64,000 nucleotides of DNA, taken from assembly GCA_900315675.1 (NCBI GenBank), contig OMZY01000002.1, positions 223,770 through 287,769 of the forward strand, in the 5' to 3' direction. The DNA is from an uncultured Eubacteriales bacterium. GTDB lineage: Bacteria > Bacillota > Clostridia > Christensenellales > Aristaeellaceae. The stretch's first letter is position 1. Each line of letters starts with the position of its first letter. This document shows, piece by piece, positions 1-64,000 of this stretch. A program made the position numbers and the translations under genes. The notes beneath the pieces were generated by a model, which worked only from the letters and a program-made list of their open reading frames with translations, searched no databases and had not been told where the DNA came from.

Positions 1-275
1 AGCAAAGTCCCTGACAGAATTTCTTCTGTCAGGGACGAATTGTTTCTTCGCGGTGCCACCCTGTTTCACGGTTTCCCGTGCGCTTTGCGGAATACGATCA
101 TATTCCCGGCAACTGACGTATGCCTCACGTCGCAGAATACTCGGCTGATAGCCTTTGACTGCGCCCTCCGCGGTCCATTTGGCGGTTTGTTTCCTGCCCG
201 GCTTTCACCATCCCGGACTCTCTGTAAGGGCATTGCCGCTTTGATCTCCGCTTCAACGGTTTCCTATGAAATTAC
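1..275 (-). promoter_or_regulatory. T-box riboswitch leader, probably tRNA-Trp specific
   Basis: The minus strand shows the T-box hallmarks in order. First comes an AGAGAG element followed by a GGTGAAAGCCGG arm (about 200-225). Then there is a specifier loop reading AAA-TGG-AC with TGG at 175-177, and the antiterminator sequence AGGGTGGCACCGCG (about 49-63). Last is a 13-bp terminator hairpin (7-36) that leads into T residues at the window edge. T-boxes sense uncharged tRNA, and the codon points to tryptophan. The controlled gene lies left of position 1, probably a Trp tRNA synthetase, biosynthetic or transport gene. The class is clear. The amino acid call depends on reading the specifier correctly. 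Confidence 0.88.
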
Positions 276-279
276 CGGC

Positions 280-308
280 ATTGTAACCCCGTCGTCCTCA
301 TGTGTCAA
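280..308 (-). promoter_or_regulatory. Promoter of the T-box leader
   Basis: On the minus strand TTGACA (303-308) and TACAAT (280-285) are separated by exactly 17 bases. This is a near-consensus housekeeping promoter. Transcription would start near 273, just upstream of the T-box stem I. Confidence 0.8.
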
Positions 309-374
309 GCAGATCACAGGTGATATACACGAGAAAAACAATACCTACCCTGCTTCTCTGTGCGAAGACTATTC

Positions 375-402
375 ATTCTGAATTCTGAATTCTGAATTCT
401 GA
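375..402. repeat. Heptamer tandem repeat after gltD
   Basis: Four perfect copies of the 7-bp unit ATTCTGA run from 375 to 402. On the minus strand the array starts at the gltD stop codon, whose TAA occupies 404-406. It is one of six such 7-bp arrays in the first 12 kb. Confidence 0.9.
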
Positions 403-403
403 A

Positions 404-1810
404 TTAGAGGAAATTGATCTCCCGATCAATTTCCATCGCCGCCGCTCTTCCGTCCGCCAGTGCGCGCACCACCAGGGACTGTCCGTTGCGCATATCCCCG
501 GCACTGTAGATCTTTCCACCCAGGTGATGGCTTCCGTCTTCCGGCAGCAGCCGTCCCCGGCCATCCGCCTTCAGGTCAAAGCTGGACAGCGTCTTTTCCT
601 CGCAGCCTACGAAACCGGCCGCAATCAGCAGCAGTTCACAGGGCAGCGTCTGTTCGCTGCCGGGAACCTGCTCAAACCTTCCTTCAGGTGTCCGCTGCAG
701 CTTCACGGTTTCGAGTCCGTTAATCCGGCCTGTCTCATCCGTCAGGATCTGTTTCACTGTGGTCTCATAGATCCGGGGATCGCTTCCCTGGCGGTAAATA
801 GCTTCCATCTGGCCATAGTCCGTCCGCAGGGTCCTCGGCCATTCAGGCCATGGATTGTTTGCGGTCCGGTCCACAGGCGGAGCAGGCATCATTTCCAGCT
901 GCGTCACGCTGACGCATCCCTGCCGCAGGGCAGTACCCACACAGTCATTGCCCGTATCGCCGCCGCCGACCACAATCACGTGCTTTCCTTCTGCGCTTGC
1001 TTCGGATGCAGCGCCTTCCAGCACCGCCTTCGTTGCCGCTGTCAGGAAGTCCACAGCAAACATCACGCCCTGGGCATCCATATGCTCCACGTTCAGAGAG
1101 CGGGGCTTCCGCGCGCCGCCGCACAGCAGCACCGCGTCATAATCCTGGAGTTCTTCAGCCTTCGCTTCGGTATTCAGTTCAAACCGGATACCCTCCGCCT
1201 CCATCAGGCGGATCCGGCGTTCCACAATGCCCTTGGGCAGCTTCATGTTCGGAATGCCGTACATCAGCAGTCCGCCGGGGCGGTCTGCTTTTTCAATCAC
1301 AGTCACTTCATGCCCCAGCTGGTTCAGCAGGTCTGCCGCCGCCAGTCCGGAAGGGCCGCTGCCAACCACGGCCACACGTTTTCCCGTGCGCGCCGCCGGG
1401 ATCCTCGGCTGAATCCAGCCCTTGGCAAACCCGGTCTCGATCAGATACAGCTCATTGTCTTTATTGGTTGTCGCATCATTCTCCAGGTTGCATGCCTTTT
1501 CGCACAGTGCCGGACACACATGTCCTGTAAATTCCGGGAAGGGTGCCGTCCGCAGCAGGCGGCGCAGCGCCTCCTGCTCCTGCCCCCGGTAAAGCAGGTC
1601 GTTCCACTCAGGAATCAGGTTATGCAGCGGGCAGCCGAAGTCTGACTGGCAGAAGGGCACGCCGCAGTTCATGCACCGGGATGCCTGTGCGCGTCTCGCC
1701 TCACAGGACTGGCAGGTATGCAGGTCCTCAAAATCACCGAGCCGCGTCTCCTCATCCCGGAAGGGATTCTCTGTCCTGGCAACATCCAGAAAGCCCGTCG
1801 AACTGCCCAT
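404..1810 (-). CDS. gltD: Glutamate synthase (NADPH) small subunit
   Basis: This 468-residue protein feeds electrons from NADPH through FAD and Fe-S clusters to the large GOGAT subunit, which makes glutamate from glutamine and 2-oxoglutarate. The cysteine-rich N-terminus (about residues 33-64 and 98-110) fits the two 4Fe-4S sites. A GxGxxG FAD fold with VVGSGPSGLAAA is near residue 150, and a second nucleotide fold with VVGGGDTGND is near 280. The C-terminus carries the YSAGDMRNG FAD motif. The ATG at 1810 follows AAGGTG at good spacing. The gene is last in the leftward operon and is separated from gltB by the hairpin array at 1838-1976. Length is normal for the family. Confidence 0.96.
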   Translation of the reverse strand: MGSSTGFLDVARTENPFRDEETRLGDFEDLHTCQSCEARRAQASRCMNCGVPFCQSDFGCPLHNLIPEWNDLLYRGQEQEALRRLLRTAPFPEFTGHVCPALCEKACNLENDATTNKDNELYLIETGFAKGWIQPRIPAARTGKRVAVVGSGPSGLAAADLLNQLGHEVTVIEKADRPGGLLMYGIPNMKLPKGIVERRIRLMEAEGIRFELNTEAKAEELQDYDAVLLCGGARKPRSLNVEHMDAQGVMFAVDFLTAATKAVLEGAASEASAEGKHVIVVGGGDTGNDCVGTALRQGCVSVTQLEMMPAPPVDRTANNPWPEWPRTLRTDYGQMEAIYRQGSDPRIYETTVKQILTDETGRINGLETVKLQRTPEGRFEQVPGSEQTLPCELLLIAAGFVGCEEKTLSSFDLKADGRGRLLPEDGSHHLGGKIYSAGDMRNGQSLVVRALADGRAAAMEIDREINFL

Positions 1811-1837
1811 ACATTCACCTTCAATTCGTTAAAGTCA

Positions 1838-1976
1838 CTTTCACATTCGGCGTCAGCCGAATAATTCATATCTGCGAAGCAGATAATTCACATTGGCCGA
1901 AGGCCAATATTTCATATTGCCGAAGGCTATAATTCATTCCTGGATTAACCAGGTTTTGCTCCTGGTTAATCCAGGA
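1838..1976 (-). repeat. Alternating heptamer/hairpin array between gltB and gltD
   Basis: Read on the minus strand, the interval tiles without gaps. After the gltB stop there is a 16-bp perfect hairpin with a 7-base loop (1938-1976). Then follow heptamer ATGAATT (1931-1937), hairpin (1916-1930), ATGAAAT (1909-1915), a 7-bp hairpin (1892-1908), GTGAATT (1885-1891), a 6-bp hairpin (1870-1884), ATGAATT (1863-1869), a 7-bp hairpin (1845-1862) and GTGAAAG (1838-1844). Stems differ in sequence but stay paired, apart from one mismatch in the 1916-1930 hairpin. Three loops are TTC closed by C-G. No T-run follows, so it is not a simple terminator. It may tune mRNA processing or stability. Confidence 0.9.
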
Positions 1977-1977
1977 C

Positions 1978-4900
1978 TTATCCCTGGCTGAGCCAGGCGA
2001 GGTATTCGTCGGAGATTACTGCCTTGAACTTCGGCAGATAATCGCTGAAGTGTTCCAGAATCTCTCTGGCTTTCTCAGAGCCTGTCGCCTTCACATGCAT
2101 TTCCAGCAGCCGGTTCAGTTCATCCGCCTGCTGTGCGGAGACTTCATAAAGCTTCACATGTCCGGTGTTCAACCGGTTCTGAAGCTGGCCGTCCTCGTCC
2201 AGCACCCAGGCCACGCCGCCGCTCATGCCTGCCGCGAAGTTGTCGCCCACAGGACCCAGCACTGCAACCCGGCCGCCGGTCATATATTCGCATCCATGGT
2301 CTCCCACGCCTTCAACCACGGCCCATGCGCCGGAATTGCGCACTGCAAAACGCTCACCCGCCATACCGGCCACAAAGGCATAGCCGCTGGTCGCGCCGTA
2401 CAGAGCCACGTTGCCGATCAGGGTGTCTTCCTTCTTCCAGATGCTGTCCGCGGGCGGGCATACCGCCAGCGTTCCGCCGGAAAGGCCTTTGCCCAGGTAG
2501 TCGTTTGCCACACCGTAAAGGGTGATCTCCTGTCCATGGGGCAGGAAGGCTCCGAAGGACTGACCGCCGCAGCCCTGGGCCTGGATATGCCGGTTGCCTT
2601 TCAGCATTGTGCCGAAAGCCCGGTCTGTTGTCATCAGATGCACATGATCCTGGTACAGCCGCACGTCCGCACGTTCAGCCAGGTGGAAATCAAACTTCGC
2701 CGCCGGCTGGAAGTGCGTGTTCCGGGCGAATCCGGTCAGGTCACTCAGATCCATGGCTGCGTCGTCTTTCATCACCAGCAGGTCGCTGCGGCCCACCAGT
2801 TCATCCACAGTGCGCGCACCGAGCTTTGCCATGATCTCCCGCATCTGCTCCGCAATAAAGAGCATGAAGCGTTCCACGTATTCCGGCTTGCCCTTGAAGC
2901 GCTTGCGCAGTTCAGGATTCTGGGTTGCAATACCGAAGGGGCAGGTACCCAGCTGGCAGACCCGCATCATCCGGCAGCCCATGGTAACCAGGGGCGCCGT
3001 CGCGAAGCCGAACTGTTCTGCACCCAGCAGCAATGCCACCATCACGTCATGTCCGGTCATCAGCTTACCGTCTGTTTCCAGCGTAACCGTCTGGCGCAGC
3101 CGGTTGCGGCAAAGCACCTGATGAGCTTCCGCCAGGCCGATCTCCCAGGGCAGGCCCGCATGATGCACGCTGCTCATAGGTGCGGCACCGGTACCGCCTT
3201 CACCGCCGGAAATCAGGATGCCGCCGGCGCCGGCCTTGGCCACGCCGCTGGCAATGGTACCCACACCGGCGGAAGACACCAGCTTCACGGTGATCTTCGC
3301 GTCCTCGTTGGCACACTGCAGGTCATAAATCAGTTCAGCCAGATCCTCGATGGAATAAATATCATGATGCGGCGGCGGGGAAATCAGGGAGATTCCCGGG
3401 GTGGAGCAGCGGGTCTTCGCCACGCTGTCGGTCACCTTCGCGCCGGGCAGGTGTCCGCCCTCGCCGGGCTTGGCGCCCTGCGCCATCTTGATCTGTATTT
3501 CTTTTGCTGAGAGCAGGTATTCCCGCGTCACGCCAAAGCGGCCGGATGCCACCTGCTTGATGGCGGAGTTCAGGTCCGTTCCGAAGCGTTCCGGCAGTTC
3601 GCCGCCCTCGCCGCTGTTGGAACGTCCTCCCAGGTGGTTCATTGCCTTGGCCATGCACTCATGAGCTTCCTGGGAAATGGAACCGTAGCTCATAGCGCCG
3701 GTCCGGAAGCGCTTCACAATTTCGGATGCGGCTTCCACTTCCTCCAGCGGAACAGGACGGCAGGAATCGTAATTGAAGGAAAGCATGGAGCGGATGGTCC
3801 GCGGTCCTTCGTTCTCAATCCGCGCCGCATATTTATCAAAGGCAGCCCGGTCATCCGTCCATACCGCCTGTTGCAGCAGATGGATGGTTTCCGGGGCATA
3901 CAGATGTTCTTCTGCTGCCTCGCCTCTTCTGTACTTGTGCTTGCCTTCACTGACCAGTCCTTCTGCGCCGGCTGCGGCAAACGCGGCTTCATGATGATAC
4001 CGGCTGTCTGCTTCAATCCGGTTCAGGTCTGTTCCGCCCAGGGAGCAGGGTGTATTGGTGAAATAGGTCTTAACCAGGCCCTGATCCAGACCCACAGCCT
4101 CAAACAGCTGGGCGCTCTGGTATGCCTGTAGTACGGATACACCCATCTTGGAAGCGATCTTCAGCACACCAGCGGTCAGCGCCTTGTTGTAATCCCGGAT
4201 TGCTTCTTCCGGAGTCTTGTCAATCTGTCCATCCGCGCAGAGGGCTCGTACGCAGGCATGAGCCAGGTACGGGTTTACCGCCCGGGCACCGAAGCCGATC
4301 AGCATGGCCAGCTGGTGCACGTCTCGGGGCTCACCGCTTTCAAGGATCACGGAAACCGCAGTACGCTTTTTCTTTCCGATCAGATGCTGTTCCAGGGCGG
4401 ACACCGCCAGCAGCGAAGGAATCGCGATGGCGTCCGGTCCGACGCCCTGGTCAGACAGGATCAGGATATTGATATGGTCACGGCATGCCTGGTCGCAGAC
4501 GGCAAAGAAATGTTCCAGTGCGTCCCGCAGGCTGCCTTTCTTATCATAGAGTAAGGAGACTGTGCGTACAGAGAAATCCGGATGATCCATCTCCCGAATC
4601 CGCTGCAGTTCCTCCTCGGTCAGTACCGGGGAGGGCAGCTCCAGCACGGCGCTGTTTCCCGCCTCCCGGGAAAGCAGGTTGCCGTCGTCGCCGACGTAGA
4701 TGGAGCAGTCGGTCTTCACTTCTTCCCGCAGCGCGTCAATCGGCGGGTTGGTCACCTGTGCGAAACGCTGGCGGAAGTAGTCATACAAGGAAGGATGGGT
4801 TTTCGACAGCGCCGCCACCGGCACGTCCGCGCCCATGGAAACGATAGGTTCCGTGCCCTTCGCCGCCATCGGCAGTACGATGTCCTGCACGTCTTCCCAT

Positions 4901-6297
4901 GTATAATGGAATGCCTTGCAGAGCTTTTCCCGCTCCGCTTCCGGCAGAATATCCTCTTTAACTTCAGCTGTTGGCAGGTCCTCCAGCCGGACCAGTTTCT
5001 GCATCCACTCCGTATAGGGATGCTCCTGGGCAAAGCGGGTCTTCAGGGCCTCGCTTTCCGTCAGCCGGCCTGTCTTCAGATCTGCTTCCAGCACGTCTCC
5101 GGCTTTCAGCTTCCAGCGCCGCAGAATATGGGCATTTTCTTCAAACAGCACGCCTGCCTCGGAGGTCAGGATCAACCGCCGGTCATCCGTCAGTGCGCAG
5201 CGCAGCGGGCGCAGGCCGTTCCGGTCCAGGGACGCGCACACTGTGTCGCCGTCGGAATACAGGATTGCCGCGGGGCCGTCCCAGGGCTCCATCATTGTGG
5301 CATAGTAGCGGTACAGATCCCGCCAGGCTGTTTCTTTCTTCAGCCCCTGCCAGGGTTCCGGCAGCAGAATCATTCCGGCCAGCGGCAGCGGGAATCCGTT
5401 CATCGCCAGGAACTCCAGGGTATTATCCAGCATCTGGCTGTCGCTTCCGTCCGGATCAACCACCGGCAGTACGCGCTTCATTTCCGCGCCCATCACGTCG
5501 GAACGCATGGTTTCTTCACGCGCCTTCATCCGGTCATGGTTGCCGCGGATGGTATTGATTTCCCCGTTATGCAGCAGCATCCGCTGGGGATGTGCCTTGC
5601 TCCAGGACGGGAAAGTATTGGTAGAAAAACGGGAGTGCACCATCGCCATACTGCTGGCATAGCGCACGTCCTGCAGATCGTCATAGAAAGAACGCAGCTG
5701 GTTCACCAGCATCATGCCCTTGTAGACGATCGTCCGGCTGGACAGGGAGCATACATATGCGTCCGTGTCCTGGTGTTCAAAAACCCGCCGTAATATAAAA
5801 AGCCGCCGGTCAAAGTCCTGACCGGCACCGGTCTCCTTCGGCCTTTTTAAAAAGCACTGTCGGATGCACGGCATCGTCCGCCGTGCTCCTGCGCCCAGCT
5901 GGGCCGGGTGGCAGGGTACCTCCCGCCACCCGAGCACCTGAATCCCCTCGGATTCCGCCAGCTGTTCAAAGATTCTTGCTGTATTCTGAGCTCCGACTTC
6001 ATCCTCCGGCAGGAAGAACATACCCACGCCGTAATCTCCGGGGTTGCCCAGGGCGATTCCTTCTTCCCTGGCCCAGGCGGCAAACAGGGTATGGGGCAGC
6101 TGAGTCATAATGCCCACGCCGTCTCCGGTAGTTCCTTCCGCATCGCTGCCCGCGCGGTGCGCCAGGCGTTCCACAATACACAGTGCCTGATCCACCGTCC
6201 GGTGGGTTGCCTTCGCGTTCAGATCCACCACGGCGCCGACGCCGCAGCTGTCATGTTCCAATTCTTTATGATAAAGAGGATACTGTCGGTCAGTCAT
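1978..6297 (-). CDS. gltB: Glutamate synthase large subunit
   Basis: The 1439-residue ferredoxin/NADPH-type GOGAT large subunit hydrolyses glutamine and transfers ammonia to 2-oxoglutarate. The class II amidotransferase domain starts at a DSCGVGAVV segment whose Cys18 should become the N-terminal nucleophile after propeptide removal. The central and FMN/synthase domains follow. The cysteines of CQLGTCPFGIA near residue 1110 fit the 3Fe-4S site. A C-terminal GxGxG beta-helix domain completes the protein. The start at 6297 is chosen because GGAGG lies just upstream and the protein begins MTDRQYPLYHKE. An in-frame ATG at 6366 would only translate the heptamer repeat. No promoter is seen between this gene and the ANTAR gene, so it is probably cotranscribed from glnA. 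Confidence 0.96.
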   Translation of the reverse strand: MTDRQYPLYHKELEHDSCGVGAVVDLNAKATHRTVDQALCIVERLAHRAGSDAEGTTGDGVGIMTQLPHTLFAAWAREEGIALGNPGDYGVGMFFLPEDEVGAQNTARIFEQLAESEGIQVLGWREVPCHPAQLGAGARRTMPCIRQCFLKRPKETGAGQDFDRRLFILRRVFEHQDTDAYVCSLSSRTIVYKGMMLVNQLRSFYDDLQDVRYASSMAMVHSRFSTNTFPSWSKAHPQRMLLHNGEINTIRGNHDRMKAREETMRSDVMGAEMKRVLPVVDPDGSDSQMLDNTLEFLAMNGFPLPLAGMILLPEPWQGLKKETAWRDLYRYYATMMEPWDGPAAILYSDGDTVCASLDRNGLRPLRCALTDDRRLILTSEAGVLFEENAHILRRWKLKAGDVLEADLKTGRLTESEALKTRFAQEHPYTEWMQKLVRLEDLPTAEVKEDILPEAEREKLCKAFHYTWEDVQDIVLPMAAKGTEPIVSMGADVPVAALSKTHPSLYDYFRQRFAQVTNPPIDALREEVKTDCSIYVGDDGNLLSREAGNSAVLELPSPVLTEEELQRIREMDHPDFSVRTVSLLYDKKGSLRDALEHFFAVCDQACRDHINILILSDQGVGPDAIAIPSLLAVSALEQHLIGKKKRTAVSVILESGEPRDVHQLAMLIGFGARAVNPYLAHACVRALCADGQIDKTPEEAIRDYNKALTAGVLKIASKMGVSVLQAYQSAQLFEAVGLDQGLVKTYFTNTPCSLGGTDLNRIEADSRYHHEAAFAAAGAEGLVSEGKHKYRRGEAAEEHLYAPETIHLLQQAVWTDDRAAFDKYAARIENEGPRTIRSMLSFNYDSCRPVPLEEVEAASEIVKRFRTGAMSYGSISQEAHECMAKAMNHLGGRSNSGEGGELPERFGTDLNSAIKQVASGRFGVTREYLLSAKEIQIKMAQGAKPGEGGHLPGAKVTDSVAKTRCSTPGISLISPPPHHDIYSIEDLAELIYDLQCANEDAKITVKLVSSAGVGTIASGVAKAGAGGILISGGEGGTGAAPMSSVHHAGLPWEIGLAEAHQVLCRNRLRQTVTLETDGKLMTGHDVMVALLLGAEQFGFATAPLVTMGCRMMRVCQLGTCPFGIATQNPELRKRFKGKPEYVERFMLFIAEQMREIMAKLGARTVDELVGRSDLLVMKDDAAMDLSDLTGFARNTHFQPAAKFDFHLAERADVRLYQDHVHLMTTDRAFGTMLKGNRHIQAQGCGGQSFGAFLPHGQEITLYGVANDYLGKGLSGGTLAVCPPADSIWKKEDTLIGNVALYGATSGYAFVAGMAGERFAVRNSGAWAVVEGVGDHGCEYMTGGRVAVLGPVGDNFAAGMSGGVAWVLDEDGQLQNRLNTGHVKLYEVSAQQADELNRLLEMHVKATGSEKAREILEHFSDYLPKFKAVISDEYLAWLSQG

Positions 6298-6326
6298 CTT
6301 AACTCCCTCCGGAAGGATGGGAGTTG

Positions 6327-6368
6327 AGAACTCTACACTCTCAACTCTGCACTCTTCACTCTTCACTC
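6327..6368 (-). repeat. Heptamer array between ANTAR gene and gltB
   Basis: On the minus strand six consecutive 7-bp units read GAGTGAA, GAGTGAA, GAGTGCA, GAGTTGA, GAGTGTA and GAGTTCT. The first unit contains the TGA stop of the ANTAR gene. The array fills most of the gap before the gltB ribosome site. Confidence 0.88.
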
Positions 6369-6887
6369 AGACTTGTCGAGAATTTGCTGAGCAAATTCCG
6401 CCATCTTCATGCCGTGGTTCATGGCGTACTGCTGCATTGCGCGGTGCGCTTCCGGTTCGGTCAGTCCTTTCTGTTTCATCAGGACAGCCTTTGCCCGGTC
6501 CACTATATCCTTGCTTTCCCCTGTCCGATGGGGCAGCTTCATCCGATGCAGCTGTGACAGCATCTCCACCGCGCCGATCACAGCCTGTCCGGAAGCCGGC
6601 ATCGCCAGCCGGAAAATGTTCGGCGATTCGATGTTGTCCAGCACCGCCTGTTTGGCAATCAGCAGAATCTGGATACTGTCCTTATAGTCCCACATCAGTT
6701 CATCCGGTTTACAATCCGGAGTGAAACCGATCATAACCACAACACAATCTTCGCTTTCGCTCAGTGCCCGGCGCAGCTCACTGCCTGATGAGCAGCTTCG
6801 GAACACCTGCAATCCGGAGGAGGCAAGAAGCCTGACGAGCTTTGAACGGCTGTCTTCCGACTGGCTGACAACAACGATCCTGGCCAC
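6363..6887 (-). CDS. nitR: ANTAR-domain RNA-binding antiterminator (NitR-like)
   Basis: This 174-residue protein has an N-terminal receiver-like fold and a C-terminal ANTAR domain at about residues 118-170 (SKDIVDRAKAVLMKQKGLTE and the helices after it). ANTAR proteins bind RNA hairpins and prevent transcription termination. The receiver lacks the usual phospho-acceptor aspartate after strand 3, where the protein reads VVVMIGFTPDC. The signal is therefore probably not phosphorylation. Position between glnA and gltB matches the glnA-nitR-glt arrangement described in solventogenic clostridia, which supports a nitrogen role. It probably acts on the terminator in the glnA leader. The start is GTG at 6887 with GGAGGTGG upstream. 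Confidence 0.85.
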   Translation of the reverse strand: MARIVVVSQSEDSRSKLVRLLASSGLQVFRSCSSGSELRRALSESEDCVVVMIGFTPDCKPDELMWDYKDSIQILLIAKQAVLDNIESPNIFRLAMPASGQAVIGAVEMLSQLHRMKLPHRTGESKDIVDRAKAVLMKQKGLTEPEAHRAMQQYAMNHGMKMAEFAQQILDKSE

Positions 6888-6907
6888 GGTTCCACCTCCA
6901 TTAATCT

Positions 6908-6928
6908 AATTCACAATTCATGATTCAC
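6908..6928 (-). repeat. Heptamer array in the ANTAR gene leader
   Basis: Three 7-bp units on the minus strand read GTGAATC, ATGAATT and GTGAATT, ending about 20 bases before the GTG start. The unit matches the one in the guaA leader at 11669-11696. Confidence 0.8.
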
Positions 6929-6956
6929 AATGCTTATTTTGATATAGTTCGCCCTA

Positions 6957-7012
6957 TGTTCCCGGTGCTCTCAGAACCCTTTTCTTTTGTGTTCTGAAAG
7001 CATCCGGCAACA
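6957..7012 (-). other. Long hairpin between glnA and the ANTAR gene
   Basis: A 12-bp stem (GTTCTGAAAGCA against TGCTCTCAGAAC on the plus strand, one wobble) is extended by CCGG/CCGG and TGTT/AACA pairs to about 20 bp. The loop is 13 bases and purine-rich in the transcript. No T-run follows, so it is not a standard terminator. It could be an RNA processing or stabilising element, or a target of the ANTAR protein. Confidence 0.75.
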
Positions 7013-7031
7013 TGCGGAACCTTTATTTCAT

Positions 7032-7051
7032 TGTGCATTATGCATTGTGCA

Positions 7052-7052
<1 letters not shown>
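7032..7052 (-). repeat. Heptamer array after glnA
   Basis: Three 7-bp units on the minus strand read ATGCACA, ATGCATA and ATGCACA, followed by a degenerate fourth. The array begins inside the glnA stop codon TAA (7052-7054). Confidence 0.82.
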
Positions 7053-8383
<1,331 letters not shown>

Positions 8384-8406
8384 AATACTGACCCCCTCAG
8401 CGTCAT

Positions 8407-8455
8407 AATAAAAGAAAGAGAGCAAGGTGCATCGTCAGCACGACACCCTTGCCCT
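8407..8455 (-). terminator. Leader terminator of glnA
   Basis: In the glnA leader AGGGCAAGGGTG pairs with CACCTTGCTCT (one bulged base, one wobble), with a small apical stem TCGT/ACGA. CTTTCTTTTATT follows. It begins within about five bases of the expected transcript start and ends before the ribosome site. Transcripts should therefore stop unless an antiterminator acts, and the ANTAR protein is the obvious candidate. GCATC at the 5' end could pair with GATGC in the hairpin as an alternative fold. Confidence 0.75.
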
Positions 8456-8464
8456 GATGCGCGT

Positions 8465-8493
8465 ATCCTATCACCGGTCCGGAAAGCTGTCAA
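8465..8493 (-). promoter_or_regulatory. glnA promoter
   Basis: On the minus strand TTGACA (8488-8493) and TAGGAT (8465-8470) are separated by 17 bases. The predicted transcript starts near 8458 and runs straight into the leader terminator. Confidence 0.8.
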
Positions 8494-8546
8494 TCCCCCG
8501 GATTGTATTCCCTTTGTATTCGCTGTTTCCTTTCTCTGTTTCTTCC

Positions 8547-8575
8547 TTGACAAGGCTTTCACGGAATGATACCAT
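8547..8575 (+). promoter_or_regulatory. dapL promoter
   Basis: TTGACA (8547-8552) and TACCAT (8570-8575) have 17-base spacing. Transcription should start at about 8582, directly before a terminator hairpin. Confidence 0.78.
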
Positions 8576-8585
8576 ACCTCCCAAC

Positions 8586-8627
8586 AAGGCAAAGGCGTCC
8601 TGCTTCAGGATGCCTTGCCTTTTTTTC
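8586..8627 (+). terminator. Leader terminator of dapL
   Basis: AAGGCAAAGGCGTCCTG pairs with CAGGATGCCTTGCCTT (one bulge, one wobble) around a short loop, followed by a run of seven T. It lies between the dapL promoter and ribosome site, so it should attenuate dapL. Its sequence aligns with the glnA leader terminator on the other strand (11 of 14 bases in the 5' arm, and similar loop and 3' arm). Confidence 0.78.
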
Positions 8628-8649
8628 TAGTTCTATTGGAGGTGATCCC

Positions 8650-9837
8650 ATGCTGACACCAAACCTCAGCTACGCGAATCTGAAAGAATCCTATCTTTTC
8701 TATCATATTGCCCAGAAGACCAAGGCCTATCTGGCAGAGCATCCGGGAACCCATCTTTACCGGATGGGCATCGGGGATGTTTCCCTGCCGCTGGTTCCCG
8801 CGGTCATTAAGGCACTGCATGAGGGTGTGGATGATCAGAGTGTAAAGGATCGCTTCCATGGCTATATGCCGGAGTGCGGCGCACCCTCCCTCCGGGAGAC
8901 CATCGCAAAGCACTATGAAAAGCGGGATGTTTTCCTTTCTCCTGAGGAAGTTTTCGTTTCCAGCGGCGCCAGTGATGAACTGGGCGACCTGCTGGACCTC
9001 TTTGACCGGTCAAACAAGGCTTTGATCATGGAGCCGGCCTATCCCGCCTATGTGGACGCCAACACCATGGCCGGCCGGGAGATTATTCATCTTCCCTCTG
9101 GCCCGGATAATCATTTCCTGCCCCTGCCGAAGCCGGGGCTGGATGCGGATCTGATCTATCTGTGCTCCCCGAACAATCCCACCGGTGCCGCTTACAACCG
9201 GGAACAGCTGACCCAGTGGGTCAACTGGGCCAATGAACGCGGTGCGGTGATCCTCTTCGATGCCGCCTATGAAGCCTTTATAGAAGAAGATCTTCCCCAC
9301 AGCATTTTTGAGATTCCCGGTGCGGAAACCTGTGCCATCGAGATCTGCTCCCTGTCCAAGACCGCCGGTTTCACCGGCACCCGCCTCGGCTACACGGTCA
9401 TTCCGAAGGCGCTGGAACGCTGCGGCATGAATCTCAATGCCATGTGGGTCCGGAACCGCACCACCAAGACCAACGGCGTTTCCTATATCCTGCAGCACGG
9501 CGGTGCCGCCGTCTTCACGGATGAAGGCCAGAAACAGATCCATGACAACATCCGGATTTATAAGGAAAACGCCCGGGTACTCATGGCTGCGCTGGACAAA
9601 GCCGGCGTCCGTTACTGGGGAGGCAAAAACGCGCCCTATATCTGGATGCAGTGTCCCGGCGGCATGGGCAGCTGGGAATTCTTCGATAAGCTGCTCAATG
9701 AAATCCAGGTTGTCGGCACTCCCGGTGAGGGCTTCGGTGCCTGCGGTGAAGGCTTCTTCCGCTTCTCCACCTTCGGCGATCCCGCCGATACCCGTGAAGC
9801 CGCCGATCGCCTTCTGGCTCTGCTCCTGAAGCCCTGA
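8650..9837 (+). CDS. dapL: LL-diaminopimelate aminotransferase
   Basis: The 395-residue PLP-dependent fold-type I aminotransferase converts tetrahydrodipicolinate to LL-diaminopimelate with glutamate as amino donor, for lysine and peptidoglycan. The PLP-lysine motif SLSKTAGFTGTRLGY near residue 240 and CSPNNPTGAAYN near 175 match DapL closely. The start at 8650 has GGAGGTG seven bases upstream. An earlier in-frame ATG lies inside the leader hairpin region. Its own promoter and terminator leader suggest attenuation. Another aminotransferase of the same subfamily is possible but less likely. Confidence 0.9.
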   Translation: MLTPNLSYANLKESYLFYHIAQKTKAYLAEHPGTHLYRMGIGDVSLPLVPAVIKALHEGVDDQSVKDRFHGYMPECGAPSLRETIAKHYEKRDVFLSPEEVFVSSGASDELGDLLDLFDRSNKALIMEPAYPAYVDANTMAGREIIHLPSGPDNHFLPLPKPGLDADLIYLCSPNNPTGAAYNREQLTQWVNWANERGAVILFDAAYEAFIEEDLPHSIFEIPGAETCAIEICSLSKTAGFTGTRLGYTVIPKALERCGMNLNAMWVRNRTTKTNGVSYILQHGGAAVFTDEGQKQIHDNIRIYKENARVLMAALDKAGVRYWGGKNAPYIWMQCPGGMGSWEFFDKLLNEIQVVGTPGEGFGACGEGFFRFSTFGDPADTREAADRLLALLLKP

Positions 9838-9854
9838 TTCCGGATATCAGCTTT

Positions 9855-9881
9855 CTGCATCCGGCACCCTGCCGGACGCAG
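9855..9881 (+). other. Hairpin after dapL
   Basis: CTGCATCCGG and CCGGACGCAG form a 10-bp stem (one wobble) with a 7-base loop. It is followed by an A-run and not a T-run on the plus strand, so efficient termination is uncertain. Confidence 0.6.
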
Positions 9882-9896
9882 GGAAAAAAGTAACTA

Positions 9897-9931
9897 TCAT
9901 TATTAATTATGCATTATTAATTATGAATTGG
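9897..9931 (+). repeat. Heptamer array in asnB leader
   Basis: Units of 7 bp read TCATTAT, TAATTAT, GCATTAT, TAATTAT and GAATTGG. The last unit merges into the asnB ribosome site. Confidence 0.82.
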
Positions 9932-9942
9932 AGCGAAGCGAC

Positions 9943-11523
9943 ATGTGTTCTATCTTCGGTACCATCGGTTCCCGCTTTCCCCGGGACCTGGTTAAAACCT
10001 GTTTTGACCGGACCATCTCCCGCGGTCCGGATATGAGCCGCCTGGTGGATATCCCCGGCGGCATCCTTGGTTTTCACCGTCTGGCCATCATGGGTCTGCA
10101 TGAAGAAGGCATGCAGCCCTTCCGCCTGGATGACGACTATGTGGTCTGCAACGGTGAACTGTACGGTTTCCGTCCCCTGCGGGCCCGTCTGATGGAAACC
10201 TATGACCTGAAAAGCGAGTGCGACTGTGAAATCCTGCTTCCGCTGTACCGGGAGTACGGTGTGGAAATGTTCAAAACCCTGGACGCGGAATTTGCCCTGA
10301 TCCTCTGGGACGGAAAACAGCAGAAACTGATCGCCGCCCGTGATCCCATCGGGATCCGCCCGCTTTACTACGGGGAAGTCCGGGGCGGCGGTATCGCCTT
10401 TGCCAGCGAGCCGAAGAACCTGATCGGCATGTGCGATACCATCCTGCCCTTCCCGCCCGGCCATTACTGGATTGACGGAGAATTCGTCCAGTACGCCGAT
10501 CCGGCCTATGTGGGATATTTCACCATGAAAACAGAGGAGGAAGTCTGTCCCAAGCTGCGCCGCCTGCTCATGGACGGCGTGGAGAAACGCCTGGACGCGG
10601 ACGCGCCGGTCGGTTTCCTGCTTTCCGGCGGTCTGGATTCCTCCCTGGTCTGCGCGATTGCACAGAAGATGCTGGATAAACCGATCCGCACCTTTGCCAT
10701 CGGTATGGATATTGACGCCATTGACCTGAAATATGCCCGAATGGTCGCGGATTATATCGGCAGCGAGCATACGGAAGTCATCATCAGCGAAAAAGATGTT
10801 CTGGATGCCCTGCCCACCGTGGTGGAACTGCTCGGCACCTGGGATATCACCACCATCCGCGCTTCCATCGGCATGTATCTGGTCTGCAAATGGATTCATG
10901 AAAACACGGATGTCCGGGTACTCCTGACCGGTGAAATATCCGATGAGCTCTTCGGTTATAAGTACACGGATTTTGCGCCCTCCGCCGCCGCCTTCCAGGA
11001 GGAAGCGGAAAAGCGGATTCGTGAACTGCATGTCTACGACGTGCTCCGGGCGGACCGCTGCATCTCCGTCAACTCCCTGGAAGCCCGGGTTCCCTTCGGT
11101 GATCTGAAGTTCGTGCGCTATGCCATGAGTATTGATCCGGAGCTGAAGATGAACAACCACAACATGGGCAAGTACCTGATCCGCAAAGCTTTCGCGGATG
11201 ATCATATCCTGCCGGATGAAATTCTCTGGCGCCAGAAGGCTGCTTTTTCCGATGCCGTAGGCCACAGCATGGTGGATGACCTGAAAGCGCTGGCGGAAAG
11301 GACCTACACCGATCAGGAGTTTGAGGAAAAGGCCGCGAAATACGATTACTGCCGGCCCTTCACCAAGGAGAGTCTCCTCTACCGGGAACTGTTTGAGCAG
11401 TACTATCCCGGCCAGGCCCGTATGATTCCCGATTTCTGGATGCCAAACAAAACCTGGCCCGGCTGCAATGTCAATGATCCTTCTGCCAGGGTGCTTTCCA
11501 ATTATGGCGCCAGCGCCATTTAA
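9943..11523 (+). CDS. asnB: Asparagine synthase (glutamine-hydrolysing)
   Basis: The 526-residue enzyme makes asparagine from aspartate, ATP and glutamine. The start at 9943 is set by the need for Cys2: the protein begins MCSIFGTIGS, so Cys becomes the class II amidotransferase nucleophile. Glutamine-site motifs SRGPDM and NGELYGF follow. The synthetase domain has the pyrophosphatase loop LLSGGLDSSLVCAI near residue 228. GGAG lies upstream. Length and order match AsnB. A terminator follows, so it forms its own unit or is read through from dapL. Confidence 0.94.
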   Translation: MCSIFGTIGSRFPRDLVKTCFDRTISRGPDMSRLVDIPGGILGFHRLAIMGLHEEGMQPFRLDDDYVVCNGELYGFRPLRARLMETYDLKSECDCEILLPLYREYGVEMFKTLDAEFALILWDGKQQKLIAARDPIGIRPLYYGEVRGGGIAFASEPKNLIGMCDTILPFPPGHYWIDGEFVQYADPAYVGYFTMKTEEEVCPKLRRLLMDGVEKRLDADAPVGFLLSGGLDSSLVCAIAQKMLDKPIRTFAIGMDIDAIDLKYARMVADYIGSEHTEVIISEKDVLDALPTVVELLGTWDITTIRASIGMYLVCKWIHENTDVRVLLTGEISDELFGYKYTDFAPSAAAFQEEAEKRIRELHVYDVLRADRCISVNSLEARVPFGDLKFVRYAMSIDPELKMNNHNMGKYLIRKAFADDHILPDEILWRQKAAFSDAVGHSMVDDLKALAERTYTDQEFEEKAAKYDYCRPFTKESLLYRELFEQYYPGQARMIPDFWMPNKTWPGCNVNDPSARVLSNYGASAI

Positions 11524-11569
11524 TTGGAAAAGCCACTGGCAACTCTTAGCTTTTCACACTTCACTTCCC

Positions 11570-11592
11570 AAAGAGGCGGTCTCCGCCTCTTT
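11570..11592 (+). terminator. asnB terminator
   Basis: A 10-bp perfect stem AAAGAGGCGG/CCGCCTCTTT with a 3-base loop ends in T residues. Confidence 0.8.
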
Positions 11593-11625
11593 GTCATTCC
11601 GTCTATATTAATTGTATAAATATAG

Positions 11626-11654
11626 TTGCACAAATCATAAAATGCGTTCATAAT
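11626..11654 (+). promoter_or_regulatory. guaA promoter
   Basis: TTGCAC (11626-11631) and CATAAT (11649-11654) are 17 bases apart. The transcript would start just before the heptamer array. Confidence 0.65.
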
Positions 11655-11668
11655 GTTCCGGAATTCAT

Positions 11669-11701
11669 AATTGTGAATTATGAATTGTGAATTGTGAATT
11701 G
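11669..11701 (+). repeat. Heptamer array in guaA leader
   Basis: AATTGTG, AATTATG, AATTGTG and AATTGTG run in tandem (11669-11696), then AATTG. The array lies between promoter and ribosome site, so it is transcribed into the 5' leader. Confidence 0.88.
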
Positions 11702-11716
11702 CCATTTGGAGGCTCT

Positions 11717-13261
11717 ATGCAGCAGAAAGAACTCATCCTCATCCTGGACTTCGGCGGCCAGTATACCCAGCTGATTGCCCGCCGCGTTCGCGAATGCCAT
11801 GTCTATTCCGAGGTTGTCCCGTGGAATATGCCTCTGGCGGACATCCTGGCCCGTAAACCGATCGGTATTATTCTTTCCGGTGGCCCTTCCAGTGTCCACG
11901 ATGATAACGCGCCCCGGATTGATCCGGCCCTGTATGAAGCGGGGATCCCGGTCCTGGGAATCTGCTACGGTATGCAGCTGACAGCTCTGCTCCTCGGCGG
12001 CGCGGTTGAAAAAGCCAAAGAGCGGGAATACGGCCGGGTAACGGTCCGGATGAAGGAACAGGCCGGGCTCTTCGGCGGCATGCAGGCTGCTTCCAACTGC
12101 TGGATGAGCCATACCTGGCAGGTCAGCGCCTGCCCGCCCGGCTTCCGGGTGATCGCGGAAACGGATAACTGCCCCGTTGCCGCCATGGTCAATGAGGATA
12201 AGAAAATCTGCTGTGTGCAGTTCCATCCGGAAGTGACTCATACTGAGGAAGGCACCATGCTGATCCGTAACTTCCTCTTCCGCTTCTGCGGCTGCTCCGG
12301 CGACTGGACCATGAGCGCCTACGCCGAGACCGCCATTAAGCAGATACGGGAAACTGTCGGGGAAGATGGCACCGTGCTGCTGGCTCTGTCCGGCGGCGTG
12401 GACTCCTCCGTTGTTGCCGCCCTGATCTATAAGGCTATCGGCAAGCGCCTCACCTGCGTTTTTGTGGACCACGGACTTCTCCGCAAAGGAGAAAGCGATC
12501 AGGTCTGCCATGTTTTCAGTCATCTCTTCCCGGTCCGTTTCATCCGTTCCGACGCCTCCGAGCGCTTCTTTACGGATCTGAAGGGTGTCACGGAGCCCGA
12601 GGAAAAACGGCACATCATCGGCCGGGATTTCATCGAAGTCTTTAAGAAGGAAGCTGCCGCCCTCGGCAAACTAGACTATTTTGCCCAGGGTACCATCTAT
12701 CCCGATGTGATCGAGAGCGGCCAGGGCACCAATGCCGCCGTCATCAAGAGCCACCACAACGTGGGCGGCCTGCCCAAGGAGCTGGGTTTCACGGAACTCA
12801 TTGAGCCCCTGCGTATGCTCTTCAAGGACGAAGTTCGCGCCCTGGGCGAAACCCTCGGCCTGCCCAAGGAACTGGTCTGGCGCCAGCCCTTCCCGGGTCC
12901 CGGCCTGGCCATTCGTATCATCGGGGAAGTTACCCCGGAGAAAGCGGAAATCGTCCGTGAGAGTGATGCCATCTTCCGGGAAGAGATCGCTGCTGCTGGT
13001 CTCGACCGTCATGTCAATCAGTATTTCACCGTCCTGACCGGTATCCAGAGCGTCGGCGTCATGGGTGACGAGCGCACCTATGACTACACCATCGCCCTGC
13101 GGGCCGTCACCACCGACGACTTCATGACCGCCGACTGGGCGCGTCTCCCCTATGACCTCATTGCCCGGGTTTCTGCCCGCATTGTCAATGAGGTGCCGCA
13201 TGCAAGTCGGGTTGTATTAGATGTGACCACCAAACCACCTGCAAGCATTGAATGGGAATAA
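11717..13261 (+). CDS. guaA: GMP synthase (glutamine-hydrolysing)
   Basis: The 514-residue enzyme converts XMP to GMP. A class I amidotransferase domain comes first, with GICYGMQ (nucleophile Cys near residue 83) and the His/Glu pair in QFHPEVTH. The ATP pyrophosphatase loop [15 protein letters not shown] is near residue 228. The dimerisation domain ends with [12 protein letters not shown], the canonical C-terminus. The start at 11717 is preferred because GGAGG sits six bases upstream. The in-frame ATG at 11687 lies inside the repeat array. Confidence 0.97.
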
Positions 13262-13268
13262 TAAATAA

Positions 13269-13316
13269 AACCCCGGATCCTCTTATTTTTCAGAGGGATC
13301 CGGGGTTTCATTTTGT
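13269..13316 (+). terminator. guaA terminator
   Basis: AACCCCGGATCCTCT pairs with AGAGGGATCCGGGGTT (one bulge), followed by TTTCATTTTG. Confidence 0.85.
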
Positions 13317-13450
13317 CGAGTGACCAACCTTTGGACTACTTTTTCCCGGATTCATTATTTTCATTATCCATATTCTCAGATCGGCCGGAAGATACCAGAA
13401 GTCCAAAACAGAATAAGATGTCTGATCTTTTGTTTGTTTACATAAAGTTG

Positions 13451-13476
13451 AAGAGCCTGCCTTCCGGCAGGCTCTT
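13451..13476. other. Perfect 11-bp hairpin of unclear role
   Basis: AAGAGCCTGCC and GGCAGGCTCTT pair around a 4-base loop. A-runs follow on the plus strand, and the T-run precedes it on the minus strand, so it fits neither direction as a standard terminator. The rest of 13317-13508 shows nothing convincing. Confidence 0.55.
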
Positions 13477-13508
13477 CTGTAAAAAAAGGAGGTTGTGTCC
13501 TCTGGTCC

Positions 13509-14345
13509 TCATTTTCCAAAGGGGTAGATGATCTCAACCCCGTTCCGCTCGGCCATGGCGTACCCGAGCTCCATGTACTTTGTCAGGACCTCCGGATCAT
13601 GGGCATCGGAGTTGATCACCGCCAGGACCCCATGCCTGGCCGCCACCCGCCAGAATTCATCCAGCGGATACGGCCGCGGGCAGGAAAAACCGTTCGCAAT
13701 GGCTTCCTCCGCGGAAGTATAACCGAGCTTGTTCGCGTTCTGCTCCTGTTTCAGCCATCCGCTTACGTTAATCTCCAGCGGCATTTTCAGCCGTGCCGCC
13801 GTCTCGCAGATCCTTTCCGCCGTTTCCTCGCAGTCCTCGTTCCAGGTATCGATGGACGCTCCGAAAAGATCCGGATGCGCGCCGAAGAAGAAATGGCCGC
13901 TCTCCAGCATCTGGGTATAGGCGTCCGCGTAGATCCGCAGCGCTTCCCGGTCCATGACGAAGCCGTTCCAGAAGCCCTGGGGCTTCCCCTTGTACATGTA
14001 AAAATGCACACTGCCGATCAGGTAGTCCATTTTCTTTTCTTCCCGGAGCATCCGGTAAAAATCGTCAAACTCCGGAAAATATTCGCATTCCAGTCCCAGC
14101 AGGATTTTCAGTTCCGGATAAGCCGCCTGGGCTTCCCGGACTTCGCGGATATAATCATCCAGCTCCGCGATGCCCATCCGGATCATGATCACCCGGTCAT
14201 CCGGAAACGGCGTATGGTCCGTCATGCCAAGGACCCGGATTCCCTTCTCCTCCGCGGCCTTCGCGTAGTCAGCCGGAATCCCCCTGGCGTGTTTGCATCT
14301 GTGGGTATGGGTATGCAGGTTGACCGTTGTTATTCTTTCACTCAT
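13509..14345 (-). CDS. PHP-domain phosphatase, histidinol-phosphatase-like
   Basis: The 278-residue protein starts with the metal motif NLHTHTHRCKHA and has GLECEYFP near residue 85, SVHFYMYKG near 112 and INSDAHDPE near 252. These are the metal ligands of the HisK/HisJ-type PHP family. The nominal reaction is histidinol phosphate dephosphorylation. However, it lies 19 bases after the sugar ABC permease gene, in the same direction, and no his genes are near. A role on a sugar phosphate or another phosphoester is therefore possible. The ATG follows AGGTG. Confidence 0.8.
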   Translation of the reverse strand: MSERITTVNLHTHTHRCKHARGIPADYAKAAEEKGIRVLGMTDHTPFPDDRVIMIRMGIAELDDYIREVREAQAAYPELKILLGLECEYFPEFDDFYRMLREEKKMDYLIGSVHFYMYKGKPQGFWNGFVMDREALRIYADAYTQMLESGHFFFGAHPDLFGASIDTWNEDCEETAERICETAARLKMPLEINVSGWLKQEQNANKLGYTSAEEAIANGFSCPRPYPLDEFWRVAARHGVLAVINSDAHDPEVLTKYMELGYAMAERNGVEIIYPFGK

Positions 14346-14364
14346 TCTTTTTCACCTGTTCAGC

Positions 14365-15243
14365 TCATCCCTTGATGGATCCGATCATAACCCCGGTCAC
14401 AAAGTACTTCTGGATGAACGGATACAGGAAGAGCATCGGGATAATGGACAGCATAATCACACAGTAGCGGATAATGGCATGGAGCAGGTTCATCTCGTTG
14501 GCGGCTTCCCCGGCATCCGAAGCCTGGGTGGAATTCTGGAGCACAATCTCCCGCAGCACGATCTGCAGCGGATACAGTTCGCGTTTCCGGACGTAGATGG
14601 CTGTATGGAACCAGCTGTTCCAGATCTGGACCGCGCTGAAGAGCGTAATCACCGCGATAATCGCCTTGGAGACCGGAATCACTATAGAAACCAGGATCCG
14701 GATATGGCCGGCCCCGTCAATTCTCGCCGCGTCCATCAGCCCTTCCGGTATACTTTTGAACGAGGTCCGCGTAATCATAATATTGAACACCGACAGCGCT
14801 GTCGGAAGGACAATGGCCGCGCGGGTGTCCAGCATGCCCAGGGACCGGATCACCATATAGGTCGGGATGATTCCGCCGTTGAACATCATCGTGAAGGTCA
14901 GGAACAGCGCGATCGCCCCGCCGAACAGCAGGTGCCGGCTCAGGCCGTATCCGGCGAAGATGGACATCAGGACCCCGAAGCCAGTGCCCAGGATCACGTA
15001 CAGGATCGTGTTGACATAGCCCCGCAGCAGGCTCTCATTCTGCAGGGATTTCGTGTAGCCGATCATGGTTACCCCGTCCTTCGGCCACAGGATCAGGCCC
15101 CGTGTTTTGGCAACCGCGATCGGGTCACTGATGGACGCGCAGAAGCAGTGCCAGATCGGAATCAGGCAGGCCAGCCCGATCAGGCAGAGAAAAATCACAT
15201 TGAATACGGCGAAGATCTTTTCGCCCCTTGTCCGTTTGATCAT
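14365..15243 (-). CDS. Carbohydrate ABC transporter permease (YtcP/LplC type)
   Basis: This 292-residue inner-membrane permease has about six hydrophobic segments. The cytoplasmic EAA loop reads EGLMDAARIDGAGHIRILVS near residue 175. The C-terminus FVTGVMIGSIKG is typical of the CUT1 subfamily that takes up oligosaccharides such as aldouronates. AGGAGGTGGG precedes the start. It pairs with the permease at 15259-16194 and the binding protein at 16291-17856. No ATPase gene is nearby. CUT1 systems often share one encoded elsewhere. Confidence 0.92.
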   Translation of the reverse strand: MIKRTRGEKIFAVFNVIFLCLIGLACLIPIWHCFCASISDPIAVAKTRGLILWPKDGVTMIGYTKSLQNESLLRGYVNTILYVILGTGFGVLMSIFAGYGLSRHLLFGGAIALFLTFTMMFNGGIIPTYMVIRSLGMLDTRAAIVLPTALSVFNIMITRTSFKSIPEGLMDAARIDGAGHIRILVSIVIPVSKAIIAVITLFSAVQIWNSWFHTAIYVRKRELYPLQIVLREIVLQNSTQASDAGEAANEMNLLHAIIRYCVIMLSIIPMLFLYPFIQKYFVTGVMIGSIKG

Positions 15244-15258
15244 TTTCTTCCCACCTCC

Positions 15259-16194
15259 TCAGAACAGGCTGGTTTCCGATTTGCGGCGGCTGATCCAGTT
15301 GACCGTCACCAGCAGGATCATGTTGATCACCGAGTTGAACAGGTCAACCGCCGCGGCATAGGCGTAGTCCCCGTCCAGCAGGCCCTTGCGGTAGACAAAG
15401 GTGGAAATGGTATCCGCTGTCTCATAGGTGGCCGGGCTGTAGAGCAGGATAATCTTCTGGTAGTTGACGCTCATCAGGTGTCCGACCCGCATGATCAGCA
15501 TGATAATAATGGTGGGCATAATGCCCGGGATAGTGACGTGCAGCGTCTGCTGCCAGCGGTTCGCGCCGTCCAGCTTCGCAGAGTCATACAGTTCCTGGTC
15601 AACCGCCGTCAGGGCGGAAATATAGATCACGCTGCCGTATCCCAGGCCCTGCCAGATGCCACTGGTAATCATGATCCCGTGGAAGGATCCCGGGTTCGAA
15701 ATCAGTTCCTTGGGTCCGCCCAGCGCCTGGCTGATCTGGCTGAATACCCCCGTTGATTCCGTAAAGGTCTTCACCATGCCGCAGACCACCACCATCGAGA
15801 TGAAATACGGCAGGTAGGAAATCGTCTGGATCGACTTCTTGAATTTCCGGCTGCGCAGCTCATTGAGCATCAGTGCGAAGATAATCGGTGCCGGGAAGGA
15901 AAAAATCAGGTCCTTGATACTCAGTGTCAGGGTATTCCGCAGCAGGCGCCAGAAATAATAGCTGGAAAAGAATTTCTCGAAATTCCGGAATCCGACCCAC
16001 GCGCTGCCGAAAAGGCCCTTCGCGAATTTGAAGTTTTCGAAAGCCATCACAATACCGAACATCGGCAGATAGCAGAAGATAATGTACCAGATGATCACCG
16101 GCAGCAGCAGCAGGTAAACCACCCAGTTCTCCCGCATATCCCGCCGGAGCCGCTGTCTGAAAGGCTTTTTTCTGGCGGTTATTTCCACAGGCAT
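15259..16194 (-). CDS. Carbohydrate ABC transporter permease (LplB/YteP type)
   Basis: The 311-residue permease has a charged N-terminus, then membrane segments starting VVYLLLLPVIIWYIIFCYLP near residue 30. The EAA loop is near residue 205 (QELYDSAKLDGANRWQQTLH). It forms the heterodimeric channel with the 14365-15243 product. The genes are 15 bases apart. GGGGAG precedes the ATG. Confidence 0.92.
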   Translation of the reverse strand: MPVEITARKKPFRQRLRRDMRENWVVYLLLLPVIIWYIIFCYLPMFGIVMAFENFKFAKGLFGSAWVGFRNFEKFFSSYYFWRLLRNTLTLSIKDLIFSFPAPIIFALMLNELRSRKFKKSIQTISYLPYFISMVVVCGMVKTFTESTGVFSQISQALGGPKELISNPGSFHGIMITSGIWQGLGYGSVIYISALTAVDQELYDSAKLDGANRWQQTLHVTIPGIMPTIIIMLIMRVGHLMSVNYQKIILLYSPATYETADTISTFVYRKGLLDGDYAYAAAVDLFNSVINMILLVTVNWISRRKSETSLF

Positions 16195-16234
16195 TCTCCC
16201 CGTTCCTTGAAAAAAATCATCCCCGGGTCTTTGG

Positions 16235-16271
16235 AAAAACCGGGGCTGCGGCGCGCCGGCCGCGGCCCCGG
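16235..16271 (-). terminator. GC-rich attenuating hairpin between binding protein and permeases
   Basis: On the minus strand CCGGGGC and GCCCCGG enclose GCGGC/GCCGC, almost all G+C, then TTTTT follows. It lies after the binding-protein gene and before the permeases. This would let the binding protein be made in excess, a common arrangement in such operons. Confidence 0.7.
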
Positions 16272-16290
16272 AAGAAACACGCTGCGAAAA

Positions 16291-17856
16291 TTATCTCGCG
16301 TTGTAACGATCCACAGCAGCCTGCTTGAGCTCAATCGCCCGGTCGATGTTCATCGACTTCAGCTGGGCACGGAATTCGTCAAAGCTCTGGCTGGCGTTAC
16401 CCATGACATAGTTGACCGTGAATTCTGTCGCGAAGGTGGTGATATCGCCCATGATATCGCTGAACTCTTCCTGTTCGGCTTCCGTCATGGTAATGGAGTC
16501 GGAGATATAGGCGGAGTAATCGCTTTCCATCAGGCGAGCCTGGGTCTCACGCTGGGTGTCTGTCCACATGCCCATCACGCGGTTGTAATCCTCATAAGGC
16601 GCGTTATTGGTGGTGTAGCGCTGGCGGGCCTGGCCCTGGGTCAGTCCGTCGGGGTTATTGGTGATCAGTCCGCCCCAGTGGGGACCGTTGTCATCGAAAT
16701 AATAGGAACCGTCTTCCTTGCCTTCCGTCACACCGTAGTTCATCACGAAGGCGGCTTCCTCGCCGTACTGGGCATCCATCCATCTGATAGCTTCTTCCAA
16801 GTGTTTGCTCTGCGCGTTGACCGCGATGCAGTAGGTGTTCGTCAGCATGTCGGGCATCCGGTAATGGGCTTCGCCGCCCTCCTTCACCGGGATCTTGGTG
16901 CCGACCAGGTTGAAGTCGGGGTTCGTGGCGCCCTGCTTGGCGTAGTAGTCATGGCCGGTCCAGGAGGTGTAAATCGGGAACGCGCCGACCTTGTCGTTCA
17001 GCAGCAGGTCGTTTTCAGGCCAGCGGCCGTCATGCACAGAGAAGCTCTGGTCGATCAGGCCTTCCTTGTACCACTGCTGCATCATGTCCAGGTATTCGCC
17101 GTAGCCGTCCTCGCAGGGTCCGTAAATGACCTTGCCCTCGGTGTTCAGGGACCAGTCCTTGGTGACGCCGTAGCCCGCGGCAAATTCGCTGTACCACATG
17201 AAGGTGTCTTTATTCACATACAGCGGGATTTCAAGGCCCAGCTGCTCTTTGAAAGCAGTCAGCACTTCGTGCCAGTCATCATAGGTTTCCGGCAGGTCCA
17301 TACCGACCTTGTCCAGGAAGTCCTTACGGATGGCCGGTCCGAAGTTCGGGCCGCGGCCGTCTTTATAAATATAGAAGAAGCACCAGCGGTTTCCTTCATC
17401 CGTCACGGATTCCCGCTTCAGGGCTTCGTTGGAATTGATGATCGCCATGTAGTTGGGCATCAGGTCTTCATAATCCTTCAGGTTTGCGTACACGCCGTCC
17501 GCAATGGCCATGTCATGGCCGGAGGGATAAACAAAACCGTTGGGGATGGAGTTGTAGATCAGGTCCGGCATGTCATCGGATGCGAAGAGCAGGTTGAAAG
17601 CTTCACGGCTTGTACCGCTGGCGGGATGAATCCATTCAATATGGATGCCCGTCTGTTCCTCCAGCCACTTGTACGCGTCGCTGTCATTGTAGTCCTGCAT
17701 TCCGGGAACATTTGCCGCCAGGTCCAGGTCAAAGAAGAACCGCAGCGTCACGTCATCCGCGATATGCAGGTCACTTTTTTCCTCCGCGATACCGCTGACC
17801 GCGACGGTCATCAGCATCATAATTCCGAGAACCAGGGCAATGAGTTTTTTCGCCAT
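16291..17856 (-). CDS. ABC sugar-binding protein (LplA/YtcQ type)
   Basis: The 521-residue secreted protein has a signal peptide MAKKLIALVLGIMMLMTV with a likely cleavage after SGIA. The type 1 periplasmic-binding fold of the large LplA-like proteins follows. No cysteine lies at the cleavage site, so it is probably not a lipoprotein, which is unusual for a one-membrane cell. It is first in the leftward operon with two permeases and the PHP phosphatase. The ligand is unknown, but oligosaccharides are usual for the family. Confidence 0.9.
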   Translation of the reverse strand: MAKKLIALVLGIMMLMTVAVSGIAEEKSDLHIADDVTLRFFFDLDLAANVPGMQDYNDSDAYKWLEEQTGIHIEWIHPASGTSREAFNLLFASDDMPDLIYNSIPNGFVYPSGHDMAIADGVYANLKDYEDLMPNYMAIINSNEALKRESVTDEGNRWCFFYIYKDGRGPNFGPAIRKDFLDKVGMDLPETYDDWHEVLTAFKEQLGLEIPLYVNKDTFMWYSEFAAGYGVTKDWSLNTEGKVIYGPCEDGYGEYLDMMQQWYKEGLIDQSFSVHDGRWPENDLLLNDKVGAFPIYTSWTGHDYYAKQGATNPDFNLVGTKIPVKEGGEAHYRMPDMLTNTYCIAVNAQSKHLEEAIRWMDAQYGEEAAFVMNYGVTEGKEDGSYYFDDNGPHWGGLITNNPDGLTQGQARQRYTTNNAPYEDYNRVMGMWTDTQRETQARLMESDYSAYISDSITMTEAEQEEFSDIMGDITTFATEFTVNYVMGNASQSFDEFRAQLKSMNIDRAIELKQAAVDRYNAR

Positions 17857-17940
17857 TGTTTGTGCACCTCACCTTTCTGATATTATGTGGTTTTTGGCGG
17901 ACGTCCGCAGTCGGCCGGCCCGTTCGCTTTGTCTGGCTGC

Positions 17941-17970
17941 ATTGTATATACGATCCTTTCCGCCCCGCAA
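17941..17970 (-). promoter_or_regulatory. Possible promoter of the ABC operon
   Basis: On the minus strand TTGCGG (17965-17970) and TACAAT (17941-17946) lie 18 bases apart. The -35 is weak, which fits an activator-dependent promoter under the neighbouring AraC-type regulator. Confidence 0.4.
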
Positions 17971-18077
17971 CCATCAGATTTTTCCCGCCTGTCAAAATCT
18001 GCTCAAAAAGGTCGCTTTTTGTCCTTTCTGGCCATCTATCATCTTTTTCCTGTCTATCAGAATCAGTCCTGGATCAA

Positions 18078-18106
18078 TTGACAAAGCCCCCTGAAACGGC
18101 TAAACT
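18078..18106 (+). promoter_or_regulatory. Promoter of AraC-type regulator
   Basis: TTGACA (18078-18083) and TAAACT (18101-18106) have 17-base spacing. Confidence 0.72.
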
Positions 18107-18136
18107 GATCCTACTTTGAAGGCAGGAGAAGTCAAT

Positions 18137-20449
18137 ATGAAAGATCAGGAGAACCGTGGGAAGCTTTTCTTTTGGAAAAAAGGTCCCGTTGCCAAAACAA
18201 TATTATACTCTTATCTGATCGTATTGCTCCTGCCCCTCATCCTGACCGTCCTGATGACAACCACCGCGGTGCTGCAGCTGCAGAAGGAAAACGCCCGTCA
18301 CGTGGAATCCACTTCCACTGAGCTTTCCCGGGTGTTTTCCGCTTATGTGGAGGAAATCCAGTCCAACAATACCCGCCTGCTGATTTCCGAAAACACCAGG
18401 CGGCTTTCCCTGGTCAACCCGGATTCCTTCTCCACCTCCGATATCCTGCTCCTGCGGGATCTGCAGAAGCAGCTTCCCAAAGCCACCGTCACTTCCGAAT
18501 ATATCCAGGCCATCTATCTCTGTTTCCTCCGCAGCGGCACCATGATGGATCCCCGCAGTGTCTATTATAACTATAATGCGGCCTATATGCTCAAGGATCG
18601 TCTGGGCATGTCCCTCTCGGCCTGGAAATCCTTCCTGGCCTCCGTTCCCAGGGAAATCGTAACACTCATTACGGGGGACCTGGACAACAAGCCCCATATC
18701 CTGATTGCCAACCGTCTGTCCTCCCATGGCGGCATCTCGGACGTCATTGTGGTCACCGAGTTCCGGAGTGAAACCGCAGTCCGCCTGATGGATGAATTTT
18801 CTGAAAACGGCGGCCTGTATCATACCCTGGTCGGTGAAAACGGCGCCATGCTCTCCGCTTCCTCCGTTTCCCCCGAAAACGGCGTCATGCAGGAGATGCT
18901 CCTGCCCATCGGCAACAGCAGTACCCGCATAGATTTCCAGCTGAAAACAGAAACACCGAAAGACCGCTTCCTCCGCCAGACCCTGTCCCTCTTCTTCGGG
19001 TACCTGGTCTGCGCACTGCTTTTCGCGGTTTTCGGCTGGCTCCTGATCCGCTATTTCTCCCGGAGGCAGTATTCCCCGATTGAAAAGCTCAACGCCTCCC
19101 TGCTTTCCAGCCTCAGCCGTTCCGGCGCCGAAGCCGTGCACGCGGCGAACCGGAATGAATATGAGATGATGTCCGAGGCTATTTCCGTCATCCTGCAGAA
19201 TCACGCCACCTCCCACCTGGAGAACGAGCGCCTGCAGGAACGGATCCGCACCCAGCTGCTCCAGGGCATTCTTTTCGGCAACGTCCGGAAGGAGGAGATC
19301 ATCCTCCGCCATACGGAGAATAACGGCATCCGTTTTGTGGGCAAACGCTTCCTGGTCGTGCTCTACGCCGTGGAGGATGTCCGGCGGGAAGACCAGTCTC
19401 CCCTGCTGATGCAGAACGCGGAAGCCCTCAGCCGCCTGGATGAGATCGTCCGCACTGCCATCGACCGCCTGGCGGATAACGGCAGCACCCGTTATGCGGT
19501 GGAGGTTGAGGAAAATGTTGCCTGCATCGTTTCCCTGCCGGATTCCCTGCCCGAGGAGCAGATCTGGAAGGACACACTCACCAACATTATGCAGGTCCGG
19601 GACTTCTTCCGTGACACCTTCGGCGTTATCCTGACCGCGGCCGTCAGCAGCCTGCACAGCGGCGTCGTTTCCATCACGACCTGCTTCCGCGAATGCCGGG
19701 AGGCGGCGGATTATATGGAGCTGATCGGCACGGACGTCTCCGTCTGCCGTTATGACCAGATTCCCGCCGCGGCCAGTGACACCCTGTCCTTCCCGGAGCT
19801 GCTGGAAAAAGAGAAAAAGCTTTGCCGCAACCTGTCCACCGGCGATTATCTCTCCGCCGAATCCACCTGGCCGGAGGTCGTGGACGCCCTTTCGCTCCGT
19901 AAATGCTCCCCCGAGGAAGGCAGGATCCGCCTGTTGAGCGTTGTGAACCTGATGGCTTCCTCCCTGGGCGACCTGCCCTCCGGTGTGGAGGACACTGTGC
20001 GCCATGCTTTTGATATCCATTCGCTCCGGACGGTGTCCAACCTGGACAGCATGCTGGACAGGATCCGGTCCGCCCTTTCCACCCTCGCCTCCGACGCCTC
20101 AGGGGAAAAGGACCTGTCCTCCGGTGCGAAGGATCTGCAGTTTGTGGATTATGTCAACGCCAACATCACCGATCCTTCCCTTTCCATTTCCGTCATTGCC
20201 GATCATTTTGACATGAGTCCTTCCTACTTCTCCAAGCGGTTTAAGAAAGCCTCTGGTGAAAACCTGCTGGATTATATCCACCGGGAGCGGCTCCGCCTTG
20301 CCAAAGAGATCATGTCGGAGCGGCCTGATGCAACCCTGAAAGAAATCTGTGATCTCGTTGGTTATACTTCTCCCCTGACCATCAACCGGGCATTCCGGAA
20401 ATATGAGGGCATTACTCCCTCTGATTACCGTTCCATGCTGAACCGCTGA
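18137..20449 (+). CDS. Membrane-anchored AraC-family regulator
   Basis: The 770-residue protein has one membrane segment near residue 30 and a second near 295 (YLVCALLFAVFGWLLIRYFS). About 250 residues between them probably form an external sensor domain. A cytoplasmic linker and two AraC helix-turn-helix units follow at the C-terminus (SISVIADHFDMSPSYFSKRF and TLKEICDLVGYTSPLTINRA). This is the YesS/YtdP-like design found beside LplABC-type transporters. Divergent position from the ABC operon suggests that it senses a sugar outside and activates that operon. The start at 18137 follows AGGAG. Confidence 0.88.
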   Translation: MKDQENRGKLFFWKKGPVAKTILYSYLIVLLLPLILTVLMTTTAVLQLQKENARHVESTSTELSRVFSAYVEEIQSNNTRLLISENTRRLSLVNPDSFSTSDILLLRDLQKQLPKATVTSEYIQAIYLCFLRSGTMMDPRSVYYNYNAAYMLKDRLGMSLSAWKSFLASVPREIVTLITGDLDNKPHILIANRLSSHGGISDVIVVTEFRSETAVRLMDEFSENGGLYHTLVGENGAMLSASSVSPENGVMQEMLLPIGNSSTRIDFQLKTETPKDRFLRQTLSLFFGYLVCALLFAVFGWLLIRYFSRRQYSPIEKLNASLLSSLSRSGAEAVHAANRNEYEMMSEAISVILQNHATSHLENERLQERIRTQLLQGILFGNVRKEEIILRHTENNGIRFVGKRFLVVLYAVEDVRREDQSPLLMQNAEALSRLDEIVRTAIDRLADNGSTRYAVEVEENVACIVSLPDSLPEEQIWKDTLTNIMQVRDFFRDTFGVILTAAVSSLHSGVVSITTCFRECREAADYMELIGTDVSVCRYDQIPAAASDTLSFPELLEKEKKLCRNLSTGDYLSAESTWPEVVDALSLRKCSPEEGRIRLLSVVNLMASSLGDLPSGVEDTVRHAFDIHSLRTVSNLDSMLDRIRSALSTLASDASGEKDLSSGAKDLQFVDYVNANITDPSLSISVIADHFDMSPSYFSKRFKKASGENLLDYIHRERLRLAKEIMSERPDATLKEICDLVGYTSPLTINRAFRKYEGITPSDYRSMLNR

Positions 20450-20471
20450 CAGCTCTGTTGAACATAAACAA

Positions 20472-20500
20472 TCCCCGGAACATCTGTTCCGGGGGTGTTT
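20472..20500 (+). terminator. Terminator after AraC-type regulator
   Basis: CCCCGGAAC/GTTCCGGGG with a 4-base loop, then GTGTTTTG. Confidence 0.78.
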
Positions 20501-20536
20501 TGCTTTGATCCTGGTTATATTGTCCTGAATTCCCTT

Positions 20537-21067
20537 TTATTCAGTAATCCAGGCCACGATCGGATCCGTATACCGGATATCGGAAACATCATAGGATTCG
20601 GAAATCATGGCTGCCTGCTTCTTCTCATCTTCCGTAGCGTTCTTCTTTTTTGCCAGGGAAGAGGCGAACATGCGCATCATCTGCTTGTAGGGAAAGCTCA
20701 TTTTGTCATAATCCAGGCCTCCCTGGCAGTAGAATGCCCTGACCTCCTTTTTCAATGTATCCGGCACCATTCTTTGCAGTGCAGCGTCTATTTCGGGGCT
20801 GCCGTTTGGGCTTGCGCCCACGCCAAAGGCAGCCAGCCGTTTCCCTTTCCATGCCGGCGCCTTTTCCAGGAACCATTTCAGCTTCACAAAGGAGCCGCCC
20901 ATGGCCCAGCTGCCGAAAACAATGGCGTCATAGGGAGCAAAGAACCCGTCGTCTTTCTTCTTCGCGTCCTTCAGTTCAAGCAGGTCTCCCTGCGTCCGTT
21001 CAGCAATCCATTCCGCATATCTCTTTGTGAATCCCGTCCGGGAAGAATAAATCACCAGGGTTTTCAT
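20537..21067 (-). CDS. Flavodoxin-domain protein
   Basis: The 176-residue protein starts with the FMN phosphate loop YSSRTGFTKRYAEWI, typical of the HemG-like flavodoxin_5 family. FGSWAMGGSF and FGVGASPNGSPE are the later flavin-contacting loops. It probably binds FMN in the cytoplasm. Its ATG overlaps the stop of the MarR gene (ATGA), so the two are translationally coupled and the MarR protein probably controls it. The substrate is unknown. Confidence 0.85.
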   Translation of the reverse strand: MKTLVIYSSRTGFTKRYAEWIAERTQGDLLELKDAKKKDDGFFAPYDAIVFGSWAMGGSFVKLKWFLEKAPAWKGKRLAAFGVGASPNGSPEIDAALQRMVPDTLKKEVRAFYCQGGLDYDKMSFPYKQMMRMFASSLAKKKNATEDEKKQAAMISESYDVSDIRYTDPIVAWITE

Positions 21068-21534
21068 AGCTTGCTCACATTCCTTTCCATTTTTATAATC
21101 GTCTCTATCGTAACCGCCAGATCTTTTTCTCCCACCCCGTCAAAAATCCGGCTGATAATTTCCCTGCTCTGGGCGTCATTCCGCTCACAGTATTCCTCAC
21201 ATTGTTCCGTAAGCAGCACCCGCTGTTTCCGCCTGTCCTTGCCATCAGTGCCCATTTCGATAAGGCCCTTTTTCTCCAGTTTCAGCAGGATCTGCTTCAC
21301 ATTCTGGTGGGAACTGCCCATCACTTCCGACAGATCGTTCAGCGTCGGTGCTTCCCTGCAGAGCCTGATACAGATAATGGCAAAGAACTGCTTCCATGTG
21401 ATATCCTGAAAAAAGGCTCCCGCGCTTGCCTGGAACCGATTGTCAAATGCGCTCAGCAGGCCCAGCAGGAAAGCCTGGGGCGGCATATTCCCGAATTCCA
21501 CCTTGTCCATGTTCATTGCTTTGTCGTAATTCAT
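21064..21534 (-). CDS. MarR-family regulator
   Basis: The 156-residue winged-helix protein has a recognition region TLNDLSEVMGSSHQNVKQIL near residue 80 and the wing DGKDRRKQRVLLTE near 110. The start at 21534 follows AGGAGGTGAGG. An upstream start would lie in the operator. It is first in a two-gene unit with the flavodoxin and probably represses itself through the two palindromes at 21553-21595. Confidence 0.88.
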   Translation of the reverse strand: MNYDKAMNMDKVEFGNMPPQAFLLGLLSAFDNRFQASAGAFFQDITWKQFFAIICIRLCREAPTLNDLSEVMGSSHQNVKQILLKLEKKGLIEMGTDGKDRRKQRVLLTEQCEEYCERNDAQSREIISRIFDGVGEKDLAVTIETIIKMERNVSKL

Positions 21535-21552
21535 GTCCTCACCTCCTGAATA

Positions 21553-21609
21553 TATGTAATATATTACATATTTCTGCATAAATGTAACATGTTACCCGTT
21601 TTTTGTCAA
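21553..21609 (-). promoter_or_regulatory. MarR promoter with two palindromic operators
   Basis: On the minus strand TTGACA (21604-21609) and TACATT (21581-21586) are 17 bases apart. GTAACATGTTAC (21584-21595, perfect) overlaps the -10 and spacer. TATGTAATATATTACATA (21553-21570, perfect 18-bp palindrome) lies just downstream. They are likely autoregulatory MarR sites with a shared GTAAyAT core. Confidence 0.8.
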
Positions 21610-21645
21610 GCATCATGAAGAAGTTTTGTTATTATCTTTAAAATT

Positions 21646-21692
21646 GTTCTATATAGAACCTTGACTGTAATTAGTTCTATATGGTACTATTT
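21646..21692 (+). promoter_or_regulatory. Promoter and operators of second MarR gene
   Basis: GTTCTATATAGAAC (21646-21659, perfect palindrome) and a related GTTCTATATGGTAC (21674-21687) flank and overlap a TTGACT -35 (21661-21666) and a TACTAT -10 near 21685. They are likely sites for the MarR protein encoded just downstream. Confidence 0.7.
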
Positions 21693-21723
21693 GGATGTAA
21701 ACCTGATTTCCTCCGGAGGTATT

Positions 21724-22179
21724 ATGGAATCAAGAACTGGCTTTTTAATCTCCCAGATCAAGCAGGTGCAGTCCCGCGTATTTCAGCGTCTGCTGCAGGA
21801 TTGCGGTGTTGCGGAATTCAACGGACCGCAGGGACGGATTCTTTATGTTCTTTGGCAGAAAGACGCCGTCCCGATCGTGGAACTGTCCCGGAAAACGGGA
21901 CTTGCCAAGAATACGCTCACTGCTATGCTCGGGCGTATGGAGGATGCCGGTCTGATCGAAAGAAGAGCAGCCGGATGTGACAAAAGGCAGTCGCTGATCC
22001 TGCTGACTGAAAAATCCCGGAATCTTCAGGGAAAATATGACGAAGTATCCCGGAAGATGAATGAGATTTTCTATCAGGGATTTACGGAAGAAGAAGTCCG
22101 GGAAACGGATCAGAGGCTGGACCGGATCCTCCTGAACCTCGAACAGTCACAGCATAAACCAAAGAAAGAAAAAGAATAA
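21724..22179 (+). CDS. MarR-family regulator
   Basis: The 151-residue winged-helix protein has a recognition region PIVELSRKTGLAKNTLTAML near residue 55 and the wing AGCDKRQSLILLTEK near 90. The start at 21724 has GGAGG nine bases upstream. It is 19 bases before the alpha/beta hydrolase and probably controls it. It is divergent from the other MarR gene and has a different operator sequence. Confidence 0.88.
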   Translation: MESRTGFLISQIKQVQSRVFQRLLQDCGVAEFNGPQGRILYVLWQKDAVPIVELSRKTGLAKNTLTAMLGRMEDAGLIERRAAGCDKRQSLILLTEKSRNLQGKYDEVSRKMNEIFYQGFTEEEVRETDQRLDRILLNLEQSQHKPKKEKE

Positions 22180-22198
22180 AACAGGAGCGGTAAATCAT

Positions 22199-22936
22199 AT
22201 GCCTTATGCAAAACTGAATGACTTGAATATGTTTTATGAGGAATTTGGCCGGGGCGAAACAGTCCTGTTCCTGCACAGCCATTTCAGCCGGGGACTGCTG
22301 GCTTTTTCCGGACAGATTCTTCCCTTCTCCGGTCGGTATCGGTGCCTGTATCCGGATTTCCGCGGTCACGGACGGACCACGTGCGATGATCTGACCTGGA
22401 ACAGCCGCATGATCGCAGATGACATGGCCTTGTTTCTCGATAAGCTGGGAATCAGGCAGGCACATCTCATTGGTTACAGCTGCGGTGCCTATGTGGGCTG
22501 CTACATGGCGGCGAAGTATCCTCAGAAAGTAAAGAGCCTGGTTACCATCGGAGGCGCGGCTTATCCCAGACCGGAAGGCGCAGCGGACTGTCTGCCGGAG
22601 AATCTGCTGAAGAATGGGAATACCGGCTTCATCGAAGACATCAAAGCCAGGCATTATGAGGCGCACAGGGGCGACTGGCAGACTTATCTGCGGAACACGG
22701 TGGCCGACTGGCAGAATCATCCCAGCCTGACGGATGCTGAGTGGCAGCATATTACCTGTCCGGCGTTTTTCATCAACGGGGAACACGATACGTTCGGCAC
22801 CTGTGAGGAAATGCAGGAAAAAGTTCCCTCAGCAAAAATCTACAGGGTGATCGGCGGCGGACACCGTCCTCATTTTGTCGGGGAACAGATAGACGATATC
22901 AACAAAAGAATCCTGGATTTTCTGTCCGGAATATGA
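22199..22936 (+). CDS. Alpha/beta hydrolase
   Basis: The 245-residue hydrolase has the nucleophile elbow GYSCGAY (Ser near residue 97), the acid in NGEHD near 198, and the catalytic histidine in GGGHRPHF near 222. An oxyanion segment HSHFSRG is near 27. It lacks a signal peptide. Ester or lactone hydrolysis is usual for the family, but the substrate is not evident. It is the second gene of the MarR unit. Confidence 0.85.
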   Translation: MPYAKLNDLNMFYEEFGRGETVLFLHSHFSRGLLAFSGQILPFSGRYRCLYPDFRGHGRTTCDDLTWNSRMIADDMALFLDKLGIRQAHLIGYSCGAYVGCYMAAKYPQKVKSLVTIGGAAYPRPEGAADCLPENLLKNGNTGFIEDIKARHYEAHRGDWQTYLRNTVADWQNHPSLTDAEWQHITCPAFFINGEHDTFGTCEEMQEKVPSAKIYRVIGGGHRPHFVGEQIDDINKRILDFLSGI

Positions 22937-22973
22937 TTGACTTTGGAAAGAAAAGACAGCATTCCTGTTCTTG

Positions 22974-23006
22974 AAAGTGACCGCGTTTACGGCGGTCACT
23001 TTTTTG
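22974..23006 (+). terminator. Terminator after hydrolase
   Basis: AAGTGACCGC and GCGGTCACTT form a 10-bp stem around a 7-base loop, followed by six T. Confidence 0.85.
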
Positions 23007-23009
23007 TGC

Positions 23010-23058
23010 TTGACAGCTAATTTAAATTAGCCTATGATAAGGCTAATCCGAATTAGCC
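23010..23058 (+). promoter_or_regulatory. TetR promoter with two operators
   Basis: TTGACA (23010-23015) and TATGAT (23033-23038) are 17 bases apart. GCTAATTTAAATTAGC (23016-23031), a perfect palindrome, fills the spacer. GGCTAATCCGAATTAGCC (23041-23058) covers the transcript start. The placement implies strong self-repression by the TetR protein. Confidence 0.85.
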
Positions 23059-23076
23059 ATCACAGGAGGAGAATGT

Positions 23077-23703
23077 ATGGATACTAAAAGCAGGATTCTG
23101 GATGAGGCGCTGACGCTGTTCTCTGAAAAAGGCTATGCCAATGTCTTTGTCAGTGAAATCGCTGAACGGGTCGGAATCAAAGCCCCTTCCCTGTATAAAC
23201 ACTTTGAAAGCAAACAGGCCATATTTGACGCGCTCATCAGGGAAATGAACAATAACTTCCTGAAGCAGGCCGGTATGCTGCATATCCAGGGGAATGACGC
23301 CGTCCGGGACGCGGCGATCTATAAGAATCTTACCGAGGAACAGCTGATCAGTCTTGGAAAGAATCTGTTCATGTATTTTCTCCATGATGACTATGTCAGG
23401 AGATTCCGGAAAATGCTCACGATGGCGGCGTATCACGACAAAGAACTGTCGGAAGCGTATATGAAGCATTATGTGGACGATCCCCTGTCCTACCAGGGTA
23501 TGCTCCTGGGACTGATGGTTCAGGAAGGCATCCTGCACGCGGAAGACACGGAAATGATGACCCTGCACTTTTACGCGCCGATCTATATGCTGCTTACAGC
23601 CTGTGACCGGGATCCCGCCCGGGAAAAAGGGGCCGTTGAAATTCTTGAAAAACACATCCGTCAGTTCAACAGGCTGTACGGGCGAAAGACAGATCCGCGA
23701 TAA
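23077..23703 (+). CDS. TetR-family regulator
   Basis: The 208-residue repressor has an N-terminal helix-turn-helix, KSRILDEALTLFSEKGYANV then VSEIAERVGIKAPSLYKHF, and a variable C-terminal ligand domain. AGGAGGAG precedes the start. The next gene, a flavin oxidoreductase, is 23 bases downstream and probably under the same operators. Confidence 0.9.
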   Translation: MDTKSRILDEALTLFSEKGYANVFVSEIAERVGIKAPSLYKHFESKQAIFDALIREMNNNFLKQAGMLHIQGNDAVRDAAIYKNLTEEQLISLGKNLFMYFLHDDYVRRFRKMLTMAAYHDKELSEAYMKHYVDDPLSYQGMLLGLMVQEGILHAEDTEMMTLHFYAPIYMLLTACDRDPAREKGAVEILEKHIRQFNRLYGRKTDPR

Positions 23704-23726
23704 ATCGTTACAGGAGGATATTCATC

Positions 23727-24425
23727 ATGAAAATCGTCATGCTTCATGGCCAGAACCATAAAGGAAGCACTTATCATATCGGCAGATTGATTGCTGAGAA
23801 AATAAGCCCGGAGGGAAACCTTGTTGAGTTTTTCCTTCCCAGGGATCTGAATCATTTCTGCACCGGGTGTTACGCCTGCGTGGAAGACGTGACAAAATGT
23901 CCGTTTTATGAGGAAAAGAACAGGATTATGCTCGAAGTTGAATCCGCTGATATCCTGATCTTCACAACACCCACCTACTGCCTGAGGGAATCGGCACCCA
24001 TGAAAAGCTTCCTGGACCTGACTTTCAATTACTGGATGTCTCACCGGCCGAGAAAATGCATGTTCAGTAAAAAGGCCGTTATCATATCAACAGCCGCGGG
24101 GAAAGGGGCAAAGAAGGCTGCCAAATCTGTGGCAAACGCTTTGTTTTACTGGGGCATCCCGCGTATATGGACCTATGGAATCTGCGTCCAGGCAATGAAC
24201 TGGGACAGCATCAGGGACCGGAAAAAGCTGAAGATAGAAAAAGCCGCCGCAAGGATTGCCGGGAAGGTTTTGAGGAAGGATCATGAAAAACCGGGCCTGC
24301 GGACAAAGGGCCTTTTCATGCTGATGCGGATAATGCAGAAAGCAAACCTCGGCTCAGGGGACGCGGACAGGTCTTACTGGGAAAAGAATGGCTGGCTGGC
24401 CAAAGAGAGGCCCTGGAGATCATAA
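23727..24425 (+). CDS. NAD(P)H-dependent FMN reductase / flavodoxin-fold oxidoreductase
   Basis: The 232-residue protein begins VMLHGQNHKGSTYHIGRLIA, the FMN phosphate loop of the NADPH-dependent FMN reductase family. CTGCYACVEDVTKCPF (about 45-60) resembles the cysteine region of iron-sulfur flavoproteins. TPTYCLRESAPMKSFLD is the usual flavin-contact loop. Membership of the TetR unit suggests induction by a toxic or redox-active compound. Confidence 0.85.
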   Translation: MKIVMLHGQNHKGSTYHIGRLIAEKISPEGNLVEFFLPRDLNHFCTGCYACVEDVTKCPFYEEKNRIMLEVESADILIFTTPTYCLRESAPMKSFLDLTFNYWMSHRPRKCMFSKKAVIISTAAGKGAKKAAKSVANALFYWGIPRIWTYGICVQAMNWDSIRDRKKLKIEKAAARIAGKVLRKDHEKPGLRTKGLFMLMRIMQKANLGSGDADRSYWEKNGWLAKERPWRS

Positions 24426-24473
24426 TCAAACAATATTTCACGGCAGTTTTTGCCGGGCTAGCAGGAGGCATTT

Positions 24474-25094
24474 ATGAACAGAACAGTATCCATGATCGGC
24501 GCAGCGCTGGTTATCGTTACCGTCTTCCTTTTCGCGGTATTCATTCTCCTTGGTTTCTCCTTCGGGTTCTATCTTGTCTGTATGTTTCTGCCCGTCGGCT
24601 ATATCATGATGGCGGCGGGATTGCATCATGAAAGCGGCAGTGACCGGAAGGTGGCCGCCAACACCGGCCTGGTGCTTGCCGGAGTCTATGCGGTGCTGGT
24701 CCTGCTGGTTTACTTTGCCCAGGCCACCACAGTCCGGACAGAGGCGCTGAACGACCAGGCGTCCCGGGTTCTCAATTTCCAGCGGGGCGGCCTGATCTTC
24801 AACTATGACCTGCTGGGGTATGGTATGATGGCGCTTTCCACTTTCTTCATCGGTCTGTCCATGAAGGCGGAAAACAAAACAGATCGTTGGCTCAGGCGCC
24901 TGCTGATCATCCACGGGATCTTCTTTCCCGGCTGCTTCTTTATGCCCATGACCGGTATGTTTACCGCCATGGCAGACGGGAAAAGCGGTAACGGCGGATA
25001 CATTGCGCTGCTGTTCTGGTGTCTCTACTTTATTCCGGTCGGAGTTCTGGCTTACCGGCATTTCCGCATGAGTCAGGGGCATAGTTCCGACTGA
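24474..25094 (+). CDS. Six-helix membrane protein of unknown function
   Basis: The 206-residue hydrophobic protein has about six membrane segments (near 7-28, 29-48, 63-84, 110-128, 139-158 and 172-192). I do not recognise a named family. AGGAGG precedes the start. It follows the flavin oxidoreductase by 48 bases and may belong to the same transcript. Confidence 0.75.
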   Translation: MNRTVSMIGAALVIVTVFLFAVFILLGFSFGFYLVCMFLPVGYIMMAAGLHHESGSDRKVAANTGLVLAGVYAVLVLLVYFAQATTVRTEALNDQASRVLNFQRGGLIFNYDLLGYGMMALSTFFIGLSMKAENKTDRWLRRLLIIHGIFFPGCFFMPMTGMFTAMADGKSGNGGYIALLFWCLYFIPVGVLAYRHFRMSQGHSSD

Positions 25095-25143
25095 CGCACG
25101 CCTGGCCGCGTCAGTTTCCGCTGCCAATCCGTCAATAACAACA

Positions 25144-25171
25144 CCCCCGGGAACCGGACGGTTCCCGGGGG
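25144..25171. terminator. Bidirectional terminator
   Basis: CCCCCGGGAAC and GTTCCCGGGGG pair between convergent genes. Confidence 0.72.
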
Positions 25172-25198
25172 AATTTATACAGGTTTCGTGTTTTCATT

Positions 25199-25651
25199 TC
25201 AGAACTTATACTGCATGAAATTGCCGTTTTTAACGAAGCCGAAATCCGTATACAGCAGCACGCCCATATCCGAGGCTGTAATCTGCACCGAACCGCAGCC
25301 GTACTCCCTGGCTTCCTCCACAACGCGCCGGAGGAGTTCCTTTGCAATGCCCCGGCGCCGGTAAGCCGGATCTGTATACATACTGGACAGAAGCCCGACC
25401 CGTCCTGTGGGGCAGCCGAAATACGGCGGTTTCTCCACAAATGACATGCCGCTCGTTCCCACGATTTGATCGTCATCCACCGCCAGCCAGGAAACAAAGG
25501 TTCCGTCCGCCATATGCCGGTGATAATAATCCATCAGAGCCGGAACCAGATCCAGATCTTCGGTTGCGCCTTCTTCCCGCAGCTGTGTAATACGCATGCG
25601 GATAAATGTCTCAAGATCCTTTTCTTCCAGTTTTCTGTATGTGATGCTCAT
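25199..25651 (-). CDS. GNAT acetyltransferase
   Basis: The 150-residue protein has the acetyl-CoA loop MYTDPAYRRRGIAKELL near residue 90, the core of the GNAT family. It overlaps the next upstream GNAT gene by 4 bp, so the two are coupled. The substrate is unknown. Confidence 0.88.
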   Translation of the reverse strand: MSITYRKLEEKDLETFIRMRITQLREEGATEDLDLVPALMDYYHRHMADGTFVSWLAVDDDQIVGTSGMSFVEKPPYFGCPTGRVGLLSSMYTDPAYRRRGIAKELLRRVVEEAREYGCGSVQITASDMGVLLYTDFGFVKNGNFMQYKF

Positions 25652-26127
25652 CTCTTTCCGTCCCTCTCTCTTTTCATCATGACCAGATACTCGGTTGTAC
25701 CTTCTTCATACTTCTTTGTTTCTGTCAGATGAAAGCCGTGCGCTTCATAAAACCGGATGGCGTCCGTATTCTTCTCTATCGCCCACAGGAAAGTCACCGG
25801 ATAATGGGTTTTGGCATATTCGATCAGTGCGGAGCCGATCCCCTGGCCCTGGAAAAAATAGTCTACGTACAATTCCACTATTTCTTCCCCGTCTATATGG
25901 ATCAGGCCTTTGACAATACCGTCATCATAAACAAGCATTTTCCCAAGGATCTCCGGTGCAGCGTATTGCTCCGCCACGGGAAGCACCTGCAGTTCGCCGA
26001 AGGAATAATCATCGTCCTGAAAAATAGGGCGAAACTTCATCCGTTTCACAAACACAAGGATTTCCGCAATTCTTGAAAGATCTTTCGGGGTCGCTTTTCT
26101 GATCTTCTCCATATCTGATCTCTTCAT
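25648..26127 (-). CDS. GNAT acetyltransferase
   Basis: The 159-residue protein has the acetyl-CoA loop VDYFFQGQGIGSALIEYAKT near residue 90 and an AIEKNTDAIRFYEAHGF end, as in RimI-like GNATs. Two starts are possible, 26127 or 26112. GGAG ten bases upstream favours 26127. It is the first gene of a two-gene unit. Confidence 0.87.
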   Translation of the reverse strand: MKRSDMEKIRKATPKDLSRIAEILVFVKRMKFRPIFQDDDYSFGELQVLPVAEQYAAPEILGKMLVYDDGIVKGLIHIDGEEIVELYVDYFFQGQGIGSALIEYAKTHYPVTFLWAIEKNTDAIRFYEAHGFHLTETKKYEEGTTEYLVMMKRERDGKR

Positions 26128-26218
26128 TTCTCCTGTTCTCCGGATTAGTCAGCAAAGCTATTGTAACGCCGTTCTGTGAAAAACACCATATCCTGACGCA
26201 TTACAGCTGGCCTGTGTA

Positions 26219-27469
26219 TCAGCAGGAAACGTTCAGTTCGGCACCGCTTTCAAGGTTTCGGATTTTACGGGAAAACAGGGAAATCACCGACACCGCAATC
26301 AGCAAAAGGCCGGATATGCCAATGACCAGTGCGGATCCCCGTCCCACCGTCACCTGCATCATCTCTGCCGCCCCGTCTGCCAGCACTCCCGCAAGCGCAA
26401 AGGCCGGAATATATCCCAGCTGGGACAGGAACCCGATAAAGCCCCACGCCCGGCCCTGGAGTTCATCCGGAATATTGGTCCGTGTCAGATAATCCAGGCT
26501 GGAATTGGCCAGGGGCAGCATGGCGAAAAACAGGAAACCGAAAATACAGATCAGTGCCGTATTCTCCAGCAGGGCAAACCCGATCATGAAAACACCTGCC
26601 AGTGACAGGGATACTCCCAGCACACCGGCATGCTTTTTCCGGATTCCGGTCACGCCGGTAACCAACGCTGTCACCAGCATACCCAGTGAACAGACGGTTT
26701 CTGTAATTCCCAGGGTTTTTGAATCCGTGAATGAGAGCATCAGCGGCTCAGACAGCACCTGGATCACGCCGATAAACACTGTCATTACAGAGGATATCAG
26801 GATCAGGCGAAAGACCCCTTTCCGGGCATGAATAGAACGCCAGCCTTCCCGAAGGCTTCCGGTAAAGCTTTCCCGGGTTCCGCTTTTCTTCGTTTCCAGT
26901 CCTCTCCGGACCACCGCCGTCGCCGCCACCGTCACAAAGAAGGTGCAGATATCGATGATCAGCAGCACCCGGATATCATAGGCGGACAGCAGCAGCCCGG
27001 CAATAACCGGGGAAACCAGATACCGGGCGCTGCCGGCCAGGGTGGTCAGGCCGTTGGCTTTTGTGTACTCTTCTTTTGTCAGCAGATCTGTGATCGTTGC
27101 TTTGAAGGCGGGCTCCAGCAGAGCGGAAAAAAAGGAGCTCACAAAAACACCGGTGCAGATCTGCCAGAGTGCTGCCCCGCCGTTATTCATGCAGATCAGA
27201 ATATAAATGATCCCGATGGCAGAACATCCGTCGCCGATCATCATCAGCGCCCGCCGGTCAAACATATCCGCCAGCACTCCTGCCGGAACGGAAAACAGCA
27301 GCGTCGGCAGGAAGCCCAGCAGCGTCACCAGCGCCATCTGGGCAGCGCTTCCTGTCCGGTTGAAGATATAGACGCCCAGGCCGAAGCTGGTCAGCCCGCC
27401 GCCGATCTGGGAAATCATACTTCCGGCCCATAGGAGCATAAACCGGGGATAATTGGATCTGTTTTTCAT
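26219..27469 (-). CDS. MFS efflux transporter (MFS_3 type)
   Basis: The 416-residue protein has about 12 membrane segments. The MFS signature between helices 2 and 3 reads GVLADMFDRRALMMIGDG. It resembles the macrolide-efflux-like group. It overlaps the CPBP gene by 4 bp, and both lie downstream of a TetR operator. Export of a drug-like compound is likely. The substrate is not known. Confidence 0.88.
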   Translation of the reverse strand: MKNRSNYPRFMLLWAGSMISQIGGGLTSFGLGVYIFNRTGSAAQMALVTLLGFLPTLLFSVPAGVLADMFDRRALMMIGDGCSAIGIIYILICMNNGGAALWQICTGVFVSSFFSALLEPAFKATITDLLTKEEYTKANGLTTLAGSARYLVSPVIAGLLLSAYDIRVLLIIDICTFFVTVAATAVVRRGLETKKSGTRESFTGSLREGWRSIHARKGVFRLILISSVMTVFIGVIQVLSEPLMLSFTDSKTLGITETVCSLGMLVTALVTGVTGIRKKHAGVLGVSLSLAGVFMIGFALLENTALICIFGFLFFAMLPLANSSLDYLTRTNIPDELQGRAWGFIGFLSQLGYIPAFALAGVLADGAAEMMQVTVGRGSALVIGISGLLLIAVSVISLFSRKIRNLESGAELNVSC

Positions 27470-28329
27470 TTGCTCATTTCTCCTTTTATGCTAACCTCAT
27501 CCGGAAGCCGGCCCACATGGCGGGTTTCAAAGAACATGTCTTTCTTTTTCATCACAATGATCACCGTCGCGATGATCACCACAATTGTTTCCACACACTT
27601 TGTCTCGGGCGTCATGGCGATTTTTTCCTGCATGAAGTTGACAAACAGGTGGAAAATCATGCAGGCCAGAATGGAACGGTCGCTGGCCAGGTACACCCAG
27701 GTAATGATGTAGCCCAGCGGAATACCGCTGATGAAGAAATTCACCACATAAAGAGGATTCACCATCAGCCCCGCCTGATATGTTCCTTTGATGAACAACA
27801 GCGGAAAATGCCAGAAGGACCAGATCACGCCGAAGAGCAGGGATTCCCAAAACCAGTTCATATAGTTTCCGATGGAATCCTCACAGTAGCCCTTCCATCC
27901 AACCTCCTCAATCACCGAGGCCGCCAGAATGGTGATCAGGGCGCTGCCGACGCCCACCCCGGTAAAAGAGAAATCATCCGTGAAGGAGAACTGATTCATT
28001 TTCTGTCCGAAAGCCAGGGACAGGAGAATGGAAACAGCCACAATCAGCGCGAACACACCCACTGCCAGGAATACATTGGCCCATCTTACCTTATAAAAGC
28101 CGATCAGCTTATTCTTCAGGTCCTTTTTCAGCGCGTCCGAGCCGGAAAGCAGCACAAAGGCCGTGGACACCACTGCCGGTGCGATCAGCCCGATCATCAT
28201 CAGCGGCGCTCCTGTCTCTCCGGGCACAAAAGCCGCCGGAATCCAGAAGATCCAGGTAAACAGGTAGGTCAGCGCAAAGAACAGTACCGGGCGATACCTG
28301 TACTTTCCGTTTTGAATGGTTTTCTTCAT
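27466..28329 (-). CDS. CPBP-family intramembrane metalloprotease
   Basis: The 287-residue membrane protein has the Abi/CAAX protease motifs: the EE pair in SVIEEVGWKGYCEDS near residue 140 and WSFWHFP near 170, with a third conserved histidine in the MIFHLFVNF helix near 240. These enzymes cleave membrane-bound substrates or modify resistance. GGAGG precedes the start. The operator at 28374-28390 lies just upstream, which puts it in the TetR regulon. Confidence 0.87.
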   Translation of the reverse strand: MKKTIQNGKYRYRPVLFFALTYLFTWIFWIPAAFVPGETGAPLMMIGLIAPAVVSTAFVLLSGSDALKKDLKNKLIGFYKVRWANVFLAVGVFALIVAVSILLSLAFGQKMNQFSFTDDFSFTGVGVGSALITILAASVIEEVGWKGYCEDSIGNYMNWFWESLLFGVIWSFWHFPLLFIKGTYQAGLMVNPLYVVNFFISGIPLGYIITWVYLASDRSILACMIFHLFVNFMQEKIAMTPETKCVETIVVIIATVIIVMKKKDMFFETRHVGRLPDEVSIKGEMSK

Positions 28330-28373
28330 GGCTTGTTCCTCCGTTCTTTTGCCCTTACCGGGCTGTTTTATAG

Positions 28374-28390
28374 ACCGACTGTCTGTCGGT
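28374..28390. promoter_or_regulatory. TetR operator before the CPBP-MFS unit
   Basis: ACCGACTGTCTGTCGGT is an inverted repeat with 6-bp arms. It matches the ACCGACa / tGTCGGT arms of the site at the TetR gene and adjoins a TATAAA -10-like sequence on the minus strand. Confidence 0.78.
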
Positions 28391-28403
28391 ATGTCTCGAA
28401 AAT

Positions 28404-28426
28404 AAAAAGGGAGCTTTTCCCTTTTT
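28404..28426. terminator. Bidirectional-type terminator of the TetR gene
   Basis: AAAAAGGGA and TCCCTTTTT pair around a 5-base loop, with flanking A and T tracts. Confidence 0.75.
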
Positions 28427-28437
28427 ATCTCAGATGC

Positions 28438-29079
28438 TCAGAATGCCGGCTGAAACAGTCGGGCCATGGGTTTCTCCAGGCTCCCGCGCTCCACGCCGAG
28501 GAACTTCTCAGTGTTGCGGATAATGGCCGCCATCCTGTTCTTCAGCTGTTCGGGCGTCTGGCCCAGGCGGCTGTCAAAGGCGATGCTGGCGTACAGAACC
28601 AGCATCTCTGTCGTTTCCCGGGGATACTCAGCATGGAAAATCCCCTGCTCGTTTCCCTCCTCCACCAGGCTGCTGATCACCGGAACCACGCCGTCCAGGA
28701 TTCCCTGCTGCATTTTCTGGTGCATCAGGGCGTTCTGCGGTTTATGCACCTGCTCCAGCACTTCATGCCCGATAGATGACTTTTCTTCCTCCAGGTTCAT
28801 ACTGGCGATGGTGCGTATGATTCTTTCCACTACAGGAACGCTCTGATCCTCTGCAATCCTTCTGGCTCTCGCAATCAGCGCCTGATTGATGCGCCCGATC
28901 AGGGCGTCAAGGATCTCTTCCTTGGACTGAAAGTGATAATACAGCGTTCCCCGGGCGATCCCGACGCGTTTCAGGATATCACCGGTGCTGGTTGCGTCAT
29001 ATCCCTTTGCGGCAAACAGTTCTTCCGCCGCGTCCAGGATTTCATTTTTCCGTTCAGTAGCGTCTTTAACAATCCGCAT
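28438..29079 (-). CDS. TetR-family regulator
   Basis: The 213-residue repressor has the helix-turn-helix DAAEELFAAKGYDATSTGDI and GIARGTLYYHF. Matching palindromes at its own promoter (29096-29114) and before the CPBP-MFS unit (28374-28390) identify that unit as its target. The arrangement fits drug-inducible efflux. Confidence 0.9.
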   Translation of the reverse strand: MRIVKDATERKNEILDAAEELFAAKGYDATSTGDILKRVGIARGTLYYHFQSKEEILDALIGRINQALIARARRIAEDQSVPVVERIIRTIASMNLEEEKSSIGHEVLEQVHKPQNALMHQKMQQGILDGVVPVISSLVEEGNEQGIFHAEYPRETTEMLVLYASIAFDSRLGQTPEQLKNRMAAIIRNTEKFLGVERGSLEKPMARLFQPAF

Positions 29080-29095
29080 CGCTGTTTCCTTTCTT

Positions 29096-29150
29096 GACCG
29101 ACAGGTTGTCGGTCGATAATCATTGTATACGGAACCGCCTGCCGTGTCAA
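29096..29150 (-). promoter_or_regulatory. TetR promoter and operator
   Basis: On the minus strand TTGACA (29145-29150) and TACAAT (29122-29127) are 17 bases apart. GACCGACAGGTTGTCGGTC (29096-29114) lies over the early transcribed region. Confidence 0.82.
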
Positions 29151-29308
29151 TCCCGTCCTCGATTATTTTATTCGCATTATACCATCCGTTGCGTGACGGG
29201 TTATAAGGGCTATGTTATGATATATTCATCTTCTGCGCCTGCGGAGGTTCATCCGTTCTCCGGATATTCCGGGAACAGTAATCCTGATTGTGACTGAGGG
29301 GTATGAAA

Positions 29309-30043
29309 ATGAAGGCAATTCTGACAAGCGCCCTGGGCGGGTATATCAAAACTGCTGACGGGCGGATCCCTGATACGCTGCTGGAAGCCAACGGACTTTT
29401 GGACACCCTCCGTTCCCTGTGGAAGGCAGGCTCAAAAGTCATGATCATTTGCGGTTCACCGGATAATCATGATAAAAATGACAGCATATTATCCTGCTTG
29501 CGAGCTGCTTTCCCCATGAGCGGTCTCAGCATCTCCGAAATACTCATGTGCGACGGAAGAAACAGGGAGTCCGTTGACCGGCTGCCGGAAATGGATGTGC
29601 TGGTTCTGGCCGGCGGTCATGTCCCGACTCAGAACGCCTTTATGAAGGAACTGCGTCTGAAAGAAAAACTGCAGGCCTGGAACGGCCTGCTGCTTGCCTG
29701 GAGCGCCGGATCCATGAACTGTGCGGAAACCGTCTATGCCGGTCCGGAACTTCCGGGGGAAGCGGTTGATCCGGAATATCAGCGCTGGATCAGCGGTCTG
29801 GGTGTCACACAGATAAACATTTTCCCGCACTTTGAGGATCTGCGGGAGGAAATGCTGGACGGCATGCGGCTGGTTGAGGATATTACTTATTCCGACAGTT
29901 TTGGTCATGAGATCATCGCCCTGAACAACGGCAGCTATATTCTTATCGAAGACGGCCAGGAAATCATTTGCGGGGAAGCATACAGAATTCTGGACGGAAC
30001 ACTGGAACAGATCTGCGCGGATAATCAGCAGATCGTATTATGA
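29309..30043 (+). CDS. Peptidase S51-family protein (dipeptidase E-like)
   Basis: The 244-residue protein has the nucleophile Ser in AWSAGSMNC near residue 135 and a histidine in INIFPHFED near 172. These match the S51 dipeptidase E / cyanophycinase-like fold. VLVLAGGHVPTQN near 100 is the oxyanion strand. The start at 29309 is preferred over 29303, because GAGGGG is seven bases before it. Release of aspartyl dipeptides is typical, but the substrate is not proven here. Confidence 0.83.
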   Translation: MKAILTSALGGYIKTADGRIPDTLLEANGLLDTLRSLWKAGSKVMIICGSPDNHDKNDSILSCLRAAFPMSGLSISEILMCDGRNRESVDRLPEMDVLVLAGGHVPTQNAFMKELRLKEKLQAWNGLLLAWSAGSMNCAETVYAGPELPGEAVDPEYQRWISGLGVTQINIFPHFEDLREEMLDGMRLVEDITYSDSFGHEIIALNNGSYILIEDGQEIICGEAYRILDGTLEQICADNQQIVL

Positions 30044-30159
30044 TTTCTCCTGCCCTCACGGTTCTTCCATGACAGCGTCCTGCCGGCTGTGATATAATGA
30101 GCAGGATACGTCTGCAGAAGCCTGACGTATCATGCGTCAACGGTACGGGAGGATTAGGG

Positions 30160-31086
30160 ATGAACATCCTGCATATGAAATACGTGGTCAGTATAGCGGA
30201 TCACGGTTCAATCAATCAGGCCGCGGAAGAGCTGCATGTGGCTCAGCCGAACCTGAGCCGGGTCGTAAGGGAAATGGAAGCCGATCTGGGCATTCAGTTC
30301 TTTCGCCGTTCATCCAAGGGAATGACGCTGACGCCGGACGGTGAAGCGTTTGTCGGCCAGGCAAGGAAGATCCTGGAACAGGTGGACGAGATGGAAAGCC
30401 TGTACAAGGAGAAAAAGCCCGGCAAACAGCGGTTTTCCATTTCGGTGCCGAGAGTCAGTTATATCTCAGACGCCTTTTCCGCCTTCTCCCGTACGCTGGG
30501 AACAGATGAATTTGAACTTTTCTATCATGAAACCAATGCGCTCCAGGCCGTAAAAAACATCCTGGAAGTAGGATATAACCTGGGTATTATCCGTTATGCC
30601 GCCAACTATGATAAATACTTCAAGCAGATGCTGCAGGAGAAAGGCCTGAGCAGCGAGCTGGTTGTGGAATTCAAGTATGTGCTTGTCATGCATGAAGACT
30701 GCAGACTGGCGTCCATGGACAGTATTCACTTTTCGGATCTCTCCCGGTTTATTCAGATTGCCCACGCCGATCCCTATGTTCCTTCCCTGCCGCTCTCCGC
30801 TGTGAAAAGCGAGGAACTGCCCCAGCTTCCCCGCCGCATCTTTGTTTTTGAACGGGGAAGCCAGCTGGACCTGTTGTCCGAAAATCCGGAAACCTTCATG
30901 TGGGTGTCTCCCCTGCCGGAGCGGCTGCTGCGCAGGCTGCACCTGGTGGAACGGGAATGCGTGGACAATCATCGGGTATACCGCGACATGCTGATCCATC
31001 GCCAGGATTATCAGCTGACGGAGCTCGACAAGCGTTTCATCACAGAGCTGACCCGGTCCAAACGCACCTTCGTCACAAAGAAATAA
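30160..31086 (+). CDS. LysR-family regulator
   Basis: The 308-residue protein has the N-terminal helix-turn-helix SINQAAEELHVAQPNLSRVV and a C-terminal substrate-binding domain. The start at 30160 follows GGGAGG. It is followed by a strong terminator and then the Rex operon. Its target is not evident. Confidence 0.9.
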   Translation: MNILHMKYVVSIADHGSINQAAEELHVAQPNLSRVVREMEADLGIQFFRRSSKGMTLTPDGEAFVGQARKILEQVDEMESLYKEKKPGKQRFSISVPRVSYISDAFSAFSRTLGTDEFELFYHETNALQAVKNILEVGYNLGIIRYAANYDKYFKQMLQEKGLSSELVVEFKYVLVMHEDCRLASMDSIHFSDLSRFIQIAHADPYVPSLPLSAVKSEELPQLPRRIFVFERGSQLDLLSENPETFMWVSPLPERLLRRLHLVERECVDNHRVYRDMLIHRQDYQLTELDKRFITELTRSKRTFVTKK

Positions 31087-31106
31087 TAAGAAATTTCAGT
31101 TGTCTG

Positions 31107-31149
31107 AAGAAGCTTTGCTGTCCAATCTGGCAGCAAAGCTTCTTTTTTG
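31107..31149 (+). terminator. LysR gene terminator
   Basis: AAGAAGCTTTGCTG and CAGCAAAGCTTCTT pair, followed by TTTT. Confidence 0.85.
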
Positions 31150-31169
31150 TCCATATTCGGCCTCTTCTT

Positions 31170-31244
31170 ATCGATATTGATATATCGATTATACGGTTTT
31201 GGTAATTCGCAAAGGAAAGGGTATTCGATACAATGCGTATCGAA
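31170..31244 (+). promoter_or_regulatory. Paired inverted repeats before the Rex-like gene
   Basis: ATCGATAT-4-ATATCGAT (31170-31189) and TTCGATAC-5-GTATCGAA (31224-31244) are two perfect 8-bp inverted repeats sharing the half-site TCGATA, about 54 bp apart. The second abuts the ribosome site. No classical TTGTTAA-type Rex box is present. They are probably operators of this operon, and the Rex-like protein is the natural candidate. Confidence 0.65.
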
Positions 31245-31258
31245 AGGAGGAGGATCCC

Positions 31259-31915
31259 TTGCAAGGTACACTTTCCAAATCAACTTTGGGGAGACTTCCC
31301 ATGTATTTGCGGTTTGTCCGGACAGCGGACACGGAAAACATTTCCGCAACCCAGATTGCCAAGGCGCTTGGACTGGGCGAAGTTCAGGTGCGCAAGGACC
31401 TGGCCAGCGTATGTGCTGCAGGGCTGCCGAAGGTTGGTTATCCCGTGCGGGCGCTGCGTATGGACATTGAAAAAGCGCTGAACTCGGGGGCCCCCGTTTC
31501 CGCGGTGATCGTCGGGGCAGGCAGACTGGGCTCCGCTTTGATGGAATACGACGGTTTTCTGGAATACGGGATGGAAATCATCGCCGCTTTTGACCTGAAA
31601 GCACAGGTCCCTCCGGTTTATAAAGGGCATGTGCCGGTTTATCCCATGGAACAGCTGGCTGGATTCTGTGAAGCACACGGTGTCCGTACAGGCATTCTGA
31701 CGGTGCCTGCCGGAGCAGCCCAGGAAGCAGCGGAGGAAATGGTCCGGAGCGGTCTGCATGCGATTCTCAACTTTGCGCCGGTGCGCATCCATGTTCCTGA
31801 GGATGTGACGGTGCATCATGAAAACATGGCTTTATCGCTGGCTTATCTCCATGTGGCAGCCGGTGAATCACATAAACAGGAAGAGGAGGAGCAGTATGGA
31901 AACCCAGACTTTTGA
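31259..31915 (+). CDS. rex: Rex-family redox-sensing repressor
   Basis: The 218-residue repressor has a winged-helix domain (SATQIAKALGLGEVQVRKDL near residue 30) and a Rossmann fold with VIVGAGRLGSALMEY near 85 that binds NADH/NAD+. The C-terminal domain-swap helix is present. The start is TTG at 31259, set by AAAGGAGGAGG upstream and by the family N-terminus (S-K-x-x-L-x-R-L-P-x-Y-L-R). The recognition helix QVRKDLAS differs from the ATIRRDFS of Bacillus Rex, in line with a different operator. It overlaps adhE by 20 bp. It probably represses the fermentation/hydrogenase operon when NADH is low. Confidence 0.88.
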   Translation: MQGTLSKSTLGRLPMYLRFVRTADTENISATQIAKALGLGEVQVRKDLASVCAAGLPKVGYPVRALRMDIEKALNSGAPVSAVIVGAGRLGSALMEYDGFLEYGMEIIAAFDLKAQVPPVYKGHVPVYPMEQLAGFCEAHGVRTGILTVPAGAAQEAAEEMVRSGLHAILNFAPVRIHVPEDVTVHHENMALSLAYLHVAAGESHKQEEEEQYGNPDF

Positions 31916-34598
31916 CATGGTGGACAGTGTGGAAACGCTGAACGCGGCCATCAGCAGGGTGCGCGCCGCACAACGGATCTACGCGAACTTCACCCAGGAG
32001 CAGGTGGACAGGATCTTTCTGGCCGCCGCCACGGCCGCCAATCAGGCCCGGATTCCGCTGGCCAGGATGGCCGTGGAGGAAACCGGCATGGGCGTTGTGG
32101 AAGACAAGGTGATTAAAAATCACTACGCCAGTGAATACATCTACAATGCTTACCGGGACACGAAAACCTGCGGTGTGATTGAGGAAGACAAAGCCTATGG
32201 CATGAAAAAGATTGCCGAGCCGATCGGCGTGGTGGCGGCGGTTATTCCCACCACGAACCCCACTTCCACCGCTATTTTCAAGGCGCTGATTTGTCTGAAA
32301 ACCCGCAACGGCATCATCTTCAGTCCCCATCCCCGGGCGAAAAAGTCCACTATTGCGGCGGCAAAGGTGGTCCTGGACGCGGCGGTAAAAGCCGGCGCGC
32401 CGGAAGGGATCATCGGCTGGATCGACGTGCCCTCCCTGGAGATGACCAACACACTCATGCGGGAAGCGGATATTATCCTGGCCACCGGCGGACCCGGCAT
32501 GGTGAAAGCCGCCTATTCCAGCGGCAAACCCGCCCTGGGCGTCGGCGCGGGCAACGTACCCGCCGTGATTGATGACAGCGCCAATCTGGTGCTGGCTGTC
32601 AATTCCATCATTCATTCCAAAACCTTTGACAACGGAATGATCTGTGCTTCCGAGCAGAGCGTCATCATCCTGGACAGCATTTATGAAACCGTCAGGGCGG
32701 AGTTTGCCGCCCGCGGCTGCTGGTTCCTAAAAGCCGGGGAGCTGGACAAAGTCCGGCACACCATCCTGATCAACGGTGCGCTGAACGCGAAAATCGTAGG
32801 CCAGAGCGCCTGCAAAATTGCCGCTCTGGCAGGCGTTACTGTCCCCGAAGGCACCAAGGTGCTGATCGGCGAGGTGGAATCAGTGGAACTCAGTGAAGAG
32901 TTTGCCCATGAAAAACTGAGTCCTGTCCTGGCGATGTACCGTGCCAGGGATCTGGAGGATGCCTTCAGCAAAGCGGACCGGCTGATTGCAGACGGCGGTT
33001 ATGGTCACACGGCTTCCCTGTACGCGGACACGCAGAAAAAGCCGGAAGTGCTGGATGCTTTCGCGTCCCGGATGAAAACCTGCCGCATTGTGGTCAATAC
33101 GCCCTCTTCCCAGGGCGGCATCGGCGATCTGTACAACTTCAAAATGGCTCCGTCCCTCACCCTGGGCTGCGGCAGCTGGGGCGGAAACTCCGTATCTGAA
33201 AACGTAGGCGTAAAACACCTGCTGAATATCAAAACCGTAGCCGAAAGGAGAGAGAACATGCTGTGGTTCCGTACACCGGAAAAGGTCTATATCAAAAAGG
33301 GCTGCCTGCCGGTGGCGCTCAGTGAGCTCGGTCAGGTGCTGGGAAAGAAAAAGGCCTTCATTGTCACCGATTCTTTCCTTTATCAGAACGGTAATACAAA
33401 ACCCATAACAGACAAACTGGATGAAATGGGTATTCAGCACGCCACCTTCTTTGATGTCGCGCCCGATCCCACGCTGGCCTGTGCCAAAGCGGGTGCGGAA
33501 CAGATGCGCCTTTTCCAGCCTGATGTGATCATTGCGCTGGGCGGCGGCAGCGCCATGGACGCCGGTAAAATCATGTGGGTGCTCTACGAGCATCCCGAAG
33601 TGGATTTCCAGGATATGGCCATGCGCTTCATGGATATCCGCAAGCGCGTCTACACCTTCCCGAAGATGGGTGAAAAGGCATACTTCATTGCCATCCCCAC
33701 CTCCGCCGGCACAGGCAGCGAGGTGACGCCTTTCGCGGTAATCACCGATGAAAAGACCGGCGTCAAATATCCCCTGGCCGATTATGCCCTGCTGCCCAAT
33801 ATGGCGATTGTTGATACCGATTTCCATATGACTGCGCCGAAGGGCCTCACCGCCGCCAGCGGTATTGACGCCGTGACTCATGCCCTGGAAGCCTATGCTT
33901 CCATGCTGGCCACGGATTACACTGACGGCCTGGCCGTCAAGGCGCTGCAAACCATTTTTGAGTATCTGCCCCGGGCTTATGACAACGGACTCACCGATGT
34001 GGAGGCACGGGAAAAGATGGCCAACGCAGCCACCATGGCGGGCATGGCCTTTGCCAATGCCTTCCTGGGTGTGTGCCACTCCATGGCTCACAAGCTGGGC
34101 GCGTTCCACCATATCCCCCACGGCGTTGCCAACGCCCTGATGATCGAAGAAGTTCTCCGCTTCAACGCGTCTGAGGCTCCTGCCAAGATGGGTACCTTCC
34201 CCCAGTACGACTATCCCCGCACCCTGCGCCGCTATGCCCAGGTGGCGGAAGCGCTGGGCGTCAGGGGCAATAATGACCTGGAAAAGCTGGAAGGCCTGAT
34301 CGGGATGATCAATGACCTGAAAGCTTATGTGGGCATCAGGTCTTCCATCCGGGATTATGTACCGGACGAGAAAGACTTTCTGGACCGTCTGGACGCCATG
34401 GTGGAACAGGCCTTCGACGATCAGTGCACCGGCGCCAATCCCCGTTACCCCCTGATGAGCGAGATCAGGCAGATGTACCTGAACGCCTATTACGGGGAAA
34501 AACACTTTACTGAAACACCCAAGCCGACAGCGGATGATATTGCCTCCCTGGAGGATGACGCCGTAAAAAAGGCTTACCGTTCCGGCCGGAAACTGTGA
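31896..34598 (+). CDS. adhE: Bifunctional acetaldehyde-CoA/alcohol dehydrogenase
   Basis: The 900-residue fusion reduces acetyl-CoA to ethanol with two NADH. The N-terminal aldehyde dehydrogenase domain (about 1-440) has its catalytic Cys in NGMICASEQS near residue 250. The C-terminal iron alcohol dehydrogenase (about 460-880) has GGGSAMDAGK and the metal ligands in DAVTHALEAY and VCHSMAHKLGAFHHIPHG. The start at 31896 follows GAGGAGGAG and lies inside the end of rex, so translation is coupled. It is a major NADH sink and the expected Rex target. Confidence 0.96.
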   Translation: METQTFDMVDSVETLNAAISRVRAAQRIYANFTQEQVDRIFLAAATAANQARIPLARMAVEETGMGVVEDKVIKNHYASEYIYNAYRDTKTCGVIEEDKAYGMKKIAEPIGVVAAVIPTTNPTSTAIFKALICLKTRNGIIFSPHPRAKKSTIAAAKVVLDAAVKAGAPEGIIGWIDVPSLEMTNTLMREADIILATGGPGMVKAAYSSGKPALGVGAGNVPAVIDDSANLVLAVNSIIHSKTFDNGMICASEQSVIILDSIYETVRAEFAARGCWFLKAGELDKVRHTILINGALNAKIVGQSACKIAALAGVTVPEGTKVLIGEVESVELSEEFAHEKLSPVLAMYRARDLEDAFSKADRLIADGGYGHTASLYADTQKKPEVLDAFASRMKTCRIVVNTPSSQGGIGDLYNFKMAPSLTLGCGSWGGNSVSENVGVKHLLNIKTVAERRENMLWFRTPEKVYIKKGCLPVALSELGQVLGKKKAFIVTDSFLYQNGNTKPITDKLDEMGIQHATFFDVAPDPTLACAKAGAEQMRLFQPDVIIALGGGSAMDAGKIMWVLYEHPEVDFQDMAMRFMDIRKRVYTFPKMGEKAYFIAIPTSAGTGSEVTPFAVITDEKTGVKYPLADYALLPNMAIVDTDFHMTAPKGLTAASGIDAVTHALEAYASMLATDYTDGLAVKALQTIFEYLPRAYDNGLTDVEAREKMANAATMAGMAFANAFLGVCHSMAHKLGAFHHIPHGVANALMIEEVLRFNASEAPAKMGTFPQYDYPRTLRRYAQVAEALGVRGNNDLEKLEGLIGMINDLKAYVGIRSSIRDYVPDEKDFLDRLDAMVEQAFDDQCTGANPRYPLMSEIRQMYLNAYYGEKHFTETPKPTADDIASLEDDAVKKAYRSGRKL

Positions 34599-34614
34599 GA
34601 AGGAGGGAAAAAGC

Positions 34615-35364
34615 ATGAATCTGGATCGCGTCATTGCCGTGCGCAACGCCAAGACCGTTTATCGGGACGGCGAACTGTGCGTCAAAGTATTCAATGAAAA
34701 CTATTCCAAAGCGGACATCCTCAATGAGGCGCTGAACCAGGCCCGGATTGAGGAAACCGGACTGCATATTCCGAAGATTCTGGGCGTCACCATGATCGAC
34801 GGAAAATGGGCCATTCTTTCCGAATTCATCGAAGGAAAAACCATGTCCCAGCTGATGAAGGAGAATCCTGACAGCAAGTCTGAATACCTGAAGCAGTTCG
34901 TGGATATCCAGATGGAGGTGCAGAGCAAAACCTGCCCCCTGCTGAACCAGCTGAAGGATAAAATGGCCCGCAAGATCAGCCAGGCGGATCTGGACGCCAC
35001 GACCCGCTACGACCTGCATGCCCGTCTGGAAGGAATGCCCACCCACAACAAGGTATGCCACGGAGACTTCTGGCCCTCCAATGTGATCATCAGCAAGGAT
35101 GGTACGCCCTATGTAATCGACTGGAGTCACGTCACCCAGGGCAATGCCTCCGCGGATGTGGCCCGGACCTACCTGCTGTTCTGGCTGAACGGAGATATCG
35201 ACGGAGCTGAGGAATACCTGAATCTGTTCTGCGAAAAAAGCGGAACGCTCAAACAGTATGTACAGAAATGGATGCCCATTGTGGCAGCCAGCCAGTCTGT
35301 CAAGGGCAACGCGAAGGAACGGGAATTCCTGCTCTCCTGGGCTAATGTAGTCGAGTATCATTAA
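34615..35364 (+). CDS. APH-type (protein-kinase-like) phosphotransferase
   Basis: The 249-residue protein has an ATP-site lysine in ELCVKVFNE near residue 24, a hinge-like ILSEFIEGK near 68, the catalytic HGDFWPSNVI (Asp near 145) and metal-binding VIDWSH near 165. This is the aminoglycoside phosphotransferase/choline kinase fold. It sits 16 bases after adhE with a strong ribosome site, in an operon of redox enzymes, where an antibiotic role is unlikely. A regulatory or metabolite kinase is possible, perhaps opposing the PP2C phosphatase downstream. The substrate is unknown. Confidence 0.82.
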   Translation: MNLDRVIAVRNAKTVYRDGELCVKVFNENYSKADILNEALNQARIEETGLHIPKILGVTMIDGKWAILSEFIEGKTMSQLMKENPDSKSEYLKQFVDIQMEVQSKTCPLLNQLKDKMARKISQADLDATTRYDLHARLEGMPTHNKVCHGDFWPSNVIISKDGTPYVIDWSHVTQGNASADVARTYLLFWLNGDIDGAEEYLNLFCEKSGTLKQYVQKWMPIVAASQSVKGNAKEREFLLSWANVVEYH

Positions 35365-35384
35365 GCCATCCGGGTAAAATGACG

Positions 35385-35420
35385 CAGGAAAGGGAGTAAA
35401 ACTCCCTTTCCTGTGTTTGT
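35385..35420 (+). terminator. Internal terminator/attenuator in the adhE-hydrogenase operon
   Basis: A perfect 13-bp stem (CAGGAAAGGGAGT/ACTCCCTTTCCTG) has a 3-base loop and is followed by TGTTTGTG. The T-run is weak, so it should only lower downstream expression. It could also protect an mRNA end. Confidence 0.65.
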
Positions 35421-35451
35421 GATCAGAAACAAAAAGAAGGGGAAAAAGAAA

Positions 35452-35691
35452 ATGAAAGTGACTGTTTGTATCGGTTCTTCCTGCCATATCAAAGGTTCCC
35501 GCTATGTGGTGGAACAGCTGCAGGACCTGATTGCCAAAGAAAACCTGAACGACAAAATCGAATTGGGCGGCACCTTCTGCATGGGCAAATGCCAGCAGGG
35601 CGTATGCGTCACCGTGGACGGTGAATTCTTCTCCGTATCCCCGGAGACCGTTCCCGCATTCTTTGAAAAAGAAATCAAAGCAAAGGTGTAA
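35452..35691 (+). CDS. Thioredoxin-like [2Fe-2S] protein
   Basis: The 79-residue protein has four cysteines in two pairs, CIGSSCHIKG near residue 4 and TFCMGKCQQGVC near 43, as in NuoE/HydC-type 2Fe-2S thioredoxin-fold proteins. It lies three bases before the sensory hydrogenase and probably carries electrons to or from it. The start at 35452 is taken where the fold begins (KVTVCIGSS). Confidence 0.85.
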   Translation: MKVTVCIGSSCHIKGSRYVVEQLQDLIAKENLNDKIELGGTFCMGKCQQGVCVTVDGEFFSVSPETVPAFFEKEIKAKV

Positions 35692-35694
35692 TCC

Positions 35695-37371
35695 ATGCCA
35701 AACTGTCTGACGCTGAAGAAATCCAACTGTAAAAACTGTTACAAGTGTATCCGCCACTGCCCGGTGAAATCCATCCGTTTTTCCGGCAACCAGGCCCATA
35801 TTATCGGCAACGAGTGCATTCTGTGCGGTCGTTGCTTCGTGGTATGCCCGCAGAATGCCAAGGAAATTGTGGATGAAACGGAAAAAGTGAAGGTTCTGAT
35901 CCAGAGCGGCGACCCTGTGGTCGTCTCCCTGGCTCCGTCCTTCGTAGCCAATTATGAGGGTGTGGGCATTGAGTCTATGCGGGAAGCCCTGAAAAAGCTG
36001 GGCTTTTATGATGCCGAGGAAACCGCCCTGGGTGCAACGCTGGTCAAACGGGAATATGACCGCATTCTGCGGGAGGAAGACCGGGATATCGTCATCTCCT
36101 CCTGCTGCCATTCCGTCAACCTGCTGATCCAGAAATACTTTCCCCGGGAGCTGCGGTACCTCGCCGATGTTCTCTCCCCGATGCAGGCTCACTGTCAGGA
36201 CATCAAGCGCCGCATACCAAACGCAAAAACAGTCTTCATCGGACCCTGCGTCGCCAAAAAAGACGAAGCAGAATACTACGAAGGCATCGTGGATGCGGTA
36301 CTTACCTATGAAGAACTGACCGAGTGGCTGAAAAAAGAAGGTGTGGAGCTCAGGAAGGAAATGCACCGTGATCCGCGCAGCCTGGCCCGTTTCTTCCCTA
36401 CCACCGGCGGCATCCTGAAAACAATGGTACAGGAAGCGCCCGGCTATACTTATCTGGCGCTGGACGGGGCGGAAAACTGCATTGCGGCGCTGAAAGATAT
36501 TGAGCAAGGCCGTATCCATCATTGTTTTATTGAAATGAGCGCCTGCGCAGGCAGCTGCGCCGGCGGTCCGGTTATGGAAAAGTATGGCCGCAGCCCTGTT
36601 AAGGATTACCTGGCCGTTGCACAGTACGCCGGAGACAGGGACTTTGAAATTGAACAGCCGGATGCTCCCCAGCTTCGCAAGCGTTTTGAACCCATTCCTC
36701 ATCGGGCTGCCATGCCCGGCGAAGAGGAGATCCGGGATATCCTCCGGGAAATGGGCAAATTCAAACCAAGTCAGGAACTGAACTGCGGCTCCTGCGGGTA
36801 TGATACCTGCCGGGAAAAGGCGATTGCCATCTATCAGGGCAAGGCGGACGTATCCATGTGCCTGCCCTACCTGATGGCAAAAGCAGAAAACGTCAGCGAC
36901 GCCATTGCCCGCAACAGTCCCAACGGCATCCTGCTGCTGAACGATCAGCTGGAAGTGCAGCAGATCAACCCCGCCGCCCTGAAGATTCTGAATCTGCGAT
37001 CGGCCAAAGCAGTGCTGGGTGACCAGGTGGTCCGCATTCTGGATCCCGCTCCCTTCCTGAAGGTGCAAAGCACCGGACGGGGAATTTTCCATCAGCGCAC
37101 CTACCTGGCTGAATACGGCTGCACCGTCCAGCAGACCATCGTTCCGGCTGAGGAAGGGCGGATGCTGCTGTGCATCATGCGGGATGTCAGCGAGGAAGAA
37201 GATGCTCGCCGCCAGCGGGAGGAAATGAGCCGTCAGACGGTGGAAGTGGCTGACAAAGTGGTGGAAAAACAGATGCGCATTGTTCAGGAAATTGCCAGTC
37301 TGCTGGGAGAAACCGCCGCGGAGACCAAAATTGCCCTTTCCAAGCTGAAGGAGTCCATTACCAATGAATGA
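35695..37371 (+). CDS. Sensory [FeFe] hydrogenase with PAS domain (group C-like)
   Basis: The 558-residue protein has two N-terminal 4Fe-4S motifs (CKNCYKCIRHC and CILCGRCFVVC). An H-cluster domain follows with SSCCHSV near residue 137, GPCVAKKDEA near 182 and EMSACAGSCAGGP near 282. An extra Fe-S motif CGSCGYDTCREKA is near 363, and a PAS domain lies at about 400-500, with a coiled C-terminus. The H-cluster loops differ from the catalytic TSCCPxW / EGMACxxGCxxGGG forms, as in putative sensory enzymes. It may sense H2 or redox state and signal through PAS to the overlapping phosphatase gene. Confidence 0.88.
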   Translation: MPNCLTLKKSNCKNCYKCIRHCPVKSIRFSGNQAHIIGNECILCGRCFVVCPQNAKEIVDETEKVKVLIQSGDPVVVSLAPSFVANYEGVGIESMREALKKLGFYDAEETALGATLVKREYDRILREEDRDIVISSCCHSVNLLIQKYFPRELRYLADVLSPMQAHCQDIKRRIPNAKTVFIGPCVAKKDEAEYYEGIVDAVLTYEELTEWLKKEGVELRKEMHRDPRSLARFFPTTGGILKTMVQEAPGYTYLALDGAENCIAALKDIEQGRIHHCFIEMSACAGSCAGGPVMEKYGRSPVKDYLAVAQYAGDRDFEIEQPDAPQLRKRFEPIPHRAAMPGEEEIRDILREMGKFKPSQELNCGSCGYDTCREKAIAIYQGKADVSMCLPYLMAKAENVSDAIARNSPNGILLLNDQLEVQQINPAALKILNLRSAKAVLGDQVVRILDPAPFLKVQSTGRGIFHQRTYLAEYGCTVQQTIVPAEEGRMLLCIMRDVSEEEDARRQREEMSRQTVEVADKVVEKQMRIVQEIASLLGETAAETKIALSKLKESITNE

Positions 37372-38533
37372 ATTAACCTGTGATATCGGCTACAAAAGCA
37401 TTAATCATACGGGAGAACAGCTCTGCGGGGATCATGTGGAAGTAGTGGAGCAGGAGGATTCCTCCAGCGTGATCGTGCTGGCGGACGGGCTGGGCAGCGG
37501 TGTTAAAGCCAGCATCCTGTCCACCCTGACCAGCAAAATCATTTCCACCATGCTTGCCGCCGGACTTTCCATCGAGGAATGCGTGGAAACCATTGCCGCC
37601 ACGCTGCCGGTATGCTCGGTGCGGGGCGTGGCTTATTCCACTTTTACCATCATCCGTCTGATAAACAACCAGGCCGCGGAGCTGATCCAGTATGACAATC
37701 CCCAGGTGATAGTGCTGCGCAACGGCGAAAACTGGGAATATCCCCGGACGGAAACCACCATCGGCGGGAAGCAGATTTTCCGTTCCATGATCAGGCTTCA
37801 GGAAGATGATGTGTTTATCGCCATGAGCGACGGCTGCCCCCATGCCGGCATCGGCAAAGCCTACAATTTCGGCTGGAAGCGGGAAGATATTATCAGCTTT
37901 ATGGAAGCCATGAGCCTGTGCGGCTACACGGCCAAGAATCTTTCCACCCTGCTGGTGGACGAGTGCAATAAACTGTACGGCGGCGAACCCGGCGATGACG
38001 CCACCTCCTGCGTGGTGCGCGTCCGCAAAAGGGTGCCCCTGAATATGCTGTTCGGCCCGCCCGGCAACCGGGATGACGCAGACCGGATGATGAGCCTGTT
38101 CTTCGCCAAGGAAGGAAAGCATATCATCAGCGGAGGCACCACTTCCTCCATTGCCGCCAAATGGCTGAGGAAACCCCTGCGTGCCTCGCTGAACTTTGAA
38201 GGCGATATTCCGCCCATCGCCCATCTGGAAGGGGTGGATCTGGTGACGGAGGGTGTGATTACCGTGAACCGGGTCGTGGAATACGCCAAGGATTATATCG
38301 GCGAGAACCGGTGCTATGAAGCATGGAGCAACGGAAAAGACGGCGCCTCCATGATCAGCCGCCTGCTGTTTGAGGAAGCCACCGATATTAACTTCTTTGT
38401 GGGTAAAGCCATTAATCCGGCGCACCAGAATCCGGATCTGCCGATTAACTTCAATATCAAAATGAACCTGGTACGGGAACTGTCCGAAGCGCTGAAAAAA
38501 ATGGGCAAGCGCATCAAAGTCTGCTATTTCTGA
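37364..38533 (+). CDS. SpoIIE-type PP2C serine/threonine phosphatase
   Basis: The 389-residue protein has the metal-binding motifs VLADGLGSGVKAS near residue 42, AMSDGCPHAG near 152 and GDDATSCVVRV near 210. The C-terminal 160 residues have no domain I can name. It overlaps the sensory hydrogenase by 8 bp. This pairing is known from clostridial hydrogenase clusters and from the hfs locus of Thermoanaerobacterium. It probably dephosphorylates a regulator under control of the sensor. Confidence 0.86.
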   Translation: MNELTCDIGYKSINHTGEQLCGDHVEVVEQEDSSSVIVLADGLGSGVKASILSTLTSKIISTMLAAGLSIEECVETIAATLPVCSVRGVAYSTFTIIRLINNQAAELIQYDNPQVIVLRNGENWEYPRTETTIGGKQIFRSMIRLQEDDVFIAMSDGCPHAGIGKAYNFGWKREDIISFMEAMSLCGYTAKNLSTLLVDECNKLYGGEPGDDATSCVVRVRKRVPLNMLFGPPGNRDDADRMMSLFFAKEGKHIISGGTTSSIAAKWLRKPLRASLNFEGDIPPIAHLEGVDLVTEGVITVNRVVEYAKDYIGENRCYEAWSNGKDGASMISRLLFEEATDINFFVGKAINPAHQNPDLPINFNIKMNLVRELSEALKKMGKRIKVCYF

Positions 38534-38542
38534 GGAGTCATT

Positions 38543-39967
38543 ATGCGTAAATTCGATACAAAGGTACAACACCTGAAATATAAAGTGCTGCGGGAGGTTG
38601 CCCGCCAGGCATGGAACGACACGCTGCTGGAGAACGTACTGGATATTCCCAAAATGATTGTTCCCGGCAAGGTGCCCACCATGCGCTGCTGTGTTTACAA
38701 GGAACGGGCCATCCTGGCCGAACGCGTCAAACTGGCTATGGGAGGCGGAAGCAGCGGGAATATCATCCAGGTCATCGATATTGCCTGTGATGACTGTCCC
38801 GCCATAGGCTATCAGGTTACTGATTCCTGCCGCGGCTGTCTGGCTCACCGGTGTGAGGACGTATGCAAGCGCGGCGCCATTTCCTTTGACCACAATCATG
38901 AAGCACATATTGACAAAACCAAATGCGTGGAATGCGGCCAGTGTGCCAAAGTCTGCCCGTACAGCGCCATTGTCAACCGTAAGCGTCCCTGCCAGAACGC
39001 CTGCAAAATCAAGGCGATTTCCATCAATGAGGACAACGCGGCCAGGATCGACGATGAAAAGTGCATTCAGTGTGGTGCCTGCGTCTATCAGTGCCCCTTC
39101 GGTGCAATTACGGACCGGTCGTTTATCATCAACGTAATCGATATGCTGAAAAAAAGCCGGGATAATACCCGGTATAAGGTCTACGCCCTGGTGGCGCCGG
39201 CCATCGGCAGTCAGCTGAATTACGCGAAGCTGGGCCAGGTAATCTCCGGCATCAGGGAGCTGGGTTTCTACACTGTGGTGGAAGCAGCCCTGGGCGCGGA
39301 TATGGTTGCCCAGGCGGAATCAAAGGAACTGACGGAAAATGGGTTCCTGACCTCCTCCTGCTGCCCTGCGTTTGTTCGCTATGTGAAAACAGCCTTTCCC
39401 GCTCTGGTTCCTTATATTTCGCACAATCTCTCACCCATGGCTGTCATCGCCCGGTACATTAAGGAACATGAGGAAAATGCCAGAATCGTTTTCATCGGTC
39501 CCTGCACTGCCAAAAAGGCGGAAGCGCAGCTGGAGGATGTGAAACCTTATGTGGATGCCGCCATCACCTTTGAGGAACTCCAGGCGCTCCTGGACAGCCG
39601 GGATATTGATATTACCACGCTTCCGGAGGACGTTCTGGATAATGCCAGTTATTTCGGACGCATCTTCGCACGCAGCGGCGGCTTATCTGACGCCGTGGCC
39701 GAAGGCCTGAAGGAGCAGCATCTGGATGACTTCGAACTGAAAGCCTGTGTCTGCGACGGTATTGAGGAATGCCGTGCAGCCCTGCTGAAAAAGAGCCGGA
39801 ATGTGCTGGATGCCAATTTCATTGAGGGTATGGCCTGCGTAAACGGCTGCATCGGCGGTGCGGGCAACCTGACCCACGGTGAAAAAAACAAGGCTGCTGT
39901 GGACAGCTACGGCAGGGAAGCCCTGGAAAAAACCATTCTGGATGCGATCGCACCGTTCAGGTCATAA
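38543..39967 (+). CDS. [FeFe] hydrogenase, group B-like
   Basis: The 474-residue enzyme has cysteine-rich segments CDDCPAIGY, CRGCLAHRCEDVCKRGA, CVECGQCAKVCP, CQNACKIKA and CIQCGACVYQCP for several Fe-S clusters. It then has H-cluster motifs TSCCPAFV near residue 270, GPCTAKKAEA near 317 and EGMACVNGCIGGAG near 430. All H-cluster cysteines are present. Group B enzymes are typical of anaerobic Clostridia, and H2 release from ferredoxin is the likely role. It is last in the redox operon and is followed by a terminator. Confidence 0.92.
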   Translation: MRKFDTKVQHLKYKVLREVARQAWNDTLLENVLDIPKMIVPGKVPTMRCCVYKERAILAERVKLAMGGGSSGNIIQVIDIACDDCPAIGYQVTDSCRGCLAHRCEDVCKRGAISFDHNHEAHIDKTKCVECGQCAKVCPYSAIVNRKRPCQNACKIKAISINEDNAARIDDEKCIQCGACVYQCPFGAITDRSFIINVIDMLKKSRDNTRYKVYALVAPAIGSQLNYAKLGQVISGIRELGFYTVVEAALGADMVAQAESKELTENGFLTSSCCPAFVRYVKTAFPALVPYISHNLSPMAVIARYIKEHEENARIVFIGPCTAKKAEAQLEDVKPYVDAAITFEELQALLDSRDIDITTLPEDVLDNASYFGRIFARSGGLSDAVAEGLKEQHLDDFELKACVCDGIEECRAALLKKSRNVLDANFIEGMACVNGCIGGAGNLTHGEKNKAAVDSYGREALEKTILDAIAPFRS

Positions 39968-39979
39968 ACTATCACGGTC

Positions 39980-40017
39980 AAAAAAAGGGAATGAGCTTTG
40001 GCTCGTTCCCTCTTTTC
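39980..40017. terminator. Bidirectional terminator between hydrogenase and XRE genes
   Basis: GGGAATGAGC and GCTCGTTCCC pair around TTTG. T-rich tracts follow in both directions. Confidence 0.85.
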
Positions 40018-40038
40018 ATCTGCGTTGCTTCCCGCGGA

Positions 40039-40959
40039 TCACTTCTCCATCTTCTTTGCGCAGGCTTCGGCCCGCTGTCTGGGAAGCTGTACGCTGTAGG
40101 TCCATCCCTTCTGCCTGATCTCTTCTTCAAGTGCTGTCCAGATCTCATAGGCCTTCCGGTATTCGCCCATTTCCTCGTAGCAGAACCCTTTTGAACACTT
40201 TGCGTCGCAGTAGGTATCATCCAGGGCAATGGCATGATCCCAGTACTCAAATGCTTCCTTGTATTTCTTCATTTCCCTGCACAGATCCCCGCCGTAGACA
40301 TAAAGCAATGCCTGGTCCGGGAACTTTTTCACGGCCTGCAGAAAGTATTGATATGCCGTTTCCGTATCACCGGCATGGGTGTACGCGGCAATGGTGCAGA
40401 TCCATTCCTGCGGTTCCTCCGGCGTCTCCTGCATCTTCTTCAGCTGCTGATCGATGCTCTCCTGTCCCCGTCCGATCATCGACAGGAAGTAGATCTTCTG
40501 CCGCCTGATCTTCCAGTAGACTTCATCGTTTTTGTCTGTCAGGTTCAGCCCTTTGTCAAACAGTTCCGGTCCTTTCCGGATACAATATGCCATCATGCGC
40601 TGGTGGATAATGCCATAATACCGCAGGTCATCGGCCGTGCATTTCCCGCAGTTCACCAGCTTGCGGAATTCCTCATCCGCCCGTATAAAATCCTCCGGCT
40701 TGCCGGAATGGCTGTACAGGTCTCCGAGGCGCTGTGCGTAATTGTCATATGCGTCAATATGATCCCTGTACAGATCATCCACCGTAACGCAGTACAGCCT
40801 GGCAATCTCCGGCAGCAGCATCACGTCCGGCAGGGTGGTTCCGCATTCCCAGCGGGAAATCGTCTGGGACGTGACACCCAGAAACTGCGCAGCCTCCTCC
40901 TGTGTGTAATTCTTTTCCGTACGGAGTCGCTTCAGGTTTTGCGAAAAGCTCTGACTCAT
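40039..40959 (-). CDS. XRE-family regulator with TPR repeats
   Basis: The 306-residue protein has an N-terminal helix-turn-helix (YTQEEAAQFLGVTSQTISRW) and a C-terminal run of tetratricopeptide-like repeats from about residue 75. The design resembles peptide-responsive regulators of the Rgg/PlcR sort, but no adjacent peptide gene is visible. AGGAGG lies nine bases before the ATG. Confidence 0.87.
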   Translation of the reverse strand: MSQSFSQNLKRLRTEKNYTQEEAAQFLGVTSQTISRWECGTTLPDVMLLPEIARLYCVTVDDLYRDHIDAYDNYAQRLGDLYSHSGKPEDFIRADEEFRKLVNCGKCTADDLRYYGIIHQRMMAYCIRKGPELFDKGLNLTDKNDEVYWKIRRQKIYFLSMIGRGQESIDQQLKKMQETPEEPQEWICTIAAYTHAGDTETAYQYFLQAVKKFPDQALLYVYGGDLCREMKKYKEAFEYWDHAIALDDTYCDAKCSKGFCYEEMGEYRKAYEIWTALEEEIRQKGWTYSVQLPRQRAEACAKKMEK

Positions 40960-41348
40960 AATCGGTTTCCTCCTTCATGCAATCCGCCGGTATGTATCCC
41001 GGCTTTTCGGGAAAAGAATACCAATCCGTGCACCGGGTTTCCATGGCAGTGACTGCAAACGGACTCTCAATTTCTGATGAGTACTCTTGCTGTCTGATTA
41101 CTATAATCCGGATTCCGTCTCCGGGCAACTGTCCGTTTGGGTGAAATCCGTCTGCCGTTTTCCCTCCCCGGCTCCTCCGGCTGATCTTTCACCGCTTCTT
41201 TATACACATCACAATACTGTAACAATTGCGGCAGCCCCATTGAAACAAGGTTGTCTTTCATATAGAATCTGCTCAGTAAACAGCTGCAGGAGAATCTATC
41301 CCTCTGATCTTCAGACTTATCCTCCTCCTGCCGGAAAGGAAAAACACC
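40960..41348. other. Intergenic region with MBL promoter
   Basis: No convincing gene is present. A minus-strand frame of 64 codons (41067-41261) lacks a ribosome site and resembles nothing I recognise. A plus-strand promoter, TTGAAA (41240-41245) and TAGAAT (41263-41268) with 17-base spacing, serves the MBL gene at 41349. Confidence 0.6.
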
Positions 41349-42032
41349 ATGAAACTTGAACGACTGACAGAACGAATCTGGTATTATCCGTTCGAAAAGG
41401 AACGGGACCGCCCGAATCTGGGCTATATCCGCGGAGACCGTTGGAGTCTGGCGGTGGACGCCGGGCATTCAGACGCCCATCTGGCGGAATTTTACCGGGC
41501 GCTGGAAGAGGCTGACCTTCCCCTGCCGCAGCTCACGGTACTCACCCACTGGCACTGGGATCATACTTTTGCCATGCACGCCATTCACGGGCTTTCGCTG
41601 GCCAATACCGTAACAAACCGGCATCTCCGGGATTTCCGGGACCGTATTGAGAAAAACGGTCCGGAAGAATTCCTGGCACTGGATGAAAGCATCCGTCTGG
41701 AATACGCCGGGAACCGACCGGTACATATCGTTCCCGCGGATCTGGAATACACCGGGGAAATACACCTGGATGCCGGAAACTGTCCCATCCGTGTTTTCCA
41801 GGCTCCTTCCCCTCATACGGATGATACCACCCTGATCGAACTGCCCGGTGAAAAAGTCCTGTTCATCGGTGATTCAAACAGCGGTTCCTTCCCGTCCTGG
41901 CGAAAGGATCCTGTTCTCGCCCGGGAACTTGCCGCAGTCATCGAAGCCGTGGATGTACCGACCTGCCTGGAAGGCCACTGGGTTCCGGATACCAAAGAAG
42001 GAATAATCCAGGATATCCTGGGAGAAGAATAA
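41349..42032 (+). CDS. Metallo-beta-lactamase-fold hydrolase
   Basis: The 227-residue protein has the metal-binding motif LTHWHWDHTFAMH near residue 65, a second-site histidine in PSPHTDDTTL near 157, FIGDSNSG near 178 and a final histidine in LEGHWVPD. A hydrolase acting on a thioester, lactone or phosphoester is likely. The substrate is unknown. Confidence 0.87.
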   Translation: MKLERLTERIWYYPFEKERDRPNLGYIRGDRWSLAVDAGHSDAHLAEFYRALEEADLPLPQLTVLTHWHWDHTFAMHAIHGLSLANTVTNRHLRDFRDRIEKNGPEEFLALDESIRLEYAGNRPVHIVPADLEYTGEIHLDAGNCPIRVFQAPSPHTDDTTLIELPGEKVLFIGDSNSGSFPSWRKDPVLARELAAVIEAVDVPTCLEGHWVPDTKEGIIQDILGEE

Positions 42033-42219
42033 AACCACCGGTGCCCGTTACGCCTGACCGGTGGCTGTAAACCCGCGGCCTTGGAATAAATGCGTCCCGG
42101 GGGTGCATGTATTCCGTATCCAATCAAAAATTCATACTTTCGTAATACTTTTTCATGCTCCATGTAGTATAATGTGTAAGGATGTACGGACATGTTGGTT
42201 CCGTTTTTTGAGGAGAGAG

Positions 42220-43011
42220 ATGAATATGAAACACCTGAAACAGGTGGTTGCCTTTTTTCTGTTATTTTCCTTTCTTATTTCACTTTCATATGCTGAGCCC
42301 CTGGATGACAGCGTGCTGCTGAGCTATTATGATGACAGCGTTTTCTTCGGTGACTCCAGAATGGAATCCTTTAATCGCTACGTATCCGGTTTACGGCAGG
42401 AAGACGCTTCTTTTATGGCAAAAACGAAAATCGTCCCGACCGGCAGCATCAGCCTTTATGCGGCAAGCCGGACCTATCCCAGCGGCGAATTTTTGTTCTA
42501 CTATCATGGCCGCCAGCTGACAATGTACGGTATCGCGGACCGCATCCAGCCGAAGAAAATCTTCATTATGCTGGGGCTGAACGATCCGGTTGCCATTAAG
42601 ATCGAGAAGGCGCTTACCTGGGTGGAGGATATTCTCCGGAAAATGGGTGAAACCGTACCGGATGCCGAGGTGTGTTTTCTTTCGGAAACGCCCGTTACCG
42701 AAAACTTTGACAGTGAAAAGAAAGTCGAAGGATATCAGACGCTGCTGGATCAGTACAATGATCGTCTGAAGGAAACCTGCGAGTCAAACGGCGCCCGTTA
42801 CATCAACATCGCCGCCGCGCTCAAGGGTGAGGATAATTTCCTGAAGCTTGATTACTCCAACGATAAGGTCTGTCACCTGTCTGACGAGGGGAATGCTGCC
42901 CTGCTCCAGGCTCTGAAGGATTACGTTCAGGAGCAGTACGATCTCGGTCTGTGGACCCCCGCCGCACCGGAAGGGACCGAATCCGCGCCCGCAGAAGAAA
43001 CCGCCCGATAA
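42220..43011 (+). CDS. Secreted SGNH-family hydrolase
   Basis: The protein has 263 residues from 42220, or 261 from 42226, and both starts are served by GAGGAG. A signal peptide is followed by a likely cleavage after LSYA. The SGNH blocks are FFGDSRMES (nucleophile Ser), LGLND and, near the end, a histidine in CHLSDEG. It is the first of four genes with DUF4358, MBOAT and DHHW proteins, so it probably adds or removes O-acetyl groups on a cell-surface polymer. A -10-like TATAAT lies near 42168. Confidence 0.82.
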   Translation: MNMKHLKQVVAFFLLFSFLISLSYAEPLDDSVLLSYYDDSVFFGDSRMESFNRYVSGLRQEDASFMAKTKIVPTGSISLYAASRTYPSGEFLFYYHGRQLTMYGIADRIQPKKIFIMLGLNDPVAIKIEKALTWVEDILRKMGETVPDAEVCFLSETPVTENFDSEKKVEGYQTLLDQYNDRLKETCESNGARYINIAAALKGEDNFLKLDYSNDKVCHLSDEGNAALLQALKDYVQEQYDLGLWTPAAPEGTESAPAEETAR

Positions 43012-43036
43012 ACGGCAGAAAGGAGTGTGATTATCC

Positions 43037-43486
43037 ATGGCAAAGAGGATCCTGGCCCTGATGATGCTTCTCTGTCTTGCTGCGGCTGTCTGCTGCGCTG
43101 ACGGATCCCCCGACGCTCTTCTGGAGAAAGCACTCCGCATTTCTCAGGACAGTTCAGAACTGATCAAAATGACCGAAGATGATATGATCGATATCATCGG
43201 CATCGAACCTGAATACTTTACAGATTATGCCTATTTAACCGGCAAAGACACCTCGGTCGGCCGTGAACTCATTATCGTCCGCGCGACAGATGAGAATGCC
43301 GCCAGGCTGGTTGTTGACCGGCTGGAAAGCTACCGTGAACAGCGCATGCGCTGCACCCGGAATTATTATGCGCTGGCTTACCGTGCCTTAAGTGAATCTG
43401 AAGTATTGCAGGATTCCCTGTTGATCGTTCTGTCAGTCGGATCACCCGACCCGAGGGAACCACAGCTCCTGCTTCAGGAGGAGTAA
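43037..43486 (+). CDS. DUF4358-like exported protein
   Basis: The 149-residue protein has a signal sequence (MAKRILALMMLLCLAAAVCC), then a small domain like the DUF4358 family found beside MBOAT acyltransferases in Clostridia. It could be a lipoprotein, since cysteines lie at the end of the hydrophobic part. It is eight bases before the MBOAT gene. The function is unknown. Confidence 0.78.
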   Translation: MAKRILALMMLLCLAAAVCCADGSPDALLEKALRISQDSSELIKMTEDDMIDIIGIEPEYFTDYAYLTGKDTSVGRELIIVRATDENAARLVVDRLESYREQRMRCTRNYYALAYRALSESEVLQDSLLIVLSVGSPDPREPQLLLQEE

Positions 43487-43493
43487 TGTCCCT

Positions 43494-44843
43494 ATGGTGT
43501 TCAGCTCGCTGACCTATCTGCTGCTGTTCATGCCCTGTGTGCTTCTGGGCTACCGCCTGATGCCGTCAAAAGCAAGGATGCCTTTTTTGTTGGGAGCATC
43601 CCTGCTTTTTTATGGCTGGGGATCTCCCTCCTGGCTGCTGCTGCTCGCCTGGTGTATCCTGGTCAGCTGGGGCGGTGTTCTGCTGATGAGCCGCTTTCAG
43701 TCAAAGCGCAAACTGATTCTGATTTTGATTATTGTTCTTGACCTGCTTCCGCTCTTCTGGTTCAAATATATCGGCTTTATCCGTGATACCCTCCGGGATG
43801 TGACCGGCTGGAGTCTTGATATCCGCAACCCGGTTCTTCCTGCCGGCATTTCTTTTTTTACCTTCCAGGCGCTTTCCTATGTCATTGACGTCTACCGCGG
43901 CAATGCGCGCACCCAGCGGTCCCCCGTCACCTTCGGCGTCTATCTGGCCCTGTTTCCTCAGCTGGTTGCCGGTCCCATAGTCCGCTATACGGATCTGGAG
44001 GAACAGCTCATTGCCCATCCCCGGCCTACCTGGGATCAGATGCGCCGCGGCCTTCGCCGGTTCTGCGTCGGTCTGGCGAAAAAGGTGCTGCTGGCAGACG
44101 CTCTCGGCCGTTTCTGGGGCCAGATGAATGCTGATTTTACCCAGGCCGGTGCCCTCGGCGCCTGGCTGGGACTGATTGCTTTCTCTTTCCAGATCTACTT
44201 TGATTTCTCCGGTTATTCCGATATGGCCATCGGTCTGGGAGAAGCCATGGGCTTTGTGCTGCCGGAAAACTTTGATCATCCCTACCGTTCCAGGAGTCTC
44301 ACCGAATTCTGGCGCAAATGGCACATTTCCCTGACCACCTGGTTCACGGAATATGTTTATATTCCCCTGGGCGGCAATCGCCGCGGCACGCTGCAGCGGG
44401 ACCTGAACCTGCTGATCGTCTGGTCTCTGACGGGTCTGTGGCATGGTGCCGGCTGGAATTTTGTACTCTGGGGACTTTTCTTCGCAGTGCTTCTGATCCT
44501 GGAAAAACGGTTTATCAGGGACAATTCCCGGCTGGAGCGTATACCGGCCTGGCTGCGCCAGTGTTTCACCTATATTCCGGTTCTTCTCGGCTGGGGACTG
44601 TTCTCCGGCTTCGGCATGCCGCTGTTCAGCGCCATGTTCGGCAGCGTCGGTTTTGCTTCTTCCCAGTCACTCCTGACCTGCGCCGCCTTCGCTCCGTTGC
44701 TGCTCCTGTGCGCGTTCATTTCCTTTGCTCCGCGCCTTCCCAGGGTGCGGGAATGGCGGTTTGCCGCTCCCGTCCTGATGCTGCTTTGCCTCGCCGCGCT
44801 CGTTTCCCAGGGTTATGCGCCCTTTGTCTATTTCCAGTTCTGA
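43494..44843 (+). CDS. MBOAT O-acyltransferase (AlgI-like)
   Basis: The 449-residue membrane protein has about ten membrane segments. The MBOAT signature includes the FWRKWHISLTTWFTEYVY region near residue 267 and the catalytic-type histidine in LTGLWHGAGWNF near 315. AlgI-like proteins move acetyl groups across the membrane to exported polysaccharides. The neighbours (SGNH and DHHW proteins) complete the set. Confidence 0.92.
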   Translation: MVFSSLTYLLLFMPCVLLGYRLMPSKARMPFLLGASLLFYGWGSPSWLLLLAWCILVSWGGVLLMSRFQSKRKLILILIIVLDLLPLFWFKYIGFIRDTLRDVTGWSLDIRNPVLPAGISFFTFQALSYVIDVYRGNARTQRSPVTFGVYLALFPQLVAGPIVRYTDLEEQLIAHPRPTWDQMRRGLRRFCVGLAKKVLLADALGRFWGQMNADFTQAGALGAWLGLIAFSFQIYFDFSGYSDMAIGLGEAMGFVLPENFDHPYRSRSLTEFWRKWHISLTTWFTEYVYIPLGGNRRGTLQRDLNLLIVWSLTGLWHGAGWNFVLWGLFFAVLLILEKRFIRDNSRLERIPAWLRQCFTYIPVLLGWGLFSGFGMPLFSAMFGSVGFASSQSLLTCAAFAPLLLLCAFISFAPRLPRVREWRFAAPVLMLLCLAALVSQGYAPFVYFQF

Positions 44844-44861
44844 TGAAAGGAGGCCGCCCGC

Positions 44862-45986
44862 ATGAAAGAAAAGCATAAGTTCAGGATTCCGGACCGCGTT
44901 GTCGTCGTTGCGGGGCTGCTCCTCCTGCTCGCCGCGGGTCTGGCTGCCATCCTGGCTCAGGGCGGGGAATTCAGCGTCTGGGAACGCCGTTATCTTGCGG
45001 AACGCCCTTCTGTGCCGGACCTCGCCTACTGGAAAACAGACAAAGCCGTGGAATCTTTCCTCACGGATCACGTTCCCGGCCGCCGGACCCTCGTTACACT
45101 GGACAACAGTGTGGAATTCCTGACCGGACGCGGTTCGCAGCTCGGTGCCTGGTACACCGCCGGTACGCTGGTGGAGCCGCCTGTTCCCGTTGAGATATCC
45201 TCTCTGGAAACCAAGCTTCGCCGTTTCGGCAGAATTGCGGACAGTGCCGGTGTTCCGTGGTATCTGCTTTCGCCGCGGTCCCACGGATGGCTGCTTCGCG
45301 GCAGAATGGTTCCGATTGTGGCCGGGGCATATGACTCAGAGTCTGAAGGTTATGCGCTGCTGGACGCCAGTCCCAATACTGTCAGGATGCCGGAAGCTTT
45401 CAATGCCGATCCGGACAGCATGTATTACAAAACAGATCATCACTGGACCCTGCAGGGCGCTTACCAGGCTTACCTTGCTCTGTCCGGTTCACTGGGCTAT
45501 GAACCCCTCCCCCTGGAATCCTTCCGGCTGACCGGATATGACGGTTTCAAAGGAACAACGCTGGCGCGTTCCGGCCTTCCTTCCCTCTGGCAGGATACGC
45601 TGAACTGTGCCGAGCCGGAAACCGCCGTAACCATGACCGCGTACGACCACGGGGCGGAAACGGTCAGCGATCATCTCATCTTTCCGGAAGAGGCTTCCAC
45701 CTGGGATGGTTATGCCGTTTATCTCAGGGGAAACCACGGCACCCTGATCATCGATCGCCCGGATGCCCCGGAAGGTACCCTGATAGTGTACAAGGATTCC
45801 ATGGCTAACTGCCTGCTGCCCCTGCTCAGCCAGCATTTCCGCCGTATTATTGCGGTAGACGCGCGCTATGATGATGGAATCTTCTCCGACGCGCTTACCC
45901 GCAGCGATGATATCAAAGCCATTCTCTGTGTTTATTCCCTGGAAAGCCTCGCCAATGATACCGAGATTACCCGCAAGGCAAAATAA
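44862..45986 (+). CDS. DHHW (AlgJ/AlgX-like) acetylation protein
   Basis: The 374-residue protein has one N-terminal membrane anchor (VVVVAGLLLLLAAGLAAILA), then an external SGNH-like domain with the YKTDHHWTLQGAY motif near residue 190 and an NHGTLIIDR / KDSMANCLLP region that includes the nucleophile. It should transfer acetyl groups delivered by the MBOAT partner. AAGGAGG lies eight bases before the start. Confidence 0.88.
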   Translation: MKEKHKFRIPDRVVVVAGLLLLLAAGLAAILAQGGEFSVWERRYLAERPSVPDLAYWKTDKAVESFLTDHVPGRRTLVTLDNSVEFLTGRGSQLGAWYTAGTLVEPPVPVEISSLETKLRRFGRIADSAGVPWYLLSPRSHGWLLRGRMVPIVAGAYDSESEGYALLDASPNTVRMPEAFNADPDSMYYKTDHHWTLQGAYQAYLALSGSLGYEPLPLESFRLTGYDGFKGTTLARSGLPSLWQDTLNCAEPETAVTMTAYDHGAETVSDHLIFPEEASTWDGYAVYLRGNHGTLIIDRPDAPEGTLIVYKDSMANCLLPLLSQHFRRIIAVDARYDDGIFSDALTRSDDIKAILCVYSLESLANDTEITRKAK

Positions 45987-46087
45987 CCGTCAGTCCGGGA
46001 TCCGGGGCATTGCCCCGGATCTTTTTCTTTTGCCGTACTGCCCCGCCGTATGGAAAGAAGTTCCGTGATTTGATACTGTCCTTCCTG

Positions 46088-46116
46088 TTGACACGTGTTC
46101 TTCTCTCAGCTATAAT
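46088..46116 (+). promoter_or_regulatory. Consensus promoter of the ncRNA
   Basis: TTGACA (46088-46093), a 17-base spacer and TATAAT (46111-46116). Both hexamers are perfect, which implies a highly expressed transcript. Confidence 0.9.
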
Positions 46117-46121
46117 CATTT

Positions 46122-46276
46122 CAACAGTGAAGCCTGCATGAGCGGGTATCCTGTGGAGGTAGTGTTTGGAGTCTGTTCGTTAACGGGGACCATGGTTGAT
46201 TGGTAGTCAGCGGTGACATGACCGCTTATTTGCTGATGCCATGGCGCGGTACGAGCAGATGCCGGGCACTTTTTTT
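46122..46276 (+). ncRNA. Structured ncRNA, about 155 nt, class unknown
   Basis: A perfect promoter leads into a 155-nt stretch without a gene that ends in seven T. The 5' end (AGTG..CCTG.CAT) pairs with the 3' end (ATG.C.CGGG.CACT). GTATCC/GGTAC and TGTGG/CCATGG helices follow inward. Two inner hairpins (GTCTGTT/AACGGGGAC and GCGGT/ACCGC within TCAGC/GCTGA) sit in a junction. The closing stem plus T-run acts as terminator, which suggests a free-standing RNA such as a 6S-like or new sRNA. A riboswitch for the downstream mutS2-like gene is less likely but not excluded. SRP and RNase P signatures are absent. Confidence 0.7.
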
Positions 46277-46345
46277 GATGCCTTTTTCGTGTCGCAGTCC
46301 CCGTTTCCTGTTCATGTCAATTCATAACAGAACAGGAGCGATCCC

Positions 46346-48253
46346 ATGACACAGGATATGATTACCCTCGGCTTTGACCGGATCATTGAACAACTTCAGA
46401 ACCAGGCTGTTTCACAGGCAGCGCGCAGCCGTCTTGCGGAAACGGAACCCATTCTCCATGAGGGACTCTGCAGAGCCCGTATGGAGGAAACGACTGCTGC
46501 CCTTCGCGTGATGGAAAACGCCGGTACTCCCCCGATCTCTGAAACAGACGGAACAGAAACCGGCCTCATCCAGGCGGCGCAGGGCGGTATGCTGCTGCCC
46601 TCCCAGCTCTGTGCCGTTGCAAGGTTCTGCGCGACCATCCAGCGGCTTCGCCGTTATCTGCAAAACGCGCAGCTCTGGAGCGCCGGTATTTCCTCCTGGC
46701 ATACAGAACTGCCGGATCTGACCAGTCTGCAGGATGAAATCGAGCGTTCCGTCCGGGAGAACGCGGTTCTCGACGAAGCCTCCCCGGCCCTCCGGAACCT
46801 GCGCCGCCAGCGGGAGTATACCGAGCAGGCCATCCGTGAGAAACTGAACCAGATCCTTTTCCATCATAAAAAGGAACTGGCGGACAGTTATATTACCCAG
46901 CGTAACGGCATTTATGTGATCCCCGTTCAGAAGAAATTCCAGAGCACCTTCCCGGGCCATGCGGTCGACACCTCTGCCAAAGGAGGCACCGTCTTTATGG
47001 AGCCCTCTGCCGTGCAGTCTCTCCGTCAGGATCTGGAAGCGCTGCTCATCGATATAGATACGGAAGAACGGCGGATCCTCTGGGAACTCAGTGACCGGGT
47101 TGCTGCCGAGGAAACGCCGCTGACGGATGCCATCCAGGTCATGACAGATCTGGACGTCCTCTTTGCCCGGGCAAAACTGAGTATGGAAATGAAAGCCCGC
47201 CCGGCGGAACTGACAGCGGAACGCCGGATCCGGCTGGTTGATGCCCGGCATCCGCTGCTGGATCCGGAATCCTGCGTTCCCCTGAATCTGGACTTATCCC
47301 TCCCGGATTCAGGTATTGCCGTCACCGGGCCGAATACCGGCGGGAAAACAGTCTGTCTCAAAACCGTAGGTCTCCTGACCCTCATGGCCCAGAGCGGCCT
47401 GCACATTCCCTGCGGGGAAGGCACTGTCATCGGCCTGATGGACCGGGTGCTGTGCGATATCGGCGACAGCCAGAGCATCAGCCAGAACCTGTCCACCTTC
47501 TCCGGCCATATGACCAATGTCATCCGCATCCTGGAAGAATGCAGCCGGGACAGTCTGGTCCTGCTGGACGAGCTGGGAAGCGGAACCGATCCGGCGGAAG
47601 GCTCCGGCCTGGCCGCGGCAATCCTGGAAGAACTGCTCCGGCGCGGGTGCTTCTTCCTGGTAACCACCCACGATCCGCAGATCAAGCAATGGGCTGAACA
47701 GACGGAACATGTCATTTCCGCCCGCATGGCCTTTGACCGGGAATCCCTGATGCCGCTGTACCGGCTGGAACTGGGCAAAAGCGGCAAAAGCTGCGCCATC
47801 GAGATTGCCCGCCGTCTCGGTATGCATGAAAACCTGCTTGCCCGTGCCCGGCAGGTGGCGGATCATGGGCCGGATTCCCCGTCTTTACCGGTACAGAAGC
47901 CTATGCGGATTCCCTCCGGCCGCCTGCAGCGTCTCCGGGAGAAAACAGAAGGAAGCTTTGAACGGTTCACCATGGGAGACAGCGTTCTCCTGCTTCCGGA
48001 TAAAAAGAACGCTGTCGTTTATCAGCCTGCGGATGATGAAGGCAATGTGATCATCCAGCTCCAGGGGCAGAAAATCACCGTCCGCCATAACCGGCTGAAG
48101 CTGCTGGTGCCTGCGTCACAGCTGTATCCGCCGGATTATGATTTTTCAATCATTTTCGACACCGTGGCCAACCGCAAAGCTGCCCATACCATGGACCGCA
48201 AATTCGACCGGGACGCGGTCATCATACATAAAGAAGGACACAAGGAGGCATAA
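46346..48253 (+). CDS. MutS2-like ATPase lacking the Smr domain
   Basis: The 635-residue protein has MutS2-type core and clamp regions, then the MutS ATPase: Walker A GPNTGGKT near residue 330, SQSISQNLSTFSGHM, and Walker B LVLLDELGSGTDPAEGSG. MutS2 is usually about 780 residues with a C-terminal Smr nuclease. This one ends after a short KOW-like part with HKEGHKEA and has no Smr domain. It may act in recombination control or ribosome rescue without the nuclease. Another MutS2 elsewhere in the genome is possible. Confidence 0.87.
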   Translation: MTQDMITLGFDRIIEQLQNQAVSQAARSRLAETEPILHEGLCRARMEETTAALRVMENAGTPPISETDGTETGLIQAAQGGMLLPSQLCAVARFCATIQRLRRYLQNAQLWSAGISSWHTELPDLTSLQDEIERSVRENAVLDEASPALRNLRRQREYTEQAIREKLNQILFHHKKELADSYITQRNGIYVIPVQKKFQSTFPGHAVDTSAKGGTVFMEPSAVQSLRQDLEALLIDIDTEERRILWELSDRVAAEETPLTDAIQVMTDLDVLFARAKLSMEMKARPAELTAERRIRLVDARHPLLDPESCVPLNLDLSLPDSGIAVTGPNTGGKTVCLKTVGLLTLMAQSGLHIPCGEGTVIGLMDRVLCDIGDSQSISQNLSTFSGHMTNVIRILEECSRDSLVLLDELGSGTDPAEGSGLAAAILEELLRRGCFFLVTTHDPQIKQWAEQTEHVISARMAFDRESLMPLYRLELGKSGKSCAIEIARRLGMHENLLARARQVADHGPDSPSLPVQKPMRIPSGRLQRLREKTEGSFERFTMGDSVLLLPDKKNAVVYQPADDEGNVIIQLQGQKITVRHNRLKLLVPASQLYPPDYDFSIIFDTVANRKAAHTMDRKFDRDAVIIHKEGHKEA

Positions 48254-48255
48254 AC

Positions 48256-48813
48256 ATGCTGAGAATCATTAAACCGATGGAAAAGAAATATCTTCAGTCT
48301 TCCCTGGATCTGGTGGAAACTGTGTTCACAGCCTGGGACAGTCCGGAAGAAGGAAAAACCGTCCGTTCACTGGTAGAGGAGATCCGTTCAAAGAAGTATT
48401 ACCTGCCTGAACTGGAGCTCATCATGGTGGATGAAACTGACAGGATCCTGGGCTATGCCATGTTTTCCCGGTTCCATATTGAGGGAAAATACGAGGATGA
48501 ACTGCTGATTCTGACCCCGGTAGCCGTACGGACGGAATACCAGCGGCAGCATATCTCAAAGGAACTGATTGAATATGGTTTTGAAAAAGCCGCCGACCTT
48601 GGCTATAAAGCGGTTCTGGTGGAAGGTAATCCGAAAAACTATAACCCCCGGGGCTTTGTCACCTCCGCCGGTTACGGCATCGTCGCCGGTCCCTCCATCC
48701 ATCTTCCCCACCCTTCCTGCCTGATGGTTAAGGAACTGGTTCCCGGTACGCTGGCGCATATTCGCGGAGTGGTGGATTACTCAATCTATAAAACACTGAA
48801 TGAAGGAGAATAA
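48256..48813 (+). CDS. GNAT acetyltransferase
   Basis: The 185-residue protein has the GNAT core TPVAVRTEYQRQHISKELIE near residue 80 and GNPKNYNPRGF near 120, as in putative acetyltransferases of the YhbS type. It follows the MutS2-like gene by two bases with AAGGAGG upstream, so it is cotranscribed. The substrate is unknown. Confidence 0.87.
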   Translation: MLRIIKPMEKKYLQSSLDLVETVFTAWDSPEEGKTVRSLVEEIRSKKYYLPELELIMVDETDRILGYAMFSRFHIEGKYEDELLILTPVAVRTEYQRQHISKELIEYGFEKAADLGYKAVLVEGNPKNYNPRGFVTSAGYGIVAGPSIHLPHPSCLMVKELVPGTLAHIRGVVDYSIYKTLNEGE

Positions 48814-48818
48814 ACACT

Positions 48819-49472
48819 ATGAAACTTGAACAAATGAACGATTTCTTTGCCGCCCGGGTGGACGGCTACGATGAGCATATGCGGACCACCATCGAAGGTG
48901 CTTCCGATTTCTATGCCTATACGGCTTCCCTGCTGCCCATGGAAAAGAATGCCCGCGTCCTGGATCTTGGCTGTGGAACCGGTCTGGAACTGGAGGAATA
49001 TTTTCGTCTGAATCCGGATGCCGTGGTAACTGGTATCGATCTTTCTGACGCGATGCTGAACGCGCTGAAGGCGAAGTTCCCGGACCGGAAGCTCAGCCTT
49101 GTTCAGGGTTCCTACTTCGATGTACCATTCGGAGAAGACACCTGTGACGCGGCTGTCTCCGTCGAATCCCTGCATCACTTTACCGCAGAGCAGAAGGGAT
49201 CCCTCTACACAAAGCTGCATGCCGCACTGAAAGAGAACGGCTGTTTTGTCCTGACGGATTACTTTGCTGAATCGGAGGCGCAGGAGAAAGAACTTTTCCG
49301 GAACCTGAAGCAGCTGAAACTGGAACAGGGACTGCCCGATGACGAGTTCTTTCACTATGATACGCCCCTCACCGTGGAACACGAGACGCAGGTTCTTGAG
49401 AAAGCCGGTTTCTCAGAAATCCGCATCATGAAAAACTGGGGACATACATTTACCCTTTTGGCAAAGCGATAA
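48819..49472 (+). CDS. Class I SAM-dependent methyltransferase
   Basis: The 217-residue protein has the SAM motif VLDLGCGTGLELEEY near residue 47, a motif II GIDLSDAML near 70 and VSVESLHHF near 105. The target is unknown. It ends the three-gene unit after the ncRNA. Confidence 0.88.
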   Translation: MKLEQMNDFFAARVDGYDEHMRTTIEGASDFYAYTASLLPMEKNARVLDLGCGTGLELEEYFRLNPDAVVTGIDLSDAMLNALKAKFPDRKLSLVQGSYFDVPFGEDTCDAAVSVESLHHFTAEQKGSLYTKLHAALKENGCFVLTDYFAESEAQEKELFRNLKQLKLEQGLPDDEFFHYDTPLTVEHETQVLEKAGFSEIRIMKNWGHTFTLLAKR

Positions 49473-49488
49473 TGCCAGGCAAAAAACC

Positions 49489-49520
49489 GGGACGGTCTCA
49501 TTCATGAGACCGTCCCTTTC
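49489..49520 (+). terminator. Terminator after methyltransferase
   Basis: GGGACGGTCTCA and TGAGACCGTCCC form a perfect 12-bp stem around TTCA, followed by TTTC. Confidence 0.85.
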
Positions 49521-49573
49521 ATTGGCTCATTCTCCCTGCATCAATAAACGGATACAGGGCTTCACCCAGGCGA

Positions 49574-50626
49574 TTATTGATTGATCAGGGTACCGTCTTC
49601 CGCGGACAGGTAGAAGTAATAATCCGTTGCGAACTGATGTTCCTTTATCACTTTTCCGTCCGCGACAACACTGTAACTCTCCGCAAATTCCCAGGCGGGG
49701 ACCATCTGGCCCTTCCGGTTCACCGCCATTACCAGGCGGCCGGAATCCTCCTCCAGAACCATCTCGCTGCGAAGCGATGAATACCCAATCGTCTTCAGCA
49801 GCAGGGTATAGACATCGGCATCGCTCATACGTTCGTCCCACTCAAATCCCCGGTCACCGGTTGCGTTTTCCTTTGCGTTATGCTCACGGGCCAGCTGGAG
49901 CGCTTCTTCCTTTGTAATCCTGATCTCCGTTTCCTTTCCGGGTGTCATGGTAAAACTGCCGCCCAGGTAAGCAGTAATAAGGTTCTTTTCACCGTCAAAA
50001 ATGAAAGTACTCATGCAGTAGGGCATGTTGTAATCACTGTCCGGCCAGTTCATCCCCACCCGCAGCCCGTCAACAGGACCCGGATGATACTGCAGCAGGA
50101 TCCAGGAAGGATCCATCTCCTCTATCTGCTTCCGGCTGTCGACCGCCGCAAGGTAGGCAGCTTTCAGTACACCTTCCAGTTCATGTGTTACTTCCTGCCC
50201 CAGGAAATACCATCGTCCGTCAATCCATTCATAGGTATCAAAATCATAGAGATCGTGAAGCAGGTTATCCCGTAAGGGCATGGCAGAGATCAGCTCCGGT
50301 TCCTGGTCAGGATACACGGTATGGAGAAGTTTTTCCGCGATTTCCCGGCAGCCGTTGACCTGCTCACTCTCTTCAATCTCAGGATAAGTCAGGAAACAGC
50401 CTGTTCCTCCGTTAATCAGGTCCGGGCAGGAAGCCCTGTATTCATCATATTCCACTTCACATCCCGGAACCATATATTCCGCAAACACTTCCCTCATGGT
50501 TTCCGCCGGAATGTTGCGGTTCAATTTGATCTTATAGCAGGTTGCCTTTGTGGGGAGTTCCTCCGCCAGGCACGCGGAGAAAACCATCATCAGGCACAGC
50601 GCACACAGAATTATCCTTTTCATCAT
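49574..50626 (-). CDS. Secreted protein of the ECF sigma operon
   Basis: The protein has 350 residues from 50626, where GAGAGGAG gives eight-base spacing. An ATG at 50644 would overlap the previous stop. A signal peptide (MMKRIILCALCLMMVFSACLA) precedes a domain I cannot name. The C-terminal part (ITKEEALQLAREHN then VMAVNRKGQMVPAWEF) resembles PepSY-like folds. It lies directly after the anti-sigma gene and is probably an envelope sensor or effector of that system. Confidence 0.75.
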   Translation of the reverse strand: MMKRIILCALCLMMVFSACLAEELPTKATCYKIKLNRNIPAETMREVFAEYMVPGCEVEYDEYRASCPDLINGGTGCFLTYPEIEESEQVNGCREIAEKLLHTVYPDQEPELISAMPLRDNLLHDLYDFDTYEWIDGRWYFLGQEVTHELEGVLKAAYLAAVDSRKQIEEMDPSWILLQYHPGPVDGLRVGMNWPDSDYNMPYCMSTFIFDGEKNLITAYLGGSFTMTPGKETEIRITKEEALQLAREHNAKENATGDRGFEWDERMSDADVYTLLLKTIGYSSLRSEMVLEEDSGRLVMAVNRKGQMVPAWEFAESYSVVADGKVIKEHQFATDYYFYLSAEDGTLINQ

Positions 50627-50640
50627 ATCCATTTCTCCTC

Positions 50641-51603
50641 TCATTTCCCGGTACGGATAGCAAATGTTACCTGCCCCTCGGTGCCGCCTGCGTACAGTTC
50701 CGTGTCATCCATTCCTTCGATATACTCCACAACCCTGTAACTCAGCATGCAGCTGATTCCTTCACTGTTCAGGGTTTCCCGTGCTTCCCTGGCTTTTGCG
50801 ATCTGGCTTTCAGCATATTCCTTCATATTCGGATATTCTTCAATGTACTCTTCCATCTGCCGGTCATAGTCCTGTTTCATCCAGTCCTGGCTGTATTCAA
50901 ACAGATACAGGACTTCACCTTCAGGAGTACGCAATTCATCCATGGAGGCATAGCCGAACAGTTCCGGCCTCTCCAGCGGCGCCAGCTGCAGTCCTTCGAA
51001 CAGGAGCAGGCGTTTGCTGCTGTCATCCATCATCTGCGGAACCGGGCCGCATCTGAAGCGCTCATCTGCTTCCGGATCCGTGTTTTCCCGCCACAGCCAG
51101 TGTTCCGCATGCCCTTCACACTCCTCATCATACATATCCGGTTCGAAGTCCGGATCATAAGCGCCGTCTACATCAAGGGCCAGCCTGCTGTGAAGTTCAA
51201 AGTGTTCCGGATCCTTTGCGGTTGCCTGAATACTGACAACCAGTTTTCCCTCATCAGGCATCCAGGAAACCTCCCGGACTTTCACATCCACAAGACTGTC
51301 CTCTGTCTGCTGCTGTTCCGGTTCTGCAACCAGGTTTTCAGCCATCTTCCGCATGAATTCCGGATCAGTTTCAGCTGTTCTTTCCCCATACCACCACTTC
51401 AGGTCATAAACAATGCCCGCCGCAATGGCTGCCACTGTAATCAGGATCAGAACCAGCGCGAAAACCAGTCCTGCTGATATCTTTCTTTTCACAATCCTCG
51501 CTTCCTTTCCCGGACAGGCAGCCGAAAGGAATACGCGGTGTGTTTCTGCCGGGATCTCACCGGTCATCCGGTTGAGCCGTTCCCGAAGTTCCTGCTCTGT
51601 CAT
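50641..51603 (-). CDS. Probable membrane anti-sigma factor
   Basis: The 320-residue protein has a cytoplasmic N-terminus of about 45 residues, one membrane helix (AGLVFALVLILITVAAIAAG near 45-65) and an external domain rich in acidic residues. Its start at 51603 follows GGAGG and overlaps the end of the sigma gene, as for anti-sigma partners. The shape resembles the DUF4179 group. A direct sigma-binding motif is not obvious. Confidence 0.78.
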   Translation of the reverse strand: MTEQELRERLNRMTGEIPAETHRVFLSAACPGKEARIVKRKISAGLVFALVLILITVAAIAAGIVYDLKWWYGERTAETDPEFMRKMAENLVAEPEQQQTEDSLVDVKVREVSWMPDEGKLVVSIQATAKDPEHFELHSRLALDVDGAYDPDFEPDMYDEECEGHAEHWLWRENTDPEADERFRCGPVPQMMDDSSKRLLLFEGLQLAPLERPELFGYASMDELRTPEGEVLYLFEYSQDWMKQDYDRQMEEYIEEYPNMKEYAESQIAKAREARETLNSEGISCMLSYRVVEYIEGMDDTELYAGGTEGQVTFAIRTGK

Positions 51604-52076
51604 TTCGACTCCTCCTTTCCGTTCCATTCCACACGAAGCGCTTTGCGTGCCTGCCGCATCCTGTACTTGACCAGTGGAAGGGTCACATGCTGTATCTTTG
51701 CAATCTCTTCCAATGAGAACCCTTCCAGGTAATGCAGAACCAGGGGAACACGCTGCTTTTCAGGAAGGCCCTCCAGCAGCATGCGCATCTCTTCATCGCC
51801 GTTTTCCGGCACGGGCCGGTCCGGCATTGTATCTGTCGGAACACACCGGCTGTAGTTTCTGTACAGGTTATGGCACTCATTCACCATAATCCGCGAAATC
51901 CAGGTTCTGAAATACCTTTCTTCCCGCAATCCAGCCCGGTTCTTCCAGGCTTTCATTGCGGTTTCCTGCATGGCGTCCTGACGGTCTGCTTCAGACCGGA
52001 GGAATGTACAGGCAATCCGGTAAAGCATCTGCTCGCTTTCCAGCAGCATCCGTGTGAATTGTCTTTCATCCATCAT
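51600..52076 (-). CDS. ECF-family RNA polymerase sigma factor
   Basis: The 158-residue protein has sigma region 2 (RIACTFLRSEADRQDAMQET then RTWISRIMVNECHNLYR) and region 4 (LPEKQRVPLVLHYLEGFSLE then EIAKIQHVTLPLVKYRMRQA). The ATG at 52076 has GAGG ten bases upstream. It heads a three-gene unit with its membrane partner and a secreted protein. Confidence 0.9.
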   Translation of the reverse strand: MMDERQFTRMLLESEQMLYRIACTFLRSEADRQDAMQETAMKAWKNRAGLREERYFRTWISRIMVNECHNLYRNYSRCVPTDTMPDRPVPENGDEEMRMLLEGLPEKQRVPLVLHYLEGFSLEEIAKIQHVTLPLVKYRMRQARKALRVEWNGKEESK

Positions 52077-52486
52077 TGATCTCAACCTCTTCGAAGGGTT
52101 TTATCAGTCATGACATATAATAGACGTTTGAAAACGCCAAAAAGATAGGGGTACGTAAAAATATTCCGGTGTTTTTTTGAAACACTGAAAAATGCCGCGG
52201 ACTCGTTGAAGTTTCATTCGCGGCAAAACTGCATTGATTCTTATTGTACAGCTCTCCTCATATGCCTCCGGATCACAAGGCACATCGTCGTAAAGCAGGC
52301 AGTCGCGCCAATATTCCCGGAACCACCTGAATTCCGCCGGCAGCAGCATTTTAAGTCCTGCATTTCAAAACTTCAAAGGCTTGCTGTTTACTGCACCTCA
52401 TCATATATTTTATTCTTGATTCCTGTTTCCTCATTCGATATATTATGAGCATAAATCCTGTGTCTGAATTACAGAGGAAGAAAAAG
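52077..52486. other. Intergenic region with a decayed MATE-like fragment
   Basis: No intact gene is supported. Bases 52257-52312 match the 3' end of the MATE gene at 53338-53393 without gaps at 43 of 56 positions, and weaker similarity continues to about 52335. The fragment sits in an 81-codon minus-strand frame (52104-52349) that reads the homologous part in another frame, so it looks like a gene remnant. Confidence 0.55.
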
Positions 52487-53194
52487 ATGAAAACTGTTCT
52501 GATTACCGGCGCCGCCGGCGGTCTTGGTATCTGTCTGGCTCGTGAATACCTTTCCAGGAGCTATATGGTTTTCGGTGTGGATGTAGTACAACAGCATTCT
52601 GAAACAGACAGACTGTTTGAGGAAGCAAATGGGCAGTTCGTTTTTCTCCACGCGGATGTATCTGATTCATCTTCGGTTCAGCACATGGCTGAGTACGTCG
52701 GTGCAAAAACGGAAGCCCTGGATATTCTTGTGAATTGTGCCGGAATCATCCGTCCTGAAAGTGAATACTTGCTTGAGGACTTTGATATTGACGGTTCAAT
52801 GAATCTGTTCAATGTCAATGCTCTCGGCCCGTTGCGTGTAACAAAAGCATGTATCGGTCTCCTGCGGAAAGGGCATGATAAACTCCTGGTCAATATCTCT
52901 TCAGAGGCCGGCAGCATGACTTCCCACGCCGATTACATCAATCGTTATGATTACTGTATGTCCAAAGCCGCCTTAAATATCCAGTCTGTTATTCTGCAGC
53001 GTTACCTGAAGCCGGAAGGAATCAGGGTATTACTGTTTAACCCCGGCTGGATGCATACACGAATGGGCGGTCCGGAAGCCCCGGTCGATCCGGCTGTTTC
53101 CGCACAGGGAATCGCCGATCTGGCCGAATCCCTGCGCACCAGGCCTGACAGCTACATGTATTGGAACTATAACGGAATGGAACGTCCCTGGTAA
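52487..53194 (+). CDS. Short-chain dehydrogenase/reductase
   Basis: The 235-residue protein has the cofactor motif TGAAGGLGICLA near residue 8, NCAGII near 83, the catalytic Ser in NISSEAGS and the YCMSK (Tyr-x-x-x-Lys) motif near 162. It uses NAD(P)H on an unknown substrate. The start at 52487 follows GAGGAAG. Confidence 0.9.
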   Translation: MKTVLITGAAGGLGICLAREYLSRSYMVFGVDVVQQHSETDRLFEEANGQFVFLHADVSDSSSVQHMAEYVGAKTEALDILVNCAGIIRPESEYLLEDFDIDGSMNLFNVNALGPLRVTKACIGLLRKGHDKLLVNISSEAGSMTSHADYINRYDYCMSKAALNIQSVILQRYLKPEGIRVLLFNPGWMHTRMGGPEAPVDPAVSAQGIADLAESLRTRPDSYMYWNYNGMERPW

Positions 53195-53230
53195 TCCCCG
53201 CTGATGCTGTAACCCTTTACCCGTTAAACA

Positions 53231-53259
53231 AGCCCGCGGCAGTACAGCCGCGGGCTTTT
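53231..53259 (+). terminator. SDR terminator
   Basis: AGCCCGCGGC and GCCGCGGGCT pair around AGTACA, followed by TTTT. Confidence 0.85.
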
Positions 53260-53324
53260 CAGCAGTTCTGAGGCAGTTGCTGAGAATTCATTATCTTTCA
53301 ACAGATTGGCAGTGCAGGTCGTCC

Positions 53325-54680
53325 TTATTCTTTCTTCATATGTCTCCAGATAACCATATACATCGTAGTAAAACATGCCGTCGCGCCGATCACCTGGCTG
53401 GCAAATTCTGCCCAGAAGACGCCGTGCACACCCAGCCCGATGTTCGGCAGCAGCAGTGTCAGCGGTGCCACCAGCACGATTTTTCTCAGCAGTGAGAAGA
53501 AGAGCGCGTAGCGGGGATAGTTCAGGGAGACAAAGGTGGATTGTCCTGCCTGCTGCATGGCCATGAACGGGAATGCGCCGAAATAAATCCGGGCGCAGAC
53601 CACTGCGGTTCTGATCAGCTGTTCATCCGAGGTGAAAATACGGATCAGCTGTTCCGGAATAACCATCACCAGCAGCCACATCACCAGGTTGGCCCCCAGT
53701 CCGCTCAGGAAGATGAACCGGATACTCTGTGAAACACGCCGGTACAGTTTTGCCCCGTAATTGTAGCTCATCACGTTCTGCCCGCCCATCACAATTCCGC
53801 TGTTGGGCAGGCTCATGATTTCCCGCAGGGAATTGATCAGGCTCATCGCGCCCACATAAATCGTGCTCAGCGGTCCGCCCCAGGCCTTCAGCATAATGTT
53901 CACGATTGCCTGCGTAATGCTGTTCGTTACCCGGAAGGTAAACCCGGTCACGCCCAGGCTCACAATCCTTTTCAGTTCCTTTCCGTCCAGGTGGAGTCCC
54001 GTCAGGCGCAGGACTGCCCGCCTGCTTCTGAGGAATCCCAGCACCCATGCCGCACCGGCCGTCTGGGAAACAACGGTTGCCAGTGCCGCGCCGCGGATGC
54101 CCATGCCCATGGTAAAAATCATCAGCGGATCCAGCACGATATTCATCGCCGCGCCGATCAGAACGGCACCCATTCCGATTTTCGGAAAGCCCTGGGCGCC
54201 GATAAACGGATTCATACCCAGGCTGATCAGCACCGGTACCGTACCCAGCACATATATTCTGAAGTAGCCCATTGCCGCAGGAATGGTTTCATCATCCCCT
54301 CCGAGCCAGCGCAGCGTTACGGGTGCCGTCAGGTACAGCAGACCCGTCAGGACAAGCCCGATGATCAGAAGCATCGAGAAGGATGTTCCCATAATCCTTT
54401 CGGCTTTCCGTTCTTCCTTCGCGCCCCGCGCGATCGTTGCCAGGGTGGCTCCGCCGGTGGAAAAAAGGTTCGCAAAAGCCCCGATCAGCGTGATCAGCGG
54501 AAAGCAGATCCCCAGACCTGTCAGGGCCAGCGTACCGCCCTCCGCCATATGGCCGATATACATCCTGTCCACAATATTGTAAAGAACATGAACAAACTCG
54601 GCCAGCATCATCGGCAGTCCGAGCTTCAGGATGACCAGGGAAACCCTTCCCTTTGAAAAGTCTCCGGTTACAGCAGCCAT
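53325..54680 (-). CDS. MATE-family efflux transporter
   Basis: The 451-residue protein has about 12 membrane segments in two halves, each beginning with the MATE pattern (LGLPMMLAEFVHVLYNIVDR near residue 17 and LGVTGFTFRVTNSITQAIVN near 240). It exports organic cations with Na+ or H+. The start is the ATG at 54680 with AAGGTG upstream. It lies downstream of a second MATE gene in the same direction, 34 bases apart. Confidence 0.92.
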   Translation of the reverse strand: MAAVTGDFSKGRVSLVILKLGLPMMLAEFVHVLYNIVDRMYIGHMAEGGTLALTGLGICFPLITLIGAFANLFSTGGATLATIARGAKEERKAERIMGTSFSMLLIIGLVLTGLLYLTAPVTLRWLGGDDETIPAAMGYFRIYVLGTVPVLISLGMNPFIGAQGFPKIGMGAVLIGAAMNIVLDPLMIFTMGMGIRGAALATVVSQTAGAAWVLGFLRSRRAVLRLTGLHLDGKELKRIVSLGVTGFTFRVTNSITQAIVNIMLKAWGGPLSTIYVGAMSLINSLREIMSLPNSGIVMGGQNVMSYNYGAKLYRRVSQSIRFIFLSGLGANLVMWLLVMVIPEQLIRIFTSDEQLIRTAVVCARIYFGAFPFMAMQQAGQSTFVSLNYPRYALFFSLLRKIVLVAPLTLLLPNIGLGVHGVFWAEFASQVIGATACFTTMYMVIWRHMKKE

Positions 54681-54714
54681 TTTCACACCTTACTCATTCA
54701 GTCCGGGCAAAAGC

Positions 54715-56109
54715 TTATTCCCGGACTGCCCTGCGATCCGCAAAAGGATCCCACCGTCCGGAAAAATAATGGTAGATAAAGAATACAAACAGCAGCAGGT
54801 TGTGTCCGATCATGCATCCCCAGGCTGCGACAAGTCCCAGTCCCAGGAACCGGGTGCAGATCCATGTGCCCAGGATCCTGACAGCCCACATGCCGATGAC
54901 ATTGTACACAAAGGGCGCTGTGGTTTTCCCGACGCCCTGCATCAAGCCCTCCACCACAATGGGAATACCGTAGAACGGCTCGGACACCGCCACCATCCGC
55001 AGGACTGTCGTTCCAAGCCGGATCACACTCTCATCCCGGCTGAACAGTCGGACCAGCGGTTCCGCAAACAGGAACAGCAGTCCGCCGGAAACAATCATCA
55101 GCCCGACCTCCAGCGGCAGCACCGTGCTTCCCAGCCTTTTCAGTTTCCGATGGTCCTTCGCGCCATATGCGTTCCCGCTCAGCGTGGCTGCGGCCGTCTG
55201 CATCCCCCACCCGGGAATATAAAACAGGCTTTCCACGGTATTTGCAATGGTATGTGCCGCCGTGGATATCCCGCCCAGGCCGTTGATCATGGACGCAAAA
55301 ACCACATATCCGAAGGATGTTGCAAAGCGCTGGGCCAGATTCGGCAGCGCCACCCGGAAGCAGGGCTTCAGGATATCACGGTCCGGCCTGAAGGACTGTC
55401 CTTTCGGGGAAATAACCGGGTGCTTCCATAGTGCCCTGGCCATGGCCGCCCCGCCGTATACAAAGGAAACTGCGCTCGCCCACGCGGCTCCTTCCACGCC
55501 CAGTCCCGCACCCGGCAGGGTAATATTCAGGCCGAAGACAGATGCCGGCCGTGCCGGGAAAATCAGCAGGAAGTTCAGGATCATGTTCATCCCGTTCACC
55601 ACCAGGCCGATCCGCATGGGGGTACGGGTATCTCCGGCGGACCGGAGCACGGTTCCCAGCAGGATGGAGGAAGTTCTGAACAGCATCGGAAGATAAAGAA
55701 TCAGGAAATACCTGGCTGCCAGATTCCGGATGGCCGGGTCTACCTGCATCCATACCGGCACCTGCCGTGCGCTCATGACCGTCACAGCCGTCAGCACCAG
55801 TCCCAGGATCAGGGTCATCATGCAAGCCTGAGCGCTTGCTTTCCTGGCCCGTTCAGGATTCCCCGCACCGATCTGCCTGGCAATAAAGGCCAGAAATCCG
55901 ATTCCGATGGCGGAAACCACGCTGCCGATCATCCAGTTCACGGTGCCGGTTGCTCCAACGGCTGCCGTCGCCTCCGTACCGAGCGCGCCCACCATCGCCG
56001 TATCGACATACTGTACCGCGGTCTGGGTCAGCTGTTCCAGCATGGTCGGCCACGCCAGGGCAAAAACAGTACCCAGCATGGTCCGGTCAAATTCCCTGGC
56101 AATCCGCAT
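54715..56109 (-). CDS. MATE-family efflux transporter
   Basis: The 464-residue protein has about 12 membrane segments, with the first-half MATE pattern FALAWPTMLEQLTQTAVQYV near residue 17 and the second-half FRVALPNLAQRFATSFGYVV near 250. The two adjacent MATE proteins are clearly different in sequence, so they may form a heterodimer or act separately. GGAGGTG precedes the start. Confidence 0.92.
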   Translation of the reverse strand: MRIAREFDRTMLGTVFALAWPTMLEQLTQTAVQYVDTAMVGALGTEATAAVGATGTVNWMIGSVVSAIGIGFLAFIARQIGAGNPERARKASAQACMMTLILGLVLTAVTVMSARQVPVWMQVDPAIRNLAARYFLILYLPMLFRTSSILLGTVLRSAGDTRTPMRIGLVVNGMNMILNFLLIFPARPASVFGLNITLPGAGLGVEGAAWASAVSFVYGGAAMARALWKHPVISPKGQSFRPDRDILKPCFRVALPNLAQRFATSFGYVVFASMINGLGGISTAAHTIANTVESLFYIPGWGMQTAAATLSGNAYGAKDHRKLKRLGSTVLPLEVGLMIVSGGLLFLFAEPLVRLFSRDESVIRLGTTVLRMVAVSEPFYGIPIVVEGLMQGVGKTTAPFVYNVIGMWAVRILGTWICTRFLGLGLVAAWGCMIGHNLLLFVFFIYHYFSGRWDPFADRRAVRE

Positions 56110-56269
56110 TCTTTCTCACCTCCGGCAGCACGCAGCTTATCCTACACGATCGGTTATGAAAAGTCCATATCTCTTTTCCCGCCTGTCTTCACCTTACAAA
56201 ACTGTAAGCTGAAAGTCACCTGAAAGTAAGGTTCATCTGCTATTCTCATAGCCAAGGAGGGATGAATCA

Positions 56270-57010
56270 ATGGAAACTTACGATAACATCATCTTGAAAA
56301 GAATCGGTTATATCCTGTTCCTGATCGTACTCGCTTTACACATCTTCAATGTCGGAGGCGGCAATGCAGAATCCGCGAACGTTGACAATGCTTCCCGCAA
56401 AACCGTAACCTTTGGCGCTTATGACCAGGACAACAACCCCGACAACGGACAGGAACCCATCGAGTGGATCGTCCTGAATGAAAAAGACGGAAAGTGCCTG
56501 CTGCTCAGCAAGTGCGGCCTGGACGCCGTTTCCTATCAGGATAACGAGGGCGATACCGACTGGGAGAAGAGCACCCTGCGTGCCTGGCTGAACAAGGATT
56601 TCCTGGAGAAGAGCTTTACTGCCGATGAACAGTCTGCCATCCAGACAACTACGGTCGTCAATGGTGCCGGCCAGGGTGCCTCTTACAGCTGCAACGCCGG
56701 TACCGACACCGAAGACAAAATCTTCCTGCTCAGCTACCGGGAAGCCTTCTCCGTCTATTTTCCCCAGCCGGAAGACAGACTTTGTGAGCCGACCCAGACT
56801 GCCCAGGCCCATGGCGTCCTTTATTCCCTGACCGGTGATCAGAATTCTGTCCCCAGCTGCGTCTGGTGGCTCCGTTCTCCCGCTGACCGGCTGGCCAATG
56901 CAATGCAGGTATACTGCGACAGTACGGAGATCTTCTCCGATGTCCATTTCTCCAACGCTGCTGTCCGTCCCGCCCTCTGGGTTAACGCGGAGGCAGTCGG
57001 GCTTAAATAA
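56270..57010 (+). CDS. DUF6273-domain surface protein
   Basis: The 246-residue protein has a single N-terminal hydrophobic helix (IGYILFLIVLALHIFNVGGG), then a domain with GQEPIEWIVLNEKDGKCLLL, TLRAWLNKDFLEKSF and WWLRSPAD motifs, as in DUF6273. These domains are common in exported proteins of gut Clostridia. The role is unknown. AGGAGGG precedes the start, and it is a single-gene unit. Confidence 0.85.
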   Translation: METYDNIILKRIGYILFLIVLALHIFNVGGGNAESANVDNASRKTVTFGAYDQDNNPDNGQEPIEWIVLNEKDGKCLLLSKCGLDAVSYQDNEGDTDWEKSTLRAWLNKDFLEKSFTADEQSAIQTTTVVNGAGQGASYSCNAGTDTEDKIFLLSYREAFSVYFPQPEDRLCEPTQTAQAHGVLYSLTGDQNSVPSCVWWLRSPADRLANAMQVYCDSTEIFSDVHFSNAAVRPALWVNAEAVGLK

Positions 57011-57027
57011 TATATCTTCCTGAAAAG

Positions 57028-57068
57028 CAGGAGCCTTTCACCCTTATGGATGAAAGGCTCCTGTCTTT
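57028..57068 (+). terminator. Terminator after DUF6273 gene
   Basis: CAGGAGCCTTTCA and TGAAAGGCTCCTG form a perfect 13-bp stem, followed by TCTTTG. Confidence 0.82.
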
Positions 57069-57167
57069 GCCGGACAGGGGGACGGTTCTTTTGTCCGGTT
57101 CTTCGTTGGTAACACACAGCCTGCACTTCAGAAGAACCTTGCGGTTCCGCATACTGCAATTCTCTGT

Positions 57168-59559
<2,392 letters not shown>

Positions 59560-59561
59560 CT

Positions 59562-60482
59562 TCACGCGTCCTCCTTCCTGAAGAATCCCATCAGCACCAG
59601 CTGAATCAGGTTTACGGCCAGCACCAGCGCCAGCAGCGTCAGGCCGACGGCGGAAGCCATGCCCATATTGGCCTTGGTGATACCTACCTGATACAGATAG
59701 CCGACAATCGTCCGTCCGATGCCGCCGGGATTGCTCTGCTGCCAGAGCGCTACGGATTCCGTGAACATGGCAAAACCGCCAAGCACGGTAATGGTGATCA
59801 CGTATATGAGGACCGGCCGGATGCCGGGAAGTGTCACTTTGAAGAATTTCTGTATGGGATTGGCGCCGTCGATTTCAGCAGCTTCATACAGGTCATTCGG
59901 AATTGCCTGGATTCCGGACAGGTAGTAGATAATGTTGACGCCCATCCAGCGCCACAGTGTCATCACAATCAGGACAAAGTTGCCGCTGTCCGCAAACATC
60001 AGCCACTGCCGCGGCTGCCCGCCAAGCGCTGTCAGCATCGCATTCACCGGTGCGGTATCCTGTGTACCGAAGGCCAGGCGGAACACAATACCTGCCACGA
60101 TAATGGATGTCAGGGCAGGAATGAAAAACAGGGATTTAAAGAAGGCAGATCCTTTAACAAGCCCGGAATGCAGGAGCACCGCAAAAAGCAGCGGCACAAT
60201 CGTCAGCACGATCACGTCCCAGACAGCATAGCGGGTGCTGGTCTCCAGCGCCTGGATGAAATTCCGGGAAAACAGCTTCTGGTAGTTTTTCAGGCCGATC
60301 CATTCACTCGTTGTAGGACCGTCAATCCGCTGGAAGCTCATCAGAACGGTGGAAACCGTCGGATAAAGATAGATCAGGAGAAAATAGATCACAAAGGGCG
60401 CGACGAACACATAGGGCACCACTTTCCTGCTGGTCAGGAAAGCCGCCGCTCTGTTCGTTCTTCTTTGGGATACCTGCTGCAT
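59562..60482 (-). CDS. Carbohydrate ABC permease (AraP/MalF type)
   Basis: The 306-residue permease has six membrane segments starting VAPFVIYFLLIYLYPTVSTV near residue 30, and an EAA loop NDLYEAAEIDGANPIQKFFK near 200. It pairs with the AraQ-like protein. GGAGG precedes the ATG. No ATPase is encoded nearby. Confidence 0.92.
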   Translation of the reverse strand: MQQVSQRRTNRAAAFLTSRKVVPYVFVAPFVIYFLLIYLYPTVSTVLMSFQRIDGPTTSEWIGLKNYQKLFSRNFIQALETSTRYAVWDVIVLTIVPLLFAVLLHSGLVKGSAFFKSLFFIPALTSIIVAGIVFRLAFGTQDTAPVNAMLTALGGQPRQWLMFADSGNFVLIVMTLWRWMGVNIIYYLSGIQAIPNDLYEAAEIDGANPIQKFFKVTLPGIRPVLIYVITITVLGGFAMFTESVALWQQSNPGGIGRTIVGYLYQVGITKANMGMASAVGLTLLALVLAVNLIQLVLMGFFRKEDA

Positions 60483-60509
60483 ATCATCAGCCTCCGTCAG
60501 AGAAAACTG

Positions 60510-60552
60510 AAATAACCGGAAGAAGCCGACCGGAGGATTCCCTCCGGCCGGC
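60510..60552 (-). terminator. Attenuating hairpin after the binding-protein gene
   Basis: On the minus strand GCCGGCCGGAGG and CCTCCGGTCGGC pair around GAAT, followed by TTCTTCCGGTTATTT. As in the other ABC operon, it should favour the binding protein over the permeases. Confidence 0.7.
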
Positions 60553-60568
60553 CCGTATCGGGAAGTGA

Positions 60569-61843
60569 TTAATCAATCGCGTCTCTCAGTTCCTGCGCGC
60601 AGTTCTTGGCAATGGTCTCGGGATCGCCGCCGCCGATCACCAGATCATAGGCCATCTGGCTCTTGACGATATCGCTGGCCGCCGGGAAGTATTCGGAGAT
60701 GCAGGTGTCCGGAATATCATCCAGCACGGTCTTCAGCATATCAAAGATGTCATCACCATAATAGTCGAAGAACTTGTTCGGCTCCATCATTTCGGGTGCG
60801 CCGTAAACATCGGTCATGATGGGATCGAATCCCAGGATGGTCCAGGTCTTGACGCAGCCTTCGAAGCTCAGGGTGGCATAGGCCAGCCACTGTTTGGCGA
60901 TATCCACATTGGCGCTGGTCTTTACGACCGCGGTGCCGGTGCCGCCCATCTGCGCGGACTTGTGTCCGCCGTCAGGCCACAGGGGCATCGGGGCAACCTT
61001 CATCTTGCCGGACAGGTCAGGCATATAGTCGGTGAAACGGTTCAGGTACCAGAACGGCATGCTCACGGAAGCATAGGCACCGCCGCCCATCGCGCCGTAG
61101 TATTCTTCGGAGTGATGGTTTCCGCCGGGGCAGGGCACGGCCGTTCCATCGTCCAGCATGCTCTTCATGAAGGCCAGGGTATTGATCACCACGGGCTCGT
61201 CCATCCGGACTTCGCCTTCGGGGGTCAGCCAGTCGCCGCCGTGCTGGTTAACCAGGGGATAGATGCTCCAGCAGTCAGCGGATTCCCAGGTGCACATCGG
61301 CTTGCCGGTCTTTTCCAGCACAACCTTGCCGGCTTCATGATAGTCTTCCCAGGTCTTGATGTCCTGGTAGTTGATACCGGCCGCCTCAAGGATCTCGGTG
61401 TTGTAGAACATGATGCAGGCGCCGATGTGATGGTCGATGCCGTAGTACTTGCCATCCTTGGCATAGTTGTTGAAGCGGCTCATGACCAGCTTGTCCTTGA
61501 TGGGCTCAACGATGTCGTTGATGTCCGCCAGCTGGATGTCGCCCTTCAGATAGTTCGCGAACTGGTTGATTTCGATGTCCACGATGTCCGGAGCGCCTTC
61601 GCCGCTCTGCAGCGCGAGGGTCAGCTTGCTGTGCATGTCATCGTAGGGATAGACCTGCATGTCAATGTCCAGCTTCGGATTATCGGGGTTCGCGTTCCAG
61701 GTCTCAAGCATTTCCTTGTACAGCTGCGTATGCAGCTCCTGGAAGGTCCACAGGGTCAGTTTGATGGGTTCGTCTTCCGCCAGGGCGCTGCACATGCCCA
61801 GCATCAGGGCCAGCGTCAGCAGAACAGCCAACAGTTTCTTCAT
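60569..61843 (-). CDS. ABC sugar-binding protein
   Basis: The 424-residue type 1 binding protein of CUT1 systems probably binds arabino-oligosaccharides, given abfA downstream. The signal peptide MKKLLAVLLTLALMLG is followed by a likely cleavage after SALA. A cysteine is present but not in a lipobox, so it is probably not lipid-anchored. The start at 61843 follows GAGGAGG. An in-frame start at 61942 would lie in the promoter. Confidence 0.92.
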   Translation of the reverse strand: MKKLLAVLLTLALMLGMCSALAEDEPIKLTLWTFQELHTQLYKEMLETWNANPDNPKLDIDMQVYPYDDMHSKLTLALQSGEGAPDIVDIEINQFANYLKGDIQLADINDIVEPIKDKLVMSRFNNYAKDGKYYGIDHHIGACIMFYNTEILEAAGINYQDIKTWEDYHEAGKVVLEKTGKPMCTWESADCWSIYPLVNQHGGDWLTPEGEVRMDEPVVINTLAFMKSMLDDGTAVPCPGGNHHSEEYYGAMGGGAYASVSMPFWYLNRFTDYMPDLSGKMKVAPMPLWPDGGHKSAQMGGTGTAVVKTSANVDIAKQWLAYATLSFEGCVKTWTILGFDPIMTDVYGAPEMMEPNKFFDYYGDDIFDMLKTVLDDIPDTCISEYFPAASDIVKSQMAYDLVIGGGDPETIAKNCAQELRDAID

Positions 61844-61882
61844 GGTAGGTTTCCTCCTCTTTATTAAGATATTCTCTTTTGC

Positions 61883-61942
61883 AGGATTAACGTTAATCCT
61901 GTCCGTTGATTTAATGATATAGGTTATTTGGTTGATTGTCAA
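61883..61942 (-). promoter_or_regulatory. Promoter and LacI operator of the arabinoside operon
   Basis: On the minus strand TTGACA (61937-61942) and TATCAT (61914-61919) are 17 bases apart. AGGATTAACGTTAATCCT (61883-61900) is a perfect 18-bp palindrome with a central CG, downstream of the -10. It is the likely site for the divergent LacI protein. Confidence 0.85.
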
Positions 61943-62012
61943 GCGTTTTTTGACAAATTTTCGATAAATCTTTTTTAAACAATTGTTTATAAAGAAGTAA
62001 GATTGGCAAAAA

Positions 62013-62060
62013 TTGTCTTTATATGGCCTTTTATGATATACTGTTTATAATAACGTTAAT
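62013..62060 (+). promoter_or_regulatory. Promoter and operator of the LacI gene
   Basis: TTGTCT (62013-62018) and TATACT (62037-62042) are 18 bases apart. AATAACGTTAAT (62049-62060) repeats the core of the operon operator, so the repressor probably controls itself. Confidence 0.72.
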
Positions 62061-62081
62061 CTGATCAATGGAGGGTGCTGT

Positions 62082-63098
62082 ATGGCTGTCAACCGCATTA
62101 CTCTCAGGGATGTCGCAGGTGCCTGCGGCTATACCGTTAATACGGTTTCCCGGGCGCTCCGCGGTGATCCCCGTCTTCCGGAATCCACCCGGGCAAAAAT
62201 CCGGGAAGCCGCTGTCAGGATGGGCTATATCCGCAACTCCCTGGCCTCTACCCTTCGTTCCGGAAGAAGCGGCAATATCGCGGTTATCGTCAATGACGTG
62301 CATAACCTGCACTTCTGTAATATGCTTACCGTCATGGACAGCGAACTGCGGCAGGCCGGATACAACATCATGGTGCTGTGCATGGGCCTCAATGAAGAGC
62401 TGGGCGAACATCTGATCCGCTCCGCCATCTCCCAGTCTGTGGACGGCATTCTGTATTTTCCCTATATGAACAACCGCAGCCACATCGAGATCATGCAGAA
62501 AAACAACATGCCCTTTGTGCTGCTGGACCGCCGGATCCAGGACATCGTAACAGACAATGTCCGCTGCGATGACCGTCAGGGCGGTTTCCTCGCCGGGGTT
62601 CATCTTGCGGGGCTCGGTCATAAGAAGTACCTCTTCCTGTCCGGTGAAAACCGTTCCAGTTCCCAGATTGACCGTCTGGAAGGTTTCATGCAGGCCATGA
62701 GTGAATATGGCATCCCCGAAAGCAACATCCGGGTCGTTCCGGGTGAAAAGGTGGAAGCTGCCCTGGCTGATTCCACTCTCCGGGAACTGCTTTTCCCGCT
62801 GGATTATACTGCCCTCGTTTCCTTCCGTGATGAGGTTTCCTATCCCGTCATGCTCGAGCTGGCCGATATGGGGCTGGAAATCCCCAAAGATATTTCCATC
62901 GTCAGCTTTGACCATCTCCGCGGGGATATCCCGTATCTTCCGAAACTGACCAGCATTTTTTCCGAAGGGCAAAGCGTAGCGTCCAACGGCGTCCGCTTGT
63001 TGCTGAACCGCATTGAGCATCCTGATCTGCCGCCGCAGGTAATCGTCCTTCCCGTCCGTCTGTTTGACGAGGGCACCGCCGCGCCGCCTGCAAAATAA
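62082..63098 (+). CDS. LacI-family repressor
   Basis: The 338-residue protein has the N-terminal helix-turn-helix ITLRDVAGACGYTVNTVSRA, a hinge helix and a sugar-binding periplasmic-type domain (FVLLDRRIQD near 145, IVSFDHLRGDIPYLP near 272). It is divergent from the ABC/abfA operon and shares operators with it, so it should repress arabinoside use until an arabinose-derived ligand binds. Confidence 0.92.
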   Translation: MAVNRITLRDVAGACGYTVNTVSRALRGDPRLPESTRAKIREAAVRMGYIRNSLASTLRSGRSGNIAVIVNDVHNLHFCNMLTVMDSELRQAGYNIMVLCMGLNEELGEHLIRSAISQSVDGILYFPYMNNRSHIEIMQKNNMPFVLLDRRIQDIVTDNVRCDDRQGGFLAGVHLAGLGHKKYLFLSGENRSSSQIDRLEGFMQAMSEYGIPESNIRVVPGEKVEAALADSTLRELLFPLDYTALVSFRDEVSYPVMLELADMGLEIPKDISIVSFDHLRGDIPYLPKLTSIFSEGQSVASNGVRLLLNRIEHPDLPPQVIVLPVRLFDEGTAAPPAK

Positions 63099-63163
63099 CG
63101 TCCTCTTTTCATCCTGTATTTTCATATCACTCCCTCCTTTATGCCGGAGTCTGAAAAAGCAGC

Positions 63164-63193
63164 TTGACATTCTCACAGATCCGGGAGTATACT
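63164..63193 (+). promoter_or_regulatory. Promoter of the small peptide gene
   Basis: TTGACA (63164-63169) and TATACT (63188-63193) with 18-base spacing. Confidence 0.75.
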
Positions 63194-63226
63194 CACTCCA
63201 ATCTTTTTCGGAAAGGAGCTCTTCTC

Positions 63227-63325
63227 ATGGCGAAGTACGCAGTCACTACCATGACTAAGAAGACCGTAGCTTATACTGGCTATGGTTATTGCGCGTACAC
63301 CCGTTTGAAGAGCAGAGAAAAGTAG
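63227..63325 (+). CDS. 32-residue basic, tyrosine-rich peptide of unknown function
   Basis: The frame encodes MAKYAVTTMTKKTVAYTG then YGYCAYTRLKSREK. AAAGGAG lies about ten bases before the ATG. It has its own promoter (63164-63193) and terminator (63355-63390), so it looks like a complete single-gene unit. The peptide has five tyrosines (4, 16, 19, 21, 24), one cysteine (22) and eight basic residues (five Lys of which one follows Met-Ala, two Arg plus Lys at the end). There is no signal peptide or membrane helix. It could be a regulatory small protein, a modified-peptide precursor or a DNA/RNA-binding peptide. I do not recognise it. Confidence 0.7.
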   Translation: MAKYAVTTMTKKTVAYTGYGYCAYTRLKSREK

Positions 63326-63354
63326 ATTTCCGGAAAATGCGGCCGCATTGATCA

Positions 63355-63393
63355 AGATCACTTATCTCGCTCGGGATAAGTGATCTTTTTTTA
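63355..63393 (+). terminator. Terminator of the small peptide gene
   Basis: GATCACTTATC pairs with GGATAAGTGATC around a short loop, followed by seven T. Confidence 0.88.
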
Positions 63394-63430
63394 TCCGGAA
63401 TCACATCAGAAAAAAGCGAGGAGGAGTACC

Positions 63431-64000
63431 ATGGATCTGCACGATTTCAGGGATGTTGCCGAGAACTACGACCGATATCTTGAGGTCATGTACACCCAGG
63501 GAACGGATCATCACGAAGGATTCCAGGAGTTTTACCTGGATCTGGCCCGCAAATACGGTTCCGGCGGTGTGGTGGATGTTGCCTGCGGCACGGGTGCCGT
63601 TCTGCTTTATCTGGCGGAACGCGGCATCGATGTGGACGGTACGGATCTTTCCGGAGAAATGTGTAAGGTGGCCGCCGCCAAGGCAAAAGCCCTGGGGCTT
63701 TCCCTGAACATTATCCCCGCGGATATGACAAAATTCAGTTCCGGCAGAAAGTATTCCCTGGCCATCATCGCCCGCAGCGGTTTCATGCACCTTCCGGATC
63801 AGGCCCTGCAGATTGCCGCGCTGAAAAACCTGAGGGAGCAGCTGCTTCCCGGAGGCATCCTGACGCTCAACACCTTCGATCCCTGGCCGCCCCTGCAGGC
63901 AGCCCAGATGCAGACGTCTCCCGATGATTATTCCTTCCGTCTGGAATATGTCAACCGTGACGGAAACCGGGAGAAGATCTATAATGCAATCAGTTATAAT
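63431..64000 (+). CDS. Class I SAM-dependent methyltransferase, truncated by window end
   Basis: The frame is open for 190 codons to the window edge. The SAM motif VVDVACGTGAVLLYLAERG is near residue 47, GTDLSGEMCKVAAAKA near 74, and PGGILTLNTFDPW near 140. GAGGAG precedes the ATG. The target is unknown. The gene lies after the small peptide's terminator, so cotranscription is not required. Confidence 0.88.
   Translation, partial: MDLHDFRDVAENYDRYLEVMYTQGTDHHEGFQEFYLDLARKYGSGGVVDVACGTGAVLLYLAERGIDVDGTDLSGEMCKVAAAKAKALGLSLNIIPADMTKFSSGRKYSLAIIARSGFMHLPDQALQIAALKNLREQLLPGGILTLNTFDPWPPLQAAQMQTSPDDYSFRLEYVNRDGNREKIYNAISYN

Follow-up and report, generated by a model that had tools for sequence, protein, structure and literature searches.

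A dispersed Gut-1-like repeat of hairpins and heptamers between gltB and gltD, with S23/IVP proteins as candidate partners

Among the described systems closest to the array reported here, cyanobacterial STRR are heptanucleotide tandem repeats, and TRAP is a ring protein acting on a repeat array. Published units of heptanucleotide tandem repeats include TAACTGA (PMC4679880), GGGAATC and GGGGAYT (PMC4692102). In the passages that concern it, Gut-1 is described as a structured non-coding RNA of unknown function, represented by environmental (gut-metagenome) sequences only (PMC2864571). RAYT systems, as outlined in excerpts on the subject, consist of dispersed palindromes beside a partner gene, with repeat and protein matched by lineage (PMC3733652). 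In excerpts on 23S rRNA intervening sequences (IVS), an ORF of the PF05635 family lies within an element that is called selfish and whose function is given as unknown (PMC4990558).

The array between gltB and gltD and its relation to Gut-1

The window, that is, the whole stretch of 64,000 nucleotides that was analysed, comes from an uncultured Eubacteriales bacterium of the Aristaeellaceae (assembly GCA_900315675.1, contig OMZY01000002.1, positions 223,770 to 287,769). Between its gltB-like and gltD-like ORFs, positions 1838-1976 consist of five heptamers and five hairpins with zero spare bases, arranged with their neighbours as follows.

375..405, no strand assigned: period-7 run, ATTCTGA x4.4, abutting the stop codon of gltD
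404..1810, minus strand: gltD-like ORF, small subunit, with 596 relatives in genome contigs
1831..1837, plus strand: leader AAAGTCA
1838..1844, plus strand: heptamer 1, CTTTCAC (GTGAAAG on the gene strand)
1845..1862, plus strand: hairpin 1, ATTCGGCGTCAGCCGAAT
1858..1939, minus strand: sub-threshold match to Gut-1 RNA (RF01706), 33.9 bits
1863..1869, plus strand: heptamer 2, AATTCAT
1870..1884, plus strand: hairpin 2, ATCTGCGAAGCAGAT, with a GAA triloop
1885..1891, plus strand: heptamer 3, AATTCAC
1892..1908, plus strand: hairpin 3, ATTGGCCGAAGGCCAAT, with a GAA triloop
1909..1915, plus strand: heptamer 4, ATTTCAT
1916..1930, plus strand: hairpin 4, ATTGCCGAAGGCTAT, with one mismatch
1931..1937, plus strand: heptamer 5, AATTCAT
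1938..1976, plus strand: terminal locus-specific hairpin of 39 nt, with a perfect 16-bp stem and a 7-nt loop, separated by one base from the stop codon of gltB
1978..6366, minus strand: gltB-like ORF, large subunit of glutamate synthase (product assigned by eye and by the first-pass annotation), its stop codon abutting the array

The first-pass annotation had described a gapless tiling of heptamers and hairpins, which is borne out by the plus-strand reading and by the RNA fold of the array (z = -7.4, equalled by 0 of 200 shuffles), and the perfect 16-bp stem that it gave for the largest hairpin is confirmed. Its placement of the array beside the gltB stop codon also stands, except that one base, and not two, separates the stop codon from the large hairpin. 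Upstream of gltB, an ANTAR-like regulator ORF (window 6363-6887, minus strand) and, beyond it, a glutamine-synthetase-like ORF (7052-8425, minus strand) were recognized by eye.

Comparison of the window with Rfam at the gathering score returned nothing. With permissive settings, the array aligns to the whole Gut-1 model (RF01706, positions 1-77) at 33.9 bits (E 5e-5), below the gathering score of 50, and this alignment does not support the earlier statement that the array fits no known design. Relatives score above 50, with 65.4 for L185, 72.6 for L223, 73.9 for L179 and 76.3 in both G041 and G022. The array is a divergent relative of Gut-1, near Gut-1 yet below its score. Under strict filters, by which weak matches are lost, Gut-1 matches occur in 8 of 45 genomes of the genus (46 to 54 each in G001, G041, G002 and G022) and in 5 of 398 genomes drawn from the phylum. 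The window's own genome (G000) has nine Gut-1 matches, none at or above the cut-off of 50. A separate and partial Rfam match, to a T-box leader (L029, 6798-7001, minus strand; 70.2 bits vs a gathering score of 93), is cut by the end of its stretch.

Dispersed copies, their placement and the folded strand

A search of its own genome with the array gave 35 further matches; one of these is a self-match, the large hairpin of the query being found again on the opposite strand. The pattern AWTTCAY-N-AWTTCAY-N-AWTTCAY yields 68 matches in this genome and 0 when read backwards. The first-pass annotation had proposed a search of relatives for further occurrences, with absence as the refuting result; five other genomes of the genus hold 18 to 115 pattern matches each. 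In a draw of 391 genomes, the pattern also finds chance matches in AT-rich genomes.

The copies follow a common plan, in which a leader, AAAGTAACTNTCAY, is followed by up to four small hairpins joined by the 7-nt linker AWTTCAY (RTGAAWT on the other strand) and often by a long locus-specific hairpin. The leader consensus, AAAGTAA, derives from the 64 distinct sequences among 71 retained leaders of four-hairpin arrays. A set of 128 arrays from five genomes was assembled from regions picked for containing matches (20 regions of G000 plus the window, and 10 each of G022, G001, G041 and G002). Small hairpins number four in 74 of these arrays, three in 36, two in 18 and more than four in none, which speaks against the open-ended growth by heptamer-hairpin units that had been envisaged. 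In 35 arrays of G000, 111 of 124 small hairpins are free of mismatches (the detector admits stems with at most one) and stem sequences vary among copies, so that the pattern first noticed in the window, pairing kept while stem sequences differ, extends to the dispersed copies. Between orthologous arrays, differences are 4 to 14 times more frequent in loops than in heptamers and 2 to 5 times more frequent than in stems, yet in two of three species pairs the upstream flank holds fewer differences than the loops do; these comparisons rest on small counts.

A second array subfamily was noticed at least in L190, L191, L192, L199, L200, L207 and L208 (e.g. L191, minus strand, 2043). It has a ACTATAATCAC leader and hairpins joined by ATATCAT or CTATCAT, frequently ends in GTTGCGAAGCAAC-ATATCATT, and in some copies continues into an A-tract/T-tract hairpin resembling a bidirectional terminator. 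In L191 (G022), at the site homologous to L208 13113, an array hairpin is seemingly interrupted by about 110 bp of a different sequence, of which there are further copies in these genomes.

Measured from the final conserved codons of gltB, the span to gltD is 27-32 nt in 22 of 30 congeners, 191 nt in G000 and 149 nt in G002, the latter two both carrying arrays. Because the span is short in most congeners, the array at this junction is an insertion. The same junction holds pure heptamer runs in G022, G041 and G005, with lengths differing by 7 and 14 nt, a different heptamer run in G015, and other sequence in G054 and G004; on the GltD tree, two changes are needed for arrays and three for runs. 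Elsewhere, a three-hairpin array (83 nt) is present in G001 and absent in G022 and G041, with flanks 94.5-99.8% identical. Among homologous array sites of three species, 52 pairs are filled on both sides, 11 are apparently empty on one side and 13 are ambiguous. Presence and absence are clear, but of the target-site duplication that, with terminal inverted repeats, would mark a MITE, none was seen. The first-pass annotation had considered a mobile small repeat, and of this reading the dispersed small repeat, present or absent between relatives, is supported. At one site, a terminator-like hairpin is common to both alleles (L189 2889, minus strand, in G022 vs L197 in G001); the filled allele has it between heptamers, in the place of the fourth hairpin, and in the other allele TTTTAAG-type heptamers lie beside it. 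The gltB-gltD distance is 4 nt in an empty relative, and therefore open to translational coupling, and 167 nt here, with a row of hairpins between the genes; an effect of the array on gltBD through this separation is likely secondary.

Arrays have a fixed orientation relative to genes. Read on the AWTTCAY strand, 91 of the 128 arrays have a stop codon no more than 60 bp away on their 3' side and 8 on their 5' side, and none of the 128 falls within a gene call. Stop codons spanned by a hairpin of 12 bp or more are found in 32 of the 91 array-bearing genes vs 30 of 706 other genes. Fork direction was rejected as the cause of this polarity, given the 14 of 91 stop-adjacent arrays that follow minority-strand genes. 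Pure AATTCAY runs differ from arrays in polarity (2/33), so they were rejected as the same insertion class; NTTTMAG runs have a polarity like that of arrays (13/25). In other Clostridia, similar arrays occur in head-to-head pairs, often behind tRNA terminators, and among 52 loci picked for pattern matches, tRNA genes are found in 27 and the motif directly behind a tRNA and its terminator in 12. Two candidate functions of the array were discarded. A canonical intrinsic terminator is not indicated, since of 53 terminal hairpins none in the gene direction and 3 in the other are followed by a U-tract (at least five T in 8 nt), nor is a promoter within the leader, no conserved -35 being present before it.

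Mismatches in short stems, read on the AWTTCAY strand within the genus, are G.T in 19 cases and A.C in one; long terminal hairpins lack this asymmetry (G.T 4, A.C 3). Among 277 distinct hairpins, GNA triloops number 105 vs 7 for the complement TNC, and in other Clostridia the counts are 44 vs 0. Mutation bias was dismissed as a source of the G.T excess, given that upstream intergenic DNA has a GC skew of -0.12 on the array strand, which should favour A.C. As judged from wobbles and loops, the strand that folds would be the AWTTCAY strand, which lies antisense to the adjacent gene and could fold as RNA or as single-stranded DNA. With RNA parameters, the gene strand gives the better fold of the whole array in 86 of 110 cases (14 of 22 in other Clostridia) because linker letters extend the stems there, and with DNA parameters the balance tips slightly to the AWTTCAY strand (64 vs 41). 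The Rfam model of Gut-1 is written on the gene strand, opposite to the AWTTCAY strand.

S23 genes beside hairpin chains and period-7 runs

A gene resembling PF05635 (23S rRNA IVP, or S23, a four-helix bundle) was noticed by eye adjoining three array loci, two of which were confirmed. In 64 genomes that were hand-chosen and not drawn, PF05635 is present in 21 of 22 array-bearing genomes vs 10 of 42 others, where the 42 'array-free' genomes include G012, G050 and G060 with one or two pattern matches (G060 also with one Gut-1 match) and G068 with an S23 gene (L327) beside a chain of another linker. G741 has Gut-1 matches and no PF05635, and G210 has PF05635 at sub-threshold level only. A link to a Y1 transposase of the RAYT-like kind was rejected, as PF01797 occurs in 28 of 45 genomes of the genus irrespective of arrays and the array-bearing G005 is without it.

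The neighbourhoods of 70 PF05635 genes, taken from 83 matches, were compared with 20 control windows shifted along the same contigs. Arrays of the TCAY type lie within 200 bp of 12 of the 70 genes vs 0 of the 20 shifted windows. A chain detector that looks for two hairpins joined by similar 7-mers, and is given no linker sequence, finds hairpin chains within 700 bp of 27 of the 70 genes, 25 of them upstream, in comparison to 1 of 20 shifted windows, 0 of 70 shuffles and 1 of 485 windows from other loci. Within the same loci, chains are found in 26 of 164 near blocks vs 4 of 462 far blocks. The linkers beside S23 genes vary (WTTCAY, ATATCAY, ATATCGA, ATTTAGC, ATATCGC and others), and in about ten loci inspected by eye the element upstream is composite: its left and right arms carry the heptamer in opposite orientations, and it immediately precedes the gene or its promoter. 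By eye, these arms have three or four hairpins; five heptamers are therefore not universal. In L342 (G413), one S23 gene is preceded by two composites in tandem, whose heptamers differ (ATGAATT type in one, RTGAAAT type in the other). Carriage on phages or plasmids found no support: the G413 composite had no match in a phage or plasmid collection, the double array of G022 had none in a phage collection, and an S23 query against viral contigs found nothing.

Linker class follows the protein. On a tree of 69 of the 70 S23 proteins, linker classes need 10 changes (the least being 8; some reverse-complement linkers were counted apart), with a shuffled mean of 17.1 and 0 of 200 shuffles as low, and S23 clades sharing a linker class cross bacterial families.

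A second kind of repeat, the pure period-7 run, also accompanies S23 genes. Fourteen plasmid S23 genes (14 of 25 records) were taken from Treponema, cyanobacteria, Bernardetia, Chlorohelix and Monoglobus. No hairpin chain was found beside them with linkers of 5 to 9 nt, and a period-7 run lies no more than 150 bp from 13 of the 14 (the exception is Monoglobus), on both sides in 10. Such runs lie within 190 bp of 21 of the 70 PF05635 genes, again on both sides in 10. With flanks of 190 nt for the 70 genes and controls and of 150 nt for the plasmid genes, 34 of 84 S23 genes have runs, in comparison to 2 of 1297 and 2 of 80 in controls, and the same flank test gives 0 for S23 genes at periods 5, 6, 8, 9 and 10. 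Run-flanked PF05635 genes come from Clostridia and, on plasmids, from four additional phyla. The flanking heptamers of two-sided runs agree better inverted than direct in 17 of 20 cases, the exceptions being L369, L412 and L415. Within the same loci, runs occur in 57 of 164 gene-touching blocks vs 8 of 462 farther blocks. The 27 chain genes and the 21 run genes do not overlap, 22 of the 70 having neither kind of repeat, and on a tree of 65 of the 70 proteins, chain and run are separated by two changes (shuffled mean 15.9, 0 of 500 as low). The link between S23 genes and repeats is statistical but strong, specific for period 7 and matched to S23 clades.

In the intergenic DNA of the genus, local peaks as large as the lag-3 signal appear at lags 7, 14 and 21. 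(AATTCAY)3 has 10 to 239 matches, overlaps counted, in 10 of 16 genomes, 0 in the other six and 0 in all when read backwards. The S23 gene L352 of G000 is flanked by AATTCAG and AATTCTG heptamers, the type of the ATTCTGA run behind gltD. Six period-7 tandem repeats were noted in the first 12 kb of the window (375-405, 6330-6368, 6908-6931, 7029-7054, 9899-9929 and 11669-11701), each at a gene end or start or close to one. On Nostoc, Anabaena and Pseudanabaena plasmids, run-flanked S23 genes lie beside CRISPR cas1/cas2 (L418, L421, L425), and in L424 an S23 reading frame lies between restriction-modification genes. Literature searches of open-licence PMC papers found no publication linking S23 to repeats, and a term search of the main texts of PMC4692102 and PMC4679880 found no mention of S23 or four helix.

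A proposed S23/heptamer partnership and its comparison with known systems

Repeats recur beside S23 genes, and repeat and protein are therefore suggested to belong together. With a probability of about 0.6, the gltB-gltD array is a non-autonomous copy of a dispersed Gut-1-type repeat, whose partner is most likely an S23/IVP protein (PF05635). S23 matches PDB entries 2rld (E 2e-20) and, weakly, 2gsc (E 0.002), each with five chains, and a full array has five heptamers. The S23p of Xanthomonas is quoted, in a passage of PMC4990558, as a toroidal homopentamer of four-helix bundles. An S23 pentamer might then read the heptamers, one per subunit, with the hairpins as spacers that would hold the heptamers at set spacing, and S23 may help the repeat to spread to gene ends. 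Several points count against the proposal: PF05635 is not a known nuclease or recombinase, 22 of the 70 genes have neither kind of repeat, G741, G210 and the ten array-free genomes with PF05635 break the co-occurrence, pure AATTCAY runs differ from arrays in polarity, no target-site duplication was seen, the arms before S23 genes have three or four hairpins, and the window copy carries no S23 gene.

The proposal that the array acts chiefly as RNA, through exonuclease slowing, partial termination, gltD expression or an antisense or separate small RNA, the nearby S23 genes being incidental, is unlikely. The Rfam model is an RNA, hairpins stand directly behind stop codons and, where at least 12 bp long, span them far more often in array-bearing genes, the gene strand is the better folded with RNA parameters, and the wobbles of short stems suit a folded single strand; in addition, hairpin clusters have been proposed as terminators (PMC8355165). 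However, the terminal hairpins have no gene-direction U-tract, a -35 before the leader is not conserved, many unrelated genes precede arrays, wobbles and loops favour the antisense strand, and the adjacency to S23 would be left unexplained. Somewhat less probable again is that the repeats are selfish and S23 a fellow traveller, both collecting in tolerant intergenic sites or in the same mobile regions with no working partnership. The confinement of the repeats to intergenic DNA, the plasmid S23 genes among cas, restriction and integrase genes and the 22 S23 genes without a repeat are in keeping with this, but far blocks of the same loci rarely have repeats (chains 4/462, runs 8/462), S23 clade predicts linker class, and period 7 alone is enriched.

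Neutral dynamics, in which heptamer slippage would yield the linkers and template switching at imperfect palindromes the perfect stems, would account for runs differing by 7 and 14 nt at the same junction and for the intergenic peaks at lags 7, 14 and 21. Yet the four-hairpin cap, the fixed leader, the fixed polarity and the strand-asymmetric wobbles and loops would be unexpected, making this highly improbable. The proposed partnership of a Gut-1-type repeat with S23 extends to a wider and more tentative proposal, for which the odds fall a little short of even: S23/IVP proteins may be the missing partners of bacterial heptanucleotide repeats, each lineage reading its own heptamer, either as a pure run or as the hairpin-spaced Gut-1 type, and spreading or maintaining it at gene ends across phyla, with a pentameric ring binding five heptamers. 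If true, three orphans, the role of S23/IVP, the identity of Gut-1 and the origin of bacterial 7-nt repeats, would become one testable question. What is new is a candidate protein partner, S23, for hairpin-heptamer repeats.

In comparison with Gut-1, the array shares three hairpins joined by UGAAAU-type linkers, aligned over the full model, but has copies in the tens per genome, variable stems, four hairpins and a tie to gene 3' ends. If binding by S23 were confirmed, the strand on which Rfam places Gut-1 would also be called into question. The 23S rRNA IVS carries an S23/IVP ORF; here, 27 of the 70 S23 genes lie beside arrays, and the window copy is without an S23 gene; in contrast to the IVS, the array lies between gltB and gltD and not in rRNA, is built of heptamers and has many non-coding copies. 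With the heptanucleotide tandem repeats it shares a 7-nt unit, an intergenic location and a patchy distribution across phyla, and S23 genes on plasmids, those of Nostoc among them, are flanked by period-7 runs. Those repeats are pure head-to-tail runs, whereas hairpins stand between all heptamers of the array. TRAP offers a proposed analogy, an oligomeric ring that would meet regularly spaced short sites, although the spacers in the array are hairpins. REP/RAYT systems (REPtrons) resemble the array in their dispersed palindromes adjoining a partner gene and in the lineage match of repeat and protein. However, the linkers of the array are AWTTCAY / RTGAAWT without a GTAG tag, and the candidate partner is a four-helix-bundle protein and not a Y1 transposase; confirmed binding would define a repeat-protein partnership in which, unlike in REP/RAYT, an oligomeric ring takes the place of the nuclease.
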